Position numbers and translations under genes: made by a program. This document shows, in pieces, positions 1-64,000 of a DNA stretch of 64,000 bases (position 1 is the stretch's first letter; every line of letters begins with the position of its first letter). Source of the DNA: Kaistella montana. Lineage in GTDB: Bacteria; Bacteroidota; Bacteroidia; Flavobacteriales; Weeksellaceae. The stretch spans positions 496,001 to 560,000 of the forward strand of contig NZ_JANFQP010000001.1 of NCBI RefSeq assembly GCF_024436175.1, in the 5' to 3' direction. The notes under the pieces were generated by a model. It saw only the letters and a list, made by a program, of their open reading frames with translations, searched no databases and was not told the origin of the DNA.

Positions 1-107
1 AGGAACAAATCCTAACAAGGTTTACCAAAAAATCTGAAAAAGAATTTATAAAAGAAGAATTCGGTGCTTATAAATTTGTACCGATGCTTAATAATACGAA
101 TCAGTAA
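1..107 (+). CDS. 3' end of a truncated upstream gene, product unknown
   Basis: An open frame enters from the left edge (codons in phase with base 3) and stops at TAA 105-107. The visible tail is 34 residues, rich in Lys, Glu and Phe, and ends in PMLNNTNQ. It is too short to assign a family. The downstream gene begins 127 bp later on the same strand. The call rests only on an uninterrupted frame ending in a stop, so it could be chance. Confidence 0.45.
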   Translation, partial: EQILTRFTKKSEKEFIKEEFGAYKFVPMLNNTNQ

Positions 108-185
108 TTGATTTTGGTGGTTTTAGAATTTCATAGAAACTGATAAATAACATCTTTCAAATTCGGTTTTTAAGAATAACTAACG

Positions 186-193
186 TATTTTTG
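186..193 (+). promoter_or_regulatory. flavobacterial -7 box upstream of ccsBA
   Basis: TATTTTTG matches the Bacteroidota sigma-A -7 consensus TAnnTTTG and lies 41 bp before the ccsBA start. No TTG box is visible at 19-bp spacing, so this is a partial match. Confidence 0.45.
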
Positions 194-234
194 CAACTAT
201 TTGAATTTTGATTTAATCCGATAGTTTCAAAAAA

Positions 235-3200
235 ATGAAAAAACTCCAAGACATTCTTATTTCGACGCGTACGATGGCGATTTTGTTGCTGGTTTTTGCT
301 ATTTCGATGGCGTATGCAACTTTCCTGGAAAACGATTTTGGTACTCCTGCCGCAAAAGCTTTAATTTATGAAGCAAAATGGTTTGAAGCAATTATGTTTC
401 TTCTCATTTTAAATTTTATTGGAAATATTTCGAGATACCGACTTTTCCGCAGAGAAAAATGGCCGGTTTTGGTGTTTCACCTTTCATTTATTCTTCTTTT
501 TATTGGAGGTGCAATCACGCGATATATTAGTTATGAAGGTATCATGCACATCCGCGAAGGAGAAACTTCAAACGAGGTAATTACTGACAAAAATTATTTT
601 AAAATTCAAATTGAAGAAAAAGGAGATGTATTGAATTATCAAGATGTTCCTTTTACCATGATTTCCGATGAAGCTAAAAAAACAAAATTAATTGCTCAAC
701 TTTTTGGAAAAACTTTCAAAGCTGGCTACGATTACCACGGAAAACAAATCAATGTAAAGCAATTGCAATTTATTCAGAGAAAAAAAGACAGTTTAATTGC
801 TGATAACAACGGAATAGAATTTTTGCATTTGGTTTCTGCAGGAAATAAAGGCCGAGAGAATTTTTATATCAAATCTGGAGAAGCTAAATCGATCAACGGA
901 ACTTTGGTTACTTACAATCGCGCGATTGAAGGTGCTGTAGAATTTCGAAATGATAATGGGAATTTAATGATCAAAACGCCTGTCGATGCTAATTTCATGA
1001 CGATGGCAACACAAGCAACCGGAACCACGAAAAAAGACGAATTCCAACCATTGGCTTTGAGAAGCCTTTACACTGTTAATGACCTGAAATTGGTTGTTCC
1101 AGAAGGTTTAAAGAAAGGAAAACTCATCGCTTATGAAGGTGATAGAAAGAAAGATAAGGATGTTCCAGATCAATTGACGGTTGAAGTTCAAGGACCGAAA
1201 ACAAAACAAATCGTGGATCTTTCGGTAGAAAAAGGAAATCCAAATGCGTTCAAACAAATTGCAATCGATGGAATGAACATTATTCTTGGTTTTGGACCGA
1301 AAGTTTACAACACCCCTTTCTCTTTGAAATTAGACAAATTCGTGATGGAAACTTACCCAGGAAGTTCATCGCCAAGTGCTTATGAAAGCCATGTTCAGAT
1401 CATCGACCAAGGCAAACAAACGCCTTATAAAATTTATATGAACCACGTTTTAAATCATGGCGGTTACCGTTTTTTCCAGGCGAGTTTCGATCCAGATAGA
1501 AAAGGAACCGTACTTTCTGTAAACCACGATTTCTGGGGAACTTTGATTTCATATATCGGTTATGCTTTATTGTTTTTAGGAATGTTTGTAACGTTCTTCT
1601 GGAAAGGTTCTCATTTCTGGAAGCTTAATGAAAATTTAAAATCGGTGAATAAGAAAAGAGTGGTAACTGTTTTATTGCTTTTATTAAGTTTAAATTTCAG
1701 TGCACAAGAAATCGACACGCACGGAACAGATGGTTCCGGAAAACAAACGCATTCCGCAAGTGATGGACACAACCACGGAAATGCAGATGCACTTTTGATG
1801 GAAGAACCTGCACCGAAAGAAACAGCCAGTTCATTTGCATTAAAATCTCCAAAAATGATTTCTGCGGATGAAATTATCGCCAGAAACCGTATTTCAAAAG
1901 AACATGCAGACAAATTCGGATATCTTTTGGTTCAGAATTACGAAGGACGAATCGTTCCGATGAATACTCAGGCTTTAGATGTTCTTCGAAAACTTTATAA
2001 AAGAGATGAATTCCGAGGTAGCGATGGAAAAACATTGACAGCAAATCAATGGTTTTTGTCGATTAATACTGATACTCCGAGTTGGACAATGGTTCCTTTG
2101 ATTAAAGTAATTAACGGCGGCGACGAATTGAAAAAGAAAGTAAAAGCTAATGAAGATGGTTATACTTCTTTAATGAATATGTTTCCTGCGGACAAATCAG
2201 GCCAGTTGCACTATGTTTTGGAAGCAGATTATCAAGCAGCTTTCCGAAAAAAACCGGCGGAACAAAGTAAATATGATTTAGCGGTAATTGATCTCAACGA
2301 TAGAGTTCAGGCTTTCAACGAATTTTTCAGTGGTCAGTTTATGAGAATTGTTCCAGTACAAAACGATCCGAACAACACTTGGCATTCTTGGCTTGACCAA
2401 AATTTTGAACCGGACGAAGCTTCACAAAAAGTGATGGGTCCTTATTTTTCAAGTATTTTGGAAGCTCAACAAAACGGAAATTGGGCAAAAGCTGATGCAG
2501 AATTAATCAAATTAAAAGATTACCAGAAAACTTGGGGTAAAAATGTGATTCCTTCGCAATCGAAAGTAGATGTAGAAGTTTTCATGAATCAACTAAACCT
2601 TTACTTTAAACTTCTGATTTTCTACACAATTATCGGAGGTTTGTTGCTTATTTTAGGATTTGTAGATTTATTTAAACCAAACAAAATTTTAAATAAAGTA
2701 ATTAAAGTCATTATTGCGATTGGTTGTATCGGATATTTCGCACACTTCCTTGGACTTATCGCAAGATGGTATATGTCGGGACACGCGCCTTGGAGTAATG
2801 GATACGAAGCGATTATCTTTATTTCTTGGGTCGGAATTTCCGCGGGATTATTCCTTTATCGAAATTCAAATGCATTGATTCCAGCAGCAGGATTCATGGT
2901 TGCGGTCATCATGATGGGATTTGCTCATGGTGGTTCCGCTCTCGATCCGCAGATTACACCGCTTGTTCCGGTACTTAAATCTTACTGGTTGATTGTTCAC
3001 GTTGCGATTATCACTTCAAGTTACGGTTTCTTCGCTTTGTCGATGATTATTGCGGTGATTACTTTGGTATTTTATATTATTTCAAGTAAAAAATTATACA
3101 AAATCCACCACGATACTACTTTGAAAGAATTAAGTATTGTATCTGAAATGTCTTTGACCATCGGACTTTTTGCATTAACGGTTGGGAATTTCTTAGGCGG

Positions 3201-3528
3201 AATTTGGGCAAATGAATCGTGGGGAAGATACTGGAGCTGGGACCCAAAAGAAACTTGGGCGTTTATTTCCATTATGGTTTATGCCTTCGTTTTACACATG
3301 AGATTGGTTCCAGGTTTGAGAAGCAGATGGGCATTCAATGTTGCAACGATGTTTGCATTTTGTTCAATGGTAATGACCTATTTTGGAGTAAATTATTATT
3401 TGAGCGGATTACATTCCTACGCAGCAGGAGATCCGGTTCCGGTTCCGGCTTGGGTGTATATCGGTTTGTCAACGATGCTTGTTTTATCAATCGTTTCTTA
3501 TTTCAGATTTAAAGAATTAAAGAAATAA
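235..3528 (+). CDS. ccsBA: fused cytochrome c biogenesis protein (ResB + CcsA)
   Basis: A 1097-residue membrane protein that exports haem and supports its ligation to apocytochromes c in the periplasm (system II maturation). The N-terminal ResB-like part has membrane segments at about 12-32, 45-65 and 80-100, a long periplasmic region, and another segment near 445-465. A second hydrophobic segment (about 480-495) precedes a His-rich stretch (HSASDGHNHG). The CcsA part occupies roughly the last 300 residues and carries the tryptophan-rich haem motif at 996-1008 (WGRYWSWDPKETW), plus conserved His in SGHAPWSNGYE and SGLHSYAAG. ResB and CcsA are separate in many bacteria; the fusion is usual in Bacteroidota. 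The ATG at 235 gives a plausible signal-anchor start. Confidence 0.95.
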   Translation: MKKLQDILISTRTMAILLLVFAISMAYATFLENDFGTPAAKALIYEAKWFEAIMFLLILNFIGNISRYRLFRREKWPVLVFHLSFILLFIGGAITRYISYEGIMHIREGETSNEVITDKNYFKIQIEEKGDVLNYQDVPFTMISDEAKKTKLIAQLFGKTFKAGYDYHGKQINVKQLQFIQRKKDSLIADNNGIEFLHLVSAGNKGRENFYIKSGEAKSINGTLVTYNRAIEGAVEFRNDNGNLMIKTPVDANFMTMATQATGTTKKDEFQPLALRSLYTVNDLKLVVPEGLKKGKLIAYEGDRKKDKDVPDQLTVEVQGPKTKQIVDLSVEKGNPNAFKQIAIDGMNIILGFGPKVYNTPFSLKLDKFVMETYPGSSSPSAYESHVQIIDQGKQTPYKIYMNHVLNHGGYRFFQASFDPDRKGTVLSVNHDFWGTLISYIGYALLFLGMFVTFFWKGSHFWKLNENLKSVNKKRVVTVLLLLLSLNFSAQEIDTHGTDGSGKQTHSASDGHNHGNADALLMEEPAPKETASSFALKSPKMISADEIIARNRISKEHADKFGYLLVQNYEGRIVPMNTQALDVLRKLYKRDEFRGSDGKTLTANQWFLSINTDTPSWTMVPLIKVINGGDELKKKVKANEDGYTSLMNMFPADKSGQLHYVLEADYQAAFRKKPAEQSKYDLAVIDLNDRVQAFNEFFSGQFMRIVPVQNDPNNTWHSWLDQNFEPDEASQKVMGPYFSSILEAQQNGNWAKADAELIKLKDYQKTWGKNVIPSQSKVDVEVFMNQLNLYFKLLIFYTIIGGLLLILGFVDLFKPNKILNKVIKVIIAIGCIGYFAHFLGLIARWYMSGHAPWSNGYEAIIFISWVGISAGLFLYRNSNALIPAAGFMVAVIMMGFAHGGSALDPQITPLVPVLKSYWLIVHVAIITSSYGFFALSMIIAVITLVFYIISSKKLYKIHHDTTLKELSIVSEMSLTIGLFALTVGNFLGGIWANESWGRYWSWDPKETWAFISIMVYAFVLHMRLVPGLRSRWAFNVATMFAFCSMVMTYFGVNYYLSGLHSYAAGDPVPVPAWVYIGLSTMLVLSIVSYFRFKELKK

Positions 3529-3550
3529 AAACTTCAAATCATCATAAAAT

Positions 3551-3577
3551 CCCGAATTCGCTTTCGGGTTTTTTTTT
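3551..3577 (+). terminator. intrinsic terminator after ccsBA
   Basis: CCCGAA (3551-3556) pairs with TTCGGG (3563-3568) around a 6-nt loop, followed by a T run to 3577. Confidence 0.85.
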
Positions 3578-3676
3578 GTCAAAATTTTTAAATATTACCT
3601 CTGTTGTTCAATTTCAGCAAATATTCATTAGATTTGTATTGAAATACATTAACATTTAAACCCACCACCCAAAAGT

Positions 3677-4591
3677 TTGAGTACTTATCTTACCATTCTC
3701 GGTTTTAATTCGGCGATTCCTACGGTGAATTCTTCTCCAACTGCTCAGTTTCTCGAAATGGAAGAACGTGCTTTTTTAATCGATTGCGGTGAGGGTACAC
3801 AAGTTCAGCTTCGAAAAACGAAAGCGAGATTTTCTAAAATTAACCATATTTTTATTTCTCACCTTCATGGCGATCATTGCTTTGGTTTGCCGGGATTGAT
3901 TGCGTCTTTCCGACTTTTGGGCAGAGAAACTCCGCTTCATGTTTACGGTCCGAAAGGAATCAAAGAAATGATGGAAACCATTTTCAAAATTACGGAAACG
4001 CACAAAGGTTTTGAAGTGATTTACCATGAACTTGAAAGCAAAAAATCAGAGAAAGTATTCGAAGATAATCGGGTAGAAGTTTACACTATTCCCCTTGATC
4101 ACAGGATTTATTGTAACGGATATCTCTTCCGTGAAAAACCGAAAGAACGCCATCTTAATATGGCAGAAATCTCAAAATATTCAGAAATAGAAACTTGCGA
4201 TTATCATAATTTAAAGCTCGGGAAAGACTTTATTTTGAGTGATAGTTATGTTTTAAAAAACGAAATTCTCACTACCGAACCGAGCAAATCTGTTTCTTAC
4301 GCGTTTTGTAGCGACACTCGATATTTAGAATCTATTTTACCGATTATTGAAAATGTGGATGTGTTGTACCACGAATCTACTTTTCTTCATGATTTGAAAG
4401 AAATGGCTGATTACACAGGTCATACAACCGCTTTGGAAGCTGCCCGAATTGCCAGAAAAGCCAACGTCGGAAAATTGATTTTAGGACATTTTTCAAACCG
4501 ATATCACGATTTAAATGTGTTCACCGATGAAGCGAAGGAAGTTTTCCCGAATTCGTTTTTACCAAAAGCGTTGGAGCCAGTTAAAATTTAA
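3677..4591 (+). CDS. rnz: ribonuclease Z (tRNA 3' endonuclease)
   Basis: A metallo-beta-lactamase-fold endonuclease that trims tRNA precursor 3' ends. The Zn-binding motif HLHGDH is at residues 62-67, preceded by the conserved FLIDCGEGTQ (33-42). Further histidines lie near the C-terminus in GHTT and LGHFSNRYHD, as expected for RNase Z. At 304 residues it has the usual short-form length. The start is TTG (MSTYLTILGF); no in-frame ATG precedes the conserved N-terminus, and TTG starts recur in this genome. It stands between the ccsBA terminator and the DUF2400-type gene. Confidence 0.93.
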   Translation: MSTYLTILGFNSAIPTVNSSPTAQFLEMEERAFLIDCGEGTQVQLRKTKARFSKINHIFISHLHGDHCFGLPGLIASFRLLGRETPLHVYGPKGIKEMMETIFKITETHKGFEVIYHELESKKSEKVFEDNRVEVYTIPLDHRIYCNGYLFREKPKERHLNMAEISKYSEIETCDYHNLKLGKDFILSDSYVLKNEILTTEPSKSVSYAFCSDTRYLESILPIIENVDVLYHESTFLHDLKEMADYTGHTTALEAARIARKANVGKLILGHFSNRYHDLNVFTDEAKEVFPNSFLPKALEPVKI

Positions 4592-4637
4592 TTTTTTTAA
4601 TTGAATTTTTCATTTTTGCGCAATCATTTTTTTTACC

Positions 4638-5402
4638 ATGAATTTTGATGAATTAAAAATTTTTCTTGACGAAAAAGCAGATTTCTACAACAACCCCGAG
4701 TTTATCGAGCATGATCCAATTCAGATTCTGCATCGTTTTTCTTTAAAACAGGATGTTGAAATTGCAGGATTTTTGTCTGCAACAATTTCTTGGGGAAACC
4801 GAAAATCGATCATCAATGATGCCGAAAAAATGATGAATTTGATGGAAAATTCGCCATTTGATTTTGTGAAAAATGCTTCGCGGAAAGATTTGAGTTTTTT
4901 AGAAGGAAAAAGCATTCATAGAACATTTAACGGAGAAGATTTTCGGGAATTTATCTTAAATTTCAAACGAATTTATCAGGAAAATGACAGCTTGGAAAAT
5001 TTATTTTTAATGAAAGAAAATGAAACTAATTATTATCATTCATTAGAAAGATTCAGAACGCAATTTCTTGGGGAAAACCTTCACAGAAGCCATAAACACG
5101 TAAGTTCAACGTACAAAAATTCTTCAGCAAAAAGATTGATGATGTTTCTTCGCTGGATGGTTCGAAAAGACCGAAAAGGCGTAGATTTCGGGATTTGGGA
5201 AAACCTAAATCAGAAATTTCTTTCGATTCCTTTGGATGTGCATACCGGAAATATTTCCCGAAAACTCAATTTAATTCAAAGAAAACAAAACGATTGGAAA
5301 ACGGTGGAAGAAATGGATTTGGTGTTAAGAAAATTTAATGCAGAAGATCCTGCGAAATACGACTTTGCTTTGTTTGGCTTAGGTGTTTCGAAAGATTTTT
5401 GA
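4638..5402 (+). CDS. TIGR02757 / DUF2400 family protein
   Basis: A 254-residue soluble protein matching the TIGR02757 (DUF2400) family of unknown function, common in Bacteroidota. I recognise the N-terminal IEHDPIQILHRF and GFLSATISWGNRKSI blocks and the C-terminal PLDVHTGNISRKL and YDFALFGLG blocks. It has no signal peptide or membrane segment. The two flanking genes are on the same strand; the CATTTTTG box at 4611-4618 is a near match to a -7 element. No biochemical role can be stated. Confidence 0.85.
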   Translation: MNFDELKIFLDEKADFYNNPEFIEHDPIQILHRFSLKQDVEIAGFLSATISWGNRKSIINDAEKMMNLMENSPFDFVKNASRKDLSFLEGKSIHRTFNGEDFREFILNFKRIYQENDSLENLFLMKENETNYYHSLERFRTQFLGENLHRSHKHVSSTYKNSSAKRLMMFLRWMVRKDRKGVDFGIWENLNQKFLSIPLDVHTGNISRKLNLIQRKQNDWKTVEEMDLVLRKFNAEDPAKYDFALFGLGVSKDF

Positions 5403-5427
5403 GTAATTTTGCAGAAATCTAAAAAAA

Positions 5428-5979
5428 ATGAGCCGAAAAGAATTACGCGAAAGAAATATTCAGTTTCTTGCAAAAGTGACGGATAAAATTATGTGGTGGA
5501 TCGGTTCTGTTCCTTCACTCATTGTACATTCACTGGTTTTTATCACGGCATTTTTGTTGCCGGTTTTCGGAGTAGTTTCGGTTGATAAAATGCTTTTGGT
5601 ACTCACAACGGTTTTGTCTTTGGAAGCGATTTATTTCTCGATTTTCATTCAAATGTCGGTAAATCGCAGCCACGAACACATTGAAGACATTCGCGAAGAC
5701 ATCGAAGAAATTCAAGATGACATTGAAGAAATCAGCGAGGATATTGAGGAAATTAGTGAAGATATTGATGATATTCAGGAAGATATCGAAGATATTGCCG
5801 AAGATGAAGACGAAGACGATCACATCGAAAGAGCGAGAAATGTAATGCTGAAAAGCAATGTTTCATCCAACAAGAACGATATCAAAGCACTTCGTGAAGT
5901 GATTGCAAAACTGCAAGAACAGCTTGAAGATTTGAAAAAAAATGATGAAAATTCAGAAGAAAAAACGCCAGAAAACTAG
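5428..5979 (+). CDS. two-TM protein with acidic isoleucine-zipper coiled coil
   Basis: A 183-residue protein of unknown function. Membrane segments span about 30-50 and 56-76; the second ends in SLEAIYFSIFIQMSVNR, which resembles the tail of DUF1003 proteins. Residues 85-126 are six consecutive heptads with Ile at both core positions (85, 88, 92, 95, up to 120, 123) and Asp/Glu elsewhere, so the coiled coil is strongly acidic. A second, mixed-charge helix follows (about 140-172). The DNA under the heptads is a diverged 21-bp tandem repeat. A TAATTTTG -7 box lies at 5404-5411. The stop codon is shared with the convergent ksgA through CTAG at 5976-5979. Confidence 0.85.
   Translation: MSRKELRERNIQFLAKVTDKIMWWIGSVPSLIVHSLVFITAFLLPVFGVVSVDKMLLVLTTVLSLEAIYFSIFIQMSVNRSHEHIEDIREDIEEIQDDIEEISEDIEEISEDIDDIQEDIEDIAEDEDEDDHIERARNVMLKSNVSSNKNDIKALREVIAKLQEQLEDLKKNDENSEEKTPEN
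5680..5805 (+). repeat. six-copy 21-bp coding repeat (heptad minisatellite)
   Basis: Six in-frame 21-bp units encode I-x-x-I-x-x-D heptads. The units differ by silent and conservative changes, for example ATTGAAGAAATCAGCGAGG and ATTGAGGAAATTAGTGAAG, as expected from old unit duplication under protein-level constraint. Confidence 0.85.
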
Positions 5980-5987
5980 GCGTTTTT
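5961..5987. terminator. bidirectional terminator inside two overlapping gene ends
   Basis: AAAAACGCC (5961-5969) and GGCGTTTTT (5979-5987) form a perfect 9-bp inverted repeat around a 9-nt loop. A T run follows the GC part on each strand. The hairpin lies within the last codons of both convergent genes and its loop holds the shared CTAG stops. Confidence 0.8.
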
Positions 5988-6743
5988 CCATTCATTAGTG
6001 AAAGAAATAAAATCTTCAACAGAAAGTTCTTCCGCGCGCTGATCCAAAAAAGGATGATTTTTCAGAAATTCCGGAATTTCCAAAACTTTTAAAGAATTTG
6101 ACAATTTTTTTCGTCTTTGGTTGAAACCTGCTTTCACGATTTGTTTAAATAAAACCTCATTTCCAGCCAAACCTTCTTTAGGATTTCTTGTTAATCGGAT
6201 TACACCGGATTTTACTTTTGGTGGCGGATTGAAGACATTTTCATGAACTGTAAAAAGATATTTCACATCATAAATCGCCTGAACCAAAACCGATAAAATC
6301 CCGTAATCTTTGGTTCGTGGAATGGCGGCAGTTCGTTCGGCAACTTCTTTTTGAAACATTCCGACCATTTCCGGCACATTTTCATAAAAATCGATGATTT
6401 TAAATAAAATTTGAGACGAAATATTATAAGGGAAATTCCCGATTACCGCGACTTGATCACCGAAAGTTTCCGCAATATTAATCTTCAGGAAGTCGCCTGT
6501 GAAATGGTTTTCTTGCAATTTCGGATAATGATTTTTCAGATAAGCCACCGATTCGGTATCGATTTCTGCAACGAAAACTTCAGCATCTTTATCCAAAAGA
6601 TATTTCGTAAGAACGCCCATTCCGGGACCAACTTCCAGAATTTTCTTATAATTTTCCAGACTTAGTCCTTCTACGATTTTCTGTGCAATATTTTCGTCCG
6701 TAAGGAAATGTTGACCGAGATGTTTTTTGGCTCTAACGCTCAT
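5976..6743 (-). CDS. rsmA (ksgA): 16S rRNA dimethyladenosine transferase
   Basis: Dimethylates the two adjacent adenines in the 3' terminal hairpin of 16S rRNA. The start is the ATG at 6743, giving the family's usual N-terminus MSVRAKKHLGQHFLTD; an upstream in-frame TTG at 6758 would add five residues and is less likely. SAM motif I is EVGPGMG at 37-43 and the catalytic motif IV is NFPYNIS at 103-109. Length from the ATG is 255 residues, normal for the family. The gene converges on the coiled-coil protein gene, with overlapping stop codons and a shared terminator. Confidence 0.95.
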   Translation of the reverse strand: MSVRAKKHLGQHFLTDENIAQKIVEGLSLENYKKILEVGPGMGVLTKYLLDKDAEVFVAEIDTESVAYLKNHYPKLQENHFTGDFLKINIAETFGDQVAVIGNFPYNISSQILFKIIDFYENVPEMVGMFQKEVAERTAAIPRTKDYGILSVLVQAIYDVKYLFTVHENVFNPPPKVKSGVIRLTRNPKEGLAGNEVLFKQIVKAGFNQRRKKLSNSLKVLEIPEFLKNHPFLDQRAEELSVEDFISFTNEWKNA

Positions 6744-6874
6744 AAATTCAGTATTCAATTAATGAAAAAACGGTGCAAGGAAGATTTTCTTTATGTTTTT
6801 TTTAACACCGATTTTCTTGGATTCTCCGCAAATTACGGAAGTTTTTTTCTATTTTAGCAGAAATTTTTTATTTA

Positions 6875-7774
6875 ATGGCAAAGACAGTTGAAGATTTTAA
6901 CAAGAGACGGCTTCGCTCAAGCAATATTACAGTGGTGATCAGTATTGCATTGGTGTTATTTTTATTAGGATTAATGGGACTTATACTCATCAATGCGCAA
7001 AAATACTCCGATTATATCAAGGAACAATTGGTAGTGAATGCTTATTTTGATGAAAATTATGATGCAAAAGATTCTGCGAAAATTGTAAAAAGAGAAGCTG
7101 AAGCTTTCCAAAAAATTCAAGGTTTGACTCCTGTGAAACGCGCAACTTACATCAGCCGCGAAATGGCTGCTCAAGAAGCCAAAAAAAGCATGGGAATTGA
7201 AAGCAGCGCACTTTTCGAAGAGAATATTTTCCCTTCTTCAGTGGAAATTGCCTTGAAACCTGAATATGTAGATCCTGTAAAAATTGATGAAGCCATCAAG
7301 CAAATCAAATCCACACCTGGAATTGTTGATGTAAAAAACAACAGCACTTTGATGGTGGAAGTTTACAACAATCTTAACAATATTTTGAAATGGATTTTAG
7401 GATTTTCGATCTTGTTTTTGATTTTAGCTGTTGTACTTATCAATAATTCAATTCGATTGAAAATATTTTCTAAACGATTCATTATCAAGACAATGCAGTT
7501 GGTTGGTGCGAAACGTAGATTTATCTTAAAACCATTCATCAAAGAAGCAATTATCCTAGGAATCATCGGTGCAATTCTTGGTTTAGCGGTGCTTTTCGGA
7601 GCTTGGTATTATTTCATTACCCAAATCGGAACTCCATTTGCTCAAGACAATAATCAATTGATTATTTTGGTAGTTGGAATTTTCCTTCTTGGTGTTTTAA
7701 TCACCGTAATCAGTACTATTTTCGCAACTTGGAGATTCTTAAGATCTAATGTTGATGATTTATATTATTCTTAA
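6875..7774 (+). CDS. ftsX: cell division ABC-type membrane protein FtsX
   Basis: A 299-residue inner-membrane protein of the FtsEX complex, which couples septal peptidoglycan hydrolysis to division. It has an N-terminal cytoplasmic segment with RRLRSSN, a first TM at about 18-43, a periplasmic domain to about 165, then three TMs (about 170-190, 222-250 and 265-288), the standard FtsX topology. The FtsX-type block NNSIRLKIFSKRF followed by MQLVGAKRRFILKPF is clear. No ftsE is present in the window, so the ATPase must be elsewhere. The DUF3098 gene begins 2 bp after its stop, implying cotranscription. Confidence 0.92.
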   Translation: MAKTVEDFNKRRLRSSNITVVISIALVLFLLGLMGLILINAQKYSDYIKEQLVVNAYFDENYDAKDSAKIVKREAEAFQKIQGLTPVKRATYISREMAAQEAKKSMGIESSALFEENIFPSSVEIALKPEYVDPVKIDEAIKQIKSTPGIVDVKNNSTLMVEVYNNLNNILKWILGFSILFLILAVVLINNSIRLKIFSKRFIIKTMQLVGAKRRFILKPFIKEAIILGIIGAILGLAVLFGAWYYFITQIGTPFAQDNNQLIILVVGIFLLGVLITVISTIFATWRFLRSNVDDLYYS

Positions 7775-7776
7775 AA

Positions 7777-8079
7777 ATGGCAAAAAAAAATAAAAACTTT
7801 TCCGCTGACAATATCGGAGCAAAAGAAGTAGAAGTTCCTAAGGAAAATAGCTTCTATTTCAGCAAAGAAAATTATAAATTCATGCTCATTGGTTTAGCGC
7901 TAATTGTGGTAGGTTTTCTTTTAATGATGGGAGCTGATGCCAATACCGTTGACGGAAAATACGATCCCACTTCTTGGAACGAAGACATTTTTTCCATCCG
8001 TAGAATTCGTATTGCACCGCTGTTGGTCATCGCTGGTTTTGCTGTAGAAGTTTATGCGATTTTGAAAAGAAATAAATAA
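7777..8079 (+). CDS. DUF3098 family small membrane protein
   Basis: A 100-residue protein matching DUF3098. It has an N-terminal soluble stretch, a TM at about 33-50, a conserved loop with PTSWNEDIFSIRRIRIAPLL, and a second TM at about 76-95. Function is unknown. It starts 2 bp after ftsX and is followed by a terminator, so the pair forms a small operon; a role near the division machinery is only a guess from position. Confidence 0.88.
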   Translation: MAKKNKNFSADNIGAKEVEVPKENSFYFSKENYKFMLIGLALIVVGFLLMMGADANTVDGKYDPTSWNEDIFSIRRIRIAPLLVIAGFAVEVYAILKRNK

Positions 8080-8103
8080 AATTAGAACATTCATTCCCAA
8101 ATT

Positions 8104-8151
8104 TTTGTCAAAGTCGTATTTTATTGAGATTCGCTTTGACAAATTTTTTTT
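8104..8151 (+). terminator. terminator after ftsX-DUF3098
   Basis: TTTGTCAAAG (8104-8113) pairs with CTTTGACAAA (8134-8143) across a 20-nt loop, followed by eight T residues. Confidence 0.7.
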
Positions 8152-8171
8152 AATAAAAACATTTCATTAAA

Positions 8172-8984
8172 ATGGATTTAATCAAAGCAATCATCATTGC
8201 CATCATCGAAGGTTTAACCGAATATCTTCCCGTTTCATCCACCGCACACATGATTTTCACCAGTTCCATTTTCGGGATTCAGGAAGATGAATTTGTGAAA
8301 ATGTTTCAGGTTTCCATTCAATTTGGAGCGATTCTCGCGGTAGTATTTTTATATTGGAAAAAGTTTTTCGATTTCAAAAACATTAATTTTTACCTGAAAT
8401 TGGCAGTTGCGGTAATTCCGGCTTTGGTTTTAGGAAAATTGTTCGATGATAAAATTGAAGCTGTTCTCGGCGATCCCGTTCCCATCGCAGTTGTATTGAT
8501 TTTGGGCGGAGTAGTTTTGCTCTTTATCGACAAATTATTCAAAACTCCGATTGTTGATGACGAGAAAGATATTTCTTACAAAAGTGTGATTATCATTGGG
8601 TTTTGGCAATGTCTCGCGATGATGCCCGGAACTAGCCGAAGCGCTGCTTCCATCATCGGTGGAATGCAACAAAAATTAACCAGAAAAGCCGCCGCAGAAT
8701 TCTCGTTTTTCCTCGCTGTTCCTACGATGTTGGCCGTTACCACTTACTCGATTTTCCTGAAAGATTGGAACCACAACGGTCTCGAACAAAAAGGTTACGA
8801 AATGCTTATGCAAGGCAATAATTTAATGCTATTTTTAGTCGGAAACGTTGTCGCATTCGTGGTTGCGGTTATCGCGATCAAGTTTTTCATCGGGGTTTTA
8901 ACGAAATATGGCTTTAAACCTTGGGGTTGGTACCGAATTATCGTCGGAATCGTTTTATTGATTTATTTTACACAATTCGCATAA
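8172..8984 (+). CDS. uppP (bacA): undecaprenyl-diphosphatase
   Basis: A polytopic membrane enzyme that dephosphorylates undecaprenyl pyrophosphate so the lipid carrier can be reused for peptidoglycan and glycan assembly. Both family signatures are intact: EGLTEYLPVSSTAH at residues 13-26 and PGTSRSA at 152-158, with the catalytic Glu and Arg present. It is 270 residues with about eight hydrophobic segments, normal length. It is followed by a GC-rich non-coding repeat and then truB on the same strand. Confidence 0.96.
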   Translation: MDLIKAIIIAIIEGLTEYLPVSSTAHMIFTSSIFGIQEDEFVKMFQVSIQFGAILAVVFLYWKKFFDFKNINFYLKLAVAVIPALVLGKLFDDKIEAVLGDPVPIAVVLILGGVVLLFIDKLFKTPIVDDEKDISYKSVIIIGFWQCLAMMPGTSRSAASIIGGMQQKLTRKAAAEFSFFLAVPTMLAVTTYSIFLKDWNHNGLEQKGYEMLMQGNNLMLFLVGNVVAFVVAVIAIKFFIGVLTKYGFKPWGWYRIIVGIVLLIYFTQFA

Positions 8985-8990
8985 TTTTTT

Positions 8991-9090
8991 GGGCAGCTTT
9001 TTCCGCCCTCCGTTCCCGCTTTTTTGCCTCCACTTCGTTGCGGCAAAAAGAGCTCCACTCAGGTCGGGCTGCGAGAAAGGATTGTTTCAC
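8991..9090. repeat. GC-rich palindromic intergenic element, probable dispersed repeat
   Basis: The gap between uppP and truB is markedly more GC-rich than its surroundings. It contains GCAGC (8993-8997) pairing with GCTGC (9068-9072) and an inner hairpin TTTTTGCC (9021-9028) with GGCAAAAA (9042-9049). The text CTCCACTCAGGTCGGGCTGC resembles dispersed intergenic repeats I recall from Chryseobacterium/Flavobacterium genomes. I see only one copy here, so the repeat status is inferred. No gene is supported in it. Confidence 0.5.
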
Positions 9091-9108
9091 CCCATTTAGT
9101 TTCCCAAA

Positions 9109-9810
9109 ATGACGGATCAGGATTTCTTAGAAGGACAAATCATTTTACTCGACAAACCACTGGATTGGACGAGTTTTCAAGCAGTAAATAAACTGAAATA
9201 CAAACTCAAAAGCGAATTTAAACTTCCAAAGAAATTCAAAATCGGTCATGCAGGAACTTTGGATCCGCGTGCGACAGGACTTTTAATCGTTTGTACCGGA
9301 AAATTCACCAAGAAAATTCCAGAAATTCAAGATGCGCCAAAAGAATATTTAACCGAAATTAAAATCGGAGTACAAACCGAATCTTACGACACCGAAAAAC
9401 CTGAAATTCTTCACCAAGACTATTCCCATATTTCAGAAGAATTCATCAAAAAAACTTTAGAAAAATTCGTTGGAGAAATAGAGCAGAAACCGCCTGTTTT
9501 TTCTGCCATAAAAATCGATGGAAAAAGAGCATACGATTTGGCAAGAAAAGGGGAAGAAGTGGAAATGAAATCGAGAAAAACCACGATTCATTATCTGAAT
9601 AATATCGAAATCGAATTGCCATTTGTGCGTTTTACGGTCGGTTGTTCGAAAGGAACTTACATCAGAAGTTTAGCCCACGATATCGGGCAGGAATTGGGAG
9701 TTGGCGCGTATTTAACCAATTTAAGAAGAACAAAAATCGGCGATTATTCCATAGAAAACGCTTCTTCACAATATCTGGAAAATGATTTCAAGTTTTCCGA
9801 CGGTCTTTAA
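9109..9810 (+). CDS. truB: tRNA pseudouridine-55 synthase
   Basis: Isomerises U55 in the T-arm of tRNAs. The catalytic motif is GHAGTLDPRATG with Asp52; the other conserved blocks are DKPLDWTSF near residue 15, PPVFSAIKIDGKRAYDLAR near 130, and CSKGTYIRSLAHDIG near 185. It has 233 residues, slightly short, with no C-terminal PUA extension. It is followed 15 bp later by an RluF-type synthase, so two pseudouridine synthases are probably cotranscribed. Confidence 0.96.
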   Translation: MTDQDFLEGQIILLDKPLDWTSFQAVNKLKYKLKSEFKLPKKFKIGHAGTLDPRATGLLIVCTGKFTKKIPEIQDAPKEYLTEIKIGVQTESYDTEKPEILHQDYSHISEEFIKKTLEKFVGEIEQKPPVFSAIKIDGKRAYDLARKGEEVEMKSRKTTIHYLNNIEIELPFVRFTVGCSKGTYIRSLAHDIGQELGVGAYLTNLRRTKIGDYSIENASSQYLENDFKFSDGL

Positions 9811-9825
9811 AAATATTTCATCATC

Positions 9826-10548
9826 ATGGAAAAAACACGTATCAATAAATATCTTTCGGAAGTTGGTTTCTGTTCGCGTCGGGAAGCCGACCGAATGTTG
9901 GAGCAGGGAAGAATTACGGTGAACGGCGTTGCGCCTGAATTGGGCACGAAAGTTTCCGATGAAGATGAAATCTTGGTCGATGGTATTTCGATCAGAAAAA
10001 CAGAGGAAGAACACGTGTATATCGCCCTGAATAAGCCGGTTGGAATTGTTTGTACCACCGATACCAAACGCGAAAAAAACAATATTGTCGATTTTGTGAA
10101 CCATCCGAAAAGGATTTTTCCGGTCGGAAGATTGGATAAACCTAGTGAAGGCCTTATTTTATTGACTTCCGATGGTGATATTGTGAATAAAATCCTGCGC
10201 GCCAGAAACAATCACGAGAAAGAATACATCGTGCGTGTCGATAAACCCATTACGCCGCAATTTCTCCATAAAATGAGAAACGGAGTTCCTATTTTAGGCG
10301 TCATCACGAATAAATGTGAGGTGGAACAGATCGATACTTTATCGTTCAGAATCATTTTAACTCAAGGTTTGAACCGACAAATTCGCAGAATGTGCGAATA
10401 TTTGGGTTATGAAGTGAAAAAGCTGAAGCGAATCAGAATCATGAATATCAAACTCGATTTGCCGATTGGAAAATGGCGCGATTTAACCAAAGCGGAATTG
10501 ACCGAACTTAACGAATTACTCGGCGATTCCGAGAAAGTTGCCGATTAA
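9826..10548 (+). CDS. rluF: RluF-type 23S rRNA pseudouridine synthase
   Basis: A 240-residue RsuA/RluB/E/F family enzyme. The S4 RNA-binding domain (about 1-50) opens with [17 protein letters not shown]. The catalytic GRLDKPSEG contains Asp104, and the C-terminal [19 protein letters not shown] is diagnostic of the family. The insert [15 protein letters not shown] after KPVGIV fits RluF rather than RluB. Expected target is U2604 of 23S rRNA, by family inference. It follows truB closely and converges on the HD hydrolase; the two genes share the palindromic stop TTAA at 10545-10548. Confidence 0.88.
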
Positions 10549-10988
10549 TACTTTTCCTTTAAATACAAATAAGCCATCAGATATTTGTTCAATCTTTTGG
10601 CATCTTTATCGGTTAAAGGTCTTGTAAATCGGGTCAAATCCATGTTGTCTCTTAAATCATTGAGCTTCACCGAAACAGCCAAAGCGGAACGCTCAGTTTG
10701 TTTGATGAATTCCGTATAATCTTGATCGGAAGGTTTCTTAGTAAGACATTCAATGGCGAATACGATATCGTTAGGAAAACCTTGTTGCAAAAGATAATCG
10801 TAAGTAATTTCCGGACAATCTTCAATCACATCATGTAGTACGCCAACGATTTTTTCGTCGTAAGTTTTGCCGTAATTCATCACCCGCATCACATGACCAA
10901 TATACGGAGTACCGAATTTGTCGGTTTGTCCTTTATGGGCTTTATCAGCGATTTTTATTGCTTTATTTAGCAGTTCTTCTTTGGTCAT
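10545..10988 (-). CDS. HD-domain phosphohydrolase (RSH-hydrolase-like)
   Basis: A 147-residue single-domain protein. The metal-binding HD pattern is present as H18, H32, H52-D53 and the following Glu56-Asp57 (LHDVIED), with a downstream KLNDLRDN block. The order is that of ppGpp hydrolase domains, but there is no synthetase, TGS or ACT domain. It could hydrolyse (p)ppGpp or another nucleotide; the substrate is not shown by the sequence. It starts 3 bp after the antiporter stop, so the two are one transcriptional unit. Confidence 0.82.
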
Positions 10989-10991
10989 TTT

Positions 10992-13250
10992 TTAAATTTC
11001 AATATTTAATTTTTCAATTTTTTTTCCGTTTCCTACAACCCAAACAATGTCATCGACTTGTAAAATTTCTGAGGAATCTGGATTCAGGATTCTTTCGTCG
11101 CCTCTTCTGATGGCAATCACCAATCCATCGGTCTTATCCCTAATTCCCGATTCGCGAATGGATAAACCTTTCTTCGGTGAATGGTGATTGATGAGAATTT
11201 TGCCGAGTTTAATATGATCCGTAGTTTGTTCTGCAACCACTTCTTGACTATCAAATACTGTCCTGAAAATTTGGAATTGATCATCGGTTGCGATGATTCC
11301 GACTTTGTCATATGGCATCAAAACCTGAAAACGATCCGGCGTGTGAATCAGTTTTTCACCTCTTCGGATATAGCCAATGTTCACGCCATATTGTTCACGC
11401 CATTGTAATTCATTGAGGTTTTTACCAATAAAATCTGCCAAAGGTTTTACCTCCAATTCGATGATGTGAACATCCCAAGCTGCGAGATTGTTGATTACTT
11501 CGGTGTTTCCGGCAAGTCTTTTTAATGCTTCTTTTTCAGATTTTTGAGATCTGTCGTTTAGGTTAGTGATGAACCTTTTTTCAATTCTATTATAAAAACG
11601 GTTGAGTCTTTTCGAGAAGATAATAATAAGAATCATCGCGATCGGAATGGTGATAAAGAAAGAAATAGTGGTAGAAGCAAAACGATCCAAGAAAAATCCT
11701 AAAATAGCGATTCCGACGGCAAATCTTGCAATTTCGATGATTAATAGAGGACCGCGATTGTATTTGGTTTTGGTCCAAAGTTCTTTGTAGGAACTAGAAC
11801 CCGGTCTTTTTACCATTAAAGCCCATAAAAATGGAAGGATAAAAAGAATCGGAAGTGCATTGCCAATGATATTTTTAATGTCGTTGCTGTCCAAATTTTC
11901 ATTGATAGCTGGAATAATAAATCGTGAAAATAACAGATAAATCGCAATAATGATAATCCCATTGATTCCCATGATTCTTCCATAACTTTTCAAAAGAGTT
12001 TGCCAGCTGTTTTCGGCCTGAATACTTTGGGTATTGGAAGAATATTTATTGATTTTCGCGAGATATTTCGGCGGAATTACCTTAACCAACCAATTGTATA
12101 ACGGCTCGGAAAATTTAATTAAATAAGGCGTTGTAAACGTTGTAATCGCCGAAACTCCCACTGCGACTGGGAATAGAAAATCTGAAATAACACCCAACGA
12201 CAAACCTAAAGTCGCCACAATGAAAGCAAATTCTCCGATTTGCGCCATACTCATCCCAACTTGTACCGACTGTTTCAGCGGTTGCCCAGAAAGTAGCGCT
12301 CCCAATGTGGAACTGATCATTTTTCCGAACAAAGTAAGTAGCGTGACAATTAAAATAGGCCATGCGTAAGTAATCATTGCTTCATAATTAATCATCATCC
12401 CCACCGAAACGAAAAATACCGCACCGAAAAGATCTTTCACCGATTTTAAAGTATGTTCTACCTTTTCTGCAAGGGTAGTTTCAGCGATAATAGAGCCCAT
12501 TACGAAAGCGCCCAACTCGGCAGAAAAGCCAACATTGGTAGCCACTAAAACCATTCCCAGACACAAACCAATTGCCAAAATCAAAAGAATTTCATCGTCA
12601 ACAAGATTCTTTATTTTCTTTAAAAAAGTTGGCAATAAAAAGATTCCCAGCAAGAACCAAAGACTCAAAAAGAACAGCAATTTAGCTACAGTAAAAAGGA
12701 TTTGGGTGCCTTCAAATTCTTTGGTAACCGCGATGGTTGAAAGCAAAACCATCAGCAAAATCACCACAATATCTTCCACCACGAGTACTCCGAAAACGGT
12801 TTTGGCAAAATTCTTCGTCTTCACGCCCAACTCATCGAAGGCACGAATGATAATTGTGGTCGACGAACTCGCAAGCATTCCACCGAGAAACATACTGTCC
12901 ATGGTGCTCCAGCCGAGTAATTTACCGGTGAAATATCCAGCGACTGTAATGAAAATAATTTCTACAAATGCAGTGATAGAAGCAGATCCGCCCACATTCA
13001 TCAATTTCTTAAAACTGAATTCTAGTCCGAGGCTGAAAAGGAGAAAAATTACGCCAATTTCGGCGAGCGTTTTGATGTTTTCGCTATCGACGATGGATGG
13101 GAAAATCTTGAAATTCGGACTTACCAAAAAACCTGCGATAATATATCCCAACACTAAAGGTTGCTTGATTTTACGAAAAATAAGAACGACAAAAGCCGCG
13201 ACGATTAATATCAATGCTAAATCTTCAATAAGCTTCGGTAAGTGTCCCAT
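10992..13250 (-). CDS. Kef-type cation:proton antiporter with C-terminal TrkA-C domains
   Basis: A 752-residue monovalent cation:H+ antiporter of the CPA2 family. About 12-13 TM segments cover residues 1-390, including the Kef-like VFGVLVVEDIVVILLMV block. Two further hydrophobic stretches lie near 430-560. The C-terminal roughly 190 residues hold two regulatory TrkA-C/RCK-C type modules (NIGYIRRGEKLIHTPD and GLVIAIRRGDERILNPDS). The presumed role is K+ or Na+ efflux and pH homeostasis. No Rossmann RCK-N domain is evident. The start ATG at 13250 gives MGHLPKLIEDLALIL, typical of the family. Confidence 0.88.
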   Translation of the reverse strand: MGHLPKLIEDLALILIVAAFVVLIFRKIKQPLVLGYIIAGFLVSPNFKIFPSIVDSENIKTLAEIGVIFLLFSLGLEFSFKKLMNVGGSASITAFVEIIFITVAGYFTGKLLGWSTMDSMFLGGMLASSSTTIIIRAFDELGVKTKNFAKTVFGVLVVEDIVVILLMVLLSTIAVTKEFEGTQILFTVAKLLFFLSLWFLLGIFLLPTFLKKIKNLVDDEILLILAIGLCLGMVLVATNVGFSAELGAFVMGSIIAETTLAEKVEHTLKSVKDLFGAVFFVSVGMMINYEAMITYAWPILIVTLLTLFGKMISSTLGALLSGQPLKQSVQVGMSMAQIGEFAFIVATLGLSLGVISDFLFPVAVGVSAITTFTTPYLIKFSEPLYNWLVKVIPPKYLAKINKYSSNTQSIQAENSWQTLLKSYGRIMGINGIIIIAIYLLFSRFIIPAINENLDSNDIKNIIGNALPILFILPFLWALMVKRPGSSSYKELWTKTKYNRGPLLIIEIARFAVGIAILGFFLDRFASTTISFFITIPIAMILIIIFSKRLNRFYNRIEKRFITNLNDRSQKSEKEALKRLAGNTEVINNLAAWDVHIIELEVKPLADFIGKNLNELQWREQYGVNIGYIRRGEKLIHTPDRFQVLMPYDKVGIIATDDQFQIFRTVFDSQEVVAEQTTDHIKLGKILINHHSPKKGLSIRESGIRDKTDGLVIAIRRGDERILNPDSSEILQVDDIVWVVGNGKKIEKLNIEI

Positions 13251-13344
13251 CTTGCGTAAATCTTAGTTTTTTCTCAAAAATAATGTTTTGGCACAATTTA
13301 TCAAAGTCTTTCTTGATTATTTTATGGTGAAATTTTTATTATTA

Positions 13345-13376
13345 ATAAAAAAAACGCCCCAGTTTCCTGAGGCGTT
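13345..13376 (-). terminator. terminator of the fad operon
   Basis: On the minus strand AACGCCTCAG pairs with CTGGGGCGTT across a GAAA tetraloop (13353-13376), then a run of T residues. It lies 23 bp past the acyl-CoA dehydrogenase stop. Confidence 0.85.
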
Positions 13377-13398
13377 CTGTTATTATTCAAAACTAATT

Positions 13399-15177
13399 TT
13401 AGTAATGACCTTTTTCTACGAAATGTGCAGCTACTTTTTCGGTAAGTGCAATTACGTTCGGTTGGTTCGCATATTTGGTGAATCTTCTTAAGCCAGAAAG
13501 CATCATTCGCTGTTCGTCGCCTTCTGCGAAAGAAATAATTCCTTCTTTGGCTGCTACGATGATTTTTTCGGTGGCTTTGTAAAGGTTCAACTGAGCCATT
13601 GCTGCTTCCACAGAGTCTGGTGCAAAATGTTTTTCTGCTCTTAAAACTGCAGATTCCGCCATGTAAATTTGGTTCAAGATTTCGGAAGCGTTCAACAATA
13701 AATGCTGTTGTTTCTCAATTTCCATCATGTATTTTTGAAGTGCAGCGCCGGAAACCATTAAGAAAACTTTTTTCAAATTGGCGATTACGGCTTTTTCTTC
13801 GCTCATGAATTCAGAATAATCAGGCACTTCGAAAGAAGGGATTCCCATTAATTCTTTTCCAACTGCCATCGCAGGTTTCAACAAATCGATTTCGCCTTTC
13901 ATTGTTTTTTTGATGAGCATTCCAACAGCCAAAAGACGGTTGATTTCGTTGGTTCCTTCGTAGATTCTTGCGATTCTGGAATCTCTCCACGCAGCTTCCA
14001 TTGGCGCATCTTCAGAGAAGCCCATTCCGCCGTAGATTTGGATTCCTTCGTCTGCGGTGTTTTGGGTTAAATCGGATACGAAAACTTTGAGGATAGAACA
14101 TTCAACAGCGTATTCTTCAACGCCTTTCAATTCTGCTTCTTGGTGATTCATTCCGCCTGCGATTAATTCATCAATTTTATCTTGAATATCTTTCGCAGCT
14201 CTGTAAGAACCGGCTTCGGAAACGAAAATTCCGGTTGCCATTTCAGCAATTTTCTTTCTGATTGCTCCGAAAGTAGAAATCGCAACGCCAAATTGTTTTC
14301 TTTCGTTGGCATATTGAGTCGCGTGAGCTAAGATTCTTCTTTGTCCGTCGAGGTTTGCGGCAGCTAATTTAATTCTACCAACGTTCAATGCATTCAAAGC
14401 GATTTTGAAACCATTGTTTCTTTCACCCAAAAGATTTTCCACAGGAACTTTCATGTCGTTGAAGAAAACCTGACGAGTAGAAGAGGAACGGATTCCCAAT
14501 TTGTGTTCTTCTTCGCCAAAAGTTAAGCTTGAAGGATCTTCCAATTCGCTTCTGTTTACTACAAAACCGGTGATGTTTTTATCGTCATCAATTTTAGCGA
14601 AAAACGTGAAAGTATCGGCAAAACCTGCATTCGAAATCCACATTTTTTGTCCGTTGATGATGTAATGTTTTCCGTCTTCGGAAAGTCTGGCTTTGGTTTT
14701 CCCAGAGTTTGCATCCGAACCAGCATCTGGCTCAGTAAGGCAATATGCGCCAAATTTAGTTCCTGCTGCCAAATCTGGAAGGTATTTTTTCTTTTGTTCC
14801 TCGGTACCGTAAAGCAAAATCGGTAAAGTTCCGATTCCGGTATGCGCTCCGTAAGCGGTTGCTACAGAACCATTCGCTCCGGAAGCCATGTCGCAAGCAA
14901 GCATGGTGGTGATGAATCCCATTCCCAGACCGCCATATTCCTCTGGAACAGCAACTCCAAGAACACCCATTTCACCTAATTTGCGCATCACTTCTTCGGT
15001 TAATGCGTAATCTTTGTGTTCGAAACGTTCATGATGCGGAACCACTTCCTTGTCAATAAATTCTTTGATGGATTCGCGAAGCATTTTTTGCTCCTCGCTA
15101 ATTTCTTCTAAAGTGAAGATTTCTTTTGCAGGAATATCTTTGATGATAAATTCGCCGCCTTTAAGTGTATTGGCCAT
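13399..15177 (-). CDS. acyl-CoA dehydrogenase
   Basis: FAD enzyme for the first step of beta-oxidation, passing electrons to ETF. The family signature AYCLTEPDAGSD is at 144-155 and the catalytic-base block RIYEGTNEINR at 404-414. At 592 residues it is about 200 longer than short/medium-chain enzymes; the extra C-terminal helical region (from about 430) is like that of very-long-chain or ACAD9-type enzymes. It is the last gene of the marR-fadB-thiolase operon, and is separated from the thiolase by a four-helix-bundle insertion. etfBA, encoding its acceptor, lies at 31 kb with the same predicted operator. Confidence 0.93.
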   Translation of the reverse strand: MANTLKGGEFIIKDIPAKEIFTLEEISEEQKMLRESIKEFIDKEVVPHHERFEHKDYALTEEVMRKLGEMGVLGVAVPEEYGGLGMGFITTMLACDMASGANGSVATAYGAHTGIGTLPILLYGTEEQKKKYLPDLAAGTKFGAYCLTEPDAGSDANSGKTKARLSEDGKHYIINGQKMWISNAGFADTFTFFAKIDDDKNITGFVVNRSELEDPSSLTFGEEEHKLGIRSSSTRQVFFNDMKVPVENLLGERNNGFKIALNALNVGRIKLAAANLDGQRRILAHATQYANERKQFGVAISTFGAIRKKIAEMATGIFVSEAGSYRAAKDIQDKIDELIAGGMNHQEAELKGVEEYAVECSILKVFVSDLTQNTADEGIQIYGGMGFSEDAPMEAAWRDSRIARIYEGTNEINRLLAVGMLIKKTMKGEIDLLKPAMAVGKELMGIPSFEVPDYSEFMSEEKAVIANLKKVFLMVSGAALQKYMMEIEKQQHLLLNASEILNQIYMAESAVLRAEKHFAPDSVEAAMAQLNLYKATEKIIVAAKEGIISFAEGDEQRMMLSGLRRFTKYANQPNVIALTEKVAAHFVEKGHY

Positions 15178-15217
15178 TATTTTTAGATTTTAATTTTTTA
15201 TTTTTTTTTTAGATGAT

Positions 15218-15703
15218 AGACGGATAGATAATAGATCAATGAATTGATTTTAATTTATAGGTCATTTTTTTTCTTTTTTCTATTCGTTCAAAGTATTTTG
15301 GAATACCATTGTGGCTCTTTGCCATTCTTCAAGTTTAATTTCAAGGATTTCTAAAGCTTCATCTGAAATATACTTTCTGTCATTTGCTAAAATCAATTGC
15401 GTTTGTAATTCGAAAGACGAACCTAAAGCAATATCAATAAAATGACTGAAAGATTTATTCGTTCGGCTTGAACCTTCAGCTATATTTGAAGGAATTGATA
15501 TTGAACACCTGTCCATCTGACTTTTTATGCCATATTTCTCAGTGATTGGAAAAGAATCGGTAAGTTCTAAGACACTTTTGGCAATATCTAAACCCATTTG
15601 CCAAATTTTCAACTTCTTGAAATTATGTCTTTTAAAACCACTCATTAGAAATTGTTTAATAATTACGTGCTCTATTATCTATTCGTCTATTATCTATTCG
15701 TCT
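15218..15703. mobile_element. candidate small element carrying a four-helix-bundle gene
   Basis: The 121-residue gene is bracketed by 18-bp inverted repeats: AGACGGATAGATAATAGA (15218-15235) and the reverse complement of 15686-15703, with 17 of 18 positions matching. A further tandem copy of TCTATTATCTATTCG is at 15671-15685. The unit interrupts the thiolase-dehydrogenase spacing in the fad operon. I see no target duplication, so mobility is an inference. Confidence 0.5.
15280..15645 (-). CDS. four-helix-bundle protein (TIGR02436 / 23S rRNA IVP family)
   Basis: A 121-residue helical protein of the TIGR02436 family, originally found in intervening sequences of 23S rRNA genes and related to bAvd of diversity-generating retroelements. 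Conserved blocks visible are FKKLKIWQMGLDIAK, the DSFP helix break, SQMDRCSISIPSNIAEGSSR, and LGSSFELQTQLILA. Basic first helices suggest nucleic-acid or protein binding, but the function is unknown. It lies between two beta-oxidation enzymes with no apparent functional link, flanked by inverted repeats. Confidence 0.88.
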   Translation of the reverse strand: MSGFKRHNFKKLKIWQMGLDIAKSVLELTDSFPITEKYGIKSQMDRCSISIPSNIAEGSSRTNKSFSHFIDIALGSSFELQTQLILANDRKYISDEALEILEIKLEEWQRATMVFQNTLNE

Positions 15704-16885
15704 TTAAAGAAGTTCAAATATCGAAGCAGCTCCTTGTCCGGTTCCTACGCACATGGAAACCATTCCGTATTTGTTACCGCGTTTTCTCATTTCGTCTAGA
15801 AGTTGAACGGTCAGTTTCGTTCCAGTACATCCCAGTGGATGTCCGAGTGCGATAGCGCCACCGTTTACGTTTAAAATATCAGGATTTAATCCCAATTCTT
15901 TTTTGATCGCAACAGATTGAGACGCAAAAGCTTCGTTAAGTTCGATCAAGTCGATGTCTTTGAGCTCTAAACCTGCTTGTTTAAGTGCTTTAGGAATAGC
16001 ATAAACCGGTCCCATACCCATGATTCTTGGTTCCAAACCAGCAGCTGCATAAGCCACTAGTCTTGCTTCAGGTTCTAGGCCGAGTTCTTTCACCATTTCT
16101 TCGCTCATGACGATCACGAAAGCGGCTCCGTCACTCATTTGTGAAGAATTTCCAGCGGTAACGCTACCTCCGTTTGCAAAAACGGGACGAAGTTTTGCTA
16201 AACCTTCCAAAGATGTGTCTGCTCTTGGACCTTCATCCACTGAGAAATCGAATTTTTTGGTTTGAATTTTCTGATTTTCATCCAAGAAATTATATTCTAC
16301 CGGAATCGAAACGATTTGGTTTTTGAATGCACCGGTTTCATTGGCTTTCAAAGCTTTCATGTGAGATTCAAAAGCAAATTGATCTTGCTCTTCTCTGGAA
16401 ATATTGTACTGTTTTGCCACTTCTTCCGCGGTGTAGCCCATTCCCCAATAATAATCGGGATTGGTTTTTGCAATTTCGGTTTCCGGAACGGGTTTGTAAC
16501 CACCCATCGGAATATATGACATGGATTCTGTACCTCCTGCGATGATGCAATCAGCCATTCCAGCTTGGATTTTCGCGGAAGCAATCGCAATCGCTTCACT
16601 TCCGGATGCGCAATATCGGTTCACGGTAACACCAGGAACTTTGTCGGTATTTAAACCCATTAACGAAATTAAACGGGCAACATTTAAACCTTGTTCAGCT
16701 TCTGGCATTGCATTTCCAACGATCAGATCGTCGATTCTGTCTTTGTCGAGTTGTGGAACTGCAGCCATTAATTTTTCAATCACGGTAGCCGCGAGAACAT
16801 CGGGACGGGTGAAACGAAGCGATCCTTTCGGGGCCTTTCCCACTGCTGTTCTGAATCCTTTTATTATATATGCTTGTCTTGACAT
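15704..16885 (-). CDS. fadA: acetyl-CoA C-acyltransferase (3-ketoacyl-CoA thiolase)
   Basis: Thiolytic last step of beta-oxidation. The acyl-accepting Cys92 is in NRYCASG, His349 in GHPLG, and Cys379 in CVGTGQG, so the full catalytic triad is present; the substrate-site NEAFA motif precedes it. Length 393 is standard. It follows the FadB-like gene by 19 bp, and its position in the operon argues for degradation of long-chain substrates. A second thiolase (34861-36039) probably serves acetoacetyl-CoA chemistry instead. Confidence 0.94.
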   Translation of the reverse strand: MSRQAYIIKGFRTAVGKAPKGSLRFTRPDVLAATVIEKLMAAVPQLDKDRIDDLIVGNAMPEAEQGLNVARLISLMGLNTDKVPGVTVNRYCASGSEAIAIASAKIQAGMADCIIAGGTESMSYIPMGGYKPVPETEIAKTNPDYYWGMGYTAEEVAKQYNISREEQDQFAFESHMKALKANETGAFKNQIVSIPVEYNFLDENQKIQTKKFDFSVDEGPRADTSLEGLAKLRPVFANGGSVTAGNSSQMSDGAAFVIVMSEEMVKELGLEPEARLVAYAAAGLEPRIMGMGPVYAIPKALKQAGLELKDIDLIELNEAFASQSVAIKKELGLNPDILNVNGGAIALGHPLGCTGTKLTVQLLDEMRKRGNKYGMVSMCVGTGQGAASIFELL

Positions 16886-16904
16886 TTGTTGTAAATTTTA
16901 ATGA

Positions 16905-19298
16905 TTAATTACGAAGTGGTTTTCCATTTTGTAGCATGTATTGAATTCTTTCTAAAGTTTTTCTTTCTCCACAAAGTTGTAAGAAAGTTTCTCTTTCGAG
17001 GTTCAATAGATATTGTTCGGTAACTACGGTTGGTTCTGAAAGATTTCCACCTACCAAAACGTTTGCGAGTTTATCAGCGATTAATTTATCGTGTTCCGAA
17101 ATGAAATTACCGGTTAACATTTGATCGGTTCCTACGTAGAACATTCCAAGTGCATCTTTACCCAAAACTTTTACTTTTTGAGGAATTGGTTGCGTGTAAC
17201 CTTGTTCTGCCATTAATTTTGCAACTTTTTTCGCTTCAAGAATTTGGGTATTTTTGTTTACGACCACGATGTCTTTATGATTTTCTAAAATTCCCATATC
17301 GTAAGCTTCGTAAGCGGAAGTGGCCACTTTACCCATCGCGATATTCATGAAAGCATCACGAAGACGGTTGTTTTTCACATCATCGCTGTGGAATTCTCTC
17401 GAAGTCCTAATCGCAAATTCTTTCGTTCCACCACCACCAGGAATTACACCAACTCCGGTTTCTACCAAACCGATGTAAGTTTCTGCTGCTGCAACTACTT
17501 TATCAGCGTGCATGGTCATCTCGCAACCACCACCAAGCGTCATTCCGTGAGGCGCAACAACGACAGGAATAGAGGAGTAGCGAACTCTCATCATCGATTT
17601 TTGGAAATAAGCAATTGCCATATTCAAATCGTCCCAATCTTGCTCGATTGCCATCATTAAAATCATCGCTAAATTTGCTCCAACAGAGAAATTAGCACCT
17701 TGGTTTCCAATCACCAAACCATCGTATTCTTTTTCAGCTAAGTCGATTGCACGGTTTAAACCATCCAAAACTTCGCCACCAAGAGAATTCATTTTCGAAC
17801 GAATCTCAAAATTGATGATTCCGTCTCCTAAATCTTGAATTGCAGAACCAGAATTGCTCCACAAAGTTTTATTTTTTCTGATATTATCGAGGATAATGAA
17901 GGCTTCTTGACCAGGAATATTGTTGTAATTTCCAGAATTTTTGTCGAAGAAAATGCTTTGACCTTCCTCATTAACTTTATAGAAAGAACCAACAGATTTT
18001 ACCCAATCGGAAACTGTGTAACCTGCTTCTGTAGCGAGTTCAATTCCTTTTTGAACGCCAACTGCATCCCAAATTTCGAAAGGACCATTTTCCCAACCGA
18101 AACCTGCTTTCATCGCATCGTCTACTTTATAAAGCTCGTCTGATATTTCAGGGATTTTGTGAGAAACATAAGCGAAAAGAGCACCAAGAGATTTTCTGTA
18201 CAATTCACCAGCTTTGTCTTTTCCACCAATTAAAACTTTAAATCTATCAATTGGTTTGTCGATGTTTTTAGTTAATTCTAAGGTTGCAAAATTGGCTTTT
18301 CCGTGTAACTCGTATTGTAGCGTTTCTAAATTTAACCCTTGAATTTCAGATTTTCCATCAGCAGATTTTACTTTTTTGTAGAAACCACCGTCGGTTTTAG
18401 AACCTAGCCATTTGTTTTCCATCATAAAATTGATGTAATCCGGCAAAACAAAAGTTCCTTTAAATTGCTCATCTTCTACACCAGAACCGTGAACTCCATT
18501 CGCAACGTGAACCAAAGTATCCAAACCAACCACATCCGCAGTTCTGAAAGTTGCAGATTTCGGACGACCAATTACTGGACCTGTTAATTTATCAACTTCC
18601 GTCACATTTAAACCAATCGATTTTACATTGTGAAGTAAATTCATCATCGAGAAAACTCCGATTCTATTGGCGATGAAAGCTGGAGTATCTTTAGCTAAAA
18701 CCGTGGTTTTTCCTAAAAATTTAGCACCATATTCCATGTAGAATTTCACGATTTCTGCATCGGTATCTTTGGTAGGAATAACTTCTAAAAGCGGTAAATA
18801 TCTTACCGGATTAAAGAAGTGAGTTCCCGCGAAATAATGTTTGAAATCATCGCTTCTGCCTTCTACCAACATATTAATCGGAATTCCTGAAGTGTTGGAA
18901 GAAACCAAAGTTCCCGGTTTGCGGAATTGCTCGATTTTTTCGTACACCGATTTTTTGATGTCTAATCTTTCTACCACAACTTCGATGATCCAATCGGTAT
19001 TTTTGATTTTTTGCAAATCATCATCGAAATTTCCAACAGAAATTCTGTCGGCAAATTCTTTTTTGTAGAGTAGTGCGGGACTTGATTTTACCAATTTACC
19101 CAAACTTTCAGTAGCGATTCTGTTTCTCACTACTTTGTCTTCTTTGGTAAGTCCTTTTTTCTGTTCCGCTTCCGTCAATTCAAAAGGAACGATATCAAGA
19201 AGGAGAACTTCAACGCCGATGTTGGCAAAGTGCGCTGCAATTCCGCTTCCCATAATTCCTGAACCAAGAACGGTAACGTGTTTTATTCGTCTTTTCAT
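16905..19298 (-). CDS. 3-hydroxyacyl-CoA dehydrogenase / enoyl-CoA hydratase fusion
   Basis: A bifunctional beta-oxidation enzyme of 797 residues. The NAD-binding fold comes first (G12-x-G14-x-x-G17 in LGSGIMGSGIAAHF), with the dehydrogenase HFFNP block near 175. The crotonase/hydratase domain is C-terminal, from about 500, with ANFSVGANLAMI and GMTLGGGCEMTMHADKV forming the oxyanion hole. This domain order is the reverse of E. coli FadB, but common in Bacteroidota. It begins 5 bp after the marR stop, so the regulator and enzymes are cotranscribed. Confidence 0.93.
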   Translation of the reverse strand: MKRRIKHVTVLGSGIMGSGIAAHFANIGVEVLLLDIVPFELTEAEQKKGLTKEDKVVRNRIATESLGKLVKSSPALLYKKEFADRISVGNFDDDLQKIKNTDWIIEVVVERLDIKKSVYEKIEQFRKPGTLVSSNTSGIPINMLVEGRSDDFKHYFAGTHFFNPVRYLPLLEVIPTKDTDAEIVKFYMEYGAKFLGKTTVLAKDTPAFIANRIGVFSMMNLLHNVKSIGLNVTEVDKLTGPVIGRPKSATFRTADVVGLDTLVHVANGVHGSGVEDEQFKGTFVLPDYINFMMENKWLGSKTDGGFYKKVKSADGKSEIQGLNLETLQYELHGKANFATLELTKNIDKPIDRFKVLIGGKDKAGELYRKSLGALFAYVSHKIPEISDELYKVDDAMKAGFGWENGPFEIWDAVGVQKGIELATEAGYTVSDWVKSVGSFYKVNEEGQSIFFDKNSGNYNNIPGQEAFIILDNIRKNKTLWSNSGSAIQDLGDGIINFEIRSKMNSLGGEVLDGLNRAIDLAEKEYDGLVIGNQGANFSVGANLAMILMMAIEQDWDDLNMAIAYFQKSMMRVRYSSIPVVVAPHGMTLGGGCEMTMHADKVVAAAETYIGLVETGVGVIPGGGGTKEFAIRTSREFHSDDVKNNRLRDAFMNIAMGKVATSAYEAYDMGILENHKDIVVVNKNTQILEAKKVAKLMAEQGYTQPIPQKVKVLGKDALGMFYVGTDQMLTGNFISEHDKLIADKLANVLVGGNLSEPTVVTEQYLLNLERETFLQLCGERKTLERIQYMLQNGKPLRN

Positions 19299-19303
19299 AT
19301 TGA

Positions 19304-19756
19304 TTATTTTTTATTATTCAGTTCGTTTGCTATTTTTAGGATGTCTTGCATCACTTCTTTGAAAATGTTCATTTTTTCAGAAGAAATTTTTTCAACCACT
19401 TTTTTGTTGAAATTTACCACGACTTCTTTAGATAAATTTCTGCTGGTCAGTCCTTTATCAGTAAGTTTAATGATTACTTCACGTTTATCATTGGTGGTTT
19501 TTTCTTTATAAATATATCCGTTGTCTTCCAGAAGTTTTATAATTCTAGTTAAAGAAGTTGGTTCAATGGCCATTTTAGGTCCCAGATTTGTGCTTCTAGT
19601 TCCCTCTTTAGGATCGATTTTTAAAAGAGTAAGTGCTTGAACTGCAGTCGCATCATGGTCTTGCGCGAATTCAGAATACATCTTCGAAACAGCAAGCCAA
19701 GTCGACTTCAAAATGAGATCTACATTCTCAACTTTATCATTATTTTTATGGTCCAT
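19304..19756 (-). CDS. MarR-family regulator of the beta-oxidation operon
   Basis: A 150-residue winged-helix repressor. Recognition-helix text is EPTSLTRIIKLLEDNGYI (about 65-82), followed by the MarR wing with D90-K91-R92 (NDKREVIIKLTDKG). I chose ATG 19756: the upstream reading frame would run through the promoter and the perfect palindrome at 19795-19818. It heads the operon with fadB-like, thiolase and dehydrogenase genes. MarR proteins bind palindromes; two identical ones lie upstream, so autorepression relieved by acyl-CoA or a fatty acid is a reasonable inference, not shown. Confidence 0.92.
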   Translation of the reverse strand: MDHKNNDKVENVDLILKSTWLAVSKMYSEFAQDHDATAVQALTLLKIDPKEGTRSTNLGPKMAIEPTSLTRIIKLLEDNGYIYKEKTTNDKREVIIKLTDKGLTSRNLSKEVVVNFNKKVVEKISSEKMNIFKEVMQDILKIANELNNKK

Positions 19757-19780
19757 AATAATCTTACGATGTGATTTATA

Positions 19781-19788
19781 CAAATATA
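19781..19788 (-). promoter_or_regulatory. -7 box of the marR-fad operon promoter
   Basis: On the minus strand TATATTTG, an exact fit to TAnnTTTG, ends 24 bp before the marR ATG. The position where the -33 box should be (about 19808) is covered by the palindrome, consistent with repression by occlusion. Confidence 0.7.
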
Positions 19789-19794
19789 ATAAAG

Positions 19795-19818
19795 AAATAC
19801 TATGCATGCATAGTATTT
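19795..19818. promoter_or_regulatory. predicted MarR operator 1 (24-bp perfect palindrome)
   Basis: A 24-bp perfect palindrome with core ATACTATGCATGCATAGTAT (19797-19816). It is centred 50 bp upstream of marR and about 18 bp upstream of the -7 box. Confidence 0.8.
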
Positions 19819-19874
19819 TCATTGTTTTACGTAAGTGTTTAATTATCAATTAGATAAAATATATGATTCGCATA

Positions 19875-19894
19875 ATACTATGCATGCATAGTAT
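19875..19894. promoter_or_regulatory. predicted MarR operator 2 (20-bp perfect palindrome)
   Basis: An exact second copy of ATACTATGCATGCATAGTAT, centred 78 bp upstream of operator 1. It lies between the promoter and the 3' end of the next upstream gene. Two identical sites suggest cooperative binding or looping. Confidence 0.78.
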
Positions 19895-19920
19895 CTGTTT
19901 TAATAAGCTTAAATGTAGAA

Positions 19921-20844
19921 TTAATGAAGGTTTGCGACGAAATATGAAATCTCTTTAAAGGAAACGCATTTTTTTTGAATTTTATCATCAGATAATACCC
20001 AAAAACGATCCTTGTATTCAAATTTTAGAGTTGAGAGGTCTTTTTTAAAGTTTTTTTGAAGAAAAGAATACAACATTTCCTTTTCCAATTGAGGTGCGAT
20101 AATTTTTGGAGCAACAAAACCTTCACTGAAGCGGAAAATTTCAGGATTTAGCAATTCGTCATGCTTTAATAGAATTTCTTCCGCGATTCCGGCTTCTAAT
20201 TTTTCATTATTAACCAACCAAATTTGATCCGAAAATTCTTTTGCCAATCGCCAATCATGGGAAGAAAAAAGAATGAGTTTATTATGTTTTTTAGCTAAAT
20301 TTCTTAGCAATTTTAAAATAATAATTTTATTCTCTTCATCGAGGTGAGTGGTAGGTTCATCAAGAATAATCATCGGAGAATTTTGTGCTAAAGCTCTTCC
20401 GATAAAAGCTTTTTGAAGGTTCCCGTCAGAAAGTTTTTGTAAAGGAAAATTTTTATATTGAGTTAAATTTAAACTTTCGATAATTTCTTCAACTTCTTGT
20501 AAATCAGATTTATTTAATTGAAAATAATAAGGGTAATGAATATACTTTCCGAGAGCAACCAAATCAGTCAAAGTGAAATTTGTCGGAACTTGAGATTTTG
20601 AAAAAACCACCGCGATTTGTTCGGCGATCTCTTTCTGGGAAAGTCTTTTTAAAGATTGATTTTGCAATAAAATATCTCCGCCCAAAGTTGGAATTTGGTT
20701 GAGAATCGATTTAATTAAAGTAGTTTTTCCAACACCGTTGTTTCCGATTAATAAACAAATTTCACCCAAATTCAACGAGGTTTCTACGCGTTTAATTAAA
20801 GGAGTTTTGTAACCGATTGTTGTATTTTTTAATTGTAAAAACAT
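19921..20844 (-). CDS. ABC transporter ATP-binding protein, iron/haem-type (FecE-like)
   Basis: ATPase partner of the FecCD permease encoded just upstream. Walker A is GNNGVGKT (34-41), Walker B MIILDEP (158-164), and the switch His196 is in SSHDW. The ABC signature reads LSDGN (138-142) rather than LSGGQ. The ATPase core ends near residue 230; an added region of about 75 residues follows and I do not recognise it. The first nine codons (MFLQLKNTT) are duplicated 579 bp upstream, on the far side of the GxxExxY insertion, so the insertion hit the start of this gene and left an intact copy. Confidence 0.88.
   Translation of the reverse strand: MFLQLKNTTIGYKTPLIKRVETSLNLGEICLLIGNNGVGKTTLIKSILNQIPTLGGDILLQNQSLKRLSQKEIAEQIAVVFSKSQVPTNFTLTDLVALGKYIHYPYYFQLNKSDLQEVEEIIESLNLTQYKNFPLQKLSDGNLQKAFIGRALAQNSPMIILDEPTTHLDEENKIIILKLLRNLAKKHNKLILFSSHDWRLAKEFSDQIWLVNNEKLEAGIAEEILLKHDELLNPEIFRFSEGFVAPKIIAPQLEKEMLYSFLQKNFKKDLSTLKFEYKDRFWVLSDDKIQKKCVSFKEISYFVANLH
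20819..20844. repeat. 26-bp direct repeat, copy A (start of the ATPase gene)
   Basis: Matches 21398-21423 at 25 of 26 positions (single T/C difference at 20830). It covers the ATPase start codon and first eight codons, and with copy B flanks the GxxExxY element. Confidence 0.85.
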
Positions 20845-21400
20845 ATTATTTAACGCAAAGGCGCAATTCTATTTTTTTATTTTAATTGGGCATTTAAGGC
20901 GCAAGAAAATCAAAGATTTTCATTTTCATAATCCATTAACAACCCTTTTTACACCATCTTTGAAAACATCAGTCCTAAAATTCAGAAGTAAACCTAGTTT
21001 GCAATTGGTCATTTTTAAGTAGGTCAAAAGTTGAGCTTTATGAACGTCATTAATAAAGTCTACAGTTTTTATTTCAATTATGAGTTTATCTTCAATAATT
21101 AAATCAATTCTATAAGCATTTTCGATTCTTAATTCTTCATAAATTATTGGTAATATTTTTTGTTTTTCTACTTTTAATCCCGTTTTTTTTAATTCATAAA
21201 ACAAGCACTCTTCGTATACATTTTCAAACAAACCTGCTCCAAATTTTTTTATGAATTTTTAATCCTAAATCAAAGACAATTTTAGATAATTCATTTTCTG
21301 TCATATTCTTGTTTTTAGTTTAAAATAATCAAAATGTCATCTTTGATGACTAGCGCCTTAAAACATCAATTTTGTAAAACTTATTTTGCGTCTTTGCGTT
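20845..21400. mobile_element. small insertion element carrying a GxxExxY gene
   Basis: An approximately 555-bp insert between the FecCD permease and its ATPase gene. Outer inverted repeats are AACGCAAAGGCGCAA (20852-20866) and the reverse complement of 21386-21400 (14 of 15 match). Inner inverted repeats are TTTAAGGCGC (20893-20902) and GCGCCTTAAA (21353-21362), and ATCAAAGAT occurs at 20909-20917 and inverted at 21339-21347. It is flanked by a 26-bp direct repeat made of target-gene sequence. No transposase is present, so it would be non-autonomous. Confidence 0.68.
20926..21304 (-). pseudogene. GxxExxY-family protein gene, frameshifted
   Basis: Members of this family are about 125-residue proteins of unknown function, named for the G-x-x-E-x-x-Y motif. 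Here the N-terminal part starts at ATG 21304 (MTENELSKIVFDLGLKIHK) and the remainder continues in another frame from KFGAGLFENVYEE to VVNGL. The two frames meet at a seven-A run (21244-21250 on the minus strand); six A residues would restore one reading frame and place the Gly of GLFENVY correctly. As it stands, the first frame ends at a TGA a few codons later. It may be a pseudogene, slippage-dependent expression or a sequencing error. Confidence 0.82.
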
Positions 21401-21423
21401 GTATTTTTCAATTGTAAAAACAT
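21398..21423. repeat. 26-bp direct repeat, copy B (duplicated ATPase start)
   Basis: Directly follows the permease stop with one base between. On the minus strand it reads ATGTTTTTACAATTGAAAAA, giving MFLQLKNTT before running out of frame identity and stopping at 21358. The original permease-ATPase junction was therefore nearly contiguous. Confidence 0.85.
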
Positions 21424-21424
21424 C

Positions 21425-22393
21425 TTAATTTTTCTTTAGCATCATCGCAAGAATCACCGGAATTCCGAACAATGAAGTGATTACATTCAAAGGAAATTGT
21501 GTTGTTTCTGAAATGATCGAGAAAAATTCCATGATGAAAATTCCTAAAATCATATTCAAAATCCATTGTTGCCACAGTTTTGCGGGGTTGAAGATCATTC
21601 GACAAAAATGCGGAACAACGATTCCGATAAATAAAATCGGTCCTAAAAATGCTGTTGCAGAAGCCGAAAACAGTGAAGAAGCAATAATGATCAAATATTT
21701 CAATTGATTCAAATTCACGCCTAAACTTTGGGCATAAGCCGTTCCTAAAGCGTTTCCGATCAATGGTTTTATGGATTTGAAACTCAAGAAAATTCCGAAA
21801 ATTACAATCACTGATAAAATCAAAATTTGGTTAGTTGAAACCTGATTATTCGCTCCGAAACTCCACAAAATATAATTTTTAAGACTTTGATTTTCCGCAT
21901 AAAATTGCAATATAGAAACGACTGCTCCCGCCAACGCAGAAACTAGAAATCCGAAAATAATTAGGAAAGATTTGTCTTGAAATTTATTGGAAAAAGCTAG
22001 TAAAATCAGCATTAACAAAAGACTTCCCGCAATCGCAGAAATGCTGAGAAAACTGTTTTGTAAAAATTCTGGAAGTACCAAATCTTGTGAGAAAAAAATG
22101 TAAAATGCAACACTTAGACTCGCTACAGATGAAATTCCCAAAACAGAAGGGCCGGCCAAAGGATTCTGGAAATATTCCTGCAATAAAAAACCGGAAGTAG
22201 GAATAGAAATTCCCGCCAAAAACATTGCCAAAACCCGATTGATACGAAGTTGCGCAATTTGTGAATTCTCAGAATTTGAAGCTAAAAAATCGGAAAAATC
22301 GAGTTTTAAAAAACCAATATTCAAGTTAATCAATATCGAAATAAAAATTCCGATAATGATGAGCATACAAATAAACCTGAAACTGATTTTCAA
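21425..22393 (-). CDS. FecCD-family ABC transporter permease
   Basis: A 322-residue integral membrane subunit for uptake of siderophore, haem or cobalamin. It has about nine hydrophobic segments and the family blocks RINRVLAMFLAGISIPTSGFLLQ, NPLAGPSVLGISS near the N-terminal third, and FLGPILFIGIVVPHFCR in the second half. The start is TTG 22393; a later ATG at 22366 would cut into the first membrane segment. It lies between a TlpA-like lipoprotein and the ATPase gene. No periplasmic binding protein is encoded nearby, so the ligand is not evident. Confidence 0.9.
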   Translation of the reverse strand: MKISFRFICMLIIIGIFISILINLNIGFLKLDFSDFLASNSENSQIAQLRINRVLAMFLAGISIPTSGFLLQEYFQNPLAGPSVLGISSVASLSVAFYIFFSQDLVLPEFLQNSFLSISAIAGSLLLMLILLAFSNKFQDKSFLIIFGFLVSALAGAVVSILQFYAENQSLKNYILWSFGANNQVSTNQILILSVIVIFGIFLSFKSIKPLIGNALGTAYAQSLGVNLNQLKYLIIIASSLFSASATAFLGPILFIGIVVPHFCRMIFNPAKLWQQWILNMILGIFIMEFFSIISETTQFPLNVITSLFGIPVILAMMLKKN

Positions 22394-22411
22394 AGGAATT
22401 TTCTTTAATTG

Positions 22412-22993
22412 TTATTTTGAAGTCAAGAAAGAAGAAATCTTTTCATTCAGCATCTCCTTACTCATCATTCCTACAGTTTCATCTGTTTTATCGCCTTTTC
22501 GGATGAAGGTAAACGGAATAGAACCGCCGTCCCATTGCTTGAAATTGGCATGAAAATATTCGGGAATCAGTTGTTCACCATCCACCAACACGATGTTTTC
22601 GGATAAGTTATTTTCTTCTGCAAAAGTTTTTACTTTCGTGTCCCAATCTTCTTTAGCATCCAAACTGACAAAGGTAAATTTCACAGGTTGGCCTTTCAAT
22701 TCCTTCATTTTTTCTTTGAAATGGGGGATTTCAACCATACACGGTCCACACCAAGTGGCGAAAAAATTGGTTACATATAAAGTGTCGTTGTTTTGTTTTG
22801 CGAGTATTTTCGAAGTTTCGTCCGGAGTTAATTCGATTTTTTTGAAAGGAATTATGGTTTCTGAAACTTCATTCGATTCTGGAGTTTTCACTGAATCAGT
22901 AGTGGAATAATCGCTTAAATCCTCGGTTTTTGTTTCTTTTTTGCAGGCAGAAAGCATTGCCAAAATCAGTATGCTTAAAACTAATTTATTCAT
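22412..22993 (-). CDS. TlpA-like thioredoxin lipoprotein
   Basis: A 193-residue thiol-disulfide oxidoreductase anchored in the cell envelope. The start ATG 22993 gives a lipoprotein signal with lipobox LSAC (Cys17); a longer frame to 23017 lacks this. The thioredoxin active site is WCGPC (Cys82 and Cys85), within TNFFATWCGPCMVEIP, and the cis-Pro block GSIPFTFI is near the end. It is upstream of and collinear with the FecCD permease, 18 bp apart, and divergent from the flavodoxin-reductase gene. Confidence 0.92.
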   Translation of the reverse strand: MNKLVLSILILAMLSACKKETKTEDLSDYSTTDSVKTPESNEVSETIIPFKKIELTPDETSKILAKQNNDTLYVTNFFATWCGPCMVEIPHFKEKMKELKGQPVKFTFVSLDAKEDWDTKVKTFAEENNLSENIVLVDGEQLIPEYFHANFKQWDGGSIPFTFIRKGDKTDETVGMMSKEMLNEKISSFLTSK

Positions 22994-23024
22994 TTTATTT
23001 TTATATTTTTGAATCATAATTGAT

Positions 23025-24149
23025 ATGGAAAAACTTTTATCTAAGGCGAGACAAGCCGAATTTCACAGGCTAAAATTAACGAAAAAGCATCAGCTGACCA
23101 AAAACACTTTCACTTTGGAATTTGAGATTCCGGAGGTTTTGAAATCGAATTATCGCTTCGAAGCCGGACAATATGTTACAGTGAAATATCTCGCAAAAGG
23201 AATGGATTTTCAGAATGATTTTTCGATTACCTCTGCGCCGCACGAAGAAAAAATTTCTTTAGGAATAAAAATAAACAATGAGGAAAGTTCTACGAAAGAA
23301 CTTTTTGAAGGTTTCGAAATTGGCGACGAAGTAGAAATTTCTGAACCGAAAGGGCGATTTACTTTGGTCTCGAAACCGCATGAATTCCGCACGATCATTG
23401 GTTTTGCTGGTGGAATTGGGATTACGCCTTTGATTAGCCATTTCAAAAATTTATTGTATACAGAACCCAGAACTCGGCTGTTTTTGTTTTATGGAAACCG
23501 AAAATCCGAAGAAATTGCCTTTAAAAATGAACTCGATGCTTTGGCGAAAAAATACGGCGACCGATTGCAAATTTTCTATTTCTTTTCGCAGGAAAAAACT
23601 TCGGATAACCTGTTTTATGGTAGATTAGATGAGAAAAAACTTCATTTGATCATCAACCAAATTTTGCATTTAGACGATACCGACGAAGAAAGCACGATTT
23701 GGGATGCAGTTGACGAAGTGCTGATTTGTGGAAAAGGAGAGATGATTAAATCTTTGGCAAATGCTTGTTATAACAACGGAATTCCCAAAAAAAATATTCA
23801 TTTTGAATTGTTTGAGGAATACAATGAAGATATTTATCCTGTAGAAAAACAATTTCCTTTGGTAGAAGATATTTCAGTGGATTTTAAGCTTTTTGGGAAA
23901 AATTATTCCACGAAATTAGAAGATAATAAAACTAAGCTTTTGCAACAGTTATTAATTCAACGATTTCCGCTGCCGTATTCTTGCAAATCAGGGATTTGTG
24001 GAAGTTGCGAATGTATTTTGGAAGAGGGCGAAGTGGAGCTTTTGGAGAACGAATATTTAACAGAAAAAGAAGAACAATCAGGAAAGATTTTGGCCTGTAT
24101 GTCATTTGTTTTAAGCAAAAATATTAAGGTCAATTTTGATTTAACATAA
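23025..24149 (+). CDS. flavodoxin/ferredoxin-NADP reductase with 2Fe-2S domain (PaaE-like)
   Basis: A 374-residue electron-transfer protein. The FAD-binding domain (about 15-110) includes YRFEAGQYVTVKY and DFSITSAP; the NAD(P)-binding domain has GFAGGIGITPL near 128 and a C-terminal LICGKGEM block. A plant-type 2Fe-2S ferredoxin domain follows, with cysteines 320, 325, 328 and 358 (CKSGICGSC ... ILAC). The architecture is that of PaaE and related oxygenase reductases, but no oxygenase genes are present, so its partner is unknown. It is divergent from tlpA with 31 bp between starts. Confidence 0.88.
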   Translation: MEKLLSKARQAEFHRLKLTKKHQLTKNTFTLEFEIPEVLKSNYRFEAGQYVTVKYLAKGMDFQNDFSITSAPHEEKISLGIKINNEESSTKELFEGFEIGDEVEISEPKGRFTLVSKPHEFRTIIGFAGGIGITPLISHFKNLLYTEPRTRLFLFYGNRKSEEIAFKNELDALAKKYGDRLQIFYFFSQEKTSDNLFYGRLDEKKLHLIINQILHLDDTDEESTIWDAVDEVLICGKGEMIKSLANACYNNGIPKKNIHFELFEEYNEDIYPVEKQFPLVEDISVDFKLFGKNYSTKLEDNKTKLLQQLLIQRFPLPYSCKSGICGSCECILEEGEVELLENEYLTEKEEQSGKILACMSFVLSKNIKVNFDLT

Positions 24150-24164
24150 AAAAACGAACAACCT

Positions 24165-24788
24165 TTGAAAAGAATTTTAGACATATTAAAATCTTTTTTT
24201 AACCTTGTTGAAATCGCAGTTTTGCTGATGATTTTAGCAAATGTTTGGGTTGTGGCATTAACAAACGGGCGAACTTTTACCAAAATTTCGAAAGTTCCGC
24301 CAAGAGAAACGGCTCTGGTTTTAGGAACTTCCCCGAGAATGAAATCGGGAGTTTCCAATCCTTATTTTACCAAAAGAATGGAGGCGACAGCGCTGCTTTA
24401 TCATCACGGAAAAATAAAAAAAATCATCGTAAGTGGCGAAAAAAGCAAAGGCTATGATGAACCTTTTGCCATGAAAAATTACTTGGTTTATCAGGAAGGC
24501 GTTCCGGAAAACATCATCATTGAAGATCCGAAAGGCTTTAAAACACAAGTAAGCATCAACAATTGTAAGAATATTTACAAAAAAAACGACATCATCATTG
24601 TTTCTCAAGGTTTTCATAATTTGCGGGCGCTTTTTTATGCCAGAAATAATAATATGAATGCGTTGGGCTTCGATGCACAGGATGTTCTCAGCAATCAAAG
24701 TTATTACAGAAACCAATCCCGGGAATTTTTGGCCCGAGTGAGTGCAGTGGTTTATTATCTCCTTGGAATTGAGAAAAAAGGAGGATAA
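24165..24788 (+). CDS. SanA/YdcF-like DUF218 membrane-anchored protein
   Basis: A 207-residue protein with an N-terminal signal anchor (about 13-33) and a DUF218 (ElyC/SanA/YdcF) domain. Conserved blocks are ALVLGTSPRMKSGVSNPYFTKR, KKIIVSGEKS and IIVSQGFHNLRALFYAR. Family members act in envelope integrity, with an unclear reaction. The start is TTG 24165, 15 bp after the upstream stop, with no better ATG. It is probably cotranscribed with the reductase gene. Confidence 0.85.
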   Translation: MKRILDILKSFFNLVEIAVLLMILANVWVVALTNGRTFTKISKVPPRETALVLGTSPRMKSGVSNPYFTKRMEATALLYHHGKIKKIIVSGEKSKGYDEPFAMKNYLVYQEGVPENIIIEDPKGFKTQVSINNCKNIYKKNDIIIVSQGFHNLRALFYARNNNMNALGFDAQDVLSNQSYYRNQSREFLARVSAVVYYLLGIEKKGG

Positions 24789-24846
24789 TTTTTGATTTTC
24801 GACATAAATTCCTGCCATAAAATTCAGAATCATTCGTGCAAAATTC

Positions 24847-24854
24847 TATCTTTG
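24847..24854 (+). promoter_or_regulatory. -7 box of the udk operon
   Basis: TATCTTTG fits TAnnTTTG and lies 15 bp before the udk ATG, supporting the shorter start at 24870. Confidence 0.6.
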
Positions 24855-24869
24855 CATAAACTATTATTT

Positions 24870-25487
24870 ATGCTCGTTATCGGAATTGCAGGCGGCACAG
24901 GCTCTGGAAAAACTACTGTGGTAAACAAAATTCTTCAGCAACTGAATACTGAAGGAGTAAATGTACTTTCTCAAGATAATTATTACCATGATAATCAGCA
25001 GTTAACGCTATCAGAAAGAGAAGTTCTCAATTATGATCACCCGAAATCTATTGATTTTGAACTCTTGTTAAAACATGTAAAAGCGCTAAAAAATGGAGAA
25101 AATATCGAACAACCGATTTACTCTTTTGTTACGCATTCCCGAACTGGCGATCACGTTTTGGTAGAGCCTAAAAATGTTCTGATTGTGGAAGGAATTTTGG
25201 TTTTAACCAATTCTGAATTGTTGAAAGAATATGATCTAAAAGTCTTTGTACACGCTGATTCCGACGAAAGATTGATCCGAAGAATCCGAAGAGATACACA
25301 GGAAAGAGGTCGCGATTTGCAGGAAGTTTTGCACCGTTACCAAACCACTTTGAAACCGATGCACCAAGAATTTATCGAGCCATCGAAAAATGAAGCCGAT
25401 TTGATTGTTCCCAACATGAAACAAAATACCGTGGCGATTGATTTCCTTTCAACAGTGATCAACAATACTTTGAAAAAATCACATTAA
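24870..25487 (+). CDS. udk: uridine kinase
   Basis: Phosphorylates uridine and cytidine in pyrimidine salvage. The P-loop GGTGSGKT is at 8-15; SQDNYYHD, LNYDHPKSIDF and VEGILVL follow as in the family. The ATG at 24870 puts the P-loop at the usual distance from the N-terminus; the open frame extends 26 codons upstream but those residues are not family-like. Length is 205. The DivIC-like, mutA and methyltransferase genes follow on the same strand. Confidence 0.95.
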   Translation: MLVIGIAGGTGSGKTTVVNKILQQLNTEGVNVLSQDNYYHDNQQLTLSEREVLNYDHPKSIDFELLLKHVKALKNGENIEQPIYSFVTHSRTGDHVLVEPKNVLIVEGILVLTNSELLKEYDLKVFVHADSDERLIRRIRRDTQERGRDLQEVLHRYQTTLKPMHQEFIEPSKNEADLIVPNMKQNTVAIDFLSTVINNTLKKSH

Positions 25488-25520
25488 TTTCTGTATCTTT
25501 ATTTTTAAATTTTAAAGGAA

Positions 25521-25874
25521 ATGAAAGAGCTGATTAAAGAAATAAAACCAAAATCTCCGGCGTTCAAACTTATCCAGAAATATGTTCTGAATAAGTATTT
25601 CATCACGGTTTTTTTGTTTTTGGTTTGGATGATTTTCTTCGATAATACTTCATTTTTGGTGGTGAACGAACTCAACGGAGAAATCAATAAATACGAAAAA
25701 CAGCTCGAATATTACAAAACCGAATATCAGAAAAACGACGATTTCTATAAAAAACTCATGAATAATAAATCTGAAAAAGAAAAATTTGCAAGAGAAAATT
25801 ATTTCATGAAAAAGCCTAACGAAGAAATTTTCATTCTTGTTGTTGACAGCACTAATTTGAAAAAAAATCCTTAA
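25521..25874 (+). CDS. FtsB/DivIC-like septum formation initiator
   Basis: A 117-residue bitopic protein: short basic cytoplasmic N-terminus, one TM at about 28-45, then a periplasmic coiled coil (LNGEINKYEKQLEYYKTEY) and a short C-terminal FARENYFMKKPNEEIFIL block typical of FtsB/DivIC. It would act with FtsL- and FtsQ-type proteins at the division septum. Only 3 bp separate it from the following mutA, and udk precedes it, so it appears to be within an operon. Confidence 0.85.
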   Translation: MKELIKEIKPKSPAFKLIQKYVLNKYFITVFLFLVWMIFFDNTSFLVVNELNGEINKYEKQLEYYKTEYQKNDDFYKKLMNNKSEKEKFARENYFMKKPNEEIFILVVDSTNLKKNP

Positions 25875-25877
25875 GAT

Positions 25878-27044
25878 ATGTTCGCAAAAACCTCCATTCA
25901 AGATTGGGAAAGTTTGGTTCAGAAACAACTGAAAACCGAAGATATCTATGAAATTCTTGCCAAAGAAAATTTGGAAGGAATTATCGTGAAACCTTATTAC
26001 GATTCCGTTTCTAAGCCTTTGCAAAATCTTCCGAAAGTGGAAGAATCTACGCATTTGGTTGCAAATTATCAGGAAGGTTTGGAGGAAAATGTTTTTGCAT
26101 TTCTTTTAAATCAAAATGTGGAAAATCTTGAAGAAAAAGCCATTTTCATCAACAATAAAGATCTTGCGGAACATATTTCTGTAGACGAATCTAATCGATA
26201 TTTTAGTTTAATTGATCTTTTTTCGGAAGATGAAAAAGGGGAGATTAATGTTCAATTGGGCAAAGAACTTTTGGCCAAAAATTTCGACCGAAATATCGCA
26301 GTTGATGTTTCGCTTCACCAAAATTCGGGAGCAACAATTGTTCAACAATTGGCGATTGCTTTATCTAAAGCCAAAGATTTGGCAGAAATTTTCGGTGCTG
26401 AAATTCTTAAAAATATTGTGTTCAAATTCGCAATTGATTCCAATTATTTCTTTGAAATTGCTAAGTTGAGAGCTTTTAAACTTGTTTTTAATCAATTGTC
26501 AAAAGAGTTTGGCTTAAACGATATTCCATTTATTTTTGCTGAAACTTCTTCCCGAAACAAATCGAAAAATGATCCTGAGAATAATATTATTCGGGCTTCT
26601 TTGGAACTTTCTTCCGCAATGATTGGTGGTGCGGATGCAGTTTTTACGAACGATTTTAGAGTTGAAAATGGAGATGAACTTTCCGAAGAAATTTCTTTCA
26701 AACAACAAATTGTTTTGGCTTATGAAAGTATCATCAATGTTTTTGATGACGCTGGAAATGGAAGTTATTATATTGAAAATATCACCCAACAATTTGCTGA
26801 AAAGTCATGGAAATTATTCCTCGAAATGGAAGAAAACGGCGGTTATTCCGAATTGTTGAAAACCGGTTGGATCCAACAAAAAGTCTATGAAAATGCGGTG
26901 AAAGAACAACAATGGGTAGAAGAAGGGAAAATAAAACTAATCGGCGTGAATTTTTATCCTAAATTGGAGAAAACGAAATCCGTTGAAGAACTTTATACTC
27001 CTCTGAAAATTACACCTGTACGATTAAGTGAAATGTTCGAATAA
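25878..27044 (+). CDS. mutA: methylmalonyl-CoA mutase small subunit
   Basis: A 388-residue member of the methylmalonyl-CoA mutase family. It has the TIM-barrel-related core (NIAVDVSLHQNSGATIVQQLAIALSKA; GAEILKNIVFKFAIDSNYF) but ends without a C-terminal B12-binding domain, so it is the non-catalytic subunit. It is shorter than many small subunits. The catalytic large subunit is not in the window and must lie elsewhere. Its 3' end is followed after 7 bp by the methyltransferase gene. Confidence 0.87.
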   Translation: MFAKTSIQDWESLVQKQLKTEDIYEILAKENLEGIIVKPYYDSVSKPLQNLPKVEESTHLVANYQEGLEENVFAFLLNQNVENLEEKAIFINNKDLAEHISVDESNRYFSLIDLFSEDEKGEINVQLGKELLAKNFDRNIAVDVSLHQNSGATIVQQLAIALSKAKDLAEIFGAEILKNIVFKFAIDSNYFFEIAKLRAFKLVFNQLSKEFGLNDIPFIFAETSSRNKSKNDPENNIIRASLELSSAMIGGADAVFTNDFRVENGDELSEEISFKQQIVLAYESIINVFDDAGNGSYYIENITQQFAEKSWKLFLEMEENGGYSELLKTGWIQQKVYENAVKEQQWVEEGKIKLIGVNFYPKLEKTKSVEELYTPLKITPVRLSEMFE

Positions 27045-27051
27045 TTGTCTT

Positions 27052-28200
27052 TTGAAAAATATTTTAAAACCAGAAATACAACAATTTATTAATGCAAATC
27101 TAACCACTGATTTGCATTCTTTGTTATTGAAAAAATCGCCATTTCCAGAGGTTTCGATGCAGGAAATTGTACAACAAATCAAAGGGAAAAAAGTAGCTCA
27201 AAGAAAATTCGAATTCTTATTAAAAGAAGGAATTGTTTTTCCGCCAAATCTCAATTTGGAGCAAGCTTCATCGCAATCGACAGCAGAATTTAAATCTAAA
27301 AGTTTGAATGGAAGAAATTTCCTTGATTTAACTTGTGGTTTCGGGATTGATGCGTATTTTTTATCGAAAAAATTTGAAAAAATTACGCTCATTGAACAAA
27401 ATTCGGAACTTATCGAAATCGTGAAAAATAATTGGGACGTTTTGGGACGAAAAGCGAATTTTATTAATGAAAAATTAGAAGTTTTTTTAGAAGAAAATAC
27501 AGAAAAATTTGATTTAATTTATCTCGATCCGGCAAGAAGAGATTCTGAAAAGAATAAGAAATTTCTGCTCGAAGATTTATCGCCCAATCTTTTGGAAATT
27601 CAAGAAAAACTGAGTGAAATTTCAGATAAAATTATCATCAAACTTTCTCCGTTGATTGATATTTCTTACTTGGTTTCGGTTTTGAAATTTATTTCGAAAA
27701 TTCAAATTATCGCAGTGAAAAATGAAGTTAAAGAACTTTTGGTTTTTATTAAATCTGATTCAAAATCTGATGAAATCGAAATTTCTACCGTAAATCTGGA
27801 AACTGATGAGCCAGAATTCGTTTTTAAATTAAATGACGAAAAAGCTGCAATTTCAACATTTTCTGAAGTTTTAAAGTTTCTATATATTCCGAATAATGCT
27901 GTTTTGAAATCGGGTGCTTTTAATTTGATTTCCGAAAAATTTAACTTAAGCAAACTACATCCAAACTCTCATTTTTACACTTCGGAAGAACGTTTGAATG
28001 CTTTTCCGGGAAGAATTTTAGAGGTTGAACAAATTGATGCGAAAACCATTAAAAAAGGAGAAAAATTCAATATTATTTCAAAAAACCATCCGCTTTCACC
28101 TGAAGAAATCAAGAGAAAATATAAAATTTCGGACGGTGGAAATTCGTATTTAATTTTCACTCAAAGCCAAAAAGGGAAAATTATTTTGAAAACTGTTTAG
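27052..28200 (+). CDS. class I SAM-dependent methyltransferase with THUMP-like domain
   Basis: A protein of about 382 residues. The Rossmann SAM motif is NFLDLTCGFGIDAYFLSK and the motif IV region is DLIYLDPARRDS; the C-terminal third matches the THUMP-like domain of this Bacteroidota family. It probably methylates an RNA, by family inference. I chose TTG 27052 (KNILKPEIQQF), 7 bp after the mutA stop; an in-frame GTG at 27028 would overlap mutA and add eight non-conserved residues. It is the last gene of the udk-divIC-mutA run. Confidence 0.82.
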   Translation: MKNILKPEIQQFINANLTTDLHSLLLKKSPFPEVSMQEIVQQIKGKKVAQRKFEFLLKEGIVFPPNLNLEQASSQSTAEFKSKSLNGRNFLDLTCGFGIDAYFLSKKFEKITLIEQNSELIEIVKNNWDVLGRKANFINEKLEVFLEENTEKFDLIYLDPARRDSEKNKKFLLEDLSPNLLEIQEKLSEISDKIIIKLSPLIDISYLVSVLKFISKIQIIAVKNEVKELLVFIKSDSKSDEIEISTVNLETDEPEFVFKLNDEKAAISTFSEVLKFLYIPNNAVLKSGAFNLISEKFNLSKLHPNSHFYTSEERLNAFPGRILEVEQIDAKTIKKGEKFNIISKNHPLSPEEIKRKYKISDGGNSYLIFTQSQKGKIILKTV

Positions 28201-28239
28201 AAAAGATTTAATTTTTTTGTGGTAAATCGTAATATTTCT

Positions 28240-28247
28240 TACTTTTG
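28240..28247 (+). promoter_or_regulatory. promoter upstream of the small lipoprotein gene
   Basis: TACTTTTG (-7) with a TTG box at 28217-28219, spacing 20 bp. A 19-codon open frame (28266-28325) lies between it and the lipoprotein start. Confidence 0.5.
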
Positions 28248-28343
28248 GACAATCAAAAAAAATATATGAAATCGCCAATGATTAGTGTGAATTTTAAAAA
28301 TTCAGCGATGACATATAAGCTATAAAAACAATAGAAATTACTT

Positions 28344-28616
28344 ATGAAAAAAATTATTTTAGGTGTAGCGCTTGCAAGTTTGGTGATTAGCTGTAAAAAA
28401 ATACAGGCAGGTTCTAATAAAGGAGTACTGAAATTAGACGAAAACACAGAAAGATACAGCGATGATGAGATTCATGGAGACGGAATGCCGGCTGCGACTT
28501 CTCATGCTGAAGAAGTATCAAAAGATTCTGCAAAAACAACAGAAACGCACACAACTGCTGTGAAAACCGATTCTGCAAAAGTAGAAAATCCTGCTGCGGA
28601 AAATCATAGCAAATAA
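28344..28616 (+). CDS. small lipoprotein, unknown function
   Basis: A 90-residue predicted lipoprotein. Signal peptide KKIILGVALASLVISC has Cys17 in a lipobox-like VISC. The mature part is hydrophilic and low in complexity, rich in Ser, Thr, Lys, Glu and Ala (repeated DSAK), with a central DEIHGDGMPAATSHAEE block. I do not recognise a domain. It is flanked by its own promoter and by a strong terminator, so it is transcribed alone. Confidence 0.78.
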   Translation: MKKIILGVALASLVISCKKIQAGSNKGVLKLDENTERYSDDEIHGDGMPAATSHAEEVSKDSAKTTETHTTAVKTDSAKVENPAAENHSK

Positions 28617-28640
28617 AACTTAATTTTATAATAAACAGAT

Positions 28641-28672
28641 AAAATGTCTTGCTCCTGCGAGGCATTTTTTTT
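28641..28672 (+). terminator. terminator after the small lipoprotein gene
   Basis: A 12-bp stem (28641-28652 with 28657-28668, two G-T pairs) and TCCT loop, followed by T residues. The in-frame ATG at 28644 of the next gene's frame is inside it, so that ATG is not a start. Confidence 0.85.
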
Positions 28673-28715
28673 ATTTTTACAAGATTCGATTTATATAATA
28701 ATTAATAAAAATAAA

Positions 28716-30098
28716 ATGCAAGAAACATTAAATTACATTCAGGAAAACAAGCAGAGATTTGTAGATGAATTGTTTGAATTGCTGAAAATTGCCTCAATTT
28801 CTGCCGATCCTGCGTATAAAGACGAAGTTTTGAAATGTGCAGATGCCGTTGCGGGATTTTTGAAAGACGCAGATGCTGATGAAGTTGAAATTTGCGAAAC
28901 CAAGGGTTATCCTATCGTTTTTGGGGAGAAAATTTTAGATAAAAATTTGCCGACAGTTTTGGTTTACGGACATTATGATGTGCAACCTCCAGATCCGTTG
29001 GAACTTTGGAAGAAACCACCTTTCGAACCGTATATTGAGAAAACAGAACTTCACCCAGAAGGCGCCATTTTCGCAAGAGGTTCCGCTGATGATAAAGGTC
29101 AGTTTTTTATGCATTTAAAGGCGTTTGAAGCGATGATGAAAACCAATTCTTTGCCTTGTAATGTGAAATTCATTTTGGAAGGAGAAGAAGAAGTTGGATC
29201 GAAAAGTTTGGAAGATTTCGTGAACGAAAACAAAGAAAAACTTTCTTGTGATGCTATTTTGATTTCAGATACTCATATTTATTCGAACGAACAACCAACC
29301 GTAACTACCGGTTTGAGAGGTTTAAGTTACGTAGAAGTAGAAGTGGAAGGACCGAACAGAGATTTGCATTCAGGACTTTATGGAGGCGCAGTTCCGAACC
29401 CGATTCACGTGCTTTCTAGAATGATTACCAATTTGATTGATGAAGACGGACATATCATTATTGATGGGTTTTATGACAATGTCGATATCGTTTCGGACGC
29501 TGAAAGAGCAGAAATGAATAAGTTGAAAGATGATCCGGAAGGTTTTAAAAAATCCATCGGTTTAAATGATGTTGAAGGTGAAAAAGGATACACCACATTA
29601 GAAAGAACCTCGATTCGTCCAACATTAGATTGCAACGGAATTTGGGGAGGGTACACCGGTGAAGGTGCGAAAACAGTGATTCCTTCGAAAGCTTTTGCGA
29701 AAATTTCAATGCGTTTGGTTCCTTATCAAACTCCTGAAGAAATTACTGAAAAATTCACCAAATATTTCGAAAAAATCGCTCCGAAAAATGTAAAAGTAAA
29801 AGTTACGCCTCACCATGGCGGAATGCCTTATGTTTTACCAAGCGATACGAAAGAATTTTTGGCGGCCAAAAAAGCAATGGAAACAGCTTTCGGAAAAGAA
29901 GTTTTACCTTATAGAAGTGGTGGAAGTATTCCGATTACAGCAATGTTTGAGCAGGTTTTGGGCGCTAAATCTGTTTTGATGGGCTTCGGTTTAGATTCCG
30001 ATGCAATCCACTCGCCGAATGAACATTATGGATTATTTAATTTCTATAAAGGAATCGAAAGTATTCCGCTTTTCTTTGAAAATTACGCGAAAGCATAA
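28716..30098 (+). CDS. M20 family dipeptidase / metallopeptidase
   Basis: A 460-residue di-zinc peptidase. Zn-ligand blocks are VYGHYDVQPPDP, ARGSADDKGQ, LEGEEEVGS and ILISDTHIY; the dimerisation/active-site block RDLHSGLYGGAVPNP and the final SDAIHSPNEHYG also match. The start ATG 28716 gives MQETLNYIQENKQRFVDEL, the normal N-terminus. There is no signal peptide, so it is cytoplasmic and probably cleaves dipeptides or N-acyl substrates. The SDR gene follows 30 bp later. Confidence 0.92.
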   Translation: MQETLNYIQENKQRFVDELFELLKIASISADPAYKDEVLKCADAVAGFLKDADADEVEICETKGYPIVFGEKILDKNLPTVLVYGHYDVQPPDPLELWKKPPFEPYIEKTELHPEGAIFARGSADDKGQFFMHLKAFEAMMKTNSLPCNVKFILEGEEEVGSKSLEDFVNENKEKLSCDAILISDTHIYSNEQPTVTTGLRGLSYVEVEVEGPNRDLHSGLYGGAVPNPIHVLSRMITNLIDEDGHIIIDGFYDNVDIVSDAERAEMNKLKDDPEGFKKSIGLNDVEGEKGYTTLERTSIRPTLDCNGIWGGYTGEGAKTVIPSKAFAKISMRLVPYQTPEEITEKFTKYFEKIAPKNVKVKVTPHHGGMPYVLPSDTKEFLAAKKAMETAFGKEVLPYRSGGSIPITAMFEQVLGAKSVLMGFGLDSDAIHSPNEHYGLFNFYKGIESIPLFFENYAKA

Positions 30099-30128
30099 CA
30101 AATTTAAAGAAATATTAAATTGTTAAAA

Positions 30129-30833
30129 ATGAAAAATAAAGTAGCATACATAACTGGCGGAACCAAAGGTATTGGTTTTGGAATAGCACAAGTTTTAATT
30201 CAAAACGGAATCAAAGTAATTATTTCCGGTAGAAAACAGGAAGATGCTGAAGAAGCGGCTCATATTTTGTCTGAAGACCAGTCGATGGTTTTCGGAATTG
30301 CTTCTGATGTTAAAAATTTGGAAGATGAAAAAAATGCAGTTTCCGAAATTATTAAAAAATTCGGTCGGTTAGATTATGTGATTGCCAATGCTGGTTTAGG
30401 GATTTTCAAACCGGTTGATCAATTAGAACCTGAAGATTGGAGCAATATGATGGATACTAATCTCACCGGGGTTTTCCATACTTTGAAAGCATCTGTAGAA
30501 GAATTGAAGAAGACAGAAGGCTATTTTATAAGTATTGCCAGTTTGGCGGGAACTAATTTTTTTGAAAATGGTTCAGGTTACAATGCTTCGAAATTTGGAG
30601 TGGTGGGATTCACCCAGGCTGCGATGATTGATTTAAGGAAATACAATATTAAAGTTTCTACAATTATGCCCGGTTCTGTTTCTACTAATTTTAATGGAAA
30701 TGAACCTTCCGAGAAAGATGCTTGGAAAATTCAGCCAAAAGATATTGGTGAATTGGTTTTAGACCTTTTCAAGATGAATCCGCGCACTTTGCCAAGCAAA
30801 ATTGAGGTTAGACCATCTAAACCAAACAGTTAA
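30129..30833 (+). CDS. short-chain dehydrogenase/reductase
   Basis: A 234-residue NAD(P)-dependent oxidoreductase. The cofactor motif TGGTKGIG is at 9-16, NAG in VIANAGLG, the catalytic Ser in ISIASLAG, and Tyr151 with Lys155 in YNASK. The substrate cannot be read from sequence. ATG 30129 is preferred over a TTG three codons earlier. It follows the peptidase gene and precedes the operator of etfBA. Confidence 0.88.
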   Translation: MKNKVAYITGGTKGIGFGIAQVLIQNGIKVIISGRKQEDAEEAAHILSEDQSMVFGIASDVKNLEDEKNAVSEIIKKFGRLDYVIANAGLGIFKPVDQLEPEDWSNMMDTNLTGVFHTLKASVEELKKTEGYFISIASLAGTNFFENGSGYNASKFGVVGFTQAAMIDLRKYNIKVSTIMPGSVSTNFNGNEPSEKDAWKIQPKDIGELVLDLFKMNPRTLPSKIEVRPSKPNS

Positions 30834-30861
30834 ATTATGTATAAAATATTAATTCTTATAA

Positions 30862-30881
30862 ATGCTATGCATGCATAATAT
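30862..30881. promoter_or_regulatory. predicted MarR operator upstream of etfBA
   Basis: ATGCTATGCATGCATAATAT matches the two fad-operon palindromes at 18 of 20 positions, with an identical 12-bp core TATGCATGCATA. Its centre is about 20 bp upstream of a -7-like TAACTTAG (30891-30898), the same geometry as at the marR promoter. Confidence 0.78.
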
Positions 30882-30969
30882 ATTATTGTTTAACTTAGCA
30901 AAACTGAACGTCTCCAAAGACCACGATAGGAATTGGAGCCTTTTTAATCATTTTAAAATTATTTAACAC

Positions 30970-31716
30970 ATGAAAATATTAGTTTGTATCAGTAGTGTTC
31001 CGGATACTACTTCCAAAATTAATTTCACAGCAGACAAATCTGCTTTCGACAAAAACGGAATTCAGTGGGTAATTAACCCTTTGGATGAATTTGCATTAAC
31101 AAAAGCCATCAAATTACAAGAAACTCAAGGTGCAACAGTAACAGTAGTCAATGTTGGTGATGCAGGAACTGAGGCAGTAATCAGAAAAGCATTGGCAATC
31201 GGTGCGAACGAAGCAATTCGTGTAAATACCGATCCTAAAGACAGTTTTTCTGTTGCAAAAGAAATCGCAAATGTAGCTCAGAATGGAGGTTTCGATTTAG
31301 TGCTTTGTGGTAAAGAATCTATCGATTACAACGGTGGTGCTGTTCCTGGAATGGTGGCTCAGTTGCTTAATCAACCTTTCGTAAATGCTTGTGTAGGTTT
31401 GGATGTAAACGGTTCTGAAGCTACAGCAGTTCGCGAAATCGAAGGTGGAAAAGAAACAATTTCCGTAAAACTTCCTGCAGTAATTGCTGGTCAAAAAGGA
31501 ATGGTTGATGAGAAAGATTTAATTATTCCAAACATGAGAGGAATTATGTCTGCCAGAACAAAACCATTGCATGTTCAAGAGCCGACTTCTACTGAAGTTC
31601 GTGTTGAAGGAGTTTCCTACGATTCTGTTCCAGCGAGAGCTGCAGTGAAAATGGTTGCTGCGGATCAGCTTGATGAGTTGGTAAGATTACTTCATGAAGA
31701 AGCAAAAGTAATTTAA
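30970..31716 (+). CDS. etfB: electron transfer flavoprotein beta subunit
   Basis: Subunit of the heterodimeric flavoprotein that takes electrons from acyl-CoA dehydrogenases. Length 248 is typical. Conserved features are the N-terminal MKILVCISSVPDTTSKI, INPLDEFALTKAIKL, LVLCGKESIDYNGGAVPGMVAQLL, and the C-terminal ADQLDELVRLLHEEAKVI. etfA follows after 24 bp. The 5' region holds a copy of the operator found at the fad operon, so expression is probably co-ordinated with beta-oxidation. Confidence 0.96.
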   Translation: MKILVCISSVPDTTSKINFTADKSAFDKNGIQWVINPLDEFALTKAIKLQETQGATVTVVNVGDAGTEAVIRKALAIGANEAIRVNTDPKDSFSVAKEIANVAQNGGFDLVLCGKESIDYNGGAVPGMVAQLLNQPFVNACVGLDVNGSEATAVREIEGGKETISVKLPAVIAGQKGMVDEKDLIIPNMRGIMSARTKPLHVQEPTSTEVRVEGVSYDSVPARAAVKMVAADQLDELVRLLHEEAKVI

Positions 31717-31740
31717 TTTTAACATTTAAAATTTCAAAAA

Positions 31741-32688
31741 ATGGCAGTATTCGTATACGCAGAAAATATAAACGGGATTTATAAGAAAGCAGCTTTCGAA
31801 GCGGTTTCTTATGCTAAAGCAATTGCCGATCAATTGGGCGAAACCGTGAGCGCAATTACCATTAATCCTACAGATTCTTCGGATCTTTTGTATAAATATG
31901 GTGCAAATAACGTGATCAACGTAAAAGATGAAGGATTGAAAAACTTTAGCGCTAAAGCTCACGCACAAGCGGTAAAAGAGGTTGCAAACGGAAATATTAT
32001 CATATTTCCTCACACTACCGATGCTTCTTCTGTAGCTCCAATGTTGGCAGTGATGAATGATTTTTCATTAATTACCAATGTTGTAGAAGCGCCAGAAAGC
32101 ATTTCGCCGTTCCAAGTGAAAAGAAGAGCTTTCTCCGGAAAAGGATTTATGCACGCAAAAGCTGATGCACAAGGAGTTATCGTAACGGTTTCTCAAAATG
32201 CTTTCGGAGTGAAAGAAAACCCAGTAGCAGGAATTGAAGAAGTGAAAAATCTTTCTATCGCAAATGATGATACCAAAGTGATTTCCCATGAACAAAGTTC
32301 CGGTAAATTAGACTTAAAAGAAGCAGAAATTGTAGTTTCAGCAGGTCGTGGAATGAAAGCTCCAGAAAACTGGGGAATGGTTGAAGATTTGGCGAACGTT
32401 CTTGGTGCAGCAACTGCTTGTTCTAAGCCGGTTTCCGATATCGGTTGGAGACCTCATTCTGAACACGTTGGACAAACCGGAAAAGCAATTTCTCCGAATT
32501 TGTATATCGCAATCGGGATTTCCGGTGCGATTCAGCATTTGGCGGGAGTGAATTCTTCTAAAACCATTGTGGTGATCAATAGTGATGCAGAAGCACCTTT
32601 CTTCAAATCAGCTGATTACGGAGTAGTAGGAGATGCTTTCCAAATTATTCCTGAATTGACTCAGAAAATCAAAGCATTGAAAGGATAA
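31741..32688 (+). CDS. etfA: electron transfer flavoprotein alpha subunit
   Basis: FAD-carrying subunit of ETF, 315 residues. The FAD-binding C-terminal domain is clear: GRGMKAPENWGMVEDLA, SDIGWRPHSEHVGQTGK, PNLYIAIGISGAIQHLAG and DAEAPFFKSADYGVVGD. It is cotranscribed with etfB and followed by a strong terminator. An ETF:quinone oxidoreductase gene is not visible in the window. Confidence 0.96.
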   Translation: MAVFVYAENINGIYKKAAFEAVSYAKAIADQLGETVSAITINPTDSSDLLYKYGANNVINVKDEGLKNFSAKAHAQAVKEVANGNIIIFPHTTDASSVAPMLAVMNDFSLITNVVEAPESISPFQVKRRAFSGKGFMHAKADAQGVIVTVSQNAFGVKENPVAGIEEVKNLSIANDDTKVISHEQSSGKLDLKEAEIVVSAGRGMKAPENWGMVEDLANVLGAATACSKPVSDIGWRPHSEHVGQTGKAISPNLYIAIGISGAIQHLAGVNSSKTIVVINSDAEAPFFKSADYGVVGDAFQIIPELTQKIKALKG

Positions 32689-32710
32689 ATCTTATCCAAT
32701 AAAATACTTG

Positions 32711-32738
32711 AAACGTCGGATTTTTCCGGCGTTTTTTT
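32711..32738 (+). terminator. terminator after etfBA
   Basis: AAACGTCGGA (32711-32720) pairs with TCCGGCGTTT (32725-32734) around TTTT, with a T run after. Confidence 0.85.
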
Positions 32739-32822
32739 TATGGTTGAGCTATTATTCCTCCTAAAAGATTGATGGTAGAGAAATATCCTTAAAAAATTAA
32801 ATCATGAATCTAAAAAATCAAT

Positions 32823-32830
32823 TATATTTG
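32823..32830 (+). promoter_or_regulatory. -7 box immediately before the bifunctional nuclease gene
   Basis: TATATTTG ends 5 bp before the ATG at 32836, implying a very short or absent 5' leader. No TTG box at standard spacing. Confidence 0.5.
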
Positions 32831-32835
32831 TAGCT

Positions 32836-33429
32836 ATGGATTACAAAAGATTAATCATACGCGGAATTTCTTACAGCCAAACACAATCCGGAGCTTATGC
32901 ACTCCTTTTGGAAGATGAGGAAACCAACGTAAAATTACCCGTAGTAATAGGAAATTTCGAGGCGCAATCTATTTCTTTAGGACTAGAAAAAGATATTCAT
33001 CCGCCTCGGCCTTTAACTCATGATTTGTTTACCAAATTTGTGACTTCCGTTAATTATACGCTAAGCTCTGTGGTAATTTATCAGATTATCGATGGCGTAT
33101 TTTTCTCCAATATTATTTTTAAAAATATTTTCGATGGGCAAGAGCTCATTTTGGATGCCCGTACTTCCGATGCAGTCGCGATGGCTGTTCGATTCGATGC
33201 ACCAATTTATACGACTGAGCAAGTGTTGAGCGAAGCCGGGATTCTCCTGGAGCTAGATGAACCTGCAACCATAGAAGAAGATTTCGATTTAGTAAATGAG
33301 GGAGATTTGGCGAATTTACCGTTGGAAGATTTGCATAAACTTCTTGAAGAAGCTGTAAAAGACGAAGATTTCGATGCTGCTCTTGAGCTTCAGCAGGAAA
33401 TAAAAAGAAGAAATAAAAAAATTGATTAA
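32836..33429 (+). CDS. bifunctional nuclease (DUF151) family protein with UVR motif
   Basis: A 197-residue protein. The BFN/DUF151 domain occupies about 1-135, with LPVVIGNFEAQSISLGLE, RPLTHDLF, ILDARTSDAVAMAVRFDAPIYT. The C-terminus (about 160-195) carries a UvrB/UvrC-type motif, LHKLLEEAVKDEDFDAAL followed by ELQQEIKRRN. The BFN family has reported nuclease activity in plants and Mycobacterium; its physiological role here is unknown. The MFS gene follows after 17 bp. Confidence 0.9.
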   Translation: MDYKRLIIRGISYSQTQSGAYALLLEDEETNVKLPVVIGNFEAQSISLGLEKDIHPPRPLTHDLFTKFVTSVNYTLSSVVIYQIIDGVFFSNIIFKNIFDGQELILDARTSDAVAMAVRFDAPIYTTEQVLSEAGILLELDEPATIEEDFDLVNEGDLANLPLEDLHKLLEEAVKDEDFDAALELQQEIKRRNKKID

Positions 33430-33446
33430 AAATATTAAATAAAACA

Positions 33447-34769
33447 ATGAATTTAAAATTACGACTTACGATCATAAGTTTTCTGCAGTTTTTTGTTTGG
33501 GGCGCATGGCTTACCACACTCGGAACTTATGGTTTTGCCTATAAACAATGGAGTGGAGCTGAGTTTGGTGCGGTATTTTCTACTTTAGGAATCGCTTCCA
33601 TATTTATGCCTGCTTTGATGGGAATTATCGCCGATAAATGGATCAATGCCGAGAAACTTTACGGAATGCTTCACATTTTATACGGAGTTACACTTTTTTT
33701 ATTGGCAAAAACTGATGATCCTACTTCATTTTTCTGGATTTTATTGGTAGGAATGTGCTTTTACATGCCGACTTTGTCATTGTCCAATTCAATTTCATAT
33801 AAATTATTGAAAGACAGTCATTATGATGTCGTAAAAGTTTTCCCGCCGATCAGAGTATGGGGAACTGTCGGATTCATTGTAGCAATGTGGTGTACCAATA
33901 TTTTCAGTGATGAGCAATCTTTCTCGAAAACAGGAATCCAAATAGGAGAAGTTTTATCAGGATTTTTCTCGAATTCATTGAATGCAAATCAGTTTTATAT
34001 TGCAGGTTTCGGTGCAGTTTTCTTAGGAATTTATGCATATTTCTTACCGAAATGTCCGCCACCAAAACTCATCGCACATGATGCTACTTTGTCCCAAAAG
34101 TTAGGCTTAGATGCCTTCAAACTTTTTGGTGAGAAAAAAATGGCTTTGTTCTTTATTTTCTCCATGTTTTTGGGCGCTGCATTACAGTTGACCAACATGT
34201 ACGGAGATACATTTTTAAAAGATTTCGGAGCGGTAGAAGCTTTCAAAGATTCAGCGGTAGTACAATATTCTACTATGATTATTTCTATTTCCCAGATTTC
34301 AGAAACGCTTTTCATCTTGGCAATTCCTTTTTTCCTTTACAAGTTTGGAATTAAAAAGGTAATGCTCATCAGTATGGGAGCGTGGGTTTTGCGTTTCGGT
34401 TTCTTCTCTTTGGGAGCGCCGGAAGGTTTGGGACTTATCCTTATCATTCTTTCGAATATTATCTACGGAATGGCTTTCGACTTCTTCAATATTTCAGGTT
34501 CTTTATTTGTTGAATCAACAACTGACAGCAAAATACGTTCATCTGCACAAGGATTATTTATGATGATGACCAATGGTTTCGGAGCGATTTTGGGAAGTTC
34601 AGTAAGCGGTTGGCTAATTTCAACTTTCTTTACCAACCCAAGTGGTGGAAAAATGTGGCATGAAATCTGGCTTGTTTTCTCTATCTATGCATTGGTTATT
34701 GCTATTGCTTTTGCAATTTTATTTAAACACAAGCATAATCCGGAGGTTGTAGCAGAGCTTAAACATTAA
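33447..34769 (+). CDS. nucleoside permease-type MFS transporter (NHS family)
   Basis: A 440-residue protein with about 12 TM segments. The N-terminus LQFFVWGAWLTTLGTYGF and the FPPIRVWGTVGFIVAMW block are typical of NupG/XapB-like nucleoside:H+ symporters. The substrate is inferred from family only. It is probably cotranscribed with the upstream BFN gene and ends at a strong terminator. Confidence 0.86.
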   Translation: MNLKLRLTIISFLQFFVWGAWLTTLGTYGFAYKQWSGAEFGAVFSTLGIASIFMPALMGIIADKWINAEKLYGMLHILYGVTLFLLAKTDDPTSFFWILLVGMCFYMPTLSLSNSISYKLLKDSHYDVVKVFPPIRVWGTVGFIVAMWCTNIFSDEQSFSKTGIQIGEVLSGFFSNSLNANQFYIAGFGAVFLGIYAYFLPKCPPPKLIAHDATLSQKLGLDAFKLFGEKKMALFFIFSMFLGAALQLTNMYGDTFLKDFGAVEAFKDSAVVQYSTMIISISQISETLFILAIPFFLYKFGIKKVMLISMGAWVLRFGFFSLGAPEGLGLILIILSNIIYGMAFDFFNISGSLFVESTTDSKIRSSAQGLFMMMTNGFGAILGSSVSGWLISTFFTNPSGGKMWHEIWLVFSIYALVIAIAFAILFKHKHNPEVVAELKH

Positions 34770-34792
34770 GAAAAACCTTTAAAATAAAATCA

Positions 34793-34824
34793 AAACACAC
34801 TTTTTAGAAAGTGTGTTTTTTTTT
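34793..34824 (+). terminator. terminator after the nucleoside permease gene
   Basis: Perfect 11-bp stem AAACACACTTT (34793-34803) with AAAGTGTGTTT (34808-34818), TTAG loop, and T run. Confidence 0.9.
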
Positions 34825-34860
34825 GTAATTTGCCGTATTAATAAACTTATAAATTAAAAT

Positions 34861-36039
34861 ATGAAAGAAGTATTCATCGTTTCTGCAGCTAGAACTCCAA
34901 TGGGAAGTTTTTTGGGAAGTTTAGCTACGGTTCCGGCTACAAAATTAGGTTCTACTGCTATTAAAGGTGCTTTAGACAAAATAAATCTTGATCCGAAATT
35001 GGTTCAGGAAGTCTATATGGGAAATGTATTGCAAGCAGGTGAAGGGCAAGCTCCGGCACGTCAAGCGGCTTTGGGAGCTGGTTTATCTAATGAAACTCCA
35101 TCCACAACTATTAACAAAGTTTGCGCATCTGGAATGAAAGCCGTGATGATGGCTGCACAATCCATCAAAGCAGATGATCAAGACATCATCGTTGCTGGTG
35201 GAATGGAAAATATGTCTTCTGTTCCGCATTATTTCAATGCAAGAAATGCAACCAAATTAGGCGATGTGAAAATGCAAGATGGAATGGTTTTAGACGGCTT
35301 GACAGATGTTTACAACAAAGTACACATGGGAGTTTGCGCCGAAAAATGCGCAGCTGAATATGGAATTACAAGAGAAGATCAGGATAATTTTGCTGTAGAA
35401 TCTTATAAACGCTCAGCGAAAGCTTGGGCCGAAGGCAAATTTAATGAAGAAATCGTTCCGGTAGAAATTCCACAAAGAAAAGGTGAGCCTATTATTTTTT
35501 CTGAAGATGAAGAATACAAATCTGTAAATTTTGACAGAATTTCGACTTTACCAACTGTTTTTCAGAAAGAAAATGGAACGGTAACCGCGGCAAATGCTTC
35601 AACTTTAAATGACGGAGCTTCGGCTTTGGTTTTAATGTCGAAGGAAAAAATGGAAGAATTGGGATTGAAACCTTTAGCAAAAATTGTTTCTTATGCCGAT
35701 GCTGCTCACGAACCGGAATGGTTTACTACAGCTCCTTCAAAAGCAGTGCCTATTGCTTTGCAAAAAGCTGGTTTGCAAGTTTCTGATATTGACTTTTTCG
35801 AATTTAATGAAGCGTTTTCTGTGGTAGGCTTGGCCAACAACAAAATTTTAGGTTTAGACGCCAATAAAGTGAATGTAAACGGGGGAGCTGTTTCTTTAGG
35901 ACATCCGCTTGGAAGTTCAGGATCCAGAATTATTGTTAGTTTAATCAATATTCTTAAACAAAACGGAGGAAAATACGGAGCCGCTGCAATTTGTAACGGT
36001 GGAGGTGGCGCAAGCGCGATCATCATCGAGAATGTATAA
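34861..36039 (+). CDS. acetyl-CoA acetyltransferase (thiolase)
   Basis: A 392-residue thiolase with Cys88 in [10 protein letters not shown], His348 in GHPLG and Cys378 in CNGGGG. The sequence is closest in style to biosynthetic/AtoB-type acetoacetyl-CoA thiolases ([13 protein letters not shown] start). It could condense two acetyl-CoA for the mevalonate pathway, whose kinase is at 37.7 kb, or cleave acetoacetyl-CoA. It is not within the fad operon and has no palindromic operator. Confidence 0.92.
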
Positions 36040-36061
36040 GCCAAATTATTTTTAAATACAG

Positions 36062-36112
36062 CCATTAAGAATTATTAATGAATTTTTTCATCAGATTCTT
36101 AATGGTTTTTTT
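36062..36112 (+). terminator. terminator after the second thiolase gene
   Basis: CCATTAAGAAT (36062-36072) pairs with ATTCTTAATGG (36095-36105) across a 22-nt loop, followed by a T run. Confidence 0.75.
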
Positions 36113-36119
36113 ATTTTTG
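36112..36119 (+). promoter_or_regulatory. -7 box of the UMF1 transporter gene
   Basis: TATTTTTG lies 19 bp before the ATG at 36139 and overlaps the T tract of the preceding terminator. Confidence 0.5.
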
Positions 36120-36138
36120 TTCCATAAATTATTTACCA

Positions 36139-37629
36139 ATGCCTGAAAACGATCATTTACAGACTCCAAATATCAAAAACAATCCGAAAATCATGAAAGC
36201 GTGGGCTTATTATGATTGGGCCAATTCGGTGTATTCGTTGGTAATTACTTCTACTATTTTTCCGATTTATTATTCGATTCTTACAACGGCTTCCGAAAAA
36301 AGTGAGTTTGTAAAGGAAACCGGACAATGGATTAAAGTTCCGGTACGACACATGATTACCATTTTTGGTAAAGAATATCAACCGGATGCGATTTATGGTT
36401 ACTCGCTCACAATTTCATTCTTAATCGTAGTTTTGCTTTCTCCAATTTTATCGTCTTTGGCAGATACAATTGGGAATAAGAAATCATTTTTGCAGTTTTT
36501 CTGTTATCTTGGTGCCACTTCTTGCATGGGATTGGCGATGTTTACAGGGATGCAAAATGTTTTTCTGGGACTCTTGTTCAGTATTACGGCAAGTGTCGGT
36601 TTTTGGGGCAGTTTGGTGTTCTATAATTCGTTTCTTCCCGATATTGCAACACGCGATAAACAGGATGCACTTTCAGCCAGAGGTTATGTTTATGGTTATA
36701 TTGGTTCAGTGGTTTTAGTAGTGATTTGTTTGGTTTTGATTCAGGTTTTTGCAAAAAATGCTGAGGAAGCTAAGCTTTATACCAGAATTTCCTTCCTTTT
36801 AACCGGAGCTTGGTGGTTTGGATTTTCACAATATACTTTTAAACATTTACCACAATTTGGTAATGTTAAAGACCAATTACCAAAAGATTTGGTACTGCTT
36901 AATTATAAAAATATTTTCAAAAAACACGAAGAACAAGGCGGTTTTTGGGAAGTTTTGAAAGACAATATCAGCTTTTATAAAGATATTGTGATTGAAAGTT
37001 TTCATGAATTATTTAAAGTTGGAAGAACGCTATTTGCAGATCGCAATTTGAAATTTTTCCTTTCGAGTTTTTTCTTTTATAGCGTTGGAATGCAGACCAT
37101 TTTCCTGATGGCGACACTTTTCGGAAAAAGTGAAATTAATCTTGAACAGGACAAATTAATTTTAACCCTTTTGCTGATACAAATTGAAGCAATTATTGGC
37201 GCTCTGTTTTTCTCATGGTTATCGAAGAAAATTGGAAATAAAAATGTGATTTCCATTGCAATTATTTTATGGATTGTTGCGTGTCTATCGGCTTATTATT
37301 TAAATAAAGAAAACCCAAATGTAGAATATCAGTTTTATGGAATTGCAGGAATCATCGGTTTGGTAATGGGCGGTTTGCAAGCAATGTCGCGTTCCACTTA
37401 TTCGAAACTTCTTCCGGAGGATTCTATGGATAATACTACCTATTTCAGTTTTTACGATGTATTAGAAAAATTGGCAATTATCTTGGGAACTTTCATTTTT
37501 GCAACAATGATTGAGAAATACAGTAATATGAGATTCGCCGCATTATCAATGTCTATATTTTTCTTTGCTGGATTGGTTTTGATCAGATTTTTGAAAGTAA
37601 AAATCGGCAATGGAAAGAACTCAATTTAA
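36139..37629 (+). CDS. UMF1 (Atg22-like) family MFS transporter
   Basis: A 496-residue polytopic protein. The N-terminal MKAWAYYDWANSVYSLVI is diagnostic of the UMF1/Atg22-like family, and LSPILSSLADTIGNKKSFLQF and GGLQAMSRSTYSKLLPE support it. About 12 TM segments. Fungal homologues efflux vacuolar amino acids; the bacterial substrate is unknown. It stands alone between a terminator and the mevalonate kinase promoter. Confidence 0.9.
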   Translation: MPENDHLQTPNIKNNPKIMKAWAYYDWANSVYSLVITSTIFPIYYSILTTASEKSEFVKETGQWIKVPVRHMITIFGKEYQPDAIYGYSLTISFLIVVLLSPILSSLADTIGNKKSFLQFFCYLGATSCMGLAMFTGMQNVFLGLLFSITASVGFWGSLVFYNSFLPDIATRDKQDALSARGYVYGYIGSVVLVVICLVLIQVFAKNAEEAKLYTRISFLLTGAWWFGFSQYTFKHLPQFGNVKDQLPKDLVLLNYKNIFKKHEEQGGFWEVLKDNISFYKDIVIESFHELFKVGRTLFADRNLKFFLSSFFFYSVGMQTIFLMATLFGKSEINLEQDKLILTLLLIQIEAIIGALFFSWLSKKIGNKNVISIAIILWIVACLSAYYLNKENPNVEYQFYGIAGIIGLVMGGLQAMSRSTYSKLLPEDSMDNTTYFSFYDVLEKLAIILGTFIFATMIEKYSNMRFAALSMSIFFFAGLVLIRFLKVKIGNGKNSI

Positions 37630-37677
37630 ATTGAAAATTTCTGAAAAATTGGCTTAAATTTTGTTAATATAAAAATA

Positions 37678-37707
37678 TTGCAGGTCGATTAAAATTTAGT
37701 AATTTTG
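37678..37707 (+). promoter_or_regulatory. full flavobacterial promoter of mevalonate kinase
   Basis: TTG (37678-37680), 19-bp spacer, TAATTTTG (37700-37707); both boxes and the spacing match the Bacteroidota consensus. The ATG is 31 bp after the -7 box. Confidence 0.75.
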
Positions 37708-37737
37708 CAACTGAAAATCAACGGGTTAAATTAAACT

Positions 37738-38664
37738 ATGAGCAATCCTTTATTTTACGCTAAAATCCTTCTCTTCGGAGAATACGGAATTATTGAAGAT
37801 TCACAAGGACTTACCTTGCCGTACAGTTTTTATAAAGGAACACTGAAATTCTCTGATTTAAACAATGATTTCGAGAAAAAATCAAATCTTTCCTTGAAAA
37901 AATATTCAGATTATTTAACAAATTTAGAATTACCAGATAATTTTAAGCTGAATGTTTCTGATTTTCAAAAAGATATCGAAAAAGGACTTTTTTTCGATTC
38001 CAATATTCCTCAAGGTTACGGAGTTGGAAGTTCCGGAGCTTTAGTAGCCGCTATTTTTGAAAAATATTCAATCAAAAAATATACTCCTGAAAACATTGCT
38101 AAAGAAGAACTGAAAGATTTAAAGAAAGTTTTTGGTCTCTTAGAAAGCTATTTTCATGGGAAAAGTTCAGGAATTGACCCTTTGATTTGCTACATGAATC
38201 TTCCGATTCTTATTGAAAACAAAGAAAATGTTGACCGTGTTTCGATCCCAAAAAGCGAAGAAGGAAAAGGTGCGATTTTCTTGATAGATTCCGGAATGAC
38301 GGGCGAAACCGGACCTATGGTTCAGATTTTCTTTGAAAAAATGAAAACTGAAGGATTCCGCAAAACATTGAAAGAAGAATTTATCCGATACAATAATGCT
38401 TGTATTGATGCCTTTTTGAAAAAGGAAATGAATCCCTTTTTCAAAAATCTAAAAAGCCTTTCCGTTTGGGCATACGAACATTTCAAACCGATGATTCCCG
38501 AAACGATCTATAAAGCTTGGAAAAAAGGTCTGGATTCTAACGCTTATTACTTGAAACTTTGTGGCAGTGGAGGCGGAGGTTATATTTTGGGCTTTACAAA
38601 AGATTACGAGAAAGCAGATAAAATGCTTCAGGGATTTCATAAAGAAATCATTTACAGATTCTAA
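37738..38664 (+). CDS. mvk: mevalonate kinase (GHMP family)
   Basis: A 308-residue GHMP kinase, phosphorylating mevalonate on the way to isopentenyl pyrophosphate. The N-terminal KILLFGEYGI block, ATP-binding IPQGYGVGSSGALVAA (90-105), HGKSSGIDPL and C-terminal CGSGGGGYILGF match. Flavobacteria use the mevalonate route, so the assignment is consistent. The UbiA prenyltransferase follows 46 bp later, suggesting an isoprenoid operon. Confidence 0.87.
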   Translation: MSNPLFYAKILLFGEYGIIEDSQGLTLPYSFYKGTLKFSDLNNDFEKKSNLSLKKYSDYLTNLELPDNFKLNVSDFQKDIEKGLFFDSNIPQGYGVGSSGALVAAIFEKYSIKKYTPENIAKEELKDLKKVFGLLESYFHGKSSGIDPLICYMNLPILIENKENVDRVSIPKSEEGKGAIFLIDSGMTGETGPMVQIFFEKMKTEGFRKTLKEEFIRYNNACIDAFLKKEMNPFFKNLKSLSVWAYEHFKPMIPETIYKAWKKGLDSNAYYLKLCGSGGGGYILGFTKDYEKADKMLQGFHKEIIYRF

Positions 38665-38710
38665 AAATTAAGTCGGGGAAAATTGAATTCTATATAATTC
38701 CGCTTAATTT

Positions 38711-39601
38711 ATGAAAAATCCCATTCTTTACAGAATATCCCAATTCGTAGGTTTCCTTTTGGGAGCGCGGGTTTTTGTGGCTTTGCTGCTTACGTTTGCA
38801 TTGTATGTTTCTACTTTTTTTCTTTTTAATCAGGAAGAAAGTTTAAGAAATTTCGTTTTCGATTTCAAAGTTCACGGGATTATTTTTTGTACAGTTTTAA
38901 GCATTTTTGCCGGCGGAATTATCAACCAATTTTACGATCGGGAAAAAGATCAACTCACAAAGCCATTCCGCACGAAATTTCAGAGTTTCCTGAAGCAGAA
39001 ATATTTCCTTTATGCCTATATCGCTCTTAATTTGATTTCCTTAGGCATTGCTTTTTTAATTTCTCCCAGAGTATTGTTTTTCTTTCTGATTTATCAGTTT
39101 TTCATGTGGTTTTACAGTCATAAGCTAAGCAAAATAGTTATTTTAAATAATGTAACATTTGTAAGTTTAACACTTTACCCTTTTTTCGGGATGATGGTTT
39201 ATTACCACACTTTTTCTGGAAAAGTATTCCTGATGGCTGTTTTTCTTTTTCTAATTCTTTTAATTATAGATGTAACCAAAGATTTTCTCACTAAAAATGC
39301 AGACAAAATGTTTGGATATACCACTATTCCCAACTATTTCGGAAACTCCGTTGCCAAAATAATTATAGTATCTTTTTTAGTAATATTGATGCTGGTATCG
39401 ATGTTATTAATCAACAAAACTGGGATACATAGCATTATCAATCTCTATTTTGCAATTGGCTTATTTGTTATCATTTTTAGCATTTATTTGATGTTAAATG
39501 CTGTAAAAAAAACTCATTTTTTTTTAATGAATATTTTAAGAATATGGGTTTTTATAGGAATTATCTCAATGTTATTGGACGGAATAATTAAAAGATTTTA
39601 G
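38711..39601 (+). CDS. UbiA-family prenyltransferase
   Basis: A 296-residue membrane protein with about nine TM segments. The first Asp-rich motif is NQFYDREKD at 72-80 and the second is DVTKDFLTKNADKMFGY, both required for Mg-diphosphate binding. The acceptor is unknown; such proteins prenylate quinone, haem or glycerol-phosphate substrates. It follows mevalonate kinase, supporting an isoprenoid role. Confidence 0.85.
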   Translation: MKNPILYRISQFVGFLLGARVFVALLLTFALYVSTFFLFNQEESLRNFVFDFKVHGIIFCTVLSIFAGGIINQFYDREKDQLTKPFRTKFQSFLKQKYFLYAYIALNLISLGIAFLISPRVLFFFLIYQFFMWFYSHKLSKIVILNNVTFVSLTLYPFFGMMVYYHTFSGKVFLMAVFLFLILLIIDVTKDFLTKNADKMFGYTTIPNYFGNSVAKIIIVSFLVILMLVSMLLINKTGIHSIINLYFAIGLFVIIFSIYLMLNAVKKTHFFLMNILRIWVFIGIISMLLDGIIKRF

Positions 39602-39696
39602 CCAGTCCGAAAGATTTTAGTCATCATGAAATTCACTATTTAATATTGAAAAACAGCGGTTTAAAAAGAATTGTCGATATATCAACGAATTAGTTT

Positions 39697-39704
39697 TATC
39701 TTTG
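39697..39704 (+). promoter_or_regulatory. -7 box of the RluB-type gene
   Basis: TATCTTTG, 17 bp before ATG 39722. It lies inside the longer in-frame reading, which supports the shorter start. Confidence 0.55.
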
Positions 39705-39721
39705 CAAAAATTTTTCAGACA

Positions 39722-40828
39722 ATGAGCCGAGACAGAAACAGCAACAACAAACCTAAAAAAGTACGAATTTCAAAAATTTCCAATTCAGGAAGTTCCAGAC
39801 CTGCTCCTTCCCGTGCACGCGCTCCAAAACCTGAAAATACCGAAGAAAAGAAACCTGCGAAAGCCAGAGAACCAAGATTAATGTCTGAATCGGAAGCAAA
39901 ATCTTACGAAAAAACTTTCGACAGACCGGTTTCCAGAAAACCTGCAGGAAAAAGAATTGGAAAATCTTTCGATAAAGATGCTAAATTTGGGAAAGGTGAC
40001 CAAAAAGCCCGTCCAACAAAACTTTTCAAAAATTACGAAAGACCACTTGGGGAAAACGAAAAGACAAGATCTTTCGTACAAAAACGTAGATTCGATAAAT
40101 TAACCAAGGAAACACCAAAAGAAAGTATTCGTTTAAATAAATACATCGCTAATTCCGGGATTTGTTCTCGCCGTGAAGCGGATGAATTAATCACTCAAGG
40201 TTTGGTTCAGGTCAACGGAAAAGTGGTTACAGAAATGGGGTACCAAGTTCAGAAAACCGATAAAGTAATTTTCGATGGACAAGGAATCACTCCTGAAAAA
40301 CCGGTTTATGTGCTTTTAAACAAGCCAAAAGGATACATCTCTACTACGAAAGATGAAAAAGCTAGAAAAACAGTTTTAGATCTGGTCGCAAATGCTTCAC
40401 CGTATCGCCTTTTCCCAGTAGGAAGATTGGATCGTTCGACCACTGGAGTAATTTTGCTTACAAATGATGGTCACATGACCAAAAAACTGACGCATCCGTC
40501 TTTCAACATGAAAAAAATATATCATGTAACCTTAGATAGAAAATTGGACAGAGCTGATCTGAACGCAATTGCTGAAGGAATTCGTTTGGAAGAAGGCGTT
40601 GCCGAAGTTGACAGCATTTCTTACATCGAAGGAAAACCAAGAAACGAGGTGGGAATCGAAATCCACATTGGTTGGAATCGAGTGGTACGCAGAATTTTCC
40701 AAAGATTGGGCTATGAAGTTGAGGCTTTGGATCGCGTAATGTTTGCCGGTTTAACCAAGAAAAATATCAAGCGAGGACACTGGAGAATTCTTACCGATTT
40801 GGAGGTGAACAACCTAAAAATGATGTAA
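39722..40828 (+). CDS. rluB: RluB-type rRNA pseudouridine synthase with basic N-terminal extension
   Basis: A 368-residue RsuA/RluB-family enzyme. The S4 domain begins near 136 (IRLNKYIANSGICSRREAD), catalytic Asp237 is in FPVGRLDRSTTG, and VRRIFQRLGYEVEAL closes the family match. The first approximately 130 residues are a low-complexity, Lys/Arg/Pro/Ser-rich tail, likely disordered and RNA-binding, as seen in other Bacteroidota homologues. The expected target is U2605 of 23S rRNA by family. The gene is monocistronic, ending in a strong terminator. Confidence 0.9.
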   Translation: MSRDRNSNNKPKKVRISKISNSGSSRPAPSRARAPKPENTEEKKPAKAREPRLMSESEAKSYEKTFDRPVSRKPAGKRIGKSFDKDAKFGKGDQKARPTKLFKNYERPLGENEKTRSFVQKRRFDKLTKETPKESIRLNKYIANSGICSRREADELITQGLVQVNGKVVTEMGYQVQKTDKVIFDGQGITPEKPVYVLLNKPKGYISTTKDEKARKTVLDLVANASPYRLFPVGRLDRSTTGVILLTNDGHMTKKLTHPSFNMKKIYHVTLDRKLDRADLNAIAEGIRLEEGVAEVDSISYIEGKPRNEVGIEIHIGWNRVVRRIFQRLGYEVEALDRVMFAGLTKKNIKRGHWRILTDLEVNNLKMM

Positions 40829-40850
40829 AAATCTTCCGTATAAAAATAAA

Positions 40851-40888
40851 AACTTCCCAAGGTAAATCACTTTGGGAAGTTTTTTTTA
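40851..40888 (+). terminator. terminator after rluB
   Basis: AACTTCCCAA (40851-40860) pairs with TTGGGAAGTT (40872-40881), then T residues. Confidence 0.85.
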
Positions 40889-40946
40889 GTAAAATCATGT
40901 AACAAATTTGATAAATCGTAACTTACTTTTCAGATAACCAGAAAAT

Positions 40947-41456
40947 ATGTCATCATTAGAAAAAGATTTTTTAGAAAAAATTGAAAAGCACAAAGGTGTG
41001 ATTTTCAAGATTTCTAAGATGTATATGGATAATTTCGACGATCAGAAAGACCTTTTTCAGGAAATTACGTTCCAGGTTTGGAAAGCATATCCCACATTTG
41101 AAGGAAGAAGTGAATTTTCAACTTGGTTGTACCGAATCGCCCTGAATACTGCAATTCTTTTCTTAAAATCTGAAAAACGGAGAAGCTTTATTCAGAACAA
41201 TGAAGTGAGCAATTTCAAGATTAATCTGGATGAATATGATGATGACGAGGAGCAAAAATTGAAAAAAATGTACGAGGCTATCAACCAATTGAACGCAATC
41301 GACAAAGCTTTGATTTTCTATTATCTTGAGAATTATTCGGGCAAGCAAATCGCCGAACAAATGGGAATTTCCGAAGTAAATGCCCGCGTGAAAATGAACC
41401 GCGCTAAAGAAAAATTAAAACAACTTATTAATACACAACATCATGGAACTCGATAA
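40947..41456 (+). CDS. ECF RNA polymerase sigma factor
   Basis: A 169-residue sigma-70 family protein. Region 2 spans about 20-85 (DQKDLFQEITFQVWKAYPTFEGRSEFSTWLYRIALNTA) and region 4 about 110-160 (AIDKALIFYYLENYSGKQIAEQMGISEVNARVKMNRAKEKL). The region 2-4 linker is acidic. The downstream membrane gene overlaps it by 14 bp, so the two are translationally coupled and the partner may be its anti-sigma factor. Confidence 0.92.
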   Translation: MSSLEKDFLEKIEKHKGVIFKISKMYMDNFDDQKDLFQEITFQVWKAYPTFEGRSEFSTWLYRIALNTAILFLKSEKRRSFIQNNEVSNFKINLDEYDDDEEQKLKKMYEAINQLNAIDKALIFYYLENYSGKQIAEQMGISEVNARVKMNRAKEKLKQLINTQHHGTR

Positions 41457-42036
41457 TTTAAAAGAAATCTGGGACAAAGAAAAAATCGCTGAAACCCCGG
41501 AAATTAGCATTGAACAGCAAAAAGAAATTCATCTTCCATTGGAACAATTGAGAAAAAAAATGAGAAACGAATTCTGGAGCACCATGGTGATGTTTGTTTT
41601 AATTATTTTATTCTTCATTTTTAAGGATTTCCATTTTTTCAAATTTAAAGTGTATTGTATCACTTTGGTTGCGTCGATGATGTTGGTGACGGGATTTTAT
41701 TTCTTTAAATTTTTCCAGCTTTATAAGAATATGGGAGAAATCAACTTGAACGCTAAAGACAATCTAAAAGACTTGATGTTTCAGTTCAAGCTAAATGAAC
41801 AATATTATGTTTCTTTTTATCTGGCTTTTGTACCGTTTGTGGTATGCGAAATGCTTTTGATTTTCGATTATATGCCGAATTTGAAAATGTTGGATGGTGT
41901 TAATTTCATTCTTACGTTTATCGGTTGTTGTCTGTTTATGCTGGTTACGCTTTATCTTTTCGGAAGATGGTGGTTTAATCATTTTTATGGCAAAAGCATA
42001 AAGCAAATTCAGAAAATTTACAATGATTTAAAATAA
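41443..42036 (+). CDS. membrane protein cotranslated with the sigma factor, possible anti-sigma
   Basis: A 197-residue protein: a cytoplasmic N-terminal part (about 1-45, MELDNLKEIWDKEKI) followed by four predicted TM segments (about 45-60, 68-88, 125-143, 150-172). I do not recognise a named domain. Its start lies inside the sigma gene (14-bp overlap), which is the arrangement of many sigma/anti-sigma pairs. An anti-sigma role is inference from this context; there is no zinc-binding HxxxCxxC motif. Confidence 0.8.
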   Translation: MELDNLKEIWDKEKIAETPEISIEQQKEIHLPLEQLRKKMRNEFWSTMVMFVLIILFFIFKDFHFFKFKVYCITLVASMMLVTGFYFFKFFQLYKNMGEINLNAKDNLKDLMFQFKLNEQYYVSFYLAFVPFVVCEMLLIFDYMPNLKMLDGVNFILTFIGCCLFMLVTLYLFGRWWFNHFYGKSIKQIQKIYNDLK

Positions 42037-42066
42037 AAAACTCCCCGAAAAAATTCGGGGAGTTTT
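42037..42066. terminator. bidirectional terminator between the sigma operon and icd
   Basis: Perfect 13-bp stem, 42037-42049 with 42054-42066, around AAAA, with the A/T run on both sides (core CTCCCCGAA/TTCGGGGAG). It serves both convergent genes. Confidence 0.92.
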
Positions 42067-42098
42067 GTTTTATCGTTTAAAACGGTTTTAATTCAAAT

Positions 42099-44360
<2,262 letters not shown>

Positions 44361-44452
44361 TTACGTATTTTTATAAAGCTATGAAATAGAGCAACAGTTA
44401 ACTTTATGATTAATTTAACCTTTAATTAAAATATCTTTCGGCAGATATTTGC

Positions 44453-44460
44453 TATTTTTG
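44453..44460 (+). promoter_or_regulatory. -7 box of tpx
   Basis: TATTTTTG, 22 bp before the ATG at 44483. No TTG at 19-bp spacing. Confidence 0.5.
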
Positions 44461-44482
44461 AGAAACTAAAAAAATTAAAATT

Positions 44483-44980
44483 ATGGCAGATATTACCTTA
44501 AAAGGAAATCCAATTCATTCTATTGGTCAATTGCCGGAAGTGGGACTTTCTGTGAGAGATTTCGCTTTGGTGAATGATAAATTAGAAGTGAAAACCCTTT
44601 CTGATTATGATGGGAAGAAGAAGATTTTCAATATTTTCCCAAGCATCGATACCGGAATTTGTGCTGCTTCAGCAAGAAAATTTAACGAAGAAGCAGGAAC
44701 TTTGGAAAACACTGTAGTGATCAATGTTTCTAAAGATTTGCCTTTTGCTTTAGGTCGTTTTTGTGCAGCTGAAGGTTTAGATCACGTGGAAACTTTATCC
44801 GATTTCCGAGGAACTTTCGGAGATGATTATGGCGTAACATTAATAGATTCACCAATGAAAGGTTTACTGAGCCGCGCTGTAGTTGTAACGGATGAACATG
44901 GCAAAGTTATTTATACCGAACAAGTTCCGGAAATTGCTCAGGAACCAGATTATGAAAAAGCTTTAGCTGTTTTGAAGTAA
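44483..44980 (+). CDS. tpx: thiol peroxidase (atypical 2-Cys peroxiredoxin)
   Basis: Reduces hydroperoxides using thioredoxin. The peroxidatic Cys60 is in PSIDTGICAASARKFN and the resolving Cys94 in LGRFCAAEG, at the spacing seen in E. coli Tpx. Residues T57-G58 replace the usual Thr-Pro/Thr-x-Val pattern slightly, but the catalytic Thr is kept. Length 165 is standard. It is divergent from icd and followed by a terminator. Confidence 0.95.
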   Translation: MADITLKGNPIHSIGQLPEVGLSVRDFALVNDKLEVKTLSDYDGKKKIFNIFPSIDTGICAASARKFNEEAGTLENTVVINVSKDLPFALGRFCAAEGLDHVETLSDFRGTFGDDYGVTLIDSPMKGLLSRAVVVTDEHGKVIYTEQVPEIAQEPDYEKALAVLK

Positions 44981-45031
44981 TTCTTTTTTGTTTTTTTTCA
45001 AAAAATCATCAATCACTGAAATAGTACTATC

Positions 45032-45066
45032 AAAAGAACGGTTTTTCGTAATCCGTTCTTTTTTAG
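45032..45066 (+). terminator. terminator after tpx
   Basis: AAAAGAACGG (45032-45041) pairs with CCGTTCTTTT (45053-45062), then T residues. Confidence 0.8.
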
Positions 45067-45088
45067 TACATTTAGAGAAAAATATGAT

Positions 45089-45505
45089 ATGAAAAATCCT
45101 CTTACCATCAAGATTACGATTTTGCAACCTGCATATAAAGTTTGGGATTATTTTTACAACCCTAAACATATCGTGGAATGGAATTTCCCGACCTCCAATT
45201 GGCATTGCCCAAAAGCAGAAAGTGATTTTCGCGAAGGTGGAAGGTTCAATTATCGATTAGAATATAAAGACAAAAGTTTCGGCTACGATTTTTCAGGTTA
45301 TATCGATGAAATCAAAATGTTGGAATCGGTAAAAAGCCATCTTGACGATGGTAGAAAAGTGGAAGTTCAGTTCAATAAAATTGATGAAAATACTACCGAA
45401 ATCATAGAAATTTTCGAGCCGGAACCACAGAATTCCATCGAAATGCAACGAGTAGGTTGGTACGCAATCTTGGATCGCTTTCATAAATATGTTGAAAATA
45501 ATTAA
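45089..45505 (+). CDS. SRPBCC (AHSA1-like) family protein 1
   Basis: A 138-residue START-like ligand-binding fold protein. The typical opening (ITILQPAYKVWDYFYNPKHIVEW) and the C-terminal helix (EMQRVGWYAILDRFHKYVEN) match the AHSA1/YndB branch. The ligand is unknown. It is the first of five genes of SRPBCC, DUF1801 and VOC type running to 47685 on one strand with gaps of 12-56 bp. Confidence 0.86.
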   Translation: MKNPLTIKITILQPAYKVWDYFYNPKHIVEWNFPTSNWHCPKAESDFREGGRFNYRLEYKDKSFGYDFSGYIDEIKMLESVKSHLDDGRKVEVQFNKIDENTTEIIEIFEPEPQNSIEMQRVGWYAILDRFHKYVENN

Positions 45506-45530
45506 TGAATTGCGGTAAAGTTTTTTAACA

Positions 45531-45866
45531 ATGAATCAAGTTGAAATTTATATCAAATCATTTCCAGCAGAAGTTCAGCAAAAATTGTTAGAAATAAGAA
45601 AAACAATATTGTCCGTTGCTCCCGACGCAGAAGAAAAAATCAGTTACGGAATGCCCGGATTTTATTTGAACAACAAACCTTTGGTTTATTTTGCCGGCTA
45701 CAAACATCACATCGGATTTTATGCAACTCCGAATGGGCATCAAGAATTTGCGAAAGAATTATTAGTTTACAAGCAAGGCAAAGGTTCGGTACAATTCCCT
45801 TTAAATAAGGAAATTCCTTTTGATTTGATTCGTAGAATTGTTGAATTCCGAAAAGAAAATCAGTGA
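45531..45866 (+). CDS. DUF1801 (YdhG-like) protein
   Basis: A 111-residue protein of the DUF1801 family, with YIKSFPAEVQQKLLEIRKTI, EEKISYGMPGFYLNN, and FAGYKHHIGFYA. Some relatives are described as frataxin-like iron chaperones, but the family role is poorly defined. It lies 25 bp after the first SRPBCC gene, and such genes often accompany SRPBCC and glyoxalase-like genes. Confidence 0.86.
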   Translation: MNQVEIYIKSFPAEVQQKLLEIRKTILSVAPDAEEKISYGMPGFYLNNKPLVYFAGYKHHIGFYATPNGHQEFAKELLVYKQGKGSVQFPLNKEIPFDLIRRIVEFRKENQ

Positions 45867-45922
45867 AATTCTGTTCAATTTACACTATTTTTACCCTTAG
45901 AAATTTTAATAAGTAGAAAATA

Positions 45923-46786
45923 ATGAACAACAATATTTTTCCTTGTCTTTGGTTTGACAAAACCGGGAACGAAGCAGCGCGTTTTTACACAGAAACATTT
46001 GGCGGAAAGATTACGGTAGATACTCCTGTGGTGATTAACTTCGAATTATTCGGACAGAAAATGATGATTCTAAATGCCGGTCCGCAATTTGAAAAAAATG
46101 CATCGGTTTCATTCATGGTGCTTTGCGAAACTGAAGCGGAAGTTGATCAATACTGGAAACCACTTTCAGAAGGTGGAATCGTATTAATGGAGCTTGGTGA
46201 ATATCCTTGGAGCAAAAAGTACGGCTGGGTTCGTGACCGTTACGGGGTGACGTGGCAAGTTTATTTGGGAGAAAAACAAGATGAGCAAAAAATTCTTCCT
46301 ACTTTAATGTTTATCCATGAAAACAACGGGAAAGCAATGAAAGCCATGGAACTTTACACCAAAATTTTCCCCAATTCATCCATTGGAAAAGTCCTAAAAT
46401 ATGGCGACGGAATAGGTGACAAAACCCATGAAATTCCGGAGAATGTTCAACATGCGCATTTCGAAATTGATGGTTATAATTTTCTCTGTATGGACAATTC
46501 CTATGATCATAAATTCGATTTCAATGAAGGAATTTCCATCGTTGTAATGACCGATAATCAAGAGGAAACTGATCATCTTTGGAATTCGTTGATCGCTGAT
46601 GGAGGTAGAGCAAGCATGTGCGGCTGGTTGAAAGACCAATTTGGATTAAGTTGGCAAATTGTGCCCAAAAAATTAATTGAATTAATGAATGATTCCGATC
46701 CCATCAAAGGTCAAAAAGTAATGCAAGCGATGTCGACAATGCAGAAAATCATCATCAAAGATTTGGAAAATGCATATCACAATTAA
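45923..46786 (+). CDS. double-domain VOC (PhnB-like) protein
   Basis: A 287-residue protein with two tandem VOC/glyoxalase-like domains of the 3-demethylubiquinone methyltransferase-like type: domain 1 about 1-125 (FPCLWFDKTGNEAARFYTETF ... WVRDRYGVTWQVY) and domain 2 about 132-265 (LPTLMFIHENNGKAMKAMELY ... WLKDQFGLSWQIVP). The ligand and enzymatic activity are unknown. A C-terminal helix of about 25 residues (VMQAMSTMQKIIIKDLENAY) follows. It is preceded by a 56-bp gap and followed after 12 bp by another SRPBCC gene. Confidence 0.88.
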   Translation: MNNNIFPCLWFDKTGNEAARFYTETFGGKITVDTPVVINFELFGQKMMILNAGPQFEKNASVSFMVLCETEAEVDQYWKPLSEGGIVLMELGEYPWSKKYGWVRDRYGVTWQVYLGEKQDEQKILPTLMFIHENNGKAMKAMELYTKIFPNSSIGKVLKYGDGIGDKTHEIPENVQHAHFEIDGYNFLCMDNSYDHKFDFNEGISIVVMTDNQEETDHLWNSLIADGGRASMCGWLKDQFGLSWQIVPKKLIELMNDSDPIKGQKVMQAMSTMQKIIIKDLENAYHN

Positions 46787-46798
46787 TAAAAACTTTAC

Positions 46799-47224
46799 AT
46801 GAAATTATTAGAATTTACCACGCAAATTTCGGCAACTCTGGAAAAAGTTTGGAACGTACTTTTCACCCAAGATTCTTACGGAAAATGGTCATCAGCAATG
46901 AATCCGGGAACGTATTTTGAAGGAAATTGGGAGGAAGGAAGCATCATGAAATTTCTCGATCAAAAGAACAACGGAATGTACAATTTGGTCGAAATCAACA
47001 AAGAAAATGAATTGCTCCGAATGAAACATCTCGGCTGGATTATGGATGGTGAACTCAGTCCACAAGGTTGGGAAGATTCTACCGTAACTTACATCCTCGA
47101 ACCCAATGATAACGGTACTTTACTGAAAGCGGAAGTGAACTCTTTGGATGAATTTGTTGAATTTTTTAATACCAAATATCCTCAAAATTTTGAATTGATT
47201 AAAAACCTTTCAGAATCGGAATAA
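46799..47224 (+). CDS. SRPBCC family protein 2
   Basis: A 141-residue START-fold protein. It shares its pattern with the next gene (VWNVLFTQDSYGKWSSAMNP here, IWDVLWNQDSYTQWTQFF there, and HLGWIMDG against HLGMIKDG), so the two are tandem paralogues. Ligand unknown. Confidence 0.82.
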   Translation: MKLLEFTTQISATLEKVWNVLFTQDSYGKWSSAMNPGTYFEGNWEEGSIMKFLDQKNNGMYNLVEINKENELLRMKHLGWIMDGELSPQGWEDSTVTYILEPNDNGTLLKAEVNSLDEFVEFFNTKYPQNFELIKNLSESE

Positions 47225-47244
47225 TTTATAAAAATCTAATCATC

Positions 47245-47685
47245 ATGGAAACATTAAATTTTGAAATCATCATCAATGCGCCCATTCAAAAAATATGGGA
47301 TGTACTTTGGAACCAAGATTCTTATACCCAATGGACTCAATTTTTCGGCGAAGGTTCTCATTATAAAAGTGATTGGAAAGTGAACGGAAAAACTTATTTT
47401 CTGGCAGCTTCCGGAGACGGAATGGTTTCTACCATTAAAAGTTTAAATGAACCGGAAGAAGTAGTTTTTAGTCATTTGGGAATGATAAAAGATGGCGTGG
47501 AAGATACCAAAAGCAAAGAAGTTGAAGAATGGAGTGGAAGCGAAGAATCTTATTTCTTGAGAGCAATTTCCGAGGATTCAACGCAGCTCCGGGTGATTAT
47601 TCATATTTCGAAAGAATATTCCGATCACATAAAATCGGGTTTCAACCAAGGTTTGCAATTGTTGAAAGAATTGGCTGAGAAATAA
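47245..47685 (+). CDS. SRPBCC family protein 3
   Basis: A 146-residue START-fold protein, paralogous to the preceding gene and 20 bp after it. It has a fuller AHSA1 pattern with a terminal helix (SDHIKSGFNQGLQLLKELAEK). It ends the five-gene run and is followed by a terminator. The pair probably arose by local duplication. Confidence 0.84.
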   Translation: METLNFEIIINAPIQKIWDVLWNQDSYTQWTQFFGEGSHYKSDWKVNGKTYFLAASGDGMVSTIKSLNEPEEVVFSHLGMIKDGVEDTKSKEVEEWSGSEESYFLRAISEDSTQLRVIIHISKEYSDHIKSGFNQGLQLLKELAEK

Positions 47686-47707
47686 CTAATTGAAAATAAA
47701 TCATAGC

Positions 47708-47738
47708 AAAAACGGAAATCTCATTCCGTTTTTTTTAT
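47708..47738 (+). terminator. terminator after the SRPBCC/VOC run
   Basis: AAAAACGGAA (47708-47717) pairs with TTCCGTTTTT (47724-47733), ATCTCA loop, T run. Confidence 0.85.
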
Positions 47739-47786
47739 TTAAACTACATTTGAAAAAAAATATCAAATTTTTAAAGTAAACTTCAG

Positions 47787-47805
47787 TTTCAGTCGTCAAC
47801 TGAAA
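47787..47805. promoter_or_regulatory. inverted repeat directly before the second sigma-factor gene
   Basis: TTTCAGT (47787-47793) and ACTGAAA (47799-47805) form a perfect 7-bp inverted repeat with a 5-nt spacer, ending one base before ATG 47807. It may be an operator or a translational hairpin; if the downstream ATG 47828 is used it sits in the leader. Confidence 0.4.
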
Positions 47806-47806
47806 T

Positions 47807-48382
47807 ATGGAGCTGGAAATTATACCCATGTCACAATCCGAAAAAGACAGCATTATTGCGCAAACCGTGAAAAATTACGGTAGTAAATTGTCGTCTTTTA
47901 TCCGTCCGAAAGTGAACAATGCGGAAGATGCGGAAGATATTTTGCAGGAAGTTTGGTATCAGTTCAGTAATTTGACGAATATTTCAGAAATTATGAACGT
48001 TGGCGCGTGGCTTTATCAGGTTACTCGCAACAAAATTACCGACAGTTATCGCAAGAAAAAAACTGAAAATCTTGAAGATTTCGTGTATGAAGATGAAGAC
48101 GGAGGCTTTTCTATCAAAGATATTTTATTGCTCGATGATTCCGAAAATCCTGAATTATTGGCATTTCGCGAAGAAGTTTGGAAAGAACTTTTTTCAGCTT
48201 TAGAAGAATTGCCTGAAAAGCAACGTTTGGTTTTTGTGGAAAATGCAATTGAAGGAAAAAAGCTTCATGAAATTGCTGATGAACAGAGAGAAAATATCAA
48301 AACCATTATCAGTAGAAAAAATTACGCAGTGAAATATTTAAGAGTAAGAATGTCGGAATTATACCGCGATCTTAAAGATTAA
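47807..48382 (+). CDS. ECF RNA polymerase sigma factor, second
   Basis: A 191-residue sigma-70 family protein. Region 2 is about 25-90 (NNAEDAEDILQEVWYQFSNL ... GAWLYQVTRNKITDSYRKKK); region 4 about 130-185 (LPEKQRLVFVENAIEGKKLHEIADEQ ... IISRKNYAVKYLRVRM). ATG 47828, giving MSQSEKDSII, is an equally possible start. The two genes downstream encode small membrane-associated proteins, which might sense or oppose it, but neither has a recognisable anti-sigma motif. Confidence 0.88.
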   Translation: MELEIIPMSQSEKDSIIAQTVKNYGSKLSSFIRPKVNNAEDAEDILQEVWYQFSNLTNISEIMNVGAWLYQVTRNKITDSYRKKKTENLEDFVYEDEDGGFSIKDILLLDDSENPELLAFREEVWKELFSALEELPEKQRLVFVENAIEGKKLHEIADEQRENIKTIISRKNYAVKYLRVRMSELYRDLKD

Positions 48383-48430
48383 AAGAGAAAATATCATCCT
48401 TGAAAACAACAGGAAAAAAAGAAAAAAGTT

Positions 48431-48775
48431 ATGAGTAATAAAATAAAAGGCAAAATCGCATTTTTTGTATTGGCGGGAATAGTCATGTTTTTTGCCGTTT
48501 CCGGAATTGTAATGTGGCTTTGGAACGCACTTTTGCCCGAAATTATCGGCGTGAAAAGTATCACTTACTGGCAAGCGATGGGAATCTTGGTTCTTTGTAA
48601 AATTCTTTTCGGTGGATTTGGCGGAAAAGGTGGAAAAAAATGTTTTGGAAAACAAACTTTCCAGCAAATGAAAGAAGAAAAATTCCACGGAATGACCGAT
48701 GAAGAAAAAGAAAAACTGAAGGAAATCTGGCGAAAACGCTGCGAAGGAAATTTCTTTTGGAAAAACAAACAATAA
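48431..48775 (+). CDS. small membrane protein downstream of the sigma factor
   Basis: A 114-residue protein with TM segments at about 9-33 and 45-60 (the second followed by a Gly-rich GGFGGKGGKK), then a charged C-terminal region with MTDEEKEKLKEIWRKRC. No named domain recognised. It lies 48 bp after the sigma gene and ends in a terminator, so the two form an operon; a regulatory partnership is only inferred. Confidence 0.8.
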   Translation: MSNKIKGKIAFFVLAGIVMFFAVSGIVMWLWNALLPEIIGVKSITYWQAMGILVLCKILFGGFGGKGGKKCFGKQTFQQMKEEKFHGMTDEEKEKLKEIWRKRCEGNFFWKNKQ

Positions 48776-48780
48776 TTGTG

Positions 48781-48806
48781 AAACGGACTTTTGTCCGTTT
48801 TTTTTT
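48781..48806 (+). terminator. terminator after the sigma operon
   Basis: AAACGGAC (48781-48788) pairs with GTCCGTTT (48793-48800) around TTTT, followed by T residues. Confidence 0.85.
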
Positions 48807-48909
48807 ATGTTTGATTTTCAGTGATTTATTTTAAATTATTTAAAGTAAAAACCAAGAAACTCCGTCTTCCATAAAAAGAACTTTATTTAAAAATTTAAAA
48901 AGTAAAAAA

Positions 48910-49155
48910 ATGAAAAATTCAAATTTAAAAGGAGCTATAGGAGCTCTTGCAGTAGTTGGTTTAGCTTTAGCAGCGAAGAAAATTTCCCAGAAAAGAAAAT
49001 TCATGAAAGGCATCTTCGAAGAATACGACATCCAGGAAAAAACACCTTTCGGATTTGCCGATAAAATCCGTGAAATGGATGATGAAAAATATGCTGAATT
49101 AAAAAGTAAAATGAAAGAAAATTTTGCATCAAAATGTTGCAAAAGAGCTTGCTAA
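48910..49155 (+). CDS. small membrane-associated protein, unknown
   Basis: An 81-residue protein. It starts with a Gly/Ala-rich hydrophobic segment (about 9-22, GAIGALAVVGLALAA), continues as a basic then acidic helix (MDDEKYAELKSKMKENF), and ends with a CCKRAC cluster. No family recognised. The DDEKYAELKSK text resembles the end of the preceding small protein (DEEKEKLKEIW), so a functional link is possible. It is bounded by terminators on both sides. Confidence 0.75.
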   Translation: MKNSNLKGAIGALAVVGLALAAKKISQKRKFMKGIFEEYDIQEKTPFGFADKIREMDDEKYAELKSKMKENFASKCCKRAC

Positions 49156-49200
49156 ACAAAAAAATGAAGCATAAAAGCACATTAAACTAATTGTTTTGTA

Positions 49201-49232
49201 AAACGGGAGGAACTATTTCTTTCCGTTTTTTT
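49201..49232 (+). terminator. terminator after the 81-residue protein gene
   Basis: Stem 49201-49212 with 49217-49228 (two G-T pairs) around CTAT, followed by T residues. Confidence 0.75.
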
Positions 49233-49286
49233 TGTGATTGTTTTGTTTGAGAAATAGCTTTTCAAGCCGAAATACGAAAAAAAACT

Positions 49287-49294
49287 TACTTTTG
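49287..49294 (+). promoter_or_regulatory. -7 box of the J-domain gene
   Basis: TACTTTTG, 34 bp before the ATG at 49329. Confidence 0.45.
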
Positions 49295-49328
49295 TTCCTC
49301 CAAAATATTCGAACCCGAATCTTCCAGA

Positions 49329-49979
49329 ATGAAAAACTATTATTATTTTCTCGGCCTTCCGGAGAACGCTTCAGAGGAAGAAATTAAAAAAGCGTATCGG
49401 AAATTATCACTGAAATACCATCCCGATAAAAATGAAAACGATGAGTTTTTTGCAGCTCGTTTTCGCGAAGCTCAGGAAGCGTATGAAATATTGATGGATA
49501 AAGAGAAAAGGAGGATTTATGATGGTAATTTAGGACATCAACAGCGAACAAATCGCTCGAATCTGCCTCCTTCAATCAAGACGTTTTCAGCCAATAAAAT
49601 TCATGCGGTAAAAGGAGAAGAAATCATCATTACTTGGCAAACCAATCAGGCAGATATTGTGAAGATTTTGCCTTTCGGACTCGAGAAAAGCTATGGAGAG
49701 CGAGCTTTTAAAATCACCGAATTCAAAGACGGGAAATTTCAGCTTTTGCTTCATGCAACGAATTCTTTGCTGAATAAAACGGTGGTTCGCGCCATCACCA
49801 TTACTGAGGTTTTTGAAAACGATAAGGAAAAATTTAGAAATGATGTGGAAGAATTGTTTAAGCCGCAAAAACCCACAAGATTAAATCCGAACGGTCAACC
49901 GAAGTTTTTGCGAATTTTTCTGGCCATTCTTTTTTTGGCCATTGCGATTATGCTTTTGGTGAAAACTTTTTCGGCTTAA
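49329..49979 (+). CDS. J-domain protein with C-terminal membrane anchor
   Basis: A 216-residue DnaJ-like protein. The J domain is residues 1-65 with the HPD tripeptide at 31-33 (KYHPDK) and the YEILMDKEKRRIYD end, so it should stimulate a DnaK-type ATPase. A central region (about 80-165; IKTFSANKIHAVKGEEIIITWQTNQ) looks beta-rich and I do not recognise it. The last approximately 25 residues are a hydrophobic TM (FLRIFLAILFLAIAIMLLV) near the C-terminus, so the protein is likely tail-anchored with the J domain in the cytoplasm. No G/F or zinc-finger region, so it is not DnaJ itself. Confidence 0.86.
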   Translation: MKNYYYFLGLPENASEEEIKKAYRKLSLKYHPDKNENDEFFAARFREAQEAYEILMDKEKRRIYDGNLGHQQRTNRSNLPPSIKTFSANKIHAVKGEEIIITWQTNQADIVKILPFGLEKSYGERAFKITEFKDGKFQLLLHATNSLLNKTVVRAITITEVFENDKEKFRNDVEELFKPQKPTRLNPNGQPKFLRIFLAILFLAIAIMLLVKTFSA

Positions 49980-49991
49980 ATATCCTTTAGC

Positions 49992-50144
49992 TTAAGCCAT
50001 TTTCAATCTTCCTGGGCACTTTTTGCAGCGTTTTCCTTTTTTGAATTTCTTGCAACATTTCTTTTTGTCACAATACATTTCTTCGGTTTTTCCGTAGAAA
50101 GGAGAAAGTGGTGCAATTTTAAAAGGGATGATGTTTGGATTCAT
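49992..50144 (-). CDS. Cys/Lys-rich 50-residue protein
   Basis: A complete small gene from ATG 50144 to TAA 49992. The first half is neutral (MNPNIIPFKIAPLSPFYGKT); the second is very basic with cysteines at 25, 30, 31, 40 and 43 (CDKKKCCKKF and CKKCPGR). The cysteine spacing suggests metal or nucleic-acid binding, without a family match I can name. A full -33/-7 promoter is immediately upstream and places the start of transcription next to the ATG. It lies in the gap between the J-domain gene and gcvP, on the opposite strand. Confidence 0.75.
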   Translation of the reverse strand: MNPNIIPFKIAPLSPFYGKTEEMYCDKKKCCKKFKKGKRCKKCPGRLKMA

Positions 50145-50148
50145 GTTG

Positions 50149-50178
50149 CAAATATAACTCTAATTTAGAACCTATCAA
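50149..50178 (-). promoter_or_regulatory. full flavobacterial promoter of the Cys-rich miniprotein
   Basis: On the minus strand TTG (50178-50176), 19-bp spacer, TATATTTG (50156-50149). The -7 box ends 4 bp before the ATG, so the mRNA is predicted to be leaderless or nearly so. Confidence 0.72.
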
Positions 50179-50225
50179 AATAACAAACCCGAATTTTCTG
50201 AATTTCTGATTTCAACAAACGGTCA

Positions 50226-50256
50226 TTGTGCCTTTGTATAAATTATTGTATTTTTA
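50226..50256 (+). promoter_or_regulatory. likely gcvP promoter
   Basis: TTG (50226-50228), 20-bp spacer, TATTTTTA (50249-50256), a one-base variant of TAnnTTTG. The gcvP ATG is 36 bp downstream. No glycine riboswitch fold is evident. Confidence 0.5.
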
Positions 50257-50292
50257 CGAACCTTTATTTCTAAATAAATCTAGTAAAATTAT

Positions 50293-53151
50293 ATGAACAC
50301 AACACAGTTTGTAAATCGCCACATTTCTCTTAACGAAGCCGATAAACAGGCAATGTTACAGAAAGTTGGCGTTTCGGGTATTGATGAACTTATCGCCCAA
50401 ACCATTCCTAATTCAATTCGTTTAGAAAAAGATTTAAACATTGCCGATGCACTTTCAGAGTATGAAATGTTGGCACATTCTAAGGATCTTGCTTCTAAGA
50501 ATTTATTGTTTGATAATTATATCGGTTTTGGGTACCACGATACCATTTTGCCAAGCGCAATTCAGCGAAATATTTTAGAAAATCCTTCTTGGTATACGGC
50601 TTACACGCCTTACCAAGCGGAAATTGCTCAAGGAAGATTAGAAGCTCTTTTGAATTTTCAAACCGTAGTTTGTGATTTAACGGGCTTTAAATTGGCAAAC
50701 GCATCTTTATTGGATGAAGCGACAGCAGCTGCAGAAGCAATGCACATGTTTTTTGAAAGCAGAACCAAAGACCAGAAAAAATCAGGTGCGACGAAGTTTT
50801 TCGTTTCTGATTTGGTTTTACCTCAAACTGTTGCGGTATTGAAAACCAAAGCTGAAGGTTTAGGAATTGAAATCGTTGAGGGTGATCATCAAAATCATTC
50901 TTTGGATGAAACTTATTTTGCAGTTTTACTTCAATATCCAGGCAAAAATGGAGTGGTTTTAGATTATACAGAAAATATTAAATCTTATAAAACACTTCAT
51001 CTTCAAGTAGCAGTTGCTTGTGATCCGATGGCTTTGGTAAAATTGAAATCTCCAGCAGACATGGGCGCTGATTGTGCCGTTGGAACTACCCAAAGATTCG
51101 GAATTCCGATGGGTTATGGTGGTCCTCACGCTGCTTTTTTCGCTTGTAAAGAAGATTATAAAAGAGATATTCCGGGAAGAATCATCGGGGTTTCCCAAGA
51201 TGCTTACGGAAAACGCGCATTGAGAATGGCGTTGCAAACCAGAGAGCAACATATTAAAAGAGAAAAAGCAACTTCCAATATTTGTACTGCGCAGGTTCTT
51301 TTAGCCGTGATGGCAAGTATGTATGCAGTTTATCACGGTCCGAAAGGATTGAATTTCATTGCAGATCAAATTCATTTTAAAGCCAATGCGCTTCTTAATG
51401 GTTTGAAAACTTTAGGATATGACATCGTAGAAGAACCAATCTTCGATACCGTAAAATTCCGTTTGGGAGAAGAAGATAAAAAAGCATTGAAATATTTAAT
51501 GTTGGATCGTAAAATCAACCTTAATTATTTCTCAGAAAATGTAGTAAGCATCGCTATCAACGAAGCTACAACTTTTGAAAAACTTCAATATCTTTTTGAT
51601 GCTTTAGCACAATTCAAAAAAACGCAAGGTTTTAAACTTGAAATTAAAGAAGAAGTTCAAATTCCAGCGGCTTCATTGAGAACGGATGCTATTTTAGAAG
51701 AAGAAGTTTTCAACAGATACCACACCGAAACCGAATTGATGCGTTATATCAAAAGATTGGAGCGCAAAGATCTTTCTTTAACCCATTCGATGATTTCACT
51801 TGGTTCTTGTACCATGAAACTGAATGCTGCAACCCAAATGTTGCCACTTTCTTGGGCAGAATGGGGTAACGTTCACCCTTTTGTTCCTACCGAACAAGCG
51901 GGAGGTTATCAAGCTTTAATTCAACAATTAGAAAAAGATTTAGCTGAAATTACAGGTTTTGCAGGAACTTCGCTTCAACCAAATTCTGGTGCGCAAGGTG
52001 AATATGCTGGATTAATGGTGATTCGCGAATACCACAAATCTCGCGGAGAAAGCCACAGAAACATCGTTCTAATTCCTCAATCTGCACACGGAACCAATCC
52101 TGCTTCTGCGGTGATGGCAGGAATGAAAGTAGTTGTGGTGAAAAACCTCGAAAGCGGACAAATCGATTTCGAAGATCTGAAAGCAAAAGCCGAAGAACAT
52201 AGCGCAAACCTTTCTGCTGCGATGATTACTTACCCTTCAACTTACGGATTTTTCGATGACAATATCAAAGAAATCACCAATTTAATCCACGAGCACGGCG
52301 GACAAGTTTATATGGACGGCGCGAATATGAACGCTCAAGTTGGCTTCACTTCTCCGGGAAATATTGGCGCAGATGTTTGCCACCTCAATCTTCACAAAAC
52401 CTTCGCAATTCCTCATGGTGGCGGTGGTCCAGGTGTTGGTCCGATCTGCGTGGCTGAACATTTGGTGAAGTTTTTACCAAGCAACCCGAATATTAAAATT
52501 GGTTCTAAAGAATCTATCGAAGCGATTTCTGCAGCACCTTACGGATCGAGTTTGGTTTTAAATATTTCTTACGCCTACATCAAAATGTTGGGAACTGAAG
52601 GATTGAAAAAATCTACAGAACACGCTATTTTAAATGCCAATTATTTGAAAGAAGTTTTGGCAGAACATTTCCCAATCCTTTATGCAAACGAAAAAGGAAG
52701 AGTAGCTCACGAATGTATCGTAGATTTCCGCCAGTTCAAACCACTAGGAATTGAAGTTACCGACATCGCAAAACGTTTGATGGATTACGGTTTCCATGCA
52801 CCAACAGTGAGTTTCCCGGTTGCCGGAACATTGATGATTGAACCTACTGAATCGGAAAGCAAAAGAGAATTAGATCGTTTTGCAGAAGCGCTGATTTCCA
52901 TTAAAAAAGAAATCGAAGAAATCGCTGAAGGTACAGCCGATTCTGCGAACAATGTATTGAAAAACGCTCCTCACACCGAGCAAGTGGTGATTTCCGATAC
53001 TTGGGACAAACCTTACAGCCGCGAAAAAGCTGCATATCCTTTGGAATGGGTGAGAGATCACAAATTCTTCGCCACCGTTTCCCGTGTTGACGAAGCTTTC
53101 GGTGATAGAAATTTAGTGTGTACTTGTGAGCCAATTGAAGTGTATATGTAA
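50293..53151 (+). CDS. gcvP: glycine dehydrogenase (decarboxylating), P-protein
   Basis: PLP enzyme of the glycine cleavage system. The 952-residue single chain is the fused alpha2-type P-protein. The PLP lysine is K702 in HLNLHKTFAIPHGGGGPG; the C-terminal half also carries SLGSCTMKLNAATQM and QPNSGAQGEYAGL. The N-terminal half (about 1-440) has the homologous but non-PLP repeat with FIGFGYHDTILPSAIQRN-type text. GcvT and GcvH are not in the window, so the system is dispersed. It is monocistronic, with a promoter and strong terminator. Confidence 0.97.
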   Translation: MNTTQFVNRHISLNEADKQAMLQKVGVSGIDELIAQTIPNSIRLEKDLNIADALSEYEMLAHSKDLASKNLLFDNYIGFGYHDTILPSAIQRNILENPSWYTAYTPYQAEIAQGRLEALLNFQTVVCDLTGFKLANASLLDEATAAAEAMHMFFESRTKDQKKSGATKFFVSDLVLPQTVAVLKTKAEGLGIEIVEGDHQNHSLDETYFAVLLQYPGKNGVVLDYTENIKSYKTLHLQVAVACDPMALVKLKSPADMGADCAVGTTQRFGIPMGYGGPHAAFFACKEDYKRDIPGRIIGVSQDAYGKRALRMALQTREQHIKREKATSNICTAQVLLAVMASMYAVYHGPKGLNFIADQIHFKANALLNGLKTLGYDIVEEPIFDTVKFRLGEEDKKALKYLMLDRKINLNYFSENVVSIAINEATTFEKLQYLFDALAQFKKTQGFKLEIKEEVQIPAASLRTDAILEEEVFNRYHTETELMRYIKRLERKDLSLTHSMISLGSCTMKLNAATQMLPLSWAEWGNVHPFVPTEQAGGYQALIQQLEKDLAEITGFAGTSLQPNSGAQGEYAGLMVIREYHKSRGESHRNIVLIPQSAHGTNPASAVMAGMKVVVVKNLESGQIDFEDLKAKAEEHSANLSAAMITYPSTYGFFDDNIKEITNLIHEHGGQVYMDGANMNAQVGFTSPGNIGADVCHLNLHKTFAIPHGGGGPGVGPICVAEHLVKFLPSNPNIKIGSKESIEAISAAPYGSSLVLNISYAYIKMLGTEGLKKSTEHAILNANYLKEVLAEHFPILYANEKGRVAHECIVDFRQFKPLGIEVTDIAKRLMDYGFHAPTVSFPVAGTLMIEPTESESKRELDRFAEALISIKKEIEEIAEGTADSANNVLKNAPHTEQVVISDTWDKPYSREKAAYPLEWVRDHKFFATVSRVDEAFGDRNLVCTCEPIEVYM

Positions 53152-53167
53152 ATCATAATTGATTAAT

Positions 53168-53201
53168 AAAAATCCCCTTCAGTTTTGGAGGGGATTTTTT
53201 T
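53168..53201 (+). terminator. terminator after gcvP
   Basis: AAAAATCCCCT (53168-53178) pairs with AGGGGATTTTT (53189-53199), then T residues. Confidence 0.9.
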
Positions 53202-53280
53202 ATTAAATTTTTCTTTATTGATGACCACACTAAAGGAATTCGGTAGTAGAAACACAATCTTAATTGTTGTAGACGGTTTT

Positions 53281-54141
53281 TTATTGATATAAAGATAATT
53301 CCAAGAAATTATTTGTTTTTTTTAAGTTGTCCCTCACTCTTTGTTCTTTATTTCTTACTATTTCAGATTGACTTAGCTCTCTTCCATTCGCATCTGTTAC
53401 TTTGATAGTTGTTCCATCGTCTGCGGAAAAAAGTTGCTTAATTTTTTTTGCTGGATCCTTTAAATATTCTTTCCATAGTTGATTAAATTTCATACTAGAG
53501 ATTACTACCTCCTTTTCTTCATCATCAATTGATATCGATCTAACATTATTTGTTTTACTTCCTATAAAATTAAAGGCATGATCATTTTTTTCATCAGAAA
53601 CTTTTAAAATTAAACCAGGTAGGCCATTAAATTTATAAGGTCCATCTTGAATTTGTATTTCATTAGTAAACCATGCAATCCAATTTCTTCCTAAATATTC
53701 AGCAGTTGCTTTCTGAATTTTATATCCGTACAATTCTTCAATTTCCGGCAAAATTTTCCAATTAATCTTTTCTGTCGAAATTATCGCATATTTATCACCA
53801 TTTATGGAAGTATGAAGAACAGTTTCAAAACTGGGATACTTTTTTTTAACAGAGAATCCGACTTTTGAATTATTCTTAACTTTACTTAAATCAATATGTG
53901 TGGAATGAATAGCTTCATTTTTTTTAAATTCAGAATTCATTATCGAGTCATAGTTTTTCTTTTCATTGCTATAAAAGACGGAACCCTCTTTTGATACATC
54001 TAAGTTCATAATCTCTTTAGTGACATTTTCTCTATGTAAAGAATCGATTTTAAATGAATATTCATATACAAATCTATGATTTTGCGCAAAGATTGGGCTT
54101 GAAATAGAAATCAAAAGAAATCCTAAAATAAATTTTTTCAT
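53281..54141 (-). CDS. GLPGLI-family exported protein
   Basis: A 286-residue secreted protein of the Bacteroidota-specific GLPGLI family, of unknown function. The signal peptide is KKFILGFLLISISSPIFAQ, cleaved near residue 20. The namesake motif GLPGLI is at 173-178 within DGPYKFNGLPGLILKV. ATG 54141 is chosen; an in-frame TTG two codons upstream is less likely. The gene is AT-richer than its neighbours. Family members often sit next to TonB-dependent receptors, but none is here. Confidence 0.92.
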   Translation of the reverse strand: MKKFILGFLLISISSPIFAQNHRFVYEYSFKIDSLHRENVTKEIMNLDVSKEGSVFYSNEKKNYDSIMNSEFKKNEAIHSTHIDLSKVKNNSKVGFSVKKKYPSFETVLHTSINGDKYAIISTEKINWKILPEIEELYGYKIQKATAEYLGRNWIAWFTNEIQIQDGPYKFNGLPGLILKVSDEKNDHAFNFIGSKTNNVRSISIDDEEKEVVISSMKFNQLWKEYLKDPAKKIKQLFSADDGTTIKVTDANGRELSQSEIVRNKEQRVRDNLKKTNNFLELSLYQ

Positions 54142-54302
54142 TTTCAACTGGTCTTGAGGATTATTTTTATATAAATTACATATTCAAATATAAAGATTAA
54201 GATTCTATCTCCAATTAAAAACATTCAACATCCAAATCTTTTTACTCATAAATTTCAAACGATTTCTTACGAATAACCATGAATAAAAATCAATAAAAAA
54301 CG

Positions 54303-54310
54303 TATTTTTG
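54303..54310 (+). promoter_or_regulatory. -7 box of the dGTPase gene
   Basis: TATTTTTG, ending 4 bp before the ATG at 54315, implying a short or absent leader. Confidence 0.5.
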
Positions 54311-54314
54311 GAAG

Positions 54315-55670
54315 ATGGATTTAAACAGGATTTTCACCAATCAAAGGACGGGGCAAAATGTAGCGACTACCGCATCCAGAACTGATTTTCAAAGAGATTT
54401 CGACCGCATTATTTTCTCGGCGGCATTTAGAAGATTACAAAATAAAACTCAGGTTTTTCCACTTCCGGGAAGTGTTTTTGTGCATAACAGATTGACACAT
54501 TCTCTCGAAGTTTCCTCTGTTGGCCGTAGTTTAGGAAGTGCGGTGGGAGATTTCATCGTGAAGAATTACCAAAATGATCTTTCGGAAGATGCGCAGAATT
54601 TTTACCAACACAATTTGCATAATGTGATCGCCGCAGCTTGTCTTTGTCATGATGTTGGAAATCCGGCTTTTGGGCATTCTGGTGAAGATGCAATCGCAAG
54701 TTATTTCGAGAAAAACGAATCCGATTTAAAGCAAAAATTCACTGAAAAAGAATGGTCAGATTTGGTGAATTTTGAAGGAAATGCTAATGCCATTCGTGTT
54801 TTAACCCATCAACAAAATGGGAAAGATGAAGGTGGAACCCAGCTCACGATGACCACTTTGGCGAGTATTGCGAAATATCCTTGCGAAGCGATTGCCAAGA
54901 AAAAAGGAGTGATTCATCGCAAAAAATTTGGGTTTTTCCAGAACGAAAAAGAGACTTTTCTGGAGATTGCCAACGCCGTAAATCTATTACAGGAAAACAC
55001 GGAACCGACGATTTTCAAAAGACATCCATTTGTCTGGTTGGTGGAAGCTGCGGACGATATTTGCTACAACATTATCGACATGGAAGACGCGCACCGATTG
55101 GGAATTGTTTCGACTTCGGATTGCGAAAATCTGTTTGTAGACCTCATCAAATCTGAAAATGCAAACATGAAAAGGGTAGAGGACAAACTGGCGATTTTGA
55201 CGAATGCTAACGAAAGAATTTCCTATTTGAGAGCGAAAGTCATCAATGCTTTGATTAATAAATCCATTGAACTGTACCAAACCAATTTTACTGCAATTTT
55301 AGATGGAAATTTAGACAAAGCGCTGCTCGATATTTATAAATCCGAAAACAAATCGCTGCAGGAAATTGAGAGTTTTTCCATTGAAAAAATCTACGGTCAC
55401 AAAGCCGTTATCGAAATAGAAAACGCTGGTTACAACGTGATGTACGAACTTTTAAACCATTTTATTCCACCAATTTTAAAAGAAAAATCTGACAGAAAAT
55501 CTTATGATAAAATGGCGCTGAAACTTTTGCCAAAACAATTTCATTATGAAGAAGGTTCCGATTATCAGAAGGTTTTGGGCGTGATCGACTTCGTTTCGGG
55601 GATGACGGATAATTTTGCCACCGACCTTTACCGCAAAATAAAAGGCATCGAAATCGGGATGACGATGTAG
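54315..55670 (+). CDS. dgt: deoxyguanosine triphosphate triphosphohydrolase
   Basis: HD-domain enzyme that cleaves dGTP (and often other dNTPs) to nucleoside and triphosphate, controlling dNTP pools. Metal ligands are H62 (HNRLTHSLEVSSVGR), H112-D113 (CLCHDVGNPAFGHSGED) and a later Asp (VEAADDICYNIIDMEDA). Length 451 is typical of class-2 dNTPases. The start ATG 54315 follows a -7 box directly. Confidence 0.94.
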   Translation: MDLNRIFTNQRTGQNVATTASRTDFQRDFDRIIFSAAFRRLQNKTQVFPLPGSVFVHNRLTHSLEVSSVGRSLGSAVGDFIVKNYQNDLSEDAQNFYQHNLHNVIAAACLCHDVGNPAFGHSGEDAIASYFEKNESDLKQKFTEKEWSDLVNFEGNANAIRVLTHQQNGKDEGGTQLTMTTLASIAKYPCEAIAKKKGVIHRKKFGFFQNEKETFLEIANAVNLLQENTEPTIFKRHPFVWLVEAADDICYNIIDMEDAHRLGIVSTSDCENLFVDLIKSENANMKRVEDKLAILTNANERISYLRAKVINALINKSIELYQTNFTAILDGNLDKALLDIYKSENKSLQEIESFSIEKIYGHKAVIEIENAGYNVMYELLNHFIPPILKEKSDRKSYDKMALKLLPKQFHYEEGSDYQKVLGVIDFVSGMTDNFATDLYRKIKGIEIGMTM

Positions 55671-55672
55671 TT

Positions 55673-55702
55673 TTGATGGATCGAAAGTTTTTACTATCTT
55701 TA
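55673..55702 (+). promoter_or_regulatory. full flavobacterial promoter of the SPFH gene
   Basis: TTG (55673-55675), 19-bp spacer, TATCTTTA (55695-55702). A perfect 7-bp hairpin CAGCAAA/TTTGCTG (55709-55715 and 55719-55725) begins at the likely transcript start and would cap the leader. Confidence 0.65.
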
Positions 55703-55755
55703 TAACATCAGCAAACGATTTGCTGGCTGATTATTAACCATCAAATTTATTTAAC

Positions 55756-56688
55756 ATGACTTTCTTAGGAGTACTTATTTTTTTAGGACTTATCGTCTTA
55801 TTCGCCTCGTTTTTTACCGTCAAGCAAGAAACTGCGGCTATCGTGGAACGTTTCGGAAAATTTCTCAGCGTGCGCCAATCTGGTTTACATTTGAAAATCC
55901 CATTTATCGACCAAGTTGCGAAACGTTTGAACCTCAGAATTCAACAACTCGATGTGATTATCGATACCAAAACTTTGGATAATGTCTTCATGAGAATGAA
56001 AGTTTCTGTGCAATATCAAGTTATTAGAAATCAGGTTGCTGATGCTTATTATCGTTTAGAAAATCCGGAAAACCAGATTACTTCCTACGTTTTCGATGTG
56101 GTAAGAGCAGAAGTTCCGAAATTAAAATTGGATGATGTTTTTGTGAAAAAAGACGACGTAGCAATTGCCGTGAAAGGGGAACTTCAGGAAGCGATGCAAA
56201 GTTATGGTTACGATATCATCAAAGCTTTGGTTACCGACATCGATCCTGATGAGCAGGTGAAACATGCGATGAACAGAATTAACGCCGCTGAAAGAGAAAA
56301 AACCGCTGCTGAATACGAATCTGAAGCACAAAAAATTAGAATTGTAGCTGTAGCAAAAGCTGAAGCCGAATCTAAAAAACTACAAGGACAAGGGATCGCC
56401 GACCAAAGAAGAGAAATCGCAAAAGGTTTGGAAGAATCTGTAAAAATGCTCAACGATGCCGGAATCAACGCTCAGGAAGCCTCTGCATTAATCGTCGTGA
56501 CGCAACATTACGATACGCTGCATTCAATCGGTGCAAACAACCGAAGCAATTTGGTTTTACTGCCTAATTCACCAAGTGCAGCGAGTTCTATGCTCAATGA
56601 TTTGGTGGTTTCTATGGCCGCTACCCAAAAAATGGATGAGGTGAATAAAGGAAATTATCCACCACCGCCATCTTCGCATACGCATTAA
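55756..56688 (+). CDS. SPFH/Band 7 (stomatin-like) membrane protein
   Basis: A 310-residue protein with one N-terminal TM (about 3-22), an SPFH domain (about 22-180; TAAIVERFGKFLSVRQSGLHLKIPFID, MRMKVSVQYQVI, ITSYVFDVVRAEVPKLKLDD) and a C-terminal Ala/Glu-rich coiled coil (ERE-KTAAEYESEAQKIRIVAVAKAEAE-type text). The tail is Pro/Ser/His rich. Such proteins form membrane microdomain scaffolds and often regulate FtsH-like proteases; no NfeD partner is present here. Confidence 0.92.
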   Translation: MTFLGVLIFLGLIVLFASFFTVKQETAAIVERFGKFLSVRQSGLHLKIPFIDQVAKRLNLRIQQLDVIIDTKTLDNVFMRMKVSVQYQVIRNQVADAYYRLENPENQITSYVFDVVRAEVPKLKLDDVFVKKDDVAIAVKGELQEAMQSYGYDIIKALVTDIDPDEQVKHAMNRINAAEREKTAAEYESEAQKIRIVAVAKAEAESKKLQGQGIADQRREIAKGLEESVKMLNDAGINAQEASALIVVTQHYDTLHSIGANNRSNLVLLPNSPSAASSMLNDLVVSMAATQKMDEVNKGNYPPPPSSHTH

Positions 56689-56750
56689 TTGGATGCTAGA
56701 TTCTAGATTTTAGACTTAGAAATGATGAATTACTTTTGTCATTAATGAAT

Positions 56751-56784
56751 AAAAAAAACTCCCGATCAAATCGGGAGTTTTTTT
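56751..56784. terminator. bidirectional terminator after the SPFH gene
   Basis: CTCCCGAT (56759-56766) pairs with ATCGGGAG (56770-56777) around CAA, extended by A and T runs on both sides. It serves the convergent SPFH and lipoprotein genes. Its core is nearly identical to the hairpin at 58103. Confidence 0.9.
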
Positions 56785-57409
56785 ATTTTAAATCTTTTGT
56801 TTTATAAGGGAATTTGTAAGCTGCGGCTTTCATTAAAGAATTGGTGAGTTTTTCTGTTGAGATGAAGGTTCCTCCGGTTTGCCAATTGTAATTCCAAAAC
56901 ATTTTTCCGCTGTTGGTATCGGTTAACGATAAATCTACGGTGGTAATCTTGGAAGGAGCAGCATAACCGGTCAATAAACTTGTGAAAAACGCTTCTCCGT
57001 TGGTCAAAGGTTTTGCAAGGGAAACTCTGGAACTTACCACCGCATCTACACCGAGTAATTTCGCCAATTCCTGATAACTTTTTCCAGCAAAACTGGTAAT
57101 ATTATTATCTGCCAAAATCTTATTGGTTTCCTCTGTGTTTTGTGCTTTTACAAAAATAGTGTTCTTTGTATGATTCTCATTGAGGTAAGAAACCAGTGCA
57201 TTTTGGAAACGTTCGCTTTCTATTTTTTCCTGATTTTTAATGGCTTCTGCTTCTTTTGCAGATTTTATTTCAATGATTACTTTGGGAGGCAATACTGCAA
57301 TTACCCGATGTTGGTTGGCGGTTTCCTGAAAGTTAGCAGCTTTATAAACTGGCTCACAACTGGTTACAACAACCATTGCAGCAAATAAAATAGATAATAG
57401 TTTCTTCAT
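56783..57409 (-). CDS. exported lipoprotein, unknown
   Basis: A 208-residue predicted lipoprotein: signal peptide KKLLSILFAAMVVVTSC with lipobox Cys18. The mature domain begins with a HRVIAVLPPKVIIEIK strand-like block and later YQELAKLLGVDAVVSSRVSLAKPL and ITTVDLSLTDTNSGKMFWNY, in the style of CsgG/LpoB-like folds, but I cannot confirm a family. ATG 57409 is chosen because the longer frame lacks a signal start. It is divergent from the next exported protein, with 66 bp between starts, and probably shares a regulatory region. Confidence 0.82.
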   Translation of the reverse strand: MKKLLSILFAAMVVVTSCEPVYKAANFQETANQHRVIAVLPPKVIIEIKSAKEAEAIKNQEKIESERFQNALVSYLNENHTKNTIFVKAQNTEETNKILADNNITSFAGKSYQELAKLLGVDAVVSSRVSLAKPLTNGEAFFTSLLTGYAAPSKITTVDLSLTDTNSGKMFWNYNWQTGGTFISTEKLTNSLMKAAAYKFPYKTKDLK

Positions 57410-57475
57410 AGTTTCTTTTTCCCAAAAATAGTTTAATTTCCAAGAAATTAATATATTTAACAAAAAAATTTATAA

Positions 57476-58096
57476 ATGAAAAAATTAATTACGCTTTTGT
57501 CTTTAGCTGCTTTTGCTTTAGGTTTTTCTCAGAATTTCAGTCCGGATCAATATCCGAAAGGGGTGTATGAAACTTATGAAGATTTCAGAGCCAAAACCCC
57601 AACTTCAACGCCTAATCTTTCGAATGCGATGACCGATGATCAAATTGCTTTTCGCTTCAATAATTTGGATGATAAAGGGAAGAAACTCAAAAAAGCATTT
57701 GCTATTTCTGACGGAACGGGTTTGTACATTCATGTAGTGAATTTGATTAAAAAATTCAACTCAGAAGATAAAGGACAAGGTTACGATGGAGGAATTTATT
57801 ACCTGAAAGCTGAAAACAAAGGCGGTTATCTTTTTGTGAGAGATTATTTCACCAGCAACAGTGCTGCAATGTGGGGCGGAATCATCGCTGCAGCAGCTGC
57901 CAGAAGAACAAAAGGAGTGATTTATGATGTGGAAAAAGAATCTTTCAATCTTTTTAAAAATATCGAGGAATTCAAAACCTTTATGGAAGTGAATCATCCG
58001 AATGTGGTGCTCGATTTAGAAAAAGGAAAAGGCGATGCTAAGTTGGATGAAGGCGAAATAGAAGCCAAAAACCTCGAACTCATTACCAAAGCTTAA
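57476..58096 (+). CDS. exported protein, unknown
   Basis: A 206-residue protein with a signal peptide (KKLITLLSLAAFALGFSQ, cleavage near 19). The mature part has no family I recognise; visible text includes YPKGVYETYEDFRAKTPT at the N-terminus and an Ala-rich stretch (GGIIAAAAARRTKG) near 140. It is divergent from the lipoprotein above; both have terminators with almost identical hairpins, which suggests the pair behaves as one unit. Confidence 0.8.
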   Translation: MKKLITLLSLAAFALGFSQNFSPDQYPKGVYETYEDFRAKTPTSTPNLSNAMTDDQIAFRFNNLDDKGKKLKKAFAISDGTGLYIHVVNLIKKFNSEDKGQGYDGGIYYLKAENKGGYLFVRDYFTSNSAAMWGGIIAAAAARRTKGVIYDVEKESFNLFKNIEEFKTFMEVNHPNVVLDLEKGKGDAKLDEGEIEAKNLELITKA

Positions 58097-58102
58097 AATG
58101 AT

Positions 58103-58131
58103 AAACTCCCGATCAAACCGGGAGTTTTTTT
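58103..58131 (+). terminator. terminator after the exported protein gene
   Basis: AAACTCCCG (58103-58111) pairs with CGGGAGTTT (58119-58127), loop ATCAAAC, T run. The core matches the terminator at 56759-56777 in 18 of 19 positions. Confidence 0.88.
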
Positions 58132-58141
58132 ATTATAGATT

Positions 58142-58453
58142 CTAGCTTTTAAATTTTTGTTTGCCTATCAGCAATTCGAAAAAGAGTTTGAAATCTGAAA
58201 TTAAACTCCATAAAGGATATTTGAAAGTTGCAGGTTTGTTTTTCTCGAAAACGGCGTGACTGAACCAAGCAAAACCATATCCGAAAATCGGGACGTACCA
58301 AAGAAAACGTTCTTTCCCGGACCAGATTACATAAAACAGTACCACAAAGATGAGCAATGTTCCTACGAAATGGAAAATTCTTGTCCATGTTTTGCGGTGT
58401 TCGCTTAAATAAAAAGCATAAAATTCTTCAAATGTTTTTATTCTTTCAGCCAT
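58142..58453 (-). CDS. DUF962 (Mpo1-like) membrane protein
   Basis: A 103-residue protein matching DUF962/Mpo1-like: MAERIKTFEEFYAFYLSEHR, a TM near 28-45, then IFGYGFAWFSHAVFEKNKPATFKYP with the conserved His and a second TM-like segment. Yeast Mpo1 is a dioxygenase of phytosphingosine metabolism; whether bacterial members share this is unknown. It starts 5 bp after the upstream APC permease, implying one transcript. Confidence 0.87.
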   Translation of the reverse strand: MAERIKTFEEFYAFYLSEHRKTWTRIFHFVGTLLIFVVLFYVIWSGKERFLWYVPIFGYGFAWFSHAVFEKNKPATFKYPLWSLISDFKLFFELLIGKQKFKS

Positions 58454-58458
58454 TTTTT

Positions 58459-60147
58459 TTAGTTTAAATCACCATTCAAATCGTTGTTGAGTTTGCTGTT
58501 CTTATAGCCATAAGAGAAATAAATAATCAAACCGATTCCAAACCAAAGCAGGAACCAAAACCAGTTATTATGGCTCATTCCGGTTAATAAATAAAGGCAG
58601 GAACTCAAACCGATTAACGGAATAAGTGATAGGTTTTTTAGGAATGCTAAAACGCACAATACCAAATTGATCAGCAAAAATACAATGATCGAGATTCGGA
58701 ATTCGCCTTCCTCAGGATCATGCCAGTCTTTTAAATGATGGAAAAACTGAGGTTGCCATGTATAGAAGAAAGCCAATCCGCCAAGGAAAAGAACCGGGAA
58801 AATAAATTTTGCATTGATGTAAGGCAAATGAAAACGCCCTTTGAGTTTTTCTTTCGACGGAAGCAATAAAACTCCGCCACATACCAAAACGAAAGCGAAA
58901 ATAGTTCCAATACTCGTGAAATCGAGGATGAAAGATTTATCGGTGAAGAGGATAGGAACTCCTACTACAATTCCGGTAACGATGGTTGCAAAACCAGGGG
59001 TTTTATGTTTCGGGTGGATTTCCATGAACTTTTTAGGCATCAAACCGTCGCGGCTCATTGCATACCAAATTCTCGGTTGTCCCATCTGGAAAACTAATAG
59101 AACTGTTGTAATAGCGATGATGGCAGCCAAAGAAACCACAAATTCCATCCACGCAACATTGGCATTGGACTTTTCGAAGATGAAAGCCAATGGATCGCCG
59201 ACGCCATCAAATTTTCGGTAGTCTACCATTCCGGTAAGCACCAAGGTTAAGACAATATAAATCGCAGTACACAAAACCAAAGAAACGATCATCCCTCGCG
59301 GTAGGTTCTTCTGTGGATTCTTAGTTTCTTCAGATAAGACACTCAAGGCATCAAACCCGATATAGGCAAAGAATACACCCGAAACGGCACTCATCACCCC
59401 GGCAAAACCATTGGGCATGAAAGAGGCGGTTCCTGTTACCGTACTTACGGGAAACCAGTTGTCGGTGTTGATATAAGCAATTCCTACTGCAATTACCAAT
59501 AGGATGATAAAGAGCTTTAAAAGAACAAAAATATTATTGAAATTCTTCGATTCTTTCACCCCAACATAGCAAAGCCAAGTGATTAAACCGTTGATGACCA
59601 AAGCCGGTATATCAACGATTAATTTCAAATTTCCTATAAGTGGTGCGCTTTTCCAGGCATTGATTAGTTCTTTATTTTCTGAACCTCCCATGAAAGCTTT
59701 CTTGGCTTCAGTATAGCTACAAGTAAGATAATCGGGGATATGCACGCCAATTCTGCCCATAAAACTGGTGAAATAATCACTCCACGAAAAGGCTACATAG
59801 ATATTCCCGAAAGAGTATTCCATAATAAGTGCCCAACCGATCACCCAAGCAATGAGTTCGCCGAAACTGGCATAAGCATAAGTATAAGCCGAACCTGCAG
59901 TAGGTATTCTACTGGCAAATTCCGCATAGCAAAGCGCAGTAAAACCACAAGCAAAACCACAGATGATATACAGAACAATTACCCCAGGACCTCCACGGAA
60001 AACCGCTTCGCCCAAACTGCTGAAACTACCGGCTCCAATAATGGCGGCAATACCAAAAAAAACAATATCCCATACCCCTAAAACACGCAGTAAGCCCGAT
60101 GGAGCTTCCTGATCACTATATAGTTTTCTTCTGAAAAGCTGGTTCAT
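58459..60147 (-). CDS. APC-family amino acid permease
   Basis: A 562-residue polytopic transporter of the amino acid-polyamine-organocation superfamily, cationic-amino-acid-like. About 12-14 TM segments; family blocks include GIAAIIGAGSFSSLGEAV, AEFASRIPTAGSAYTYAYASFGE, FFAYIGFDALSVLSEETKNPQKNLPRG and PRIWYAMSRDGLMPKKF. Substrate not determinable. DUF962 follows on the same transcript. Confidence 0.9.
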   Translation of the reverse strand: MNQLFRRKLYSDQEAPSGLLRVLGVWDIVFFGIAAIIGAGSFSSLGEAVFRGGPGVIVLYIICGFACGFTALCYAEFASRIPTAGSAYTYAYASFGELIAWVIGWALIMEYSFGNIYVAFSWSDYFTSFMGRIGVHIPDYLTCSYTEAKKAFMGGSENKELINAWKSAPLIGNLKLIVDIPALVINGLITWLCYVGVKESKNFNNIFVLLKLFIILLVIAVGIAYINTDNWFPVSTVTGTASFMPNGFAGVMSAVSGVFFAYIGFDALSVLSEETKNPQKNLPRGMIVSLVLCTAIYIVLTLVLTGMVDYRKFDGVGDPLAFIFEKSNANVAWMEFVVSLAAIIAITTVLLVFQMGQPRIWYAMSRDGLMPKKFMEIHPKHKTPGFATIVTGIVVGVPILFTDKSFILDFTSIGTIFAFVLVCGGVLLLPSKEKLKGRFHLPYINAKFIFPVLFLGGLAFFYTWQPQFFHHLKDWHDPEEGEFRISIIVFLLINLVLCVLAFLKNLSLIPLIGLSSCLYLLTGMSHNNWFWFLLWFGIGLIIYFSYGYKNSKLNNDLNGDLN

Positions 60148-60467
60148 AAAAATTTTAATTTACACAAATGTAATGGAAAAAATGGAAATGGAAAAAGATC
60201 AGTTGAGGAAGTTAGGAGGGAGAGAATTCAAAACGATCGATAATAAGTTCATGTCCGGAATATGGTAATTTGGAAATGAGACAATTTGAAAATATTCTCG
60301 CACATTCTGGGGATTGGACGTATTTAACTTTCTAACTTTTTAACCTTCTAACCCTTTAACCTCATAATTCTTTTGCAAAGCTCCTTTTTTCCAAAGCCTA
60401 GTTTCCCCCTAGTTAAAGCCTAGGCAAAGCCCAGTCCTAGCCCACCATAAAGGCACTAACCTCCTAA

Positions 60468-60557
60468 CGGCAAAAACCTCCCTTTTCGGCAAAAATGGTT
60501 GTTTTCGGCAAAAACTAGTCTTTTTCGGCAAAAACGGCAAAAACGGTCTTTTTCGGC
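60468..60557 (+). repeat. short tandem array of CGGCAAAAA units
   Basis: Five exact copies of CGGCAAAAA begin at 60468, 60487, 60506, 60526 and 60535, with a degenerate sixth at 60554. Units are 19-20 bp (one truncated to 9), each CGGCAAAAA followed by 5-6 variable bases and TTTT. Confidence 0.85.
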
Positions 60558-60868
60558 ATCGAAAATATGAGTGGCTCATTGCACATTTTACATTGAACAA
60601 AAAAATGTGAGAGATTTTTAAAAATTCATTTAGATCACCCATGTCTCGCAATTACAATATACCTCGTCTTTAAATAACTCTATTAAATAAGCAAATAGAA
60701 TTTTAAAGAGGGGGATTTTTATTGGTAAGGATACTCAGGACAACTATGATCTGATGAATTTGTAAAATCAGGAGGACATGCCCCAATTACTTAATTATTA
60801 CACAGGAGGAGTTTATTTCCCTAGGATATTTGGATTTATTTAACATGATTAATGGTCCCCTATTTAGG

Positions 60869-60963
60869 GATTGGCTTCGAATCAAGAGGCAGTTTGCTTC
60901 GAATCTGCTTCGGAAAAAGTACCTTTTTATCGAACGCATCTGCCATTTGATTCGAAGTTGATT
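60869..60963. repeat. long nested hairpin downstream of the MFS gene
   Basis: Outer arms CTTCGAATCAA (60875-60885) and TTGATTCGAAG (60947-60957), then GGCAG (60888-60892) and CTGCC (60940-60944) after a 2-nt internal loop. An inner hairpin pairs AAAAAG (60914-60919) with CTTTTT (60923-60928). Outside, 60869-60874 and 60958-60963 pair with mostly G-T pairs. Confidence 0.7.
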
Positions 60964-60981
60964 GCAATTCAGGTTATACGA

Positions 60982-62133
60982 TTATTCAACCTTAGATTTC
61001 TGATAATGAATCAAAATTAAAATAAAACCAATGAACGCCATGAAAGCACCAACCAAAGAAGGGTAGTTGTATCCCAAACCATACACCAACGGAATTCCGC
61101 CGAAAAATGCACCTAAAGAATTGGCAACATTAAAAGAAGCTTGCATAAACGCAGCGCCCATCATTTGGGAGTCTTTTGCTGCTTTCAACATCATGATATT
61201 GATTGGCGTTCCTACTGCCATCGACAAAACGCCGCAACCGAAAGTGAGAATCAAAGCAGATGTTTTGGTGTCAGAAAACAAGAAAACCGCAACCAAAATT
61301 AAAACCATTGAAATCATTAAAATTCCCGCTGCCAAAACAGGTTTCATCCGATCTGCCATAAAACCACCAAGGTAATTTCCGACCACCATTCCGGCTCCCG
61401 CTAAAATCATGATATAAGAAACCGAATTCTCCGAAAAACCGGCAATATGAGTGAGATAAGGTGCAATATAACTGAACCAAGCAAATAAACCACCGAACCC
61501 AATTGCCGTGATTGCGATGATGTTTAAGGCTTTTTTGGTTTTGAAAAATGCGAGATCATCTTTCAGACTTGGAGTCGCAACAGGCGGAATATTTGGAAGC
61601 CATAATTTCAATGAAAATAGAGTAATCAGTCCCAAAAATGCAACGATTCCGAAAGCAACCCTCCAACTAAAATGATGTCCAATAAAAGTAACCAATGGAA
61701 CCATGGCTAAATTGGCGAGCGCCAATCCACTAAACATCGCGGCAATTGCTTGTGCTTGTTTGCCGGGTTTTGCCAAATTCACAGCGACTACCGTTCCAAC
61801 TCCGAAAAATGCGCCATGAGGTAAGCCTGCCAAAAACCGCGCAACCATCAATGTATAATAATTGGGCGATAATGCCGATAATGCATTGAAAATAGTGAAG
61901 ATGATCATCAATGCAATGAGTGTCTTTTTAGGAGGATGTTTTACCGAAAAGGCAACCAATAAAGGCGCTCCCACAACAACTCCGAACGCGTAAGAAGAAA
62001 TAAGATGTCCCGCTTCGGGAATACTGATGGATAAAGATTGGGCTACATCGGGCAACAAACCCATAATTACAAATTCTGTAGTACCAATCGCTAAGCCACC
62101 CAATGCCAATGGCAGTAAATTTTTCGTCATCAT
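60982..62133 (-). CDS. MFS efflux transporter (AraJ/DHA1-like)
   Basis: A 383-residue transporter with about 12 TM segments. The opening LPLALGGLAIGTTEFVIMGLLPDVAQS is the hallmark of AraJ/YdhP/YdeA-type DHA1 exporters; MVARFLAGLPHGAFFGVG and NSLGAFFGGIPLVYGLGY also fit. The substrate (sugar or drug) is unknown. ATG 62133 (MMTKN) is chosen with an AGAAGAA stretch before it; ATG 62130 is possible, and a longer GTG-initiated frame is not family-like. The hairpin region lies 3' of its stop. Confidence 0.88.
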   Translation of the reverse strand: MMTKNLLPLALGGLAIGTTEFVIMGLLPDVAQSLSISIPEAGHLISSYAFGVVVGAPLLVAFSVKHPPKKTLIALMIIFTIFNALSALSPNYYTLMVARFLAGLPHGAFFGVGTVVAVNLAKPGKQAQAIAAMFSGLALANLAMVPLVTFIGHHFSWRVAFGIVAFLGLITLFSLKLWLPNIPPVATPSLKDDLAFFKTKKALNIIAITAIGFGGLFAWFSYIAPYLTHIAGFSENSVSYIMILAGAGMVVGNYLGGFMADRMKPVLAAGILMISMVLILVAVFLFSDTKTSALILTFGCGVLSMAVGTPINIMMLKAAKDSQMMGAAFMQASFNVANSLGAFFGGIPLVYGLGYNYPSLVGAFMAFIGFILILIHYQKSKVE

Positions 62134-62324
62134 TTCTTCTAAAATTTCAAGCGGGCAAAAGTAATAAGAATATACCACTTTAGGGACAAACTTTCATTAT
62201 TGCTTTCTATGATTGTATTAGATAAAGATTTGGAAGATGTTTTTTGCTCTGTAGAAGTTTTAAAATAAATAAACTTTTATTTTATAAAAAACTTAAATTT
62301 GTTTAAACCTAAAATTAAAAAACC

Positions 62325-62780
62325 ATGCAAGATATTTTTGATGCAAAAGAAGCTCAAAACTACATCGACAGAATCCATCGACTGACTCCGGAAACCCAAA
62401 GAAAATGGGGAAAAATGTCTGTAGATCAGGTTTTGGCGCATTTGAATGTAGCGTATGAAACGATTTATGAGCCGGAAAAACATCCTAAACCTGGTTTTTT
62501 GGCAGGTTTCCTTTTGAAGAATTTCGTGAAACCTAAAACGGTAAATGAACTTCCTTATAAACAGAATCTTCCCACAGGTCCGATGTTCATTATTAAAGGA
62601 AATAAAAATTTTGAGGAAGAAAAGAAACGATTGATCGGATTCATCCAAAAAACTCAACAATTGGGAAGAAGCGCTTTCGACGGGAAAATGTCGCATTCCT
62701 TCGGGAAATTAACCGCTCAGGAATGGAATAACATGTTGGCGAAACACTTGAATCATCATTTGGATCAATTTGGCGTTTAA
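62325..62780 (+). CDS. DUF1569 (DinB-like) protein
   Basis: A 151-residue cytoplasmic protein of the DUF1569 family, related to DinB/YfiT-type four-helix metal-binding proteins. Visible are WGKMSVDQVLAHLNVAYET (His), LPTGPMFIIKG, and the C-terminal MSHSFGKLTAQEWNNMLAKHLNHHLDQF with three His that could bind metal. Function unknown. Confidence 0.88.
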   Translation: MQDIFDAKEAQNYIDRIHRLTPETQRKWGKMSVDQVLAHLNVAYETIYEPEKHPKPGFLAGFLLKNFVKPKTVNELPYKQNLPTGPMFIIKGNKNFEEEKKRLIGFIQKTQQLGRSAFDGKMSHSFGKLTAQEWNNMLAKHLNHHLDQFGV

Positions 62781-62814
62781 TTTTTATTTGAAAAGCCATT
62801 GAAACATTCATTTT

Positions 62815-63297
62815 ATGAAAAAAATACTATTCTTTTTGTTGTTCGTTAGCAGTTTTTCTTTTGCACAAAGCAATGCAGAGATTATTGAAATAATTAAAAA
62901 TAATCACCAATATTTTGAAGGAAAAAAGAACGAAAAGAATGATGTAAAGGTTAAATTTGATTCAGTTTATTCGCCTATTAAAGATGAATATTTAGTTGAA
63001 GGAATTGCAGAAATTGATAATGAAATTTCGAAGTTTTCTGGGAAAATAAGTTTCAATGCCAAACAGACCAAAAAATTACGTGATCCGAGTATTTCTAATT
63101 TCGATGTTGTTTTGAACGGAGAAAAAACATCTGATAATTCGAAAGTTTTTAATGGAAGTTTAAATATAAAAATGATACCGAAACTTTTCAATGTCATTGT
63201 TTTCGAAGGAATTTACCAAGAAGAAAATGCCAAATCTCCGATGTATTTTCATAATTCAAACGAAATAATGAGATACTTGGAATCATTAAAGAAGTAA
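62815..63297 (+). CDS. exported protein, unknown (tandem 1)
   Basis: A 160-residue protein with signal peptide KKILFFLLFVSSFSFAQ. No named domain; a central ISKFSGKISFNAKQTKK block is notable. It and the next gene share about 30 bases of identical DNA at the signal peptide and similar mature outlines (a KF.GK block followed by a strand-rich C-terminus). Tandem paralogues or a shared leader are the two explanations. Confidence 0.8.
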   Translation: MKKILFFLLFVSSFSFAQSNAEIIEIIKNNHQYFEGKKNEKNDVKVKFDSVYSPIKDEYLVEGIAEIDNEISKFSGKISFNAKQTKKLRDPSISNFDVVLNGEKTSDNSKVFNGSLNIKMIPKLFNVIVFEGIYQEENAKSPMYFHNSNEIMRYLESLKK

Positions 63298-63314
63298 ATC
63301 TAATACAGATTGAT

Positions 63315-63782
63315 ATGAAAAAAATACTATTCTTTTTGTTGTTCATCAGTAGTTTTGCATTCGCGCAAATGCCCAATATTTCTAAGGTTTGGCTGAACAA
63401 TTCGAAGCCTTATACCGGAACCATCGGCGACGAAAAAACTGCGATGAAAGTAATGATCGAAATTTCTGAACAAAACAGAAAAAATGATCAAGAATATTTC
63501 CTTTCCGGCTATTCTGTAGTTGAAAATACCCATTCGAAATTCGAAGGAAAATTGAAAATCACCAAATACAAAAACGGTAAAAAAAGAAGTACAGTTTTCG
63601 GTGAATACGAGTTTGCTGAAGAACCCAAAGGAAAACATTCCGGAATTTTGAAAGGAAAATTCATTTACACCTTCATGTGGAATTCAAAAAAACAACAAAT
63701 CGAAAAGCAATACATTGAATTCATCGGCGATTGGGCAAGCTACGACGGAACTTTAAATTACAAAACCAACTGGAAAAACTAA
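63315..63782 (+). CDS. exported protein, unknown (tandem 2)
   Basis: A 155-residue protein with signal peptide KKILFFLLFISSFAFAQ, 17 bp after the preceding gene. The mature region includes HSKFEGKLKITKYKNGKKR, EEPKGKHSGILKGKFIYTF and a C-terminal YIEFIGDWASYDGTLNYKTNW. No family recognised. It is probably cotranscribed with the upstream gene and with the partial gene downstream. Confidence 0.8.
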   Translation: MKKILFFLLFISSFAFAQMPNISKVWLNNSKPYTGTIGDEKTAMKVMIEISEQNRKNDQEYFLSGYSVVENTHSKFEGKLKITKYKNGKKRSTVFGEYEFAEEPKGKHSGILKGKFIYTFMWNSKKQQIEKQYIEFIGDWASYDGTLNYKTNWKN

Positions 63783-63784
63783 TA

Positions 63785-64000
63785 ATGATGATCAAAAAAA
63801 TAGTAGCCGTTGTAGCCGGAATTTTATTGACAAGTGTTGCGGTTGGGCTTGTTCAGCAACTGGGACATTATCTCTATCCGCTTCCGTCGGGAACCGATCC
63901 CAACGAACCCGAAGCCATTAAAAAATACGTGGAAAACGCGCCTTTTATGGCAATATTTTTTGTGATTATTTCTTATGCGGTCGGTGCTTTGGTTGGCGGT
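63785..64000 (+). CDS. membrane protein, truncated by the window edge
   Basis: Starts at ATG 63785, 2 bp after the previous stop, with a second ATG at 63788. The visible 72 residues have a first TM (about 4-25, VAVVAGILLTSVAVGLVQQL), a loop with GHYLYPLPSGTDPNEPEAIKK, and a second hydrophobic segment (about 50-72, FMAIFFVIISYAVGALVGG). The frame is open to the edge. It may be a small multi-TM protein; no family is assigned. Confidence 0.75.
   Translation, partial: MMIKKIVAVVAGILLTSVAVGLVQQLGHYLYPLPSGTDPNEPEAIKKYVENAPFMAIFFVIISYAVGALVGG

Follow-up and report, generated by a model that had tools for sequence, protein, structure and literature searches.

The window analysed here is a 64,000-nucleotide stretch of the Kaistella montana genome, in which an insert of about 0.55 kb separates a FecCD permease gene from its ATPase gene (Table 1). 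The sole gene of the insert is a GxxExxY (PDDEXK_3) gene, and Pfam and NCBIfam searches of this one gene matched only PF13366 (1.1e-33) and TIGR04256 (1.2e-34; 119.2 bits against a curated cut-off of 35). No recognised transposase gene was found in the insert by these searches, which bears out the first-pass annotation in its description of a small, transposase-free element carrying GxxExxY alone. The gene is the only GxxExxY match of its genome.

Table 1. Features of the insert and its host genes in the Kaistella montana window.
Feature	Position	Strand	Remarks
Host ABC ATPase gene	19921..20844	-	Open frame intact
Target repeat, functional copy	20819..20844	-	ATPase gene start (MFLQLKNTT)
Element core, outer end to outer end	20852..21400	-	549 bp; gene oriented along operon
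Outer box, ATPase-side end	20852..20866	.	AACGCAAAGGCGCAA
Inner box, ATPase-side end	20893..20905	.	TTTAAGGCGCAAG
Hairpin adjoining inner box, ATPase side	20906..20920	.	AAAATC-AAA-GATTTT
GxxExxY (PDDEXK_3) ORF	20926..21231	-	C-terminal 101 aa with D..ExK..QxxxY
GxxExxY N-terminal piece	21224..21304	-	26 codons then stop, other frame: gene broken
Hairpin adjoining inner box, permease-side end	21336..21350	.	GTCATC-TTT-GATGAC
Inner box, permease-side end	21350..21362	.	
Outer box, permease-side end	21386..21400	.	TTGCGTCTTTGCGTT
Target repeat, non-functional copy	21398..21423	-	Adjoins permease stop; 3 nt common to element outer end
Host FecCD permease gene	21425..22393	-	Open frame intact

The outer ends of the insert are inverted and identical at 14 of 15 positions, and the insert is flanked by a direct repeat identical at 25 of 26, both as the annotation had reported. 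Translation of the minus strand also reproduced its claim that the repeat is the ATPase start itself, with MFLQLKNTT encoded by both copies. The direct repeat can be extended to approximately 30 nt with 2 mismatches and scored 48, whereas 2000 random 60-nt pairs situated about 540 nt apart in the same window reached a maximum of 26. An assembly artefact is an unlikely source of the duplication, given the single base by which its copies differ. The inverted repeats had been described as nested: both boxes are indeed inverted, but outer and inner boxes fall within one gapped inverted alignment (score 28, against a maximum of 24 for just under 1000 random pseudo-elements from the window) and are therefore better named one compound end with a hairpin. 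Its layout is an outer box AACGCAAAGRCGCAA separated by 23-26 nt of spacer from an inner box TTTAAGGCGCWAG, with the hairpin following. There are exactly two exact occurrences of the window's outer end in the genome, both at the insert, with three one-mismatch matches elsewhere.

The frame of the window GxxExxY gene is interrupted, the 26-codon N-terminal piece beginning at 21304 and the remainder being the 101-aa ORF of Table 1. The break appears to fall at about the T-run 21244-21250 and, with its frame interrupted, the copy is probably inactive. In an alignment of 178 proteins, E22, D62, E72-x-K74 and Q86-xxx-Y90 (alignment numbering) are conserved in at least 96% of sequences, a motif set that we take to be a PD-(D/E)XK active site of the Cas4/RecB type. 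A weak Cas4 profile match (6.6e-5, PADLOC) covers the same part of the protein. In Cas4, four cysteines hold an Fe-S cluster; these four are absent in GxxExxY, where 35 aligned proteins share one invariant cysteine, and the window ORF contains two cysteines. No solved structure was matched by sequence, even with E allowed up to 1. A toxin or a known defence gene was considered as the identity of GxxExxY and discarded, as PADLOC returned weak Cas4 profile matches only. Near relatives of the window gene are rare on plasmids, where the 101-aa ORF matched 6 of 72,556 records in a search that would miss more distant GxxExxY genes.

The permease-ATPase junction was surveyed by searching 36 Kaistella genomes and reading a capped set of 30 loci. 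In 17/30 the gap between the two genes is at most 61 nt, supporting the earlier proposal that the parent junction was near-contiguous. GxxExxY sequence lies at the junction in 7/30 loci (window included), two of which are visibly broken besides that of the window, and 6/30 junctions hold other content or are unreadable across, including one (L017) with a gene-less 160-nt unit bearing both ends. The nearest named relatives of the window ATPase are from Kaistella haifensis (88%) and two strains labelled Chryseobacterium (86%), and the three nearest relatives have a 25-nt gap. Comparison with insert-free relatives revealed the duplication in none: no second copy of the ATPase start was found within 800 nt upstream at any of 38 other distinct ATPase loci (best score 28 vs 46 in the window). 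Together with the intact frames of ATPase and permease, this supports the view of the first-pass annotation that the target was duplicated while the gene was preserved. A recent insertion into a never-touched junction is not accepted, because related copies occupy the junction across several genera, and a degraded end-like scar may be present there in the nearest relatives (seen by eye and unscored). At four loci (L016, L025, L050 and L052) other word families, e.g. GTGAAATCCGTGAAATCTGTGAG, sit right before the ATPase start without GxxExxY, and the junction therefore seems to be a hot spot. In one genome (G008, L013/L123), about ten tandem copies of a right end of approximately 110 bp lie between the GxxExxY and ATPase genes.

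The window GxxExxY protein is 91% identical over 107 aa to the copy at the same junction in Cloacibacterium normanense, where ATPase and permease are 66% and 79% identical, and the other Kaistella junction copies reach 74-82%. Gene trees built from 14 junction loci (of the 17, three that are broken or partial were omitted, and the ATPase for L123 was taken from L013) disagree accordingly: the window ATPase groups with Kaistella (0.94) and its GxxExxY with Cloacibacterium (0.93). When GxxExxY identity was regressed on ATPase identity over 91 pairs, L125/L199 (99% vs 82%, z 2.6) and L158/L162 (98% vs 82%, z 2.4) stood out more than the window-Cloacibacterium pair, which gave z 1.63, its identity being lowered to 85% by about ten out-of-frame residues. 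The high identity of L158/L162 is largely confined to the element, and that of L125/L199 excludes the left end, which differs. With such outliers and element-confined identity, GxxExxY elements seem to have entered the corresponding junction of other species on more than one occasion, in a homing-like manner. A Cloacibacterium-like donor is the probable source of the window copy, which is probably now dead. The left ends of L199 and L125, whose proteins are 99% identical, differ as if one end had been exchanged.

TIGR04256 is widespread, being present in 33/36 genomes of the genus, 139/197 sampled genomes of the family and 152/296 of the phylum, and one protein search returned 5107 proteins related to GxxExxY. 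Inverted ends were sought around other GxxExxY genes in a set of 183 loci (179 distinct, 178 with usable flanks), made up of the best-scoring places listed plus most Kaistella places and thus not a random sample. The inverted match between the 450-nt flanks had a median score of 35 over the 178 loci, against a median of 20, a 95th percentile of 26 and a 99th of 29 for 500 random pseudo-elements. The 95th percentile of the control was exceeded by 128/178 loci and the 99th by 113/178, with 50/178 failing the 95% control. Against reversed-sequence controls, 117/178 family loci exceeded both 95% levels, as did 23 of the best 30 loci phylum-wide. Neither of the conditions that the first-pass annotation had named as refuting its reading was borne out: insert-free relatives lack the duplication, and inverted ends recur at other GxxExxY loci. 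The 117 relatives with clear ends have a median end-to-end length of 588. The end words of the GxxExxY loci (e.g. CGCAAAG, CACAAAG, CACAGAG, CGCAGAT, CATTAAG, CACGAAT) are often repeated within an end and inverted between ends. At site 1 (L080-L103), by eye, several loci have both end motifs upstream, leaving GxxExxY outside its end pair.

A similar design was noticed about 5 kb from the window element, where a four-helix-bundle gene (TIGR02436, 15289-15606, minus strand) lies between inverted arms of repeated words (15211-15236 and 15671-15703, by eye; whole unit 15211-15703). Kaistella four-helix-bundle genes (L254-L283) often carry inverted tandem words of about 7 nt, e.g. TTAGAAG and GTTGTCG; their inverted flanks have a median score of 31, and 14/30 lie above both reversed controls.

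The hairpins were scored in the family of this junction, where 17 elements yielded 29 inner boxes in 28/34 ends, the six ends without a box match being left unscored. Hairpins at the inner boxes had a mean score of 12.8, compared with 5.6 for shuffled tails (95th percentile 12.0). Thirteen distinct hairpins with a 3-nt loop, representing 23/29, have 97.4% paired cells, with 25 cells changed on both sides, and their covariation score of 0.88 was reached by none of 500 shuffles. Slid partners were at most 46% paired, a control that leans towards the hairpins because these were picked for pairing, shuffled tails being the fairer one. On this covariation, the predicted end hairpin is conserved in shape by compensatory changes.

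When the 179 loci were grouped by their neighbouring ORFs they collapsed to 46 sites, 155 loci falling in 22 shared sites; of the 20 sites represented by three or more loci, 14 hold an exclusive protein clade. Because of this site loyalty, movement between sites is, as far as gene neighbourhoods and clades indicate, rare. The more alike the proteins at two different sites, the more similar are their ends (site-level Mantel rho 0.40, p 0.0002, 35 sites; 116 elements, those with clear ends only). Over 6329 pairs in total, the mean end score was 18.8 below 35% protein identity (1549 pairs) and 34.5 at 70% or above (114 pairs, of which many link sites 4 and 7). Comparison of ends on the wrong strand gave no relation to protein identity in the same 116 elements. 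One locus (L163) has a protein of the site 2 clade together with that clade's ATTAAG word, yet is located at another site. Moreover, an element's own left and right ends matched each other better than same-site ends from other genomes in 6/20 sites (uncorrected p<0.05), most clearly at sites 0, 3 and 4; in the other 14/20 no such advantage was found at p<0.05, a level that sites of three loci cannot reach.

Dispersed copies were evident in one genome, G032; the window genome has a single copy. The best match between two G032 copies (L248 and L249), which lie at unrelated sites with different neighbours, spans 919 nt at 85%; it runs from outer box to outer box and takes in an additional end unit past the gene, and more end units surround both copies. 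A 101-nt end has 36 matches in this genome, 14 around these two copies and 22 elsewhere. None of the 22 lies within 1 kb of any of the six GxxExxY places; 6 are nearly full length and the rest about half or less (11 places were read).

A second case of target duplication was indicated at site 7, between ABC permease and thioesterase genes. The hint there first looked like ordinary coding sequence, but empty genomes revealed that the two genes overlap, by 11 nt in 19/30 loci. At the four loci with GxxExxY, the element is flanked by the last codons of the permease and, opposite, by the thioesterase start. Provided that overlapping is the older arrangement, the duplication comprised no less than these 11 nt; L344 has 14 identical bases. 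That the overlap is older is likely from this distribution but not certain: 7/30 loci have other inserts or gaps, and as four of these, element-free, have a different permease end and a gap of 56-83 nt, the overlap may be derived. Gene-less inserts of 156-214 nt with ATTAAG-type words were seen at the site 7 junction in L346, L350 and L354. In a search for flanking duplications around the 117 clear-ended elements, only the window exceeded all controls and L092 equalled the control maximum. Pooled by site, a duplication signal was present in 3/16 sites; restricted to strictly outside sequence, the signals of sites 0 and 7 vanish without L001 and L092 respectively, and site 2 keeps z 3.0. A long target duplication as a class feature is thus rejected as a general rule. 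The duplication is clear in the window and supported at site 7 but invisible in nearly all of the 117. The two sites show that insertion can apparently be accompanied by 11-26 bp of duplicated target with both host genes left intact.

Taken together, sequence comparison supports the gene and its compound ends forming one putative unit, along with the hairpin shape, the transfer and the duplication. That GxxExxY gene and coupled ends are a mobile unit is, in our judgement, quite likely; whether the GxxExxY nuclease is itself the mobility enzyme we regard as an evenly balanced matter. On balance, the probable reading of the locus is a nuclease-only, site-loyal, homing-like miniature mobile element, this copy being of Cloacibacterium-like origin. 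In such an element, the nuclease would recognise each of the two ends by its words and hairpin and start movement by opening the DNA there. Repair at the conserved junction would then insert the unit, sometimes with the target duplicated, the target being chosen by the nuclease. Movement would be rare and mostly homing-like, leading to the same junction in another species. Here, the element of a Cloacibacterium-like donor would have passed to the orthologous junction in a Kaistella ancestor, its arrival duplicating the ATPase start, and the reading frame would have been lost since.

The 26-bp repeat might instead be a by-product of recombination, with ATPase homology on one side and 3-nt microhomology (AAC) on the other. 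In its favour, donor and recipient genes resemble each other at the ATPase ATG, the point where the exact repeat starts, the other join does share AAC, the likely donor copy occupies the orthologous junction, and nearly all other elements are without long repeats. However, the illegitimate join coincides exactly with the element outer end, where a random position in the donor flank would be expected, and a duplicated target also occurs at a second site (site 7) in another family; we find this account rather unlikely, though a serious contender. A homing-like insertion that duplicated the ATPase start is the reading we prefer.

Other alternatives concern the ends. Hairpin ends resemble the substrates of HUH enzymes, and the ends could be moved in trans by another enzyme (e.g. 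a REP-type HUH transposase), leaving the nuclease as a passenger or with a role in, e.g., defence. In a search that covered PF01797 alone among HUH enzymes, matches were present in 30/36 Kaistella genomes, and G032, in which gene-less end copies are dispersed, has the most (7). Yet the window genome and five others have no PF01797 match although five of these six carry GxxExxY, one of them four times, so such an enzyme is not needed in the window genome, and the end words track the nuclease sequence. The window element may have been mobilised in trans in the past, but we judge this explanation of the class unlikely. The inverted ends could also be kept for RNA, pairing in the operon transcript and looping the insert out in the manner of 23S rRNA intervening sequences, with little DNA mobility. 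This would fit the orientation of GxxExxY, co-directional with both neighbouring ORFs in 160/178 loci compared with 39/61 one-strand ORF triplets in the window, as well as the specific left-right end match at some sites. Against it, the ends hold direct word repeats and their own local hairpin, gene-less copies are dispersed and related units occur at different sites, and we consider a purely RNA-level role very improbable. A mobile unit of gene and coupled ends is still the interpretation followed here.

A wider version is that GxxExxY proteins are the mobility nucleases of phylum-wide miniature elements, each lineage of the minimal Cas4-like nuclease reading a private code of repeated words and a hairpin of conserved shape at the two ends, with homing to fixed operon junctions, gene-less offspring and a parallel class built on four-helix-bundle genes; this is conceivable but, for now, somewhat doubtful. 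The recurrence of the gene-plus-ends unit in many related bacteria points to a type of mobile element that is widespread but has hardly been described. Should gene and ends prove to be a single mobile unit, there would be a testable function for a large orphan family of proteins and an origin for a common type of intergenic repeat, and experiments could address how a Cas4-like nuclease brings about mobility without a transposase.

The first-pass annotation had suspected a little-described class, and this held in the open-licence literature, a body of 5.39 million papers that leaves most subscription papers and all preprints outside. There, TIGR04256 was not found, and GxxExxY was not found beyond two passing mentions: in the accessible text of PMC8934634 it is once named as a pipeline-reported domain replacing cas4 beside a reverse transcriptase, and in that of PMC12085832 it stands once among the gene names of an algal virus table. 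An earlier description of GxxExxY elements may exist. The closest published repeats found, in the portion of the source available, are TAACTGA heptamers, which occur in Beggiatoaceae, Cyanobacteria and Bacteroidetes as short words repeated close to start codons and which that paper considers potentially mobile (PMC4679880). These differ in being direct repeats rather than inverted pairs around a gene, and the word 'nuclease' is absent from the main text of that paper. Intervening sequences of 23S rRNA with an S23/four-helix protein, according to the accessible part of PMC4990558, are similar in carrying a small ORF in a selfish insert. Kaistella four-helix-bundle genes also often bear inverted word ends; the window insert, however, lies in an ABC transporter operon and encodes another protein family.

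Like insertion sequences and MITEs, GxxExxY elements have inverted ends, a small size, one gene and gene-less derivatives; duplication of the target is seen once at least and probably twice. Unlike them, they carry a PD-(D/E)XK nuclease without a recognised transposase and are site-loyal, and a duplication is usually invisible. REP/REPIN sequences with their RAYT proteins have hairpin ends, dispersed gene-less units and ends tied to one protein family, and RAYT is an HUH enzyme. GxxExxY elements share the hairpin ends, the dispersed gene-less units and the tie between ends and protein; work on REP and RAYT systems includes PMC3116915, PMC3686654 and PMC3733652. In contrast to REP/RAYT, a Cas4-like nuclease lies inside the unit, and the window genome has no match to PF01797 (HUH, Y1). 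Lastly, homing endonuclease genes are free-standing and nuclease-only, and one would not expect to find compound inverted ends, hairpins or target duplication with them. All three of these features set the GxxExxY element apart; what it has in common with homing endonuclease genes is that it is nuclease-only and that, on identities and gene trees, it apparently arrived horizontally at an orthologous site.
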